Source: a virus. From it: a stretch of DNA of 24,172 nt. Each line of letters opens with the position of its first letter. The stretch's first letter is position 1. Location: IMG/VR virus record IMGVR_UViG_3300044622_000452, positions 1 to 24,172 of that record; one strand, given 5' to 3'. Made by a program: the position numbers and the translations under genes. The notes under the pieces are model-generated. The model was not told the origin of the DNA. It saw nothing but the letters and a program-made list of their open reading frames with translations, and did no database searches. Shown here piece by piece: positions 1 to 24,172 of the stretch.

Positions 1-61
1 TCACCCCTTTTGCACATTGAAATCGGGGGTTTTCCAATGGTGTCCGTAACCGAACATTCCT

Positions 62-92
62 AGTATACACACACCTTGCTTGACAGTGTCAA
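62..92 (-). promoter_or_regulatory. strong promoter and leader for the next late gene
   Basis: Read on the minus strand there is a perfect -35 TTGACA (92 to 87), a 19-base spacer and a -10 TATACT (67 to 62); TGTATA at 69-64 gives a 17-base alternative. The -35 sits inside a perfect 15-base palindrome at 79-93, CTTGACA-G-TGTCAAG, which could be an operator. The promoter begins just past the stop of the 392-aa gene. The stretch from about 55 to 1 ends in AAGGGGTGA, which resembles a Shine-Dalgarno sequence, so the next gene probably starts just outside the window. An 18-codon ORF from ATG at 57 to the stop at 1-3 is more likely untranslated leader than a gene. Confidence 0.6.
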
Positions 93-97
93 GTATG

Positions 98-1276
98 CTA
101 TTGCGCTTTACCCACCGAAGTAGAAATGGAGCCTGATGTTTCACCAGTTGTCCGAGCAAATGATCCGCCACCAGCGAACTCACCAGTACGAAGGCGACGT
201 TTACGCTCTAACTCTTGTTGCGCGGCGACATCAATCCCGAACGCCGCACCTGCCAGTTGTTCACCGGATAGTGCAGTCTCCCCCGCGAAGGTCTGTTTTA
301 GTTCGCCTAAAGCACCGACTTCGCCGAAGCCTGCGCGAGCCTGCTGTTCGGTGATTCCACGTTGAGCGAGATTCTCAGCGAATGAACCCGATATTTGGAT
401 GCCACCCTGCTTTAGACCACTAGCAGCGATCTGAGCCGCTCTTGCTTGGTTAGCCAGTAATGGTTCACCACGCTTAGGGTCAAGAAAGTATGCGGCCAAT
501 CCACCGTCTGTCACACCATAGAATTCTTTGAATTGACGTTTAACTTCAGGGTCAGCATTAACCACAGCGTTATAGCCGTCCTGAATTCGACGCTGAAACT
601 CACTTGGGGAAACATCACCTTCAATAAGCTTTCGCAAATCATCTTCTGAGTCATAAAAACCAGCAGGCAAACCGTTTGACCGAATCATGGTTTTGAACTG
701 ATCCTCCAAACCAATGTATTCTCCAGGCAAAAGTTCGGTCAGCCCGTTCTTCAGTCGAGTGGCATTAGCAGCAAATCGTTTTTTGTAGGCAGGCTGTTCA
801 CGGATAGCAAAAATGATTGCGTCAGGATTGTTGAGGTTGACGGTTTCCTTGACGATGATTTCGTTGTAAATGTAGTCGGACAGTTCACCCAAACCGTAGG
901 TGTTAAGGACGTTAGCCATCGTTACGCGAGCGTCCTCTTTGCGACGTTTCGTTGCTGCTGCCAACTGAGATTGCTCAAACTCCAGTTGTTGTTGCATCGC
1001 GACAGCAAGAGCATTATCTTCTTCGTTTCCACCACCGCCAGATTCACCTACACCAGCAGTACCGCCCACATCTGGCGTGTAGTAACCGTACTTAGGGGCA
1101 TACGCATCATTGACTATTTGTGCGTAGTCAGGTTCAGCAGAAACAGCTGGTGCTTGAATACCTGAAGCAGCAAGACTTGCTTGACCTTCAGGGGTTGCAA
1201 AATATGCAGCCAATTCAGTATTGAGATTCTCCAAACCAAGAGAAAAATCTACGCCACCTAAACCTGTATCACTCAT
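98..1276 (-). CDS. probable virion structural/ejection protein, 392 aa
   Basis: Function is not recognised with certainty. The protein is mostly predicted helix and hydrophilic. It has a Gly-rich break near residues 70-85 (GESGGGGNEED), a long helical segment with many charged residues (about 90-130), and an Ala/Gly/Gln-rich C-terminal half. A feature of that half is a run of type LDPKRGEPLL followed by QARAGFGEVGAL and a basic RKRRLRTGEF near the end. In my recollection this C-terminal pattern recurs in uncharacterised virion proteins of actinophages and aquatic phages. It is the last gene of the late block visible here and its start overlaps the previous stop as TGATG. I infer a structural or DNA-ejection role from position only. 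Confidence 0.8.
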   Translation of the reverse strand: MSDTGLGGVDFSLGLENLNTELAAYFATPEGQASLAASGIQAPAVSAEPDYAQIVNDAYAPKYGYYTPDVGGTAGVGESGGGGNEEDNALAVAMQQQLEFEQSQLAAATKRRKEDARVTMANVLNTYGLGELSDYIYNEIIVKETVNLNNPDAIIFAIREQPAYKKRFAANATRLKNGLTELLPGEYIGLEDQFKTMIRSNGLPAGFYDSEDDLRKLIEGDVSPSEFQRRIQDGYNAVVNADPEVKRQFKEFYGVTDGGLAAYFLDPKRGEPLLANQARAAQIAASGLKQGGIQISGSFAENLAQRGITEQQARAGFGEVGALGELKQTFAGETALSGEQLAGAAFGIDVAAQQELERKRRLRTGEFAGGGSFARTTGETSGSISTSVGKAQ

Positions 1277-2928
1277 CAGCCAACCTTTCCAAACGCTCTA
1301 GCCAAAGTCAAACCAATATCCGTAGCCTGCTGATTAGCCTGCTTCGTGAACTGCCAACCAAAAGAAGGATCACTCTTAATCGTTGTAACCCAATCAGTCA
1401 ACGACATCTGGCCAGTCTCCTTAGTACCGAAAGCCCTAGCCCACTTGCTGTCCTTAGTGAAGTCAATCTGGTTCGGATCAATCTCCAAAGCATCAGCAGC
1501 ATAATTGCGGTAGCCACTAAAAATATCTTCCAACGATAAACCAGCATCAATCTGATCTGCCAAATGGAAATACTTGCCTTTCGCTGATTTCTGTGCTTTC
1601 TGCAAAATAGAATCCTGAGTTACAGCAACACCGTTATACATACCGCCAGTCAAAGCAGCCTGCATCTCAGCATCAGAAACGTTGTAACCATACGCACGTG
1701 CGGCAATACGGATAGCGTCAGCGTCGCCACCCTCGATAGCGTTCCTTGCCATGCCAGGAGCAGTCGGGGTAGTTGCGGCAGCTGGTTTGCGGAACGCATA
1801 CTGGTAAACAGCTTGCTTGACACCGGTGGCGGTTAGACCATTTCGGGCAACCTTCTTGGCTATTTCGTCAATATCGGTTTGTGTCAACCCAACATCGGAA
1901 TAGTCTTTGACAATCGCATTACGGGCAGACTCAATCAACCCGTTCTGTGTCATCGGTGAAGCACCATCAAACTTGTACTGGGAATCAGTTACCGTCTTGG
2001 CATACTTCGTCCCCTTGATAAGAGCCTGTATTTCTTCAGTTTCAAATTCTGTGTTTACGGCTTGTTTAAGGATGTCAACAAAATCCTGACCAAAAAAATC
2101 AACAACATCGTTGCCGACCCAATCTGAATACGCAGGATATGTTTTCTTGAACTCATCCATCCAAGCCATATCATCAACAGGCTTGTTTTTAGTTTGGAAC
2201 TCTTTGCGAAGTTTCTCCCTGTTCGCAGGGGTGTCTTTCAGTTTTCGTTTCGTTAGTTCTGAATCAACAAAAGTTTTCTGATCTGTTGCAGATGTTGCAG
2301 ATTGAGTAGAAACAGTTGAGCCAGCAGGGGTTGCAGGTGTTGCGGATGGGGCAGTGACAGTTTCCGCTGATGTGGCTGTGGTTGTTGTTGTTGGCCCCAC
2401 TCCTTCGCCACGCACCTGAGCAGTCGCCCTCCCCTGTGTAGCAGTAGGTGCGGCTGTTGGGGTTGCAGAAACAGGTTGATCCAACACAATCTGAACTCGG
2501 CTTGTCCCACCGACCTTGACCAGTTTTCCTGTTGCTCCGTTTTGTATGGCATCAAAAACTGCTTGTGCAGAATTCTTTTCAGAGGTCAACTGTGCGATCT
2601 TCTGCGGTGAAGCAGCACCTTTTTGTTCTTGCGATAAACGTCGATTAACAGAATTCAAATCAATCTGTGCCTGCCTTAACAGACTTTCTTGATTTGATTT
2701 TGCTTCTTCAACCTTTTTCTGCTCAGTCTGAGCAGTTTTTTCTTCACGTTTTATAGCAGCGTCATAACGTGTCTTAATAGCCTGAAACGCTTTGTTAGCA
2801 GTATCAAAAGTTTTTTGCGCAGAAGCCAAGTTCAACAAACTGGCATTTTTCAAAGCAGCATCAGCTGCAGTAAACGCCGCCAAAGCAGCATCATATTCTT
2901 TTTGTAAGGACTTTGTTGTTTCAGGCAT
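1276..2928 (-). CDS. probable virion protein with coiled-coil N-terminus and Thr/Ala linker, 550 aa
   Basis: No enzyme motif is seen. Residues 1 to about 130 are rich in Ala, Lys, Glu and Gln with heptad-like spacing and look like a coiled coil. Residues about 150-215 form a low-complexity Thr/Ala/Pro/Ser linker that also contains a long Thr run. The remainder is a helical region with repeated Ala-rich segments, for example around ARNAIEGGDADAIRIAARAY. The two-part build with a flexible linker suits a structural protein of the portal vertex or an ejected protein. Start is ATG at 2928, two bases after the stop of the upstream gene. An alternative-frame ORF in the linker (2253-2555) is a compositional shadow. 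The role is inferred from position. Confidence 0.8.
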   Translation of the reverse strand: MPETTKSLQKEYDAALAAFTAADAALKNASLLNLASAQKTFDTANKAFQAIKTRYDAAIKREEKTAQTEQKKVEEAKSNQESLLRQAQIDLNSVNRRLSQEQKGAASPQKIAQLTSEKNSAQAVFDAIQNGATGKLVKVGGTSRVQIVLDQPVSATPTAAPTATQGRATAQVRGEGVGPTTTTTATSAETVTAPSATPATPAGSTVSTQSATSATDQKTFVDSELTKRKLKDTPANREKLRKEFQTKNKPVDDMAWMDEFKKTYPAYSDWVGNDVVDFFGQDFVDILKQAVNTEFETEEIQALIKGTKYAKTVTDSQYKFDGASPMTQNGLIESARNAIVKDYSDVGLTQTDIDEIAKKVARNGLTATGVKQAVYQYAFRKPAAATTPTAPGMARNAIEGGDADAIRIAARAYGYNVSDAEMQAALTGGMYNGVAVTQDSILQKAQKSAKGKYFHLADQIDAGLSLEDIFSGYRNYAADALEIDPNQIDFTKDSKWARAFGTKETGQMSLTDWVTTIKSDPSFGWQFTKQANQQATDIGLTLARAFGKVG

Positions 2929-2930
2929 CG

Positions 2931-3728
2931 TTAACCTACGATACTCATAGCAGCGTCAATGGCTTTACGGAACCGCACAGCCTTCTCAGCACCGCCCTGC
3001 AACTGTGAAACCTGCTGACCAGCCATAACCGACAAAGCAGGCGCAGACGGCCCTCTGGTGGCCTCCTGTTGCTGAATGGCGGCAATCGCCTTATCAATGT
3101 CAGCCTTACTCATCGTTCGACCCAACTTCTCCAAAGAAGCAGTACGCAAATACTCGGCAACGTTTTCAGATGGGGAAGTCCGATACCTTGCACCACCACC
3201 AGAACCCGAATACACAGGAGAAGCAGTAATCAGCTCTTGCAACAACGGCTTCCACGTATAGCCTTTAGCGTTCGCGTAACTTAGGAACTCTTTGAACGCT
3301 GTCCTATCCTTGCTCAAAGTTCCTGTGGCCGACGGTTTACCAGACCCATAAAATCCTCTTGACTGCAACAAACGCAACGTGTTAAGTCGTTCACCGTCTT
3401 TCATCGCATACAACTCGTTGTAAACATCTTCCTCACCGTATGGTGCGCGAGCAATCAGGCGACGCTCATTAACCAAAAATTCACCAGAATAAATCGGGGC
3501 AGCCTCTTTACCACCAGGTTTACCGTAATAGCTGACCTGACCAATAATGCTTTGTCGTTGCTGTTGGGAAATAGAAGGATCAAAGTCAACGAACACACGC
3601 TTCGGATATGCGGTCAGCGACCCAAACCCACCAGTAGAACCCGAAAAACCACCCTGTTCAGCAGCGAACTGCTCCCAATCGGTCTGCCCGCCACCCGTCT
3701 GCGCTTGGTTCTGTTCTTCTTCTTCCAT
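2931..3728 (-). CDS. probable virion protein, 265 aa
   Basis: The function is unknown. The N-terminus is acidic and Gln/Gly-rich (MEEEEQNQAQTGGG), then Gly/Phe-rich. The core contains RVFVDFDPSISQQQRQSIIG and a segment around YGEEDVYNELYAMKDGERL. Near residue 205 is a helix-turn element, LEKLGRTMSKADIDKAIAAI, of a type seen in several phage virion proteins (LGR-x-x-s/t-x-x-E/D). It starts two bases after the stop of the 1677-aa gene and ends two bases before the next start, so the genes are probably co-translated. A minor virion or ejection role is inferred from its place between the giant protein and the coiled-coil protein. Confidence 0.78.
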   Translation of the reverse strand: MEEEEQNQAQTGGGQTDWEQFAAEQGGFSGSTGGFGSLTAYPKRVFVDFDPSISQQQRQSIIGQVSYYGKPGGKEAAPIYSGEFLVNERRLIARAPYGEEDVYNELYAMKDGERLNTLRLLQSRGFYGSGKPSATGTLSKDRTAFKEFLSYANAKGYTWKPLLQELITASPVYSGSGGGARYRTSPSENVAEYLRTASLEKLGRTMSKADIDKAIAAIQQQEATRGPSAPALSVMAGQQVSQLQGGAEKAVRFRKAIDAAMSIVG

Positions 3729-3730
3729 GA

Positions 3731-6700
3731 TTACTCAACCTCTGACGCTAGTAGACGATCAAAAATACGTGCAAAATTTGGTTCTTGCTTAGACAATGCT
3801 AGTCCAAGAGCCGCCAACCCATCACGCAAACGGGCAGCACTCTTAGCCTGACGGAAACCCTGCTCAGTAGAACCCGAAGCAGCGATGGCTTGATCGCGAG
3901 CCAACAAGTATTCCGTAACAGCTTTACCCATACCAGTATCAGCAACACGATCATCGCGCACAATCTTCTTCAGATCGGCCACATCGTTGTAAAACTTACC
4001 AACCTCAAACTCAGCGAACTCTGGGAAACCAGGATATTTCTTCGACAAAAACGTACGATACCGTTTTAACAAATCCTTAGCAGAAGCAGACGGATATGGG
4101 CCAACCTGTTCACGGGCCTGACGGAACTTCGCTGAACCAATACGCTGTTGAGCCAACTCAATCAACTGGTCATCGGTAAGTTTGACACGTTCACCGGCTT
4201 TAAGTTGACGGTCATAAACAGTAAAACTGAAATCTGATCCAGCGGGCGCAAAATAGCGGGCAACCTCTGGATAGTCCTCAATCAACTGTTCGTTATCGTC
4301 TGCCCATCTGCCGAATTCTTCGGTGGCTTCCAAACCTTCAGCATTTGCACGACTCTTAGAACTCACGTACAAAGCCATTTCATCACCATAGGTTTCAAGG
4401 AATAATGGCAACGCTTTGTCATAACCGATCTGAGGGTCAGCTTGCATATCGTAAAACTCTTTAACCAAAGAAGAAACGAACACGTCACCTTGTTTTGTTT
4501 CAACTTTGAATTCTGTGGTTCCTGCCGATGGACCTGCGAACTGTGAGAACGCTCTGAAACCAGTCAAAATGCGGGCCTTGAACTTTGCGTCAGATTCCAA
4601 CTGTTTCACATCTTCACGGCTATCAAGGTCGTAGTCACCTGATGCTGATAATGCTCGAAGTGTCTCAATATAGGTGTTGGCAAAAATGCTGTTCAAGTCA
4701 TCTTCGTTGGCGATAATTGCTGAACTGAACTTTTCCAAATATCCTGGTAGCGGGCTTAATGCGCTAATACCTTTAGAGCCGTATGGCAGGAACAGTTCAT
4801 TAAGGAAGTTGGTGTCTGGGGTGTTTTGCAAAATCTTTGATGCTGCGATCTGGCCGACTGGACCTAATGCTGGTATCACCTGAATACCTTGCGATAGACG
4901 TGATACAGGGGCTTCAAGAGTTGCATCCAAACCCGTTAGGGCCTTAGCGAGTGTTCCCGAACCAGGAAATGTGAACATCAGTTCGTTGGTTGTTGGGTCA
5001 TGGTAGAAGAACCCTCGACCATCGTTGTCGGGGTCAGCGTTAGCAATACCTGTGTAAACACGCTGGAATGATCGCGCTCCGCCAATCGGGTTTTTCTTTA
5101 GGAAACCTGCATACGTGCCGATAACTTCTTTCCAAGCAGGGGCGAACGGCATGATAATCCGTAAAGCGTCCTGCAAGTTTGAACGGCTTGAAGCGTCATA
5201 CAACAGTTCTTTCATGTTGTTCACAGCAACATATTTTGCGTAGTCATCAAGTTCTTCAATGGTCACATCACCAGCAGTTTCGGTTGATGCTTTCATTTTT
5301 CGTAGGATTTCCTTGTCACCCAAGTATTCCTCTGGCTTAATCTTTAATGCCTCAGCCTTTTTCTCTACAGAATCCAAAAACTTCTTTGCTTCAGCAGGAT
5401 CAAGACGGTCAATCAGTTTGCCAACTTCTTCGTAGTAATACTGACGGAACACAGGGTTGCGTTCCAGTTTCGTCGTGATGGTGTTTACAACGCTATTGAA
5501 GAACCAGTCAACAGACTTGTCATAAGAGTCTTGGAATGACGCAAGTTTGCTTTGATCCGAAGAAGCCGATTCCATCAATTCACGCTTCAACACCGGTGGC
5601 AAACCGACCTTTGTTGCTTCGTCATACAACGGCTGGTTCTTGATGATCCGTCGAGCAGCCGCGCTACCCTCTCCACGACCAAACGCATCAACCGCTTCAA
5701 CAGGCTGAATAGTTGCTTTAGAAAAGTCAACAATAGAACCATCCAACGGATCAATCAGGACTTCGCCAAGATCATCGCTAATTTTGGTGATAACACCGAT
5801 CTCGTCGCCTTCTAACTGGACTATTGCGCCAACCCTGAACTGGTCGCCTTCAGCAAGAGTAAGTTCACTTATGGTTCGCTCAATACGTGGAACGATTTTG
5901 CCGTCAACGTATTTAGGGACACGGTTAAACGCATACATAAATTGGACTTCGGACAAACCACCCGTCAACAACTGGCCGTTATCCACGCTGATACGCATGG
6001 CGTATTGGTAATACGCTTTAGCCCGATCTTCTTCGCTTAAAGTGCGAAGGTTAATTGGTGGAGTTTTTGCCGTTTTACCTTCTTTGCTGACAATATAAAA
6101 ACCATATTGGTGCAAGTCGTCAACATCGTTTTGAAGTTTCTTATTCTTGCGAATAATGTTAACTATTCGTCGAGCGGCCTGCTCACGGGCCATTTGAGAA
6201 TCACCGCCATATTCAACAAAAGTTTGAACAGCTACTTTCCTGAACGGATCGTTGAAAGTCCTGTAACCGTTTTGTGATACAGCGTCGGTATGGCGTTCCA
6301 AACCATTCGCCTCGCTACGACTAGCGTTTTCAAACGAACCTGTGCGCTCCATGTGGTCATCAATTTCTACGCCACCAAGACCCTGCCTACCCCGACGGAA
6401 ACTAAGTTCATTAGCCAAATCCTGTAATGCTTCATCAATGGTCTGATCGCCCAAAGACATCAGTTCCTCAAACTTTCGTTCAAGTTTCTTCAAACGTTCA
6501 GTCTGGCGCGGAGTTGGTGAAGTTATCGCTTTCAGTTCATCAATTTGTGAACCAAGTTTGGACAATGTTTTCGGGTCAGCAGTAGTGCCAACCTTCGCCA
6601 AGTTTTCTAATTTCAGGCTCATTCGCTTTGATGTGCCTAAAACAAGGTTCATGTACTCAAACGGATGGGTAAAAACTGATGGTAGTTCGCTAAAAGCCAT

Positions 6701-8764
6701 ACGGACCTGGGCATCAAGAGAGTTACGGACAACATAACCACCGGTAGCCAAAGCCAACGGTTTCCACAACTGGTTTTGCATATAGTCCATAACGTTTACA
6801 GCAGCACGTTGCTCTGCGGTAATTACACGACGTTTTTCTACGACTTTCAATCGAGCCTGCTTCTGAAGCAAATCTTCAATTTCATTTCTAATCTCAGGTG
6901 TTTTTGCTTTTATTTTGCGAAGTTTTGCTACTTCATCACCCAGACGATCAAACTCTTTTTGGTCTGTGATAACGGTAATTTTACGCTCTTGACGTTTTGC
7001 CGTGATAGGGGCTTTCCCAAACAGTTCTTTGTCACCGAGAACCTCACGGAACAACTTGCTTCGGGTGATGCGGCGAACATCACGCAAACTAGGCAAAACC
7101 TGCACACGATCCAACATTTCAACAAGTTCCGTTGGGGAAACAATCGCCAAACCTTTACCATCAGTTACACCAAGTTCAGACAACAAAGTTTCAATTTCTT
7201 CTTCTGGAAGAAAATCACGGTTCTTATTTAGCAAATAGGAACTGTATTGACTGTCAAACGATTCACCCAATCGGTTTTGCATATAACGACGGATGGTTTC
7301 AACACCATCGTTCGTTCGCGCATACAATTCCTCAATCACTTCATCCGTAATACCGTCCTGCTTCATCACAGCCTTCATCGTGGAATGAAACATATCCATT
7401 GTTTGTTTACGAGCCACATCGGAAGCGGTAGGGGTGAATGATCGAATTGCAGAGTTAGAAATAGTGTCAATCGTTTCCCGATCCACACCAGCTGTACGCA
7501 AATAGGAGATAATGGTTTTTATGGCGTTACGGTTGTCGTTAACATCTCCGCTAACCACAATTTTTGCGTCAGCCATTTTTGTGAAATAACGCGACTTACG
7601 CACACCATCAACAAGAGGCATACGTTGAACAACAAGTTCACCAACCCTTGATGTCAAAAAGTTTCCTTGAATCAAACGAATATCATCTGGCAAAGCACCC
7701 TTGCCGATACCCCAACCTAATGCAAGAATTTTGCGAACATCCTCTGGGTCACTAGCATCAGCCAAAGCAGCAACAACTTCGTTCGGCAGTTTGTGGTCAA
7801 AAATATCTTCAGCGATTACACGCGCAGATGGTTCCTCAGCAACACGGTCAATCAGCCTTCGCATACGGGTGTTGGTTCGAGTAAAGGTATCCCATTTGGT
7901 TCCGTCAAGCGAAATTTCGCCAAGACCTTTAACTAAACCTGAATCAGATTCAAGGGCAGCACGTAAGGGTGCGAGTTCCGAAGCAGACAACAACGGGACT
8001 CTACTTGATTGGATAATCTTTTGTCCCTTAACATACAGTCCACCCTTAGTGGCGATTCTGGATGCTTTGCTTATTGGCCCTGTTGGGTCAAGTTTCAACA
8101 TCACCGCAGCATCAAGAACACCAGACAATACGTTGTATGGCAAAGATTTTTCTTTGAACACAAGGTTCGCTGCGGCACGTCCAACAGTCCACGCTGAACC
8201 GTTAATAGTCCCACGATATTCACGGGCCTTCTTCCCTTGATAACTTAAAACACCTTCGGAAGTGAACCAACCTTCGCCGTTGTCCACACGCTGCCCTGTA
8301 CGTGGGTCAATCGCCTGTCCTTGACTGGCTTTCAACATCGAGCCAATACTGGTTTGAGCAAACCAACCATCCTGGAACATCGTGTCACCAGGCTTACCCC
8401 ACTGTGCCAAACCACCCTGAACAAACTCTGGAACAAAGTTCAGGCCAGCAAAACCCCAACGAGCAGTTGCCTTAACAGGGTTGAAAACGTTTTCAGCAAA
8501 CCAGTTCCCTTCTTCCTCTTGGGAACCTTGCATATCAATCATCTGTTTAGCAGTCATCGTTGCCACAGCGTCAATAGCTTGTGTGGTGGCGTTACCTTTT
8601 GCTAAAGCAACCTGATGTTGTGGGGCAATCCACCCTGCACGTGTTTTAATTTCCTGCAACTTTGCGACCTGCTCTAATGTGAGCGAAGGTGTTGCTGGTG
8701 GTTTTGCTGGTTTTTCTAATCTGAACTTAACGGTGTCTGCCGGTAGCTGTTGTGACAGTTTCAT
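3731..8764 (-). CDS. giant virion-associated protein, 1677 aa
   Basis: This uninterrupted 5-kb reading frame is one fifth of the window. No catalytic motif is recognised. It begins with a Pro/Lys-rich tail and continues with alternating charged helical segments, including strong coiled-coil stretches near residues 585-640 and 700-770. Moderately hydrophobic or Gly-rich segments lie near residues 655-680 (LALATGGYVVRNSLDAQVRM) and in the region around MPFAPAWKEVIGTYAGFL and VIPALGPVGQIAASKIL. Long helical proteins encoded right behind the portal are typical of internal or ejected proteins of podovirus-like phages, and also of some tape-measure proteins. Start overlaps the upstream stop as TGATG. 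Existence of the gene is certain; the role is inferred. Confidence 0.88.
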   Translation of the reverse strand: MKLSQQLPADTVKFRLEKPAKPPATPSLTLEQVAKLQEIKTRAGWIAPQHQVALAKGNATTQAIDAVATMTAKQMIDMQGSQEEEGNWFAENVFNPVKATARWGFAGLNFVPEFVQGGLAQWGKPGDTMFQDGWFAQTSIGSMLKASQGQAIDPRTGQRVDNGEGWFTSEGVLSYQGKKAREYRGTINGSAWTVGRAAANLVFKEKSLPYNVLSGVLDAAVMLKLDPTGPISKASRIATKGGLYVKGQKIIQSSRVPLLSASELAPLRAALESDSGLVKGLGEISLDGTKWDTFTRTNTRMRRLIDRVAEEPSARVIAEDIFDHKLPNEVVAALADASDPEDVRKILALGWGIGKGALPDDIRLIQGNFLTSRVGELVVQRMPLVDGVRKSRYFTKMADAKIVVSGDVNDNRNAIKTIISYLRTAGVDRETIDTISNSAIRSFTPTASDVARKQTMDMFHSTMKAVMKQDGITDEVIEELYARTNDGVETIRRYMQNRLGESFDSQYSSYLLNKNRDFLPEEEIETLLSELGVTDGKGLAIVSPTELVEMLDRVQVLPSLRDVRRITRSKLFREVLGDKELFGKAPITAKRQERKITVITDQKEFDRLGDEVAKLRKIKAKTPEIRNEIEDLLQKQARLKVVEKRRVITAEQRAAVNVMDYMQNQLWKPLALATGGYVVRNSLDAQVRMAFSELPSVFTHPFEYMNLVLGTSKRMSLKLENLAKVGTTADPKTLSKLGSQIDELKAITSPTPRQTERLKKLERKFEELMSLGDQTIDEALQDLANELSFRRGRQGLGGVEIDDHMERTGSFENASRSEANGLERHTDAVSQNGYRTFNDPFRKVAVQTFVEYGGDSQMAREQAARRIVNIIRKNKKLQNDVDDLHQYGFYIVSKEGKTAKTPPINLRTLSEEDRAKAYYQYAMRISVDNGQLLTGGLSEVQFMYAFNRVPKYVDGKIVPRIERTISELTLAEGDQFRVGAIVQLEGDEIGVITKISDDLGEVLIDPLDGSIVDFSKATIQPVEAVDAFGRGEGSAAARRIIKNQPLYDEATKVGLPPVLKRELMESASSDQSKLASFQDSYDKSVDWFFNSVVNTITTKLERNPVFRQYYYEEVGKLIDRLDPAEAKKFLDSVEKKAEALKIKPEEYLGDKEILRKMKASTETAGDVTIEELDDYAKYVAVNNMKELLYDASSRSNLQDALRIIMPFAPAWKEVIGTYAGFLKKNPIGGARSFQRVYTGIANADPDNDGRGFFYHDPTTNELMFTFPGSGTLAKALTGLDATLEAPVSRLSQGIQVIPALGPVGQIAASKILQNTPDTNFLNELFLPYGSKGISALSPLPGYLEKFSSAIIANEDDLNSIFANTYIETLRALSASGDYDLDSREDVKQLESDAKFKARILTGFRAFSQFAGPSAGTTEFKVETKQGDVFVSSLVKEFYDMQADPQIGYDKALPLFLETYGDEMALYVSSKSRANAEGLEATEEFGRWADDNEQLIEDYPEVARYFAPAGSDFSFTVYDRQLKAGERVKLTDDQLIELAQQRIGSAKFRQAREQVGPYPSASAKDLLKRYRTFLSKKYPGFPEFAEFEVGKFYNDVADLKKIVRDDRVADTGMGKAVTEYLLARDQAIAASGSTEQGFRQAKSAARLRDGLAALGLALSKQEPNFARIFDRLLASEVE

Positions 8765-9132
8765 CAGACCTGATTTCCATACGCATCCAACAAGTCAAGA
8801 AGATCATCCGAACCGTACAGTTGTGCGATAGCGCGAATTTCGTCAATAGCACGTGCATCTGGTGATTGCGGGATAGGGATACCAGCAGCAATAGCGTTAG
8901 GGCCTGCACCAAAGTTCGCTCCAGCAGTAATCGGTTCCATTGGTCGTTCTGTTGGTCGAGTCAACGCACCCAAAGTTCCAGGAACAGGACGCTGAATCTG
9001 TGGTGCTTCCGTTGGTGGTGCGCCCATTGGTACAGCGCGTTGAGCGTTCATTTGCTCTGTTGCCTTACCATAGGTTTGACCCGTTGCTGCTTGAATCGCT
9101 ACACGATTTGTTCCTGCTTGAATGTCGCTCAT
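8764..9132 (-). CDS. small Ala/Pro-rich late protein, 122 aa
   Basis: The family is not recognised. The protein starts at ATG 9132, overlapping the previous gene's stop as TAATG, and its own stop overlaps the giant gene as TGATG. The N-terminal two thirds are Ala/Pro/Gly/Thr-rich and probably disordered, with repeated PP and RP pairs (APPTEAPQIQRPVP). The C-terminal 35 residues look like a compact helical pair ending DDLLDLLDAYGNQV. A short disordered protein with a helical tail between portal and giant protein could be a scaffold-like, decoration or assembly factor. That is inference from position. Confidence 0.75.
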   Translation of the reverse strand: MSDIQAGTNRVAIQAATGQTYGKATEQMNAQRAVPMGAPPTEAPQIQRPVPGTLGALTRPTERPMEPITAGANFGAGPNAIAAGIPIPQSPDARAIDEIRAIAQLYGSDDLLDLLDAYGNQV

Positions 9133-9380
9133 TAGTAATACCCCTCAAATGTCACTCCGTATGGAACATTGTTAATTCGGTTTCTGTTAGGAGCGTTCAT
9201 GTATAACTTCGATTTTTTATCGTCGTAAGGATTTCCCTGATAAAACTTTGTGCTGTTGCGAGTTTTTCTATCAGGCAAAGGTGCTGGTCCTTTTGGTGGC
9301 ACAATATCTTTTTTAGGTTTAGATGCAGCGGCCTTCTTTGCAGGTGCTTTCTTTGATGGTGCTTTCTTCTTTGCAGCCAT
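9132..9380 (-). CDS. lysine/alanine-rich small late protein, 82 aa
   Basis: The N-terminal 30 residues are a histone-H1-like Lys/Ala/Pro tail (MAAKKKAPSKKAPAKKAAAS). They are followed by a Tyr/Asn-rich segment with an aromatic end (VTFEGYY). Such tails bind DNA or RNA non-specifically, so a role in packaged-DNA contact is possible but unproven. The N-terminus resembles that of the 219-aa protein starting at 13801 (MAAKKK followed by a K-P-x-x-D-I and K-G pattern). The ATG at 9380 follows the portal stop directly (TAAATG), with GGAGGG just upstream as ribosome-binding site. Confidence 0.75.
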   Translation of the reverse strand: MAAKKKAPSKKAPAKKAAASKPKKDIVPPKGPAPLPDRKTRNSTKFYQGNPYDDKKSKLYMNAPNRNRINNVPYGVTFEGYY

Positions 9381-11144
9381 TTACCCTCCTAGTTGTGCGA
9401 GTAGTTGGTCAATCGGCGGTGGACCTGCCTGTGGTGGTGGACCTGCTTGCATCTGTCCACCCATACCTGGCATCGCCAGTCCTGGCATAGTCTCAGGTGA
9501 ACCTTGTGGTGCTTGTGCTGCTTGACGATCCTTAGCGCGTTGATCGGTACGACGCACAGCATCAAACAACGGCACGTCCTGCTCGACAACAAGCTTGGTT
9601 AGATACGCCAAATCTTCTGGCTGATACGGACCATTAGGGTCCGCAGCCTGTTGTTGAATACTCGAAAGTAAAGCACTTTCAACTCCTTCAGCAATAATGC
9701 GATCATGTTCTAAGTCGGGGTCGCTGATAAGCGGGTCGGCTTCGCGAGCGGATTCTTTAGACATAAGTCCTGTTCCGAGTCGTTGACCGAGGCCGACTAT
9801 CAGCGAGTTCACATCCGAGCCTGCCGCAGAGTATGCGACATAGTGGAAATCTGTTTGCCAAAGTTTGTTTGGCGTATATGTTTCTTCACCAGCAGATGAT
9901 TTGCGTCCAAAGAAGAAAGACTTTTCTTGGTTGCCCCAATACGCTTTCTCAATAGCGATAGCAACTTTATCTTCTTCCAAAATGGATTGTTCAAACGTGG
10001 TTTGTGCTTCTTGCACACGGAAGTCAACGGTTGCTGACAACACGGATTCTCCACGACGACCAGTACGAATGTTGGATGCTGACTCTCCACCGAACTCGGC
10101 AGGGATCGCACCTTCCAAACGCTCTTGTCGTTCCAAACGGTCAAGTGCTGTGTCGGTTTTGTAACCTGGGTTAAGTTGCAACTGTTGGATGTCGCCACCC
10201 TTAACAACACCAAGTTGTCCGGCTTTACCATCAGCGACCTGCAAAATCTCTGGGTTCTCGCCAGGTCGAGCGATCAGATATTCTTCAGGGAAAATACCGC
10301 GCTCAATAGCAATTTCGGTGAGTGCTTGTAGTCGTGCGCGGGTGTAATACATTCCCATCACACCGTCAAACTGTCCGCGAGGCTTATCCAAAGTAATACG
10401 GTTAGCAACGATTGCTAGTGGCATACCTGTACGGTTCGGGATGTATTCAAGCATCATCGCTTCGATACCTGCACGTTCACCTGTGGTGAGGTTCGGGGAA
10501 TCTTCCGCACCTAGAACGATCAGTTGAATGGAATCTGAGCAAACATATTCGAGCATCGTGTATTTGGTGTCGGCAGCAATTTTGCCTAAACGCAATTTCC
10601 CTAATACAAGTTCGCCATAGTTTTCTAGCAGGAAGCTTGCGCTGGCACGATACGTAAAAATGCAGTCATCTGGGATCGGGTTGTCAGGATCATCTACTGG
10701 TGCAGCGAAAGTGTCCAACGGGTTACGAACAGACCACACAGGCATCAAAGTTTTGAAGTCAGGTTTGATAACCACCGCAGATTGGGAGTATCCGAGGAGG
10801 TGTCGTGCGCGACGGCGCATCTTCATCTGCATACGGTTGTGATCCCAAATGGATAACATCGCACGTTTACGCATACGGGCAGATGACTTAGAGCGTTCTG
10901 AGCCTTCTTTGATTGGCGGGAAATACGGGGATGGCATTGTTGATGTCACACGCATAGACATCTGATCCAAACCCTGTACCAAAAGGTTTGCTACCGAAGA
11001 TTTAGCGTTCTTATCAAGTTCGTTTAACGGAACGATCACATCGCCGTTGGCTAGATCGCGTACACGACGCATCTGCTCTTGAACAGGACCTTGATTTCTA
11101 CGGCGTTGTTCGTAGAGTTGGACGATTTCCTCTGTAGACAGCAT
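9381..11144 (-). CDS. portal protein
   Basis: This 587-aa protein has the size and layout of tailed-phage portal proteins, which form the dodecameric DNA channel at the capsid vertex. Visible support is its position right after the terminase. The N-terminal helical region fits the family, as do the conserved-type segments GYSQSAVVIKP and WSVRNPLDTFAAPVDDP near residues 115-150. There is also an interface region with GDIQQLQLNPGYKTDTALDRL, and a Pro/Gly/Gln-rich disordered C-terminus (residues about 535-587). The gap to the terminase stop is only 14 bases and no clear Shine-Dalgarno is seen before ATG 11144, so translation may be coupled. An ORF of 140 aa in another frame (9809-10231) is a shadow. 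Confidence 0.85.
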   Translation of the reverse strand: MLSTEEIVQLYEQRRRNQGPVQEQMRRVRDLANGDVIVPLNELDKNAKSSVANLLVQGLDQMSMRVTSTMPSPYFPPIKEGSERSKSSARMRKRAMLSIWDHNRMQMKMRRRARHLLGYSQSAVVIKPDFKTLMPVWSVRNPLDTFAAPVDDPDNPIPDDCIFTYRASASFLLENYGELVLGKLRLGKIAADTKYTMLEYVCSDSIQLIVLGAEDSPNLTTGERAGIEAMMLEYIPNRTGMPLAIVANRITLDKPRGQFDGVMGMYYTRARLQALTEIAIERGIFPEEYLIARPGENPEILQVADGKAGQLGVVKGGDIQQLQLNPGYKTDTALDRLERQERLEGAIPAEFGGESASNIRTGRRGESVLSATVDFRVQEAQTTFEQSILEEDKVAIAIEKAYWGNQEKSFFFGRKSSAGEETYTPNKLWQTDFHYVAYSAAGSDVNSLIVGLGQRLGTGLMSKESAREADPLISDPDLEHDRIIAEGVESALLSSIQQQAADPNGPYQPEDLAYLTKLVVEQDVPLFDAVRRTDQRAKDRQAAQAPQGSPETMPGLAMPGMGGQMQAGPPPQAGPPPIDQLLAQLGG

Positions 11145-11158
11145 TTAGATACAAGTTA

Positions 11159-13138
11159 TCACACCAGCCAAGATGGTCGCCATTTCTTTTGTGGCCGACT
11201 TATCGGTGACAAGTTAGGTAAATGCAGCATCGCCATCCAACACGCCATCACAAGGTCAGTACCGTTCTTCTTATCCCTAGTCCAAGACGAGTGTTCCTCG
11301 ATGAAGGCTAGTGTTTTCCAGTTTTCCCGCATAGATGGGGTTCGGATTGCACCGGAACGGAACAACTGTGGAAGCAACGCTTCCACACCAAGATTTTCGT
11401 CAATCTTGTTACGGCTAGTGGTGTGTGCGATCACGTTTACGTTGTGTCGGGACTGCCATTTGCGAACAAAGTCGTGTGCCAACAAGAATCGTTGCGCTGC
11501 GTTGACCTCAACCACCCAATGTGAGATCGGATAGCCCATGTCCATAGCCCTGTTCTGCCAATCTTCCATGATTCCCGAATAGTCACGGGTTGTGGTGTCA
11601 AAGCCGAGGAGCTGTTCGGCTGTAAGTTTGACTCGTTCCACGTCAATGAGAAACCGCAGGTTGGTTTCGGGCTGATATATCCACCATTGGATAGCCCAAA
11701 ACATTGTTGGTGACGGGTCAACCGAGGCAATCGAAATTAACGGGGGTTGCAAGTTGTGGGGTACATGGCCTGGGCGACGCTCATTGTCCACACAGCCTGG
11801 GTATAGCACCCCATCAGGCCCGATCCCGCCGGTAGCCCACACACGTTCGATCAGATAGTTACCTTCAGCTTGATCTTCCTGCTGATACACGACAGCAAAC
11901 TTGGATGGGTTGGAATGTTTAATATACGACAGGTCTTTCCACGACAAACGATGCGGGTCTAGGAGTGGTCCGTTCGGCCATGCAGGTGAACTATTGCGTT
12001 TAGACGCAAGCCCTGTATCCAAATCCTCATAATACGCTTTGTAGATCAGGTGATGATATTTTTGTTTCTTTAACGGTTCGGTGTCCTGTGAAATGTCCGT
12101 TGTATCTGATCCGTCATAATCATCCTCGAAATCTTCGTAGGTGACTTTGCTGAGACAATGAGCGTAGAGGTCCAACGGTCCAAGTCGTTGTCCGACGACG
12201 GCGAGCAAACCGCCTGGATCGACTCGTGCTTCAGCCATTGAATCCCATCTCTCAATGAGTTTGTCTCTTGCCGCAGACTCTTTAGCGTTCTCCGGTGACG
12301 CAACGTCATCAAACAAACAAAGATCGGCACGATGACCAATGAATTCAGACTCAATACCGTAAGCAGAAACAGTTGGTTCCTTGTTATCCAACCCACCCAT
12401 GTCCTCCTGTTCAACAATGAATTCTTCAGCTCGCCACAACGACCCTGAAGTTGAAGGCTTAAACCTACCGTAGTCAATAGCCAGACACGCTTCCGCTTTA
12501 ATCGCCAGCCCTTTGTCAATCAGCACAGGGTCAGGGTCTAACGGAAACTGTCTTTCAAGGGTTTCACGAATACGACGGCTATACATCTTTGCTAGTGACT
12601 GTGAAACGGAGCCAATCATCACACGAATCTTGCGGTTCTTCACAATTTGCCACACAGCAATATCGTGAAACAAGGTGGACTTACCTGCACCTGGGGGACA
12701 GTTCAACACCACAAACTGTTTATCGTTAGACAACAAATAATCTTCGATCTTGTATGCGGCATCAACCTGCCACGGACTAGGGATACGACCCAAATATCTG
12801 CGCCGGAAATAATCAAAGTCCACAAGCCCGCGTTGTGCTTCCTCACTCAAACGGTCATACGGGATAACAGGTGGAAGATCAGAAACATCCATCACCTTCG
12901 CCCAAGCATCAGCCTGAACCCCACCCACCTTCTTACGGGCAGTCCCCTGCTCCAACTTCCCAACCTCTATCTCAGCTTTAGCAATCTTCTTTTTCGCATC
13001 CCACTTTTGGGCAGTGTTGTAATGAACACCAGCAATCTTCGCAGCATCCTTGATCGACATACCAGACGCACGCGCCTGCCAAAAACGTGCCACATCCTGT
13101 GGTGGAACTTGTCGTCGCCCACTCCGACCAGCGGTCAT
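11159..13138 (-). CDS. terL: terminase large subunit with N-terminal HTH
   Basis: The ATP-driven DNA-packaging motor and nuclease. Residues 147-155 are a Walker A motif (CPPGAGKST), and residues 273-279 are a Walker B (LCLFDDV) with acidic residues 277-278. A C-terminal RNase-H-like nuclease is indicated by SIASVDPSPT (Asp474), VVEVNAAQR and a late TDLVMACWMA. Unusually, residues about 14-50 form a helix-turn-helix (DVARFWQARASGMSIKDAAK then IAGVHYNTAQKW), followed by a charged helix, before the ATPase starts near residue 120. HTH domains of this kind normally belong to small terminase subunits. No separate small-subunit gene is recognised beside it. Start ATG 13138 lies three bases after the preceding stop. 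Total length of 659 aa is longer than usual because of the extra N-terminus. Confidence 0.93.
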   Translation of the reverse strand: MTAGRSGRRQVPPQDVARFWQARASGMSIKDAAKIAGVHYNTAQKWDAKKKIAKAEIEVGKLEQGTARKKVGGVQADAWAKVMDVSDLPPVIPYDRLSEEAQRGLVDFDYFRRRYLGRIPSPWQVDAAYKIEDYLLSNDKQFVVLNCPPGAGKSTLFHDIAVWQIVKNRKIRVMIGSVSQSLAKMYSRRIRETLERQFPLDPDPVLIDKGLAIKAEACLAIDYGRFKPSTSGSLWRAEEFIVEQEDMGGLDNKEPTVSAYGIESEFIGHRADLCLFDDVASPENAKESAARDKLIERWDSMAEARVDPGGLLAVVGQRLGPLDLYAHCLSKVTYEDFEDDYDGSDTTDISQDTEPLKKQKYHHLIYKAYYEDLDTGLASKRNSSPAWPNGPLLDPHRLSWKDLSYIKHSNPSKFAVVYQQEDQAEGNYLIERVWATGGIGPDGVLYPGCVDNERRPGHVPHNLQPPLISIASVDPSPTMFWAIQWWIYQPETNLRFLIDVERVKLTAEQLLGFDTTTRDYSGIMEDWQNRAMDMGYPISHWVVEVNAAQRFLLAHDFVRKWQSRHNVNVIAHTTSRNKIDENLGVEALLPQLFRSGAIRTPSMRENWKTLAFIEEHSSWTRDKKNGTDLVMACWMAMLHLPNLSPISRPQKKWRPSWLV

Positions 13139-13141
13139 TCG

Positions 13142-13801
13142 TTACCGTTTTTTATTACGTTTAGGTTTATTTGCTTGAACAGCACCAAGAGACGAACCTT
13201 CTCTAACAACTCTGCTGATACGGTTGTAATCCTTTTGTGCCTGTGAAGCAACCCTGTTTTTCCCACCACGCACAGCAGCATCAGTAATGTTCTCTGCTCG
13301 TTTAACCAAACCGCTTGTTGCACCAGAAACCTGTTTAGGGTTCATAACCTTTGTTGAAGCCAACTGCTTACCAGAAACCGTACCCGCCGTATACAAACGT
13401 CCACCAGGTCGAACAGCATCCAAACCTTTAGTGGCAGAAGTGTATGTCGCATCCGCCGCACCACGAACACCAGCACCACCATAACGACCAGCAATTTTAC
13501 CCAACAGTTTCGCCCCATAACTAGCAGGAGCAATAGCAGCTTTAGTTGGTGTAGCAGCAACAGTCAACAACGTTTTTGCGACATTACCTTTAGAAAGCTT
13601 TGAACCAGCAAGCGAAGTCCCTAACGGAGTTCCCGAACCAGCAAACGCACCTTTGTTCGCACCCTTGTTTGCTGTAGGCATTTTCGTGCCACCAGGCTTG
13701 ACAGCCCCAACGGTCGCTGATTTAGACTTTTTACTTGAAGTCACACCCTTGATTTTTGTTATATCAACAGGTGGTTTAGAAGTCTTTTTCTTGGCGGCCA
13801 T
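13142..13801 (-). CDS. basic Lys/Ala/Gly-rich protein, first gene of late block, 219 aa
   Basis: The function is unknown. The protein is very basic, starting MAAKKKTSKPPVDITKIKG and ending in NKPKRNKKR. The middle is low-complexity Ala/Gly/Thr with a mildly hydrophobic stretch (VAKTLLTVAATPTKAAIAPA). I chose ATG 13801 over GTG 13819, which would add MCIVAV. A -10-like TATAGT lies 7 bases before the ATG and no Shine-Dalgarno is present, which suggests a leaderless message, a frequent arrangement in actinobacteria. Its place before terL is where a small terminase would be expected, but no DNA-binding fold is recognisable. It could bind DNA through its charged ends. The gene is likely; the role is open. 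Confidence 0.75.
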   Translation of the reverse strand: MAAKKKTSKPPVDITKIKGVTSSKKSKSATVGAVKPGGTKMPTANKGANKGAFAGSGTPLGTSLAGSKLSKGNVAKTLLTVAATPTKAAIAPASYGAKLLGKIAGRYGGAGVRGAADATYTSATKGLDAVRPGGRLYTAGTVSGKQLASTKVMNPKQVSGATSGLVKRAENITDAAVRGGKNRVASQAQKDYNRISRVVREGSSLGAVQANKPKRNKKR

Positions 13802-13806
13802 AACTG

Positions 13807-13819
13807 CTACTATACACAC
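13807..13819 (-). promoter_or_regulatory. late-block promoter (-10 region)
   Basis: The minus strand reads GTGTGTATAGTAG, with TATAGT (13814 to 13809) as a -10 hexamer placed so that transcription would begin at or next to the ATG at 13801. The same 13 bases with one difference, GTGTGTATACTAG, occur at the promoter at 60-72. No good -35 is visible. A small inverted repeat, CACACC/GGTGTG (13815-13820 and 13828-13833), overlaps the spacer and could be an operator or an activator site. Confidence 0.4.
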
Positions 13820-14012
13820 CGTTGGTGGGTGTGCCGTAGAGCAACAGCACTTAAATGAACTGGATGGCTCCGGTCCTCCTCACATCCACCAACATTTACA
13901 AAAACATCTGCTACACTCTCACGCACACCCGTCGGGATGACGGCACACGACAAGTATCACGGCTGTACCACGTTTGCAGGTGGCGGGGCATAAACAGGGG
14001 AACCTGGGTCGA

Positions 14013-14031
14013 TGAACTATTCACTAGTTCA
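14013..14031. repeat. inverted repeat TGAACTA-N5-TAGTTCA
   Basis: Perfect 7-base arms around a 5-base centre, the longest perfect dyad in this intergenic region. It could be an operator or a packaging or recombination protein site. It has no T-tract after it, so it is not a typical terminator. Confidence 0.5.
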
Positions 14032-14291
14032 AGCAGCGCGGTGAACGTCATCTCACCAACCAAGGTGTCGGCTAAAAGAAACTAGCTACGGCGACCTGCT
14101 CTCTAGAGCGAACCGTGGGGGGAGCAACACACATCCCTAAGCCCTCAGGTGAGATACACACACGTATGTGAATATCCCCAACCACCCCAAAGGTCAAACC
14201 CTCCTCCCAAGGTGGAGCAGCCTCGACCACCCACCGCGGTCAAAAAAACACAGGTGGGATACCCCACCCATGATCCAGGGCCACACAAGCC

Positions 14292-14306
14292 ACCACTCAG
14301 AGTGGT
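14292..14306. repeat. inverted repeat ACCACT-CAG-AGTGGT
   Basis: Perfect 6-base arms with a 3-base loop in the C/A-rich plus-strand region. A second small hairpin, GGTGGG/CCCACC, is 24 bases to its left (14253-14268). Together they suggest a structured RNA or protein-binding region. The function is unknown. Confidence 0.4.
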
Positions 14307-14556
14307 CACAAAACCACACACCGAGAGAAACCCTTATACATATATAGAGGGGGGGGCCTGACGGCATACCGCCCGTCTGCGTCCTGCAAACCTGGGCCGC
14401 CACTCTTAGCGGTTGCCACCAGTTCGGCGGGGTTCGAGACCGATTTAGCCCTGCCCTACCCCATACCCTGCGGGGATACGTTGCGGCAAGTAGCTTGCTG
14501 TGAGTGTCGCCTATTGTGCGGTTGTGTGGTGTGTGTGGGTGTGTGGGTACAGCAAA

Positions 14557-14580
14557 CTGCCAGCCGGTTAGGGCTGGCAG
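14557..14580 (-). terminator. stem-loop terminator of accessory operon B
   Basis: Minus strand CTGCCAGCC-CTAACC-GGCTGGCAG, a perfect 9-bp GC-rich stem, followed by TTTGCTGT. It lies 35 bases past the stop of the clamp-like gene. The T-tract is short, so termination may be partial. A second 5-bp hairpin (14586-14600) precedes it. Confidence 0.55.
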
Positions 14581-14615
14581 TGTTGGCCGATCTGGTCGGC
14601 GGGGGTTTGTTGGGG

Positions 14616-15233
14616 TTAGTTGGTGCGGGGTTTAGCGGTCATGGCTAGAACGTTGATCTGTCCGCTGTGTGTTTCGATGGTGTAGATGATCGGCCGCTGG
14701 TTGGTGGTGTAGTGGGTGAGTGTTGCGATGCTGTCTCGTTTTGCTTTGCCCTGCTTTGCTGTTTTGGCGATCCGTTCTAGTTGCCATGCGGCGAGCGAGA
14801 TCGGTGCAAAGGGTTCGGCGGGGTTGGTTTGTGTGTCTGTCCAGATTTGGGCGGTATTGGGTGTTTCGTGCTGTGGGTTGTTGCCCGTGATTATTCCGGC
14901 GGGGGTTGTCACTGTCCATGTGTTGAGTGTGGCGGTTATTTGGGCTTCTGCTTGTTTGCCGTTTATTTTTGCGGCGCTGGTTAGTGCTTTGGCGATATCT
15001 GCGGCGGGCAGTGTGAACTTGTCGGTTGTTGCTCGGTAGCTTTCGGTGTCTAACTCGTATCGAATAGCGGCGTAACTGTCACACGCTTCGATCATGTAGT
15101 TGTTCACTGTGGCTAGGTGTAGTGGTTGTTTGTTTGGGTCGGTGCTGGCATATAGCGCGACTGTGGCGAATATGTCGGCAAGGGTGGATAGTTGGCCGCT
15201 GACGCTGCCTGTTTGGGTTGTTGTTGTTTCCAT
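14616..15233 (-). CDS. sliding-clamp-like (DnaN-like) protein, 205 aa, tentative
   Basis: The sequence resembles pieces of bacterial and phage beta clamps. Around residues 38-61 is a strand-turn of the type LATVNNYMIEACDSYAAIRYE (compare the ATDGYRL motif of DnaN). Residues 72-88 (KFTLPAADIAKALTSAA) match the usual strand-helix. The end, INVLAMTAKP at 193-202, mimics the clamp C-terminus (V-x-MP). At 205 aa it is much shorter than the three-domain 360-aa DnaN and near the two-domain size of T4 gp45. I chose ATG 15233, preceded by ATAGGAGAAAC, over the start at 15335, which would add a Lys/Asn/Pro-rich stretch overlapping the upstream gene. If it is right, it would tether the replicative polymerase. 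The similarity was judged by eye only. Confidence 0.65.
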   Translation of the reverse strand: METTTTQTGSVSGQLSTLADIFATVALYASTDPNKQPLHLATVNNYMIEACDSYAAIRYELDTESYRATTDKFTLPAADIAKALTSAAKINGKQAEAQITATLNTWTVTTPAGIITGNNPQHETPNTAQIWTDTQTNPAEPFAPISLAAWQLERIAKTAKQGKAKRDSIATLTHYTTNQRPIIYTIETHSGQINVLAMTAKPRTN

Positions 15234-15247
15234 GTTTGGTGTTTCTC

Positions 15248-15388
15248 CTATTTGTTGGTTTTGTTTGTTGGGTGATTTTGTCGGGCTTGGTTTTGTCGGC
15301 GTTCGATTAGTTTGCCGATTAGTACACTTCCCCAAAGTGGGGCTGATAGTGCTAGTGCGCTGTAGAACGTTGCTTCTGCTGTGCTCAT
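15248..15388 (-). CDS. 46-aa single-span membrane peptide
   Basis: This is a short gene fixed by its junctions. Its ATG overlaps the upstream stop as ATGA (15385-15388), and its TAG stop lies inside the next gene's ribosome-binding site (AAATAGGAGAAAC). Residues about 7-24 (TFYSALALSAPLWGSVLIG) are hydrophobic enough for one membrane span. The C-terminal half is basic and Gln/Asn-rich (ERRQNQARQNH). The build is that of a small inner-membrane peptide with a cytoplasmic basic tail. Candidate roles include a holin-like, exclusion or host-takeover peptide; none is established. Confidence 0.6.
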   Translation of the reverse strand: MSTAEATFYSALALSAPLWGSVLIGKLIERRQNQARQNHPTNKTNK

Positions 15389-15582
15389 GCTGTTATCCAT
15401 TCTTTCGATGTTGTGCCACATTCCCCGCAGTTGTCCAAGCCTTCGGCGGCTAGGTCGTTTAGTTCCCAGCTGTAAATTGGGCGCTTTTCGTTGCTTTCTG
15501 GGTCGATTGCCGGCAGATCATGGCCGCATGGTGCACAGTAGATGTCTGCCCAATATGCGTAAGCGTATGGCCTGTGGCTCAT
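15385..15582 (-). CDS. double-CxxC zinc-ribbon-like protein, 65 aa
   Basis: Cys16-x2-Cys19 and Cys52-x2-Cys55 form the two knuckles of a likely zinc ribbon, separated by an acidic segment with YSWELNDLAAEGL. The opening AYAYWADIYCAPCGHDLPAID resembles small proteins of unknown function that I associate with actinobacterial phages and plasmids. Start ATG 15582 overlaps the ArdA-like gene's stop as ATGA, and its stop overlaps the membrane-peptide gene in the same way. This makes it the third gene of a tightly coupled operon. An adaptor or anti-defence role is inferred from its neighbours only. Confidence 0.72.
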   Translation of the reverse strand: MSHRPYAYAYWADIYCAPCGHDLPAIDPESNEKRPIYSWELNDLAAEGLDNCGECGTTSKEWITA

Positions 15583-16148
15583 CGGTTCCCCCAGTAGTGG
15601 CCTTGTTCTTCGGTGTAGTCGTGCTGTAACCAGCCGTAGTAGTACTGCTCATAATCGAAGCAGTTGGCTACTATTTCGTTTTCTGTGCCGTCGAATACTG
15701 CAAGTGCATCAGCCATATGTTCGGCAAAGTCTTTCGGCGTGTTGTATTCGCCGTGATAGTTCGCTTCATGGTAAGCAATTAGTTCTTCGATGCTCATGTG
15801 GCCGCCAACGTCTAACCATTCGCCGAGAATTATGATCTGCTCTAGTTCGTTGCTGTTGTGTAGTTCGCTGATCTGTTCGGCGTTCTCGTATAGCGCTTTT
15901 AGGTTGCGTGTGCTGTGCGGTAGGTGTTCATGGTCTGCTAGTTCCCATTCATCGGCGCCGCAAACTTTGCAGGCGGTGTAGTTCGATCCGCTTGGGTAGG
16001 TTGCGGTTTCGCCTTGCCCTATGTAGGTGATCTGTTCGGCGGTTACTTCTTCGGCTATTTGTTCGATGGTTGCCCATTTGCCAAGTGCTCGGCCATTGTT
16101 TAGACAACTTAGGCAGACTATGCAGGCGGCTGGTGTGTCTGTTTTCAT
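15579..16148 (-). CDS. ardA: ArdA-like antirestriction protein with a CxxC insert
   Basis: ArdA proteins mimic B-form DNA and block type I restriction enzymes. Visible ArdA features are the N-terminal CLSCLNNGRALGKW (residues 12-25) and the DEWELADHE stretch (66-74). Also present are the helical EELIAYHEANYHGEYNTPKD (121-140) with FAEHMADAL (141-149), and a C-terminal DYEQYYYGWLQHDYTEEQGH (165-184). Net charge is strongly acidic, as expected for a DNA mimic. At 189 aa it is somewhat longer than the usual 165-170. The excess includes extra Cys residues (Cys9, Cys12, Cys15, Cys60-x2-Cys63 and His73/75) that could bind a metal. Start ATG 16148 overlaps the upstream stop as ATGA and has GGAGAAACAAA before it. 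Confidence 0.82.
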   Translation of the reverse strand: MKTDTPAACIVCLSCLNNGRALGKWATIEQIAEEVTAEQITYIGQGETATYPSGSNYTACKVCGADEWELADHEHLPHSTRNLKALYENAEQISELHNSNELEQIIILGEWLDVGGHMSIEELIAYHEANYHGEYNTPKDFAEHMADALAVFDGTENEIVANCFDYEQYYYGWLQHDYTEEQGHYWGNR

Positions 16149-16426
16149 TTTGTTTCTCCGTTTAGGTGAGCTAGTAGTTCTTCGCGGTTTAGAAAGTAAT
16201 AGTGGTTTATGTCTTGATCTTCGTTTATGTATTCGCCCAAGTGGTGCGGTTCGTTGGCTTGTGGCACGCTTGCATCTTCGCAGTGTGTGACCATGAAATA
16301 ATGCGCCCAGATTTTAGGGTCAGCTTGTAGCACTAATGCGGTGCAACCGCCGCCCGTATGTTCTAGATACCAATTTTTTCCTGTAAGTGTTGCTAGTTCG
16401 TCAGCTAGTTGTTCTTGCTCTTTCAT
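16145..16426 (-). CDS. first gene of accessory operon B, HTGGGC protein, 93 aa
   Basis: This is a small protein with the conspicuous core NWYLEHTGGGCTALVLQ (residues 18-34), a strand-rich middle (HYFMVTHCEDA) and a Tyr/His-rich segment (INHYYFLNREELLAHL). It resembles proteins of unknown function carried by actinophages and plasmids. ATG 16426 follows the 16-base inverted-repeat leader (ACACTTGGGAGAGTGT), whose GGGAG supplies the ribosome-binding site. The C-terminus GETK-stop is written in the same bases as the ribosome-binding site of the ArdA-like gene. It is co-transcribed with ArdA and could be an antirestriction or anti-defence partner, which is inference from linkage. Confidence 0.75.
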   Translation of the reverse strand: MKEQEQLADELATLTGKNWYLEHTGGGCTALVLQADPKIWAHYFMVTHCEDASVPQANEPHHLGEYINEDQDINHYYFLNREELLAHLNGETK

Positions 16427-16430
16427 GTTT

Positions 16431-16446
16431 ACACTCTCCCAAGTGT
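16431..16446 (-). promoter_or_regulatory. leader inverted repeat with ribosome-binding site in its loop, copy B
   Basis: Minus strand ACACT-TGGGAG-AGTGT, five perfect base pairs closing a six-base loop that holds the Shine-Dalgarno GGGAG, four bases before ATG 16426. The identical 16 bases lie at 18387-18402 before the first gene of operon A. A DNA operator or an RNA translational switch is possible. Confidence 0.6.
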
Positions 16447-16475
16447 GTCGGCCTTGTTGGTGTAGCCTGTTTTAT

Positions 16476-16504
16476 TTCTAATAGACGTTTAGGGTGTTTG
16501 TCAA
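16476..16504 (-). promoter_or_regulatory. promoter of accessory operon B
   Basis: Minus strand TTGACA (16504 to 16499), a 17-base spacer and TTAGAA (16481 to 16476), overlapping TATTAG at a 15-base spacing. The A-tract just upstream (16507-16530) looks like an UP element. It shares the 10-mer TTACTTGACA with the operon A promoter. The leader to ATG 16426 is about 45 bases. Confidence 0.6.
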
Positions 16505-16552
16505 GTAATGTTTTTAGTTTTTTTTTAGTGCTGTTCGCTGATCTGTTTGACG

Positions 16553-16765
16553 GTGCGTAAATTGTTTTTATTTGGTGAGCGTGATCTGATCGAACTGTGC
16601 GAAGTGTGCGGCCGTGAATTGTTGGCGCCAGGTTTTGTAAGTGTTGCTGTGCGCTGTGAGTGGTGGGCAGTGTGTCGCCGGAATGTCACTAGCCCAGGTT
16701 TAGGTGAGTTCGGTAGTTGGCGGTGGCGGAGTGGTGGCGGTAGCGGTAGCACCATCAAGGGGTAA
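16553..16765 (+). CDS. possible plus-strand four-Cys protein, 70 aa
   Basis: This is the only plus-strand frame in the window that reads like a protein. From GTG 16553 (TTG 16547 is an alternative) it has Cys16-x2-Cys19 (LCEVCGRELLAPG), Cys35 and Cys41 (RCEWWAVCRRN), a plausible zinc-ribbon spacing. The C-terminus is Gly/Ser-rich and runs into the stem-loop at 16740-16780. There is no convincing ribosome-binding site or promoter. The competing minus-strand frame (16525-16758) is a Pro/His/Arg/Ser-rich shadow. It could be an antisense-oriented moron or chance. Confidence 0.25.
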   Translation: MRKLFLFGERDLIELCEVCGRELLAPGFVSVAVRCEWWAVCRRNVTSPGLGEFGSWRWRSGGGSGSTIKG

Positions 16766-16780
16766 CGGTGCTACCGCTAC
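16740..16780 (-). terminator. 14-bp stem-loop ending accessory operon A
   Basis: Perfect 14-base arms, GTAGCGGTAGCACC (16740-16753) and its complement (16767-16780), around a 13-base loop. It starts seven bases past the stop of the last small gene of operon A. No T-run follows on the minus strand. On the plus strand a T-rich stretch follows seven bases later, so it might act in both directions. Its arm contains GGTAGCGGTAGC, which also occurs twice at 18787-18849. Confidence 0.5.
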
Positions 16781-16786
16781 ACGGGT

Positions 16787-16951
16787 TTATTTTTGTAGGT
16801 GGCGGTAGGCCAAGTGTGTGAATGGGTATATGCACAGCATGGTGGTTGCCCACCAGATTATGCCTGCGTCTTTGCCGATGGTGGCGGCACACACAAGCAA
16901 GGTGGTGGCGGTAGTGGTGACTAACGATTTAGTGACGATGTGGTTAGTCAT
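16787..16951 (-). CDS. 54-aa two-span membrane peptide
   Basis: Begins MTNHIVTKSLVTTTATTLLV and ends AYRHLQK. There are two hydrophobic stretches, about residues 11-26 (VTTTATTLLVCAATIG) and 31-46 (IIWWATTMLCIYPFTH), separated by KDAG, which predicts a hairpin in the membrane with short ends. ATG 16951 overlaps the upstream stop as ATGA and has GGAGACAACAAA as ribosome-binding site. It is the last gene of operon A, before the stem-loop. Such hairpin peptides include small holins and exclusion proteins, but nothing here proves either. Confidence 0.6.
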   Translation of the reverse strand: MTNHIVTKSLVTTTATTLLVCAATIGKDAGIIWWATTMLCIYPFTHLAYRHLQK

Positions 16952-17118
16952 TTTGTTGTCTCCAGTTCGTCTAGTTCATAAATCATCATGTCGTCAAGGT
17001 CAAAGTAACCATCTTCTAGTTCGGCTTGTATCATTCGCAAGGCCGTGTCGTAGTTTTCGATCACGTGACAGTTCAGTTCGTAGCCTGCGCTAGTCCAAAT
17101 AGTCCATTGTTTAGTCAT
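16948..17118 (-). CDS. acidic small protein, 56 aa
   Basis: I chose ATG 17118 (MTKQWTIWTSAGYELNC) rather than the longer frame from 17175, because it begins right at the end of the upstream gene (ATGACTAA, 8-base overlap). The C-terminal half is strongly acidic (AELEDGYFDLDDMMIYELDE) and ends ETTK-stop, encoded by the ribosome-binding site of the next gene. The family is unknown. A small acidic protein next to an ArdA-bearing operon could be a DNA mimic, which is speculative. Confidence 0.6.
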   Translation of the reverse strand: MTKQWTIWTSAGYELNCHVIENYDTALRMIQAELEDGYFDLDDMMIYELDELETTK

Positions 17119-17434
17119 TGTGTATCCAATTCGATGGTGACGTTGGGAATGTTTGGTTTGGGTGTCTGCCGTCATAATGCTTTATGGCAATACCGTAATC
17201 GTTTCGTTCGCTGTCGGTCATGTTTTCCCACGTGTCACAGTCGTCTTGTGTCCAGTCGGTTGTGTCAATGACTACAAGTGTTGCTGCGTCACCAAAGGTT
17301 CCGGTGTCGGTGTCAAGCCATAGTCGGTTTGGGTAGTAGTCGTTCATGCTGTCACGGGTTTTGGTTTGTCGCATTATTTCGTTTATGAATGTGATATGCG
17401 ATTTGCGCATGATCTGGTCGTAGTCAGTGGTCAT
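17111..17434 (-). CDS. Asp/Thr-rich small protein, 107 aa
   Basis: Begins MTTDYDQIMRKSHITFINEI and has a very Asp/Thr-rich middle (LWLDTDTGTFGDAATLVVID, then TTDWTQDDCDTW). The end is Pro/Asn/Trp-rich. The family is not recognised. ATG 17434 is preceded by GGAGACAACAAA. The 20 bases around its start are identical to those at the start of the 50-aa gene (17607), whose protein begins MTTEHD, so the two gene starts may be a duplication. The acidic character is shared with its neighbours. Confidence 0.68.
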   Translation of the reverse strand: MTTDYDQIMRKSHITFINEIMRQTKTRDSMNDYYPNRLWLDTDTGTFGDAATLVVIDTTDWTQDDCDTWENMTDSERNDYGIAIKHYDGRHPNQTFPTSPSNWIHND

Positions 17435-17446
17435 TTTGTTGTCTCC
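17430..17446 (-). repeat. GGAGACAACAAAATGAC start module (also 17603-17619 and 16947-16963)
   Basis: An identical 17-base sequence containing ribosome-binding site, spacer, ATG and second codon stands before three genes of operon A. A close variant, GGAGAAACAAAATGA, stands before the ArdA-like gene (16145-16159). At three of the four sites it also encodes the C-terminus (ETTK or GETK) and stop of the preceding gene. Confidence 0.75.
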
Positions 17447-17454
17447 TGTTTTGG

Positions 17455-17607
17455 TTAGCTGACGTTTGCGGATAGTAATTCACATTCTTTGCAGGTAGTC
17501 CAATCTCCTGTTACTTCGCATTGTTCGCCATCGTAAATTGCATGGCCCAAGCTTCGTAGTTTCCACAGTTCTGCAAAGAACGGGTTTGTGTCATGTTCGG
17601 TGGTCAT
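17455..17607 (-). CDS. three-Cys microprotein, 50 aa
   Basis: Found by reading from the repeated ribosome-binding module: ATG 17607, TAA at 17455-17457. Cys30, Cys39 and Cys42 (GEQCEVTGDWTTCKECE) suggest half of a zinc site or a metal-bridged dimer. It begins MTTEHDTNPFFAELWKLRSL and has no hydrophobic segment. It overlaps the upstream gene by ATGA and is followed after 20 bases by the next start. The function is unknown. Confidence 0.6.
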   Translation of the reverse strand: MTTEHDTNPFFAELWKLRSLGHAIYDGEQCEVTGDWTTCKECELLSANVS

Positions 17608-17774
17608 TTTGTTGTCTCCATTTCATGTTGTTGGTTGTGATATTCGAGGTCATCGGTTTCCCAATAGACATAGATTTGGCCGCAAGTTAGACATTCGGCG
17701 CAAGGATTACCAGCAAGTTGTGATCGGTAGAAATACCATTTATTCGGGTAGTCGTCAATCATTATGCGGCTCAT
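17604..17774 (-). CDS. CxxCxxC microprotein, 56 aa
   Basis: ATG 17774 overlaps the stop of the SQGDG-family gene as ATGA. Tyr/Trp/Asp-rich N-terminus (MIDDYPNKWYFYRSQLAG), then Cys25-x2-Cys28-x2-Cys31 (PCAECLTCGQ), then an acidic/His-rich tail (ETDDLEYHNQQHEMETTK). The final ETTK-stop is the ribosome-binding module of the next gene. A metal-binding small protein of unknown role; it could be an adaptor for its larger neighbour. Confidence 0.62.
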   Translation of the reverse strand: MSRIMIDDYPNKWYFYRSQLAGNPCAECLTCGQIYVYWETDDLEYHNQQHEMETTK

Positions 17775-18385
17775 TTGTCACTCCAAAACTCAATGCTGTC
17801 AATTTCACCATTTTCGGTAAAACGGCGTGAGTAATCGTTGTTTAGATATTCACGGATAGTTTCTTCACAAGTAAGCCATTTGATTTGGTCATACCCAATT
17901 TGTTCTAGCTGTCGGCAGATATCACGTATCTGGTCTGCAAATTGTTCGTTCTCTGGGCAGTCACTATCTATTTCGTAACCATCTTCGTCATACCGGAATA
18001 CGGCGATATTCATGGTGTATGCGTGGCTGTAATGGTTGCTTAGGCTGTTGCGGGTCAAGGTTGCGGTAGTGCCGTTGCCCCACTCTAATTTTGGTGCATC
18101 ATCGCTGTTTAGTGTGCCGTAGATCGCAACACCATCGCCCTGACTGTTAGATAGTGACCATTCGATTTGTAGGCCAACACGTTTTGTTAGTTCTTTGCTG
18201 CTGATCTCACCAACACATTCGCCAGTAAGCATCGTTAGTAGTTCGCCGTTCAGACATTCTGCGATTTGGTCTGGGTCTATCCAGTCATATAGCAACGCTG
18301 ACATTTTTTCTAATGCGTATTGACGAGCTGTATCTGACAGTTCATCTAACGTAAACACGGTTTTTGTTACCGTTGTTGGTTTCAT
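17771..18385 (-). CDS. SQGDG-motif phage accessory protein, 204 aa
   Basis: This protein belongs by eye to a family widespread in phages and plasmids. It carries a start of the type FTLDELSDTARQYALEK, a central NSQGDGVAIYG (about residues 80-90) and a C-terminal block with a Cys-rich, acidic half (LTCEETIREYLNN). Members are sometimes labelled antitoxin-like, without biochemical proof that I know of. I prefer ATG 18385 to the GTG at 18388, because the leader's GGGAG then sits seven bases away instead of four. It is the first gene of operon A, with a consensus promoter, and is followed by five micro-genes. Co-regulation with the ArdA operon suggests an anti-defence or host-modulating role (inference). 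Confidence 0.75.
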   Translation of the reverse strand: MKPTTVTKTVFTLDELSDTARQYALEKMSALLYDWIDPDQIAECLNGELLTMLTGECVGEISSKELTKRVGLQIEWSLSNSQGDGVAIYGTLNSDDAPKLEWGNGTTATLTRNSLSNHYSHAYTMNIAVFRYDEDGYEIDSDCPENEQFADQIRDICRQLEQIGYDQIKWLTCEETIREYLNNDYSRRFTENGEIDSIEFWSDK

Positions 18386-18386
18386 C

Positions 18387-18402
18387 ACACTCTCCCAAGT
18401 GT
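18387..18402 (-). promoter_or_regulatory. leader inverted repeat with ribosome-binding site in its loop, copy A
   Basis: Identical to the 16 bases at 16431-16446 (ACACTTGGGAGAGTGT on the minus strand), one base before ATG 18385. The Shine-Dalgarno lies in the six-base loop. Two perfect copies in front of two separate operons argue for a shared regulator or shared origin. Confidence 0.6.
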
Positions 18403-18404
18403 TC

Positions 18405-18419
18405 CCCCGTCAAGCGGGG
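18405..18419 (-). promoter_or_regulatory. GC-rich leader hairpin of operon A
   Basis: CCCCG-CTTGA-CGGGG on the minus strand, immediately downstream of the predicted transcription start and upstream of the SQGDG gene. It has no T-tract. It may stabilise the 5' end of the message, or attenuate. The operon B leader has no counterpart. Confidence 0.45.
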
Positions 18420-18427
18420 CTAGGGAC

Positions 18428-18456
18428 AGTATGACTAACTATTTTTGGAATGTCAA
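18428..18456 (-). promoter_or_regulatory. promoter of accessory operon A
   Basis: Minus strand TTGACA (18456 to 18451), a 17-base spacer and CATACT (18433 to 18428), which is a near-consensus vegetative-sigma promoter. Predicted start is about 18421, giving a leader of roughly 36 bases. It lies immediately after the stop of the 41-aa gene. Confidence 0.68.
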
Positions 18457-18463
18457 GTAACGA

Positions 18464-18589
18464 TCAGAAGTATTTTTGTTTCCAGTAGTCAAGCAAACAC
18501 GCTATGCGTTCATCGTTCCATTCCGGTAGCGGGTTGTCACCATCACGATACGGTTCGCTGATCTCAAATAGTTCCGGCTGATCGCTCAT
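18464..18589 (-). CDS. acidic microprotein, 41 aa
   Basis: ATG 18589 overlaps the upstream stop as ATGA, with GGGTGAAACA before it. The sequence begins MSDQPELFEISEPYRDGDNP and ends LLDYWKQKYF; it is acidic in front and aromatic at the end. The family is unknown. It is the last gene of the DNA-metabolism block before the operon A promoter. Confidence 0.58.
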   Translation of the reverse strand: MSDQPELFEISEPYRDGDNPLPEWNDERIACLLDYWKQKYF

Positions 18590-18909
18590 TGTTTCACCCA
18601 AACTCTGATCGGCCTAGCGTGGCAGGCCACACGTTGCGATGGTCGATAGATGTTGGTTGGTCGAATGACATTGTTTGCTGCGGCATGACGTAGTACTGCA
18701 CCGATAGCACGTGGCTCATGTGGTGTTGGTAGCTGTGCATCAGTGAGTGCTTGCCAGATGTCATCGGTAGTGAACTCGTTGGTATTGGTAGCGGTAGCAA
18801 CAACGATGCGGTAGCACTCTGCGAACCATTCAGGGTTGGTAGCGGTAGCGACTTGTGCGATTGCTTGTTCTTTGGCTTCGGTAGCGGAGATGATGTCTAA
18901 TAGGTTCAT
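18586..18909 (-). CDS. winged-helix-like DNA-binding protein, 107 aa, tentative
   Basis: The second half has the pattern EFTTDDIWQAL, PHEPRAIGAVLRHAAANNVI and a final HARPIRVW. In my recollection it recurs in small actinophage and plasmid proteins and looks like a winged helix (helix, recognition helix with RAIGAVLR, then a basic wing). The first half has an internal near-repeat, VATATN at about residues 20-25 and 37-42, caused by the DNA repeat GGTAGCGGTAGC. ATG 18909 has GAGGACACA upstream. A transcriptional regulator or DNA-modifying accessory protein is plausible. The target is unknown. Confidence 0.7.
   Translation of the reverse strand: MNLLDIISATEAKEQAIAQVATATNPEWFAECYRIVVATATNTNEFTTDDIWQALTDAQLPTPHEPRAIGAVLRHAAANNVIRPTNIYRPSQRVACHARPIRVWVKQ
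18787..18849. repeat. GGTAGCGGTAGC repeats (18787-18798 and 18838-18849)
   Basis: Two perfect plus-strand copies inside the winged-helix-like gene, with partial CGGTAGC copies at about 18809 and 18874. A third perfect copy lies at 16739-16750 in the arm of the operon A stem-loop. They could be binding sites, or a codon-repeat coincidence (Ala-Thr). Confidence 0.45.
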
Positions 18910-18916
18910 TGTGTCC

Positions 18917-19039
18917 TCACACTTTTATCATTGGGATTGGTTTGTGTTTGTTGCTGCACGTTGGTGGTTGCACTACGGGCAGGTGCGTAATCATTCGTTG
19001 CTGACAATTTGGGCATGACCAGTGTTCACCTTTTGGCAT
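18917..19039 (-). CDS. zinc-ribbon-like microprotein, 40 aa
   Basis: ATG 19039 lies inside the end of the methylase gene (14-base overlap), whose last codons contain AAAGG but only downstream of this start. Cys9-x2-Cys12 (EHWSCPNCQQR), then Cys28 and His32 (PTCSNKHK), are spaced like a small zinc ribbon. Its stop lies nine bases before the next ATG. The tight packing supports it as a gene; the function is unknown. Confidence 0.5.
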   Translation of the reverse strand: MPKGEHWSCPNCQQRMITHLPVVQPPTCSNKHKPIPMIKV

Positions 19040-20288
19040 ATTCAACCTTTCTTATTTGTTCTGCAATCCATTTTGCTACGGGTGTGGCAACACCGTTCCC
19101 ACATTGTCGATAGCGGTGGGTGTCGGCTTGTTCTGTTCCGTCAGCTTTATACCTGGTGTGATTGTCGGGCCAACCCATCAAACGCTCACATTCAAGCGGG
19201 GTTAGTCGTCGTACTGCCATTACTGGCTCTGAAATAAACATGGGAACATTGTTACCACCAGTACCCATTCGTTGCTTTAGTGTTTGTACTGGTGGCTCGT
19301 ACACGCGCACATCATCTACTCGCGTGCCATCTAAAAGCATTGGTTGTTCTTCCCAGGGTACACCAGCATCAGAAAACCATTCAACCCCAACAGGAACTAA
19401 AGACCAATCAGAGGGCTTGTGGGTTGGCATTGGTTCAACAACGCATTTGTTTTCAGCAACGTATTGGTTGCCGACACCTTTATAGTCTCTTGCTGCGAGT
19501 GTGCCAACAACTTCTTGGTTTTCAACAACCATGTTGTAATACTCTGATCCGCTTGGACCTGCAGAACCTTTATACCATTTAGAAGTCACAGAGGTTCTAA
19601 GAATGTCTCCATTTTCGGTGCTTCCTGCTGCCCACTGACCATCGCTTCCAAAGCTTTCTGTAACTTGGCCGGAAGGTTCTTTCCTCTTTTGTTTGCCCTT
19701 CTTAGTATCCCCTGGCACGCTTTCGGTGACAGGTAGTAGCGGGTTTGGACATCGCTCGGCGGTTGAAGGATCGAAGCAAGAGACGAGGAACACGCGCCTT
19801 CGTCGTTGGGGGACTCCGAAGTACTGTGCGTCCAAGAGAGCGTACTCTTGGAGATGCGCCCCTGCTTTAGCCATTTCATTGATGACTGTCCCAAAATCTC
19901 GTCCGTTGTTTGAGGACAAAGCTCCTGCGACGTTCTCCCAGACTGTCCATCGGGGAAAAGTTCCATTGGTTGCATCTCTCATCTCCTTTATTATTCGTAC
20001 GGCTTCGTGAAATAGTCCTGAACGCTCACCTTCTAAGCCTGCTCGTTTACCAGCAACGCTGAGGTCTTGACATGGGCTGCCAAAAATGATGCAGTCCACG
20101 GGCGGGATTTCTGCACCGTTGACATCGGAAACATCAAGCCATTTCGGTACATCGGGCCAATGTTTGTTGAGGATTTGCTGACAGTTCTTATCCCATTCGA
20201 CTTGGAACTTGCAATCCCATCCCGCCTGTTCAAAGCCCATGTCAAACCCGCCAACACCAGCAAACAAACTTCCAAAAGTTAACGCCAT
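19026..20288 (-). CDS. dcm: DNA (cytosine-5) methyltransferase, orphan
   Basis: The protein transfers a methyl group from S-adenosylmethionine to C5 of cytosine in a specific site. Motif I is SLFAGVGGF (7-15), the catalytic motif IV is GSPCQDLSVAGKR (70-82, nucleophile Cys73), motif VI is ENV (118-120) and motif VIII is QRRRRVF (161-167). The C-terminal motifs are RRLTPLECERLMGWPDNHT and QCGNGVATPVAKWI. The target-recognition region, about 175-360, includes GTLAARDYKGVG. Total 420 aa is normal for the family. No restriction enzyme is beside it, so it probably protects phage DNA rather than forming a restriction-modification pair. ATG 20288 has TAGGAGT upstream. Confidence 0.95.
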   Translation of the reverse strand: MALTFGSLFAGVGGFDMGFEQAGWDCKFQVEWDKNCQQILNKHWPDVPKWLDVSDVNGAEIPPVDCIIFGSPCQDLSVAGKRAGLEGERSGLFHEAVRIIKEMRDATNGTFPRWTVWENVAGALSSNNGRDFGTVINEMAKAGAHLQEYALLDAQYFGVPQRRRRVFLVSCFDPSTAERCPNPLLPVTESVPGDTKKGKQKRKEPSGQVTESFGSDGQWAAGSTENGDILRTSVTSKWYKGSAGPSGSEYYNMVVENQEVVGTLAARDYKGVGNQYVAENKCVVEPMPTHKPSDWSLVPVGVEWFSDAGVPWEEQPMLLDGTRVDDVRVYEPPVQTLKQRMGTGGNNVPMFISEPVMAVRRLTPLECERLMGWPDNHTRYKADGTEQADTHRYRQCGNGVATPVAKWIAEQIRKVEYAKR

Positions 20289-20632
20289 TAGAAACTCCTA
20301 CATTCACATGACTTGACGTATCGCGTCTTTATTGAATCGGTATTGAAATTAGGATCGGTATAAACGAAACCGGTGCTGTCGCATTTGTCGCAACCAACTT
20401 CGGCTTGACGTACACCCATGACGCGCATGAACATTGACTTCACTTCATATTGTGTTGGGTAGTGACCTAATGATTCAGCGATTTTGAGTACGGCTTTTGC
20501 ATCTTCTTCGGTCGCATCCAGCATGAGTTCGTCTTTGACCCAAGCGTTCTTGACGGTGTTGCGAGCGATGTTTGTTGTTGGATACATACCGCACAGGCGG
20601 TCAATCATTAGTTCGATTAGTGCTGGTGTCAC
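20288..20632 (-). CDS. helical protein with C-terminal Cys pairs, possible helicase-loader type, 114 aa
   Basis: The first 75 residues are helical with the pattern IELMIDRLCGMYPT, VKNAWVKDELMLDATEEDAK and GHYPTQYEVKSMF. This is loosely like small phage helicase loader/inhibitor proteins (the SPP1 G39P type). The end has CDKCDSTGF and CECR, a DnaJ-like zinc knuckle. The start is GTG 20632, overlapping the upstream stop as GTGA. It is adjacent to replication and recombination genes. The loader assignment is weak; the alternative is an unrelated small DNA-binding protein. Confidence 0.7.
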   Translation of the reverse strand: MTPALIELMIDRLCGMYPTTNIARNTVKNAWVKDELMLDATEEDAKAVLKIAESLGHYPTQYEVKSMFMRVMGVRQAEVGCDKCDSTGFVYTDPNFNTDSIKTRYVKSCECRSF

Positions 20633-20850
20633 AACTCCACACCCTGCGCGATATGTGTACGCAACCTAGAGATGACAGACTCGGCTTGCTTCAGCGTCGC
20701 TCGACAAGCATCTAGTTCTGTGTGAAGTGAATCAGCTGCATCTTTCAGACGGTCACGTTCCTCACGCAACAGTTCATTAGCCATCTGCATCGCATCAACA
20801 CGATCCTTGTATTGCTCTAACTCAAACTCTATTGGTGTTTCTATACTCAC
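20629..20850 (-). CDS. coiled-coil small protein, 73 aa
   Basis: Almost the whole protein is a predicted coiled coil (ELEQYKDRVDAMQMANELLR and onward, heptads of Leu, Met and Ala), so it probably dimerises. GTG 20850 is supported by AGGAAGG nine bases upstream. It overlaps the end of the WhiB gene by 29 bases. Possible partner of WhiB or of the following gene; the function is unknown. Confidence 0.68.
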   Translation of the reverse strand: MSIETPIEFELEQYKDRVDAMQMANELLREERDRLKDAADSLHTELDACRATLKQAESVISRLRTHIAQGVEL

Positions 20851-21112
20851 GTCGTAACGCCTTCCTCTGTAATGGTGTTGTTCCTGCCCAGATACCTGAC
20901 TTTATATTGTTCTCCACAGCAAAGTCAAGACATTCTTTTTGTACCTTGCAAGTGAAGCAAACAGTTCGTGCCTCAGCAAGCTTCATAATGTTGATTGCTT
21001 TTTCTTCCTCGTTCAGAAAGAACAGGTCTGGGCCTGCTCCTCGACACGCTGCTTCTTCCACGAAAGCAAACTGGTTGTTGACCAGGCTGTAATAATCTTC
21101 GGCTGCCGACAT
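20822..21112 (-). CDS. whiB: WhiB-family Fe-S transcription regulator
   Basis: WhiB-like proteins carry a [4Fe-4S] cluster and bind the host primary sigma factor. All four ligands are present: Cys23, then Cys52-x2-Cys55-x5-Cys61. The family turn GIWAG (73-77) is present, with Ala in place of the commoner Gly, and so is a basic C-terminus (LQRKALRREYR). I chose ATG 21112 (96 aa), preceded by GGGAGAAGAA, over the start at 21208, which would overlap the lysozyme gene and add an acidic unmatched stretch. The gene is diagnostic of an actinobacterial host. A phage copy could redirect host RNA polymerase or block a host WhiB. Confidence 0.92.
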   Translation of the reverse strand: MSAAEDYYSLVNNQFAFVEEAACRGAGPDLFFLNEEEKAINIMKLAEARTVCFTCKVQKECLDFAVENNIKSGIWAGTTPLQRKALRREYRNTNRV

Positions 21113-21144
21113 TTCTTCTCCCTCGTTGTCGTCTTGATATTCGT

Positions 21145-21639
21145 CTATAGATTCCAATGCCTTAGCCCGCCGTTCCTGTACAAGTATCGGGCTACCGCAA
21201 GGTTGCACCGTACGTTAAACAGTACCGACAGATCGCCTCTTTGTGAAGCACATTCTTTGGCCGTGACCGTGACCCAACTGGAGTTGATCTGTAGTAGTCC
21301 TCGGTCTTGGGTTTTATTTTTATTTAGAGTGCGGTTCCAGGAAAGGGGTGAGCAGCGGCTTTCGCGCCAAGCCACATACGAGAACGTCTCGACGGGTAGC
21401 CCGAACGCTGCGAACTCATCTTCCCATTGGGGGCAACGCTTCGTTTTATCTGCCGGAACACCCTCAGGAACCACCTCAACAGGCAGTACCAGAACCTTGT
21501 CAGACGCTCTGTAAGCCTCCGAGAGAGGTGTTACTGACGGGTTCGCAGGGTTGGCAGGGGCTTCAGCAGCATGAACCATACTGCCGAAGGTAATCGTCCC
21601 TACTAGAGCAACGGCAAATAGCCGTACAAGTGATCTCAT
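21145..21639 (-). CDS. secreted lytic transglycosylase/lysozyme-like protein, 164 aa
   Basis: ATG 21639 (GGAGG upstream) opens a Sec signal peptide: MRSLVRLF, a hydrophobic core to about residue 20, and likely cleavage after VHA near 24. After a Pro-rich linker comes a transglycosylase-like domain: VAWRESRCSP with probable catalytic Glu93, QDRGLLQINSSW (111-122) and a C-terminal LAVARYLYRNGGLRHW. The domain is short (about 90 residues). Four Cys residues (69, 96, 130, 145) could form disulfides outside the cell. It would cleave peptidoglycan after export by the host, as a lysis enzyme or cell-wall remodeller. An earlier start at 21708 is less likely because the signal peptide begins here. Confidence 0.85.
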   Translation of the reverse strand: MRSLVRLFAVALVGTITFGSMVHAAEAPANPANPSVTPLSEAYRASDKVLVLPVEVVPEGVPADKTKRCPQWEDEFAAFGLPVETFSYVAWRESRCSPLSWNRTLNKNKTQDRGLLQINSSWVTVTAKECASQRGDLSVLFNVRCNLAVARYLYRNGGLRHWNL

Positions 21640-21673
21640 CGGTCCTCCAAGACTAGCAAATTTTAGGTAATGC

Positions 21674-22135
21674 TTATGAGATAAGGGAAACCAGTTCCGC
21701 AAACTCATCCAATGTCATTAACACGATACCGTCACTACTGCCATCAGGCATAGCAATCATCGCGAAAGGTCGTATGTCACCCAACGACTTTGATGCTTCA
21801 GATTGTAAACGAGCCTGGTTGAAACGAGTAGCGATCGGACCCACCTGCGCACCGGCTTTGACTTCGACACGAAAGAAGCCACCCCAATGTTCTTCATGGC
21901 GAGTGCCTGCATTACCTGTCGCACTAAGACCCAACTTCTTCCTAGCACGTCGAGCTTTGCTATCACCTTTAGTTCGTGATCGTTTTCCGCGAGCAACAGG
22001 ATCGTTACATCCTTTGACCCGTCGCTTACCGTCACGAGCTTCACGTCCCAAAGTTCCGAACTTGGGGCATCCGTCAACCGTACATTTGTCTCTGTTTCCC
22101 TCACAGTAATCCTTCCTGTTTTGTTCGACTGGCAT
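21674..22135 (-). CDS. PD-(D/E)xK-type nuclease, possible Holliday-junction resolvase, 153 aa
   Basis: The C-terminal half has the core of a small restriction-like nuclease: HEEHWGGFFRVEVKAGAQVG (80-99) with Glu81/82 and Glu91-x-Lys93, then RFNQARLQSEA and a strand PFAMIAMPDG. This order occurs in archaeal-type resolvases and phage VRR/RusA-like replacements. The N-terminus has three Cys (YCEGNRDKCTVDGC) and a strongly basic stretch (KRSRTKGDSKARRARKKLG) for DNA binding. ATG 22135 overlaps the annealing-protein stop as TAATG. Next to exonuclease and annealing protein, a branch-resolving role fits well. Confidence 0.78.
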   Translation of the reverse strand: MPVEQNRKDYCEGNRDKCTVDGCPKFGTLGREARDGKRRVKGCNDPVARGKRSRTKGDSKARRARKKLGLSATGNAGTRHEEHWGGFFRVEVKAGAQVGPIATRFNQARLQSEASKSLGDIRPFAMIAMPDGSSDGIVLMTLDEFAELVSLIS

Positions 22136-23106
22136 TACGCCTTCAGGATCGTGATGAGTTCAGAAATCTCTGACTTGGTGAGGGCTTCCAACGATTCGAT
22201 GACACGACCTGTTGAGTCTGATGCCATAGACAGTTGTTCCGCTTTAGTTGCGATGCCCTTGCCTGATGCCAAAGCCCTGAACATACCGATCTGTTTCGCT
22301 GTCGCCGGTGCGCCAGGTTCCTTGATCTGTGGTGAGCCGTTAGCAGGATGATTGGCTTTGGATTCTGCGATTACTTCCTCAGCAGAGAACATATTGATTA
22401 CTGCTGCTACTGCTTCTTCGGTGTTCTTGAAGTTGGGGTTGAAGTCGTCCATCACTTCAGGTGGTAGTGGTTCTTCTTCAGCGAATGATGATGCCAACTC
22501 TTTTGCCGCAGCAAAGGCTGTGCGAAGTCGTGGCATCTGTGACTCTTTCAGATCAGCGAGGTCAATGTTTGCTGACTTTGCGATCTGCTCATGGTTTAGC
22601 CCTGCACCCTTGCAAGCATCGACGAATCGTTTGATGTTGTCCATTGACACCAACGGATCGCTTGGCTTCGCTGGTTCAACCTTTGCTACTGGTGCAGGCT
22701 TAGGTGCAGAGGTAGTCGGGGTGTGTGATACATCGTCCCACTCTTGCTTAGTCCACAACGACAGGCATACACCGAAGCGCATACTGGCGTTACGAATAAA
22801 GTCTGAGATCAACTCTTTGAGTAGGTCAGGTTTGTTGTGCATGACCGAACCGATACCCAAGCGGCGTACACCGAGGATGGTGAGCCATCCTGCCATGTGT
22901 GCCATGCCGTTCTCTACACGGTAAGCCGGTAGACCGTTCGCATCGAACGCGGTTGGTTCCCATGTCCACTCAGGGTCAATCTCGATAAGCATTTTGGTTA
23001 CGTCTGCGTGACCTACGAAGTCAAGTTGCATCCCACCTTTAGGTAGTTTGCCTACGATCTTCGGGTCTGGTACGCCGTACTTGCCAATGATTTCTTCTAG
23101 TTTCAT
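22135..23106 (-). CDS. putative single-strand annealing recombinase (Rad52/Sak-like), 323 aa
   Basis: The N-terminal 125 residues match, by eye, a phage family with LDFVGHADVTKMLIEIDPEW, WEPTAFDANGLP, a GVRRLGIGS strand and DFIRNASMRFGVCLSLW, which I associate with Rad52-like annealing proteins. A middle Pro/Ala linker is followed by an acidic tail segment (SSFAEEEPLPPEVMDDF). The C-terminus, ATAKQIGMFRAL to LTKSEISELITIL, is a small helical module often attached to phage recombinases. Its gene lies next to the exonuclease, as in the lambda Red and RecET pairs. Start ATG 23106 overlaps the preceding stop as TAATG. The identification of the fold is tentative. Confidence 0.75.
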   Translation of the reverse strand: MKLEEIIGKYGVPDPKIVGKLPKGGMQLDFVGHADVTKMLIEIDPEWTWEPTAFDANGLPAYRVENGMAHMAGWLTILGVRRLGIGSVMHNKPDLLKELISDFIRNASMRFGVCLSLWTKQEWDDVSHTPTTSAPKPAPVAKVEPAKPSDPLVSMDNIKRFVDACKGAGLNHEQIAKSANIDLADLKESQMPRLRTAFAAAKELASSFAEEEPLPPEVMDDFNPNFKNTEEAVAAVINMFSAEEVIAESKANHPANGSPQIKEPGAPATAKQIGMFRALASGKGIATKAEQLSMASDSTGRVIESLEALTKSEISELITILKA

Positions 23107-23327
23107 TACTTTGCTCCTTCGCAGTAATCAATTACTTGTTGTTTAAACATAAACCAGGTTTCGCTATCAACCCAAGAACTATCAATCGGATTCAATTCAT
23201 TGAATAATTGACCCAACGCCCTTTCTAAAGCAATAATCCGTTCAGTTAATAACTCTGCTTCCAAAAAAATATCGCCGCAAGAATCGTAAAGTTCAAGTGC
23301 TGTTCTCAGCAGTTTCTTTTCATCCAT
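23106..23327 (-). CDS. AT-rich small gene between exonuclease and annealing protein, 73 aa
   Basis: The helical, acidic product begins MDEKKLLRTALELYDSCGDI and ends FKQQVIDYCEGAK; no family is recognised. TAATG overlaps mark both ends, so it is fully embedded in the operon. A hand count of 23161-23280 gives about 38% GC, against about 48% in 23041-23100, so it may be a later insertion. Possible roles include a modulator of the recombinase pair, which is inference from position. Confidence 0.72.
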   Translation of the reverse strand: MDEKKLLRTALELYDSCGDIFLEAELLTERIIALERALGQLFNELNPIDSSWVDSETWFMFKQQVIDYCEGAK

Positions 23328-24172
23328 TACTTCGCCTCCTTAGCGATGATCCGCATAGTGCGGAAGGTTGATGTTTTCTTGAACTTTTCTGCAAGTGCAG
23401 GATGCTCGGCCTCAAACTTCTTGGTGTCAAACGATGTGCGTTTGCTGTTCTTCCACGATACGACCTGGGTTCCGTCAATCGCGCCATACTCAGCATCCTG
23501 CAACAGCATCGCAAGTTCACCCTTGATGAGTTCCTCAACAGCTTCAGCCTGCTTCTTCTGCTCACGGGCTTGTGCCAACCGTTCTAAACTCGCGTAAACC
23601 TCATGTCCCAATACGACCGTGTTTCCATAACCTTCGGGGTAGAGCGTACTGGCGTTGTCATAGGTGGGATCAGCCACGTCAGGCATCATGCCCATGTCGA
23701 TGAAGCCCAAGAATTTGCGGGCTGCTTCTATGTGAATCTGTTTTTCGTCGCTAGTTACGGTTTGTGTATGGAACTGGAGTTGGAGGTCGCTATCAAAAAT
23801 GATCCAATAGATTTCGTTACTACCAGTACATATCGCCTGTTGAACTCCTTGCCAGTACCAGGTTCGGGAAAGTTGTCCCGTCCATCGCTTGTTATATGTT
23901 TTGAGTTCGTAAAACTTTCCAGTGATAGTTGAACGACCGTCCATTGTGGACATGAGGCGTACACCGTTTTCTTCGTAGCAGTACATCTCTGCCGGTTCCA
24001 CGATGAAGTCGTTGAGGATTTCTCCTGCCCAACCCATGAGTGGGCCTTCAAGGATTGTGCCTCGACGCATCGCATCGTTTTGTTCTGTTGGCACAGGGGG
24101 TGTTGCTGCCAATAGTTCTACCGCTAGGTCAGCTGGTGTGGTGTATTTGTGTTCACCATGAATTGCTGCGGC
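23327..24172 (-). CDS. YqaJ/lambda-exonuclease-like nuclease, 5' end beyond window
   Basis: The frame stays open to the right edge. The visible start of translation, AAAIHGEHKYTTPADLAVEL, is already family-like (compare the TP-x-DLW element), so the TTG at 24112 is not the true start. At least 281 aa are visible. The core includes NDAMRRGTILEGPL (residues 32-45 of the visible part) and the catalytic set Asp78 (STMDG), Glu89-x-Lys91 (YELKTYN), then a Gln helix (WQGVQQAICTG). The fold is a PD-(D/E)xK 5'-3' exonuclease that makes single strands for the annealing protein encoded downstream. The C-terminal region from about 180 onward is a coiled, charged extension. Confidence 0.9.
   Translation of the reverse strand, partial: AAAIHGEHKYTTPADLAVELLAATPPVPTEQNDAMRRGTILEGPLMGWAGEILNDFIVEPAEMYCYEENGVRLMSTMDGRSTITGKFYELKTYNKRWTGQLSRTWYWQGVQQAICTGSNEIYWIIFDSDLQLQFHTQTVTSDEKQIHIEAARKFLGFIDMGMMPDVADPTYDNASTLYPEGYGNTVVLGHEVYASLERLAQAREQKKQAEAVEELIKGELAMLLQDAEYGAIDGTQVVSWKNSKRTSFDTKKFEAEHPALAEKFKKTSTFRTMRIIAKEAK

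Follow-up and report, generated by a model that had tools for sequence, protein, structure and literature searches.

The DNA analysed here, referred to below as the window, is a whole IMG/VR entry of 24,172 bases with a GC content of 48%. It encodes a WhiB protein (match 4e-18), a family regarded as characteristic of Actinobacteria and of the phages that infect them (PMC10202952), and the closest annotated relatives of its terminase, at about 25% identity, belong to Streptomyces phages. Because of these two features the record probably represents a phage of Actinobacteria, and the host is in all likelihood a freshwater one. A search for the host in GTDB contigs using the terminase gave no match. 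Two accessory operons on the minus strand of the window are treated here, and their features are collected in Table 1.

Table 1. Features of the two accessory operons, in the order of transcription
Feature	Position	Strand	Remark
Operon 2 promoter TTACTTGACA	18451-18460	-	exact; -35 TTGACA at 18451-18456
Operon 2 -10 box CATACT	18428-18433	-	good; 17-nt spacer
Operon 2 hairpin H1, CCCCG-cttga-CGGGG	18405-18419	-	predicted mRNA 5' end; 7-8 nt past -10 box
Operon 2 hairpin H2, ACACT-UGGGAG-AGUGU	18387-18402	-	SD core GGAG within loop
SQGDG protein, operon 2 gene 1	17771-18385	-	204 aa from ATG; phrog_5162
Operon 2 remaining small genes	16787-17774	-	mostly without family match
Operon 2 small ORFs	17604-17774, 17455-17607, 17111-17434, 16948-17175, 16787-16951	-	
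Operon 1 promoter TTACTTGACA	16499-16508	-	exact; -35 TTGACA at 16499-16504
Operon 1 -10 box TTAGAAA	around 16475-16481	-	weak
Operon 1 hairpin H1, GGCU-acaccaacaa-GGCC	16450-16467	-	nearest relatives: GGCC/GGCC
Operon 1 hairpin H2, 16-mer identical to operon 2 copy	16431-16446	-	SD core within loop
93-aa orphan, operon 1 gene 1	16145-16426	-	
ArdA-type antirestriction protein, operon 1 gene 2	15579-16148	-	PF07275 7.2e-11; phrog_2059

The promoter word TTACTTGACA occurs exactly twice in the window, once per operon, and the promoter signature that the original prediction ascribed to both operons is thus exact. The gene described there as ArdA-like has the Pfam match given in Table 1; it stands second in its operon, not first. 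Searches for relatives of the 93-aa orphan protein gave none. The slot it occupies between the leader (hairpins H1 and H2) and ArdA looks like an insertion point, since ArdA is found directly after the leader in L006, L015, L058, and L060, as it also is in L062 and L066. When it comes to the SQGDG protein, its predicted structure (mean pLDDT 85) gave no fold match in a comparison with the PDB.

Some other features of the region were observed. A 15-mer containing SD and start, GGAGACAACAAAATG, is identical at three internal genes of operon 2 (16963, 17446, and 17619, minus strand), and the ArdA gene carries a near copy of it, GGAGAAACAAAATG. The 15-mer is a repeated unstructured ribosome-binding site, at which genes may be exchanged. 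A long inverted repeat without mismatches, GTAGCGGTAGCACC ... GGTGCTACCGCTAC, separates the genes of operon 2 from the promoter of operon 1 (16733-16786). On the plus strand a T-rich stretch comes after it, and the repeat is perhaps a terminator. A small inverted repeat, ACGGT-aacaaaa-ACCGT, is located at 18357-18373 in codons 5-10 of the SQGDG gene and is a possible third hairpin. Upstream of both operons, and on the same strand, a C5 cytosine DNA methylase (PF00145, 8e-61) is encoded at 19026-20288, possibly providing self-modification adjoining ArdA.

It had been claimed from the sequence that an identical 16-base inverted repeat with GGGAG in its loop precedes the first ATG of both operons. 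This repeat, ACACTTGGGAGAGTGT, is indeed found exactly twice in the window, as the H2 hairpins of Table 1, and the distance to the first ATG is 4 nt in operon 1 (ATG 16426) and 1 nt in operon 2 (ATG 18385). No further sites were found in the window when up to three mismatches were allowed, and shuffled sequence gave a mean of 0.25 sites at the same threshold, so the two perfect copies are not due to chance. Simple duplication is not the explanation, as was also claimed, since the DNA from promoter to hairpin is unlike between the operons. An exact scan of IMG/VR for the 16-mer returned 25 stretches, and about half of these display the same layout of promoter, hairpin, 16-mer, and ATG. The remaining half are without the leader context and were rejected as chance matches, as were most matches of the version with an ACGCT arm, where the leader is absent. 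A search of the window against Rfam 15 gave no family at gathering score, and two weak microRNA matches elsewhere were dismissed as chance.

For the comparison, 78 loci with a related terminase were taken from IMG/VR. Many of the metagenomic contigs are fragments, and because several of the loci are overlapping or almost the same, raw hit counts overstate the number of independent cases. In the relatives the two stem arms of H2 change together, giving more than a dozen versions around TGGGAG in front of an ATG. These include ACACT/AGTGT, GCACT/AGTGC, ACGCT/AGCGT, ACAGT/ACTGT, CTAGA/TCTAG, GCCTA/TAGGC, CTGAA/TTCAG, ATAGA/TCTAT, GTCTC/GGGAC, GACTC/GGGTC, and GATCC/GGGTC. In the leaders found, H2 lies 0-9 nt ahead of the start codon. 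When six-base loops were tallied by the number of distinct stems, TGGGAG came first with 16 stems, a few of them probably chance, against at most 6 for any other loop. An apparent enrichment of the loop TGAGAG was mostly caused by terminase coding sequence and was discarded.

If sites are selected by the loop and a following ORF alone, with pairing ignored, 26 of the 43 non-redundant TGGGAG sites have 4-5 pairs, as compared with 14 of 176 away from starts (p=7e-13). The H2 alignment, whose rows had been chosen for pairing, is 97.6% paired and has a covariation of 1.20 versus 0.26 when shuffled. The 18 leaders of the operon 2 type, most of them from SQGDG orthologs, are 98.9% paired, with both sides changed in eight of the ten pairs and a covariation score of 0.716, against 0.264±0.035 for shuffled and at most 0.094 for slid alignments. 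In leaders of the operon 1 type H2 is 96.9% paired. As the letters vary in the relatives while the pairing stays, the RNA shape of the hairpin is, judging from these alignments, under selection. The proposed RNA hairpin that exposes the SD in its loop is therefore supported, the pairing covarying across relatives. The expectation that the 16-mer itself would precede orthologous operons was correct for the structure, which is retained, but not for the letters, which are absent in many relatives.

An inverted repeat and a promoter word common to two operons could also suggest a DNA operator, that is, a palindrome bound by one dimeric regulator. This explanation is strongly disfavoured and we give it hardly any credence. 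Of the 15 relatives that have more than one copy, 12 have different stems within the genome. G.U pairs as in GACTC/GGGTC break the DNA symmetry, and the fixed loop, which is asymmetric, invariably points in the direction of the gene and keeps its place at the start codon. The G.U pairs, the asymmetric fixed loop, and the constant orientation argue for RNA rather than for a DNA palindrome. Nor is there support for one regulator of this sequence, which had been proposed from the two identical copies in the window; stems drift while pairing stays, and since copies in one genome usually have different stems a single stem-specific regulator is unlikely. It might further be thought that conserved leader DNA supplies the homology for swaps of cargo genes and that the structure is incidental. 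The occurrence of the same leader before unrelated genes would agree with this, as would the 15-mer common to three internal genes. Homology would, however, preserve letters and not pairing with altered letters, and such a recombination joint is very improbable as the main explanation, although gene exchange at the leaders may take place as a side effect.

The loop of H2 stays (U/C)GGGAG across the relatives. RNAfold pairs the U with the final G of UGGGAG, which turns the loop into a GNRA-type tetraloop, GGGA, whose end bases belong to the Shine-Dalgarno core. The closing pair in the relatives is U.G or C-G, the latter often above a mismatch. A G precedes GGAG in 34 of the 46 SDs found in such hairpins, versus 42 of 255 other SDs, which prefer A, and 42 of the 46 have a pyrimidine (U or C) two positions before GGAG. 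This preference indicates that the loop is constrained past the needs of SD pairing, and such selection would fit recognition by a protein as well. The predicted energies of H2 are -5.0±1.1 kcal/mol versus -5.5±2.2 for random stems, and when the operon 1 leader is folded together with the coding sequence the MFE structure opens H2 and favours pairing inside the gene.

The constrained loop is also what would be expected of an RNA translational operator, where an RNA-binding protein from phage or host reads a hexaloop xNGGAx on any stem and co-represses or activates the operons. The constant size, the placement at starts, and the presence of several operons per genome are consistent with this, and the GGA in the loop resembles CsrA sites. 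CsrA and RsmE sites have a GGA in a hairpin loop. A search for CsrA in 18 phage records was nevertheless negative while the control search worked, no candidate regulator was found, and the stem letters, even the closing pair, vary; we therefore hold such an operator to be somewhat unlikely. It is rather unlikely, too, that the element is a phage-wide RNA switch, in which the stems drift freely while some phage or host factor reads the SD-bearing GNRA-type tetraloop and sets the translation of every early accessory and counter-defence operon together; on this reading, structured start elements of the same kind may also lie behind SAS-like repeats in other actinophages. The geometry of the loop also resembles that cut by T4 RegB without S1 (PMC3014915), and a RegB-like endoribonuclease could cut the loop GGAG and silence the messages after the early phase. 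Given that no RegB homolog (PF10715) was found in the 18 phage records, and that other GGAG-bearing genes of the same operons are unstructured, a nuclease site is improbable.

Just upstream of H2 each leader in the window has a second hairpin, H1, and the two H1 sequences differ. Compensated versions of H1 exist among the relatives, and in the 18 leaders of the operon 2 type H1 is 100% paired and covaries. Where a promoter can be recognised H1 starts about 6-8 nt past the -10 box, despite quite different H1 sequences, and H1 therefore lies at the predicted mRNA 5' end. In some leaders transcribed away from the terminase a recognisable promoter is missing, so that H1 need not be 5'-terminal there. 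Hairpin leaders on the strand opposite the terminase were seen in L032, L035, L037, L065, and L067, often without a TTGACA promoter. Such opposite-strand leaders are preceded by G+C-rich inverted repeats, for instance CCTAGCCC...CTAGG, meaning that more of the intergenic RNA is structured. The sister phages L137, L140, L046, and L052, of which L137 and L140 have the distant SQGDG gene, display an H1-like hairpin after the promoter and an unpaired SD (AAGGAG, AAGGGG), but no H2. Thus H1 seems to be more widespread than H2, and since the sister clades combine an H1-like hairpin with an unpaired AAGGAG, H2 is dispensable in phages of this kind.

A covariance-model search, the E-values of which are rough, found 2-3 copies of the leader in most near-complete records of the clade (38-40 kb) and zero in some others. 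All copies are found in the accessory region close to the terminase. The first genes behind the leaders fall into 19 unrelated blastp clusters, which include SQGDG proteins and ArdA, and some first genes match a DNA polymerase processivity factor or RusA. The anticipated recurrence ahead of accessory operons in related phages was thus observed, in front of orthologous as well as unrelated first genes. Among the nearer SQGDG orthologs the element is present at 23 of 23 loci (with the loop TTGGAG at one and CGGGAG at another), and it is absent from the distant ones (L134-L142). An element tied to a single gene is ruled out by these distant orthologs together with the unrelated first genes. Among phages with a terminase about 85-87% identical to that of the window the element is present in some and absent in others, and it has therefore been gained or lost as a module. 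When it comes to the suggestion of an anti-defence regulon, the presence of ArdA among the first genes speaks for it, while most of the other types are without known function and the operon proteins of the window gave no PADLOC hit.

We favour, with modest confidence, the reading that the element is a cis-acting tandem-hairpin leader, which accessory operons would use as an exchangeable start module. What the comparison of relatives has shown in its support is pairing with covariation, a fixed loop, the position at the start of accessory operons, and re-use before unrelated genes. Each operon would then begin with two tandem hairpins, H1 being located at, or a few nt from, the predicted mRNA 5' end. 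H2 would present GGAG, the SD core, in a GGGA tetraloop with U.G or C-G as the closing pair, 0-9 nt ahead of the start codon. In this leader H1 may shield the 5' end against 5'-end-dependent decay, while H2 may hold the initiation site compact and preformed. The 30S subunit would read the exposed SD and then melt the stem of about -5 kcal/mol. In this way the level or the timing of translation would be fixed for exchangeable accessory genes, independently of their own sequence. Speaking against this reading are the dispensability of H2 seen in the sister clades, the leaders in which no promoter is recognised, the opening of H2 when the operon 1 leader is folded with its coding sequence, and the strong constraint on the loop, which a protein that recognises it would also explain.

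Several known systems share parts of this arrangement. Stem-loops that stabilise transcripts from the 5' end are represented by ompA and papA, as cited in PMC3997798; H1 is similarly found at the predicted transcript 5' end, but it is coupled to H2 and its 5'-end position is a predicted one. The targets of CsrA/RsmE are small hairpins in the initiation region with GGA in a hexaloop, which here corresponds to xGGGAG on a 5-bp stem overlapping the SD, but no cognate protein was found in the 18 phage records. The gp43 operator of T4/RB69 is likewise a small hairpin at an initiation region, located about 40 nt upstream of the start codon (PMC3014915), while in the present leaders the loop itself contains the SD. 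T4 RegB targets GGAG with an unpaired GGA, which fits the loop geometry, but a phage-encoded RegB (PF10715) was not found. T4 genes 25 and 38 also have RNA structure in the initiation region that is compatible with translation or favours it; in those genes the distance from SD to AUG is shortened by a structure placed between the two (PMC3014915), whereas here the SD forms part of the loop.

The closest likeness is to the Start-Associated Sequences (SAS/ESAS) of Cluster K mycobacteriophages (PMC3203893) and Cluster EF Microbacterium phages (PMC7302621). SAS have been known since 2011 and their function is not established (PMC3203893). Both are short repeats in the position of the ribosome-binding site of non-structural actinophage genes, placed before unrelated genes and close to the start codon (0-9 nt before the ATG for the present element). 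In both, the SD core lies between complementary outer arms (GGG...CCC in SAS), and another element is often found immediately upstream. In SAS, however, a 13-mer, GGGATAGGAGCCC (EF form GGGAAAGGACCCC), is conserved, while here the loop is UGGGAG and the stems vary; a genome with SAS carries 11-19 copies in its non-structural half, as compared with 2-3 per near-complete carrying record. The SAS stem is 3 bp with mostly uncompensated departures, while both hairpins covary here. In Anaya, TM4, and Pixie the SAS letters are kept and most departures break the 3-bp stem, one (in Pixie) being compensated, and the ESAS authors found RNA pairing to be without support. Judged by these features the element is one that works like SAS yet lies outside that class, lacking defining features of it. 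The H1-H2 leader can also serve to locate fast-changing accessory genes, including ArdA-type antirestriction genes, in uncultured freshwater phages. In comparison with SAS, the family is a version of a start-codon element in which base pairing, and not the letters, is plainly conserved, and this makes a structural role testable through simple arm swaps.
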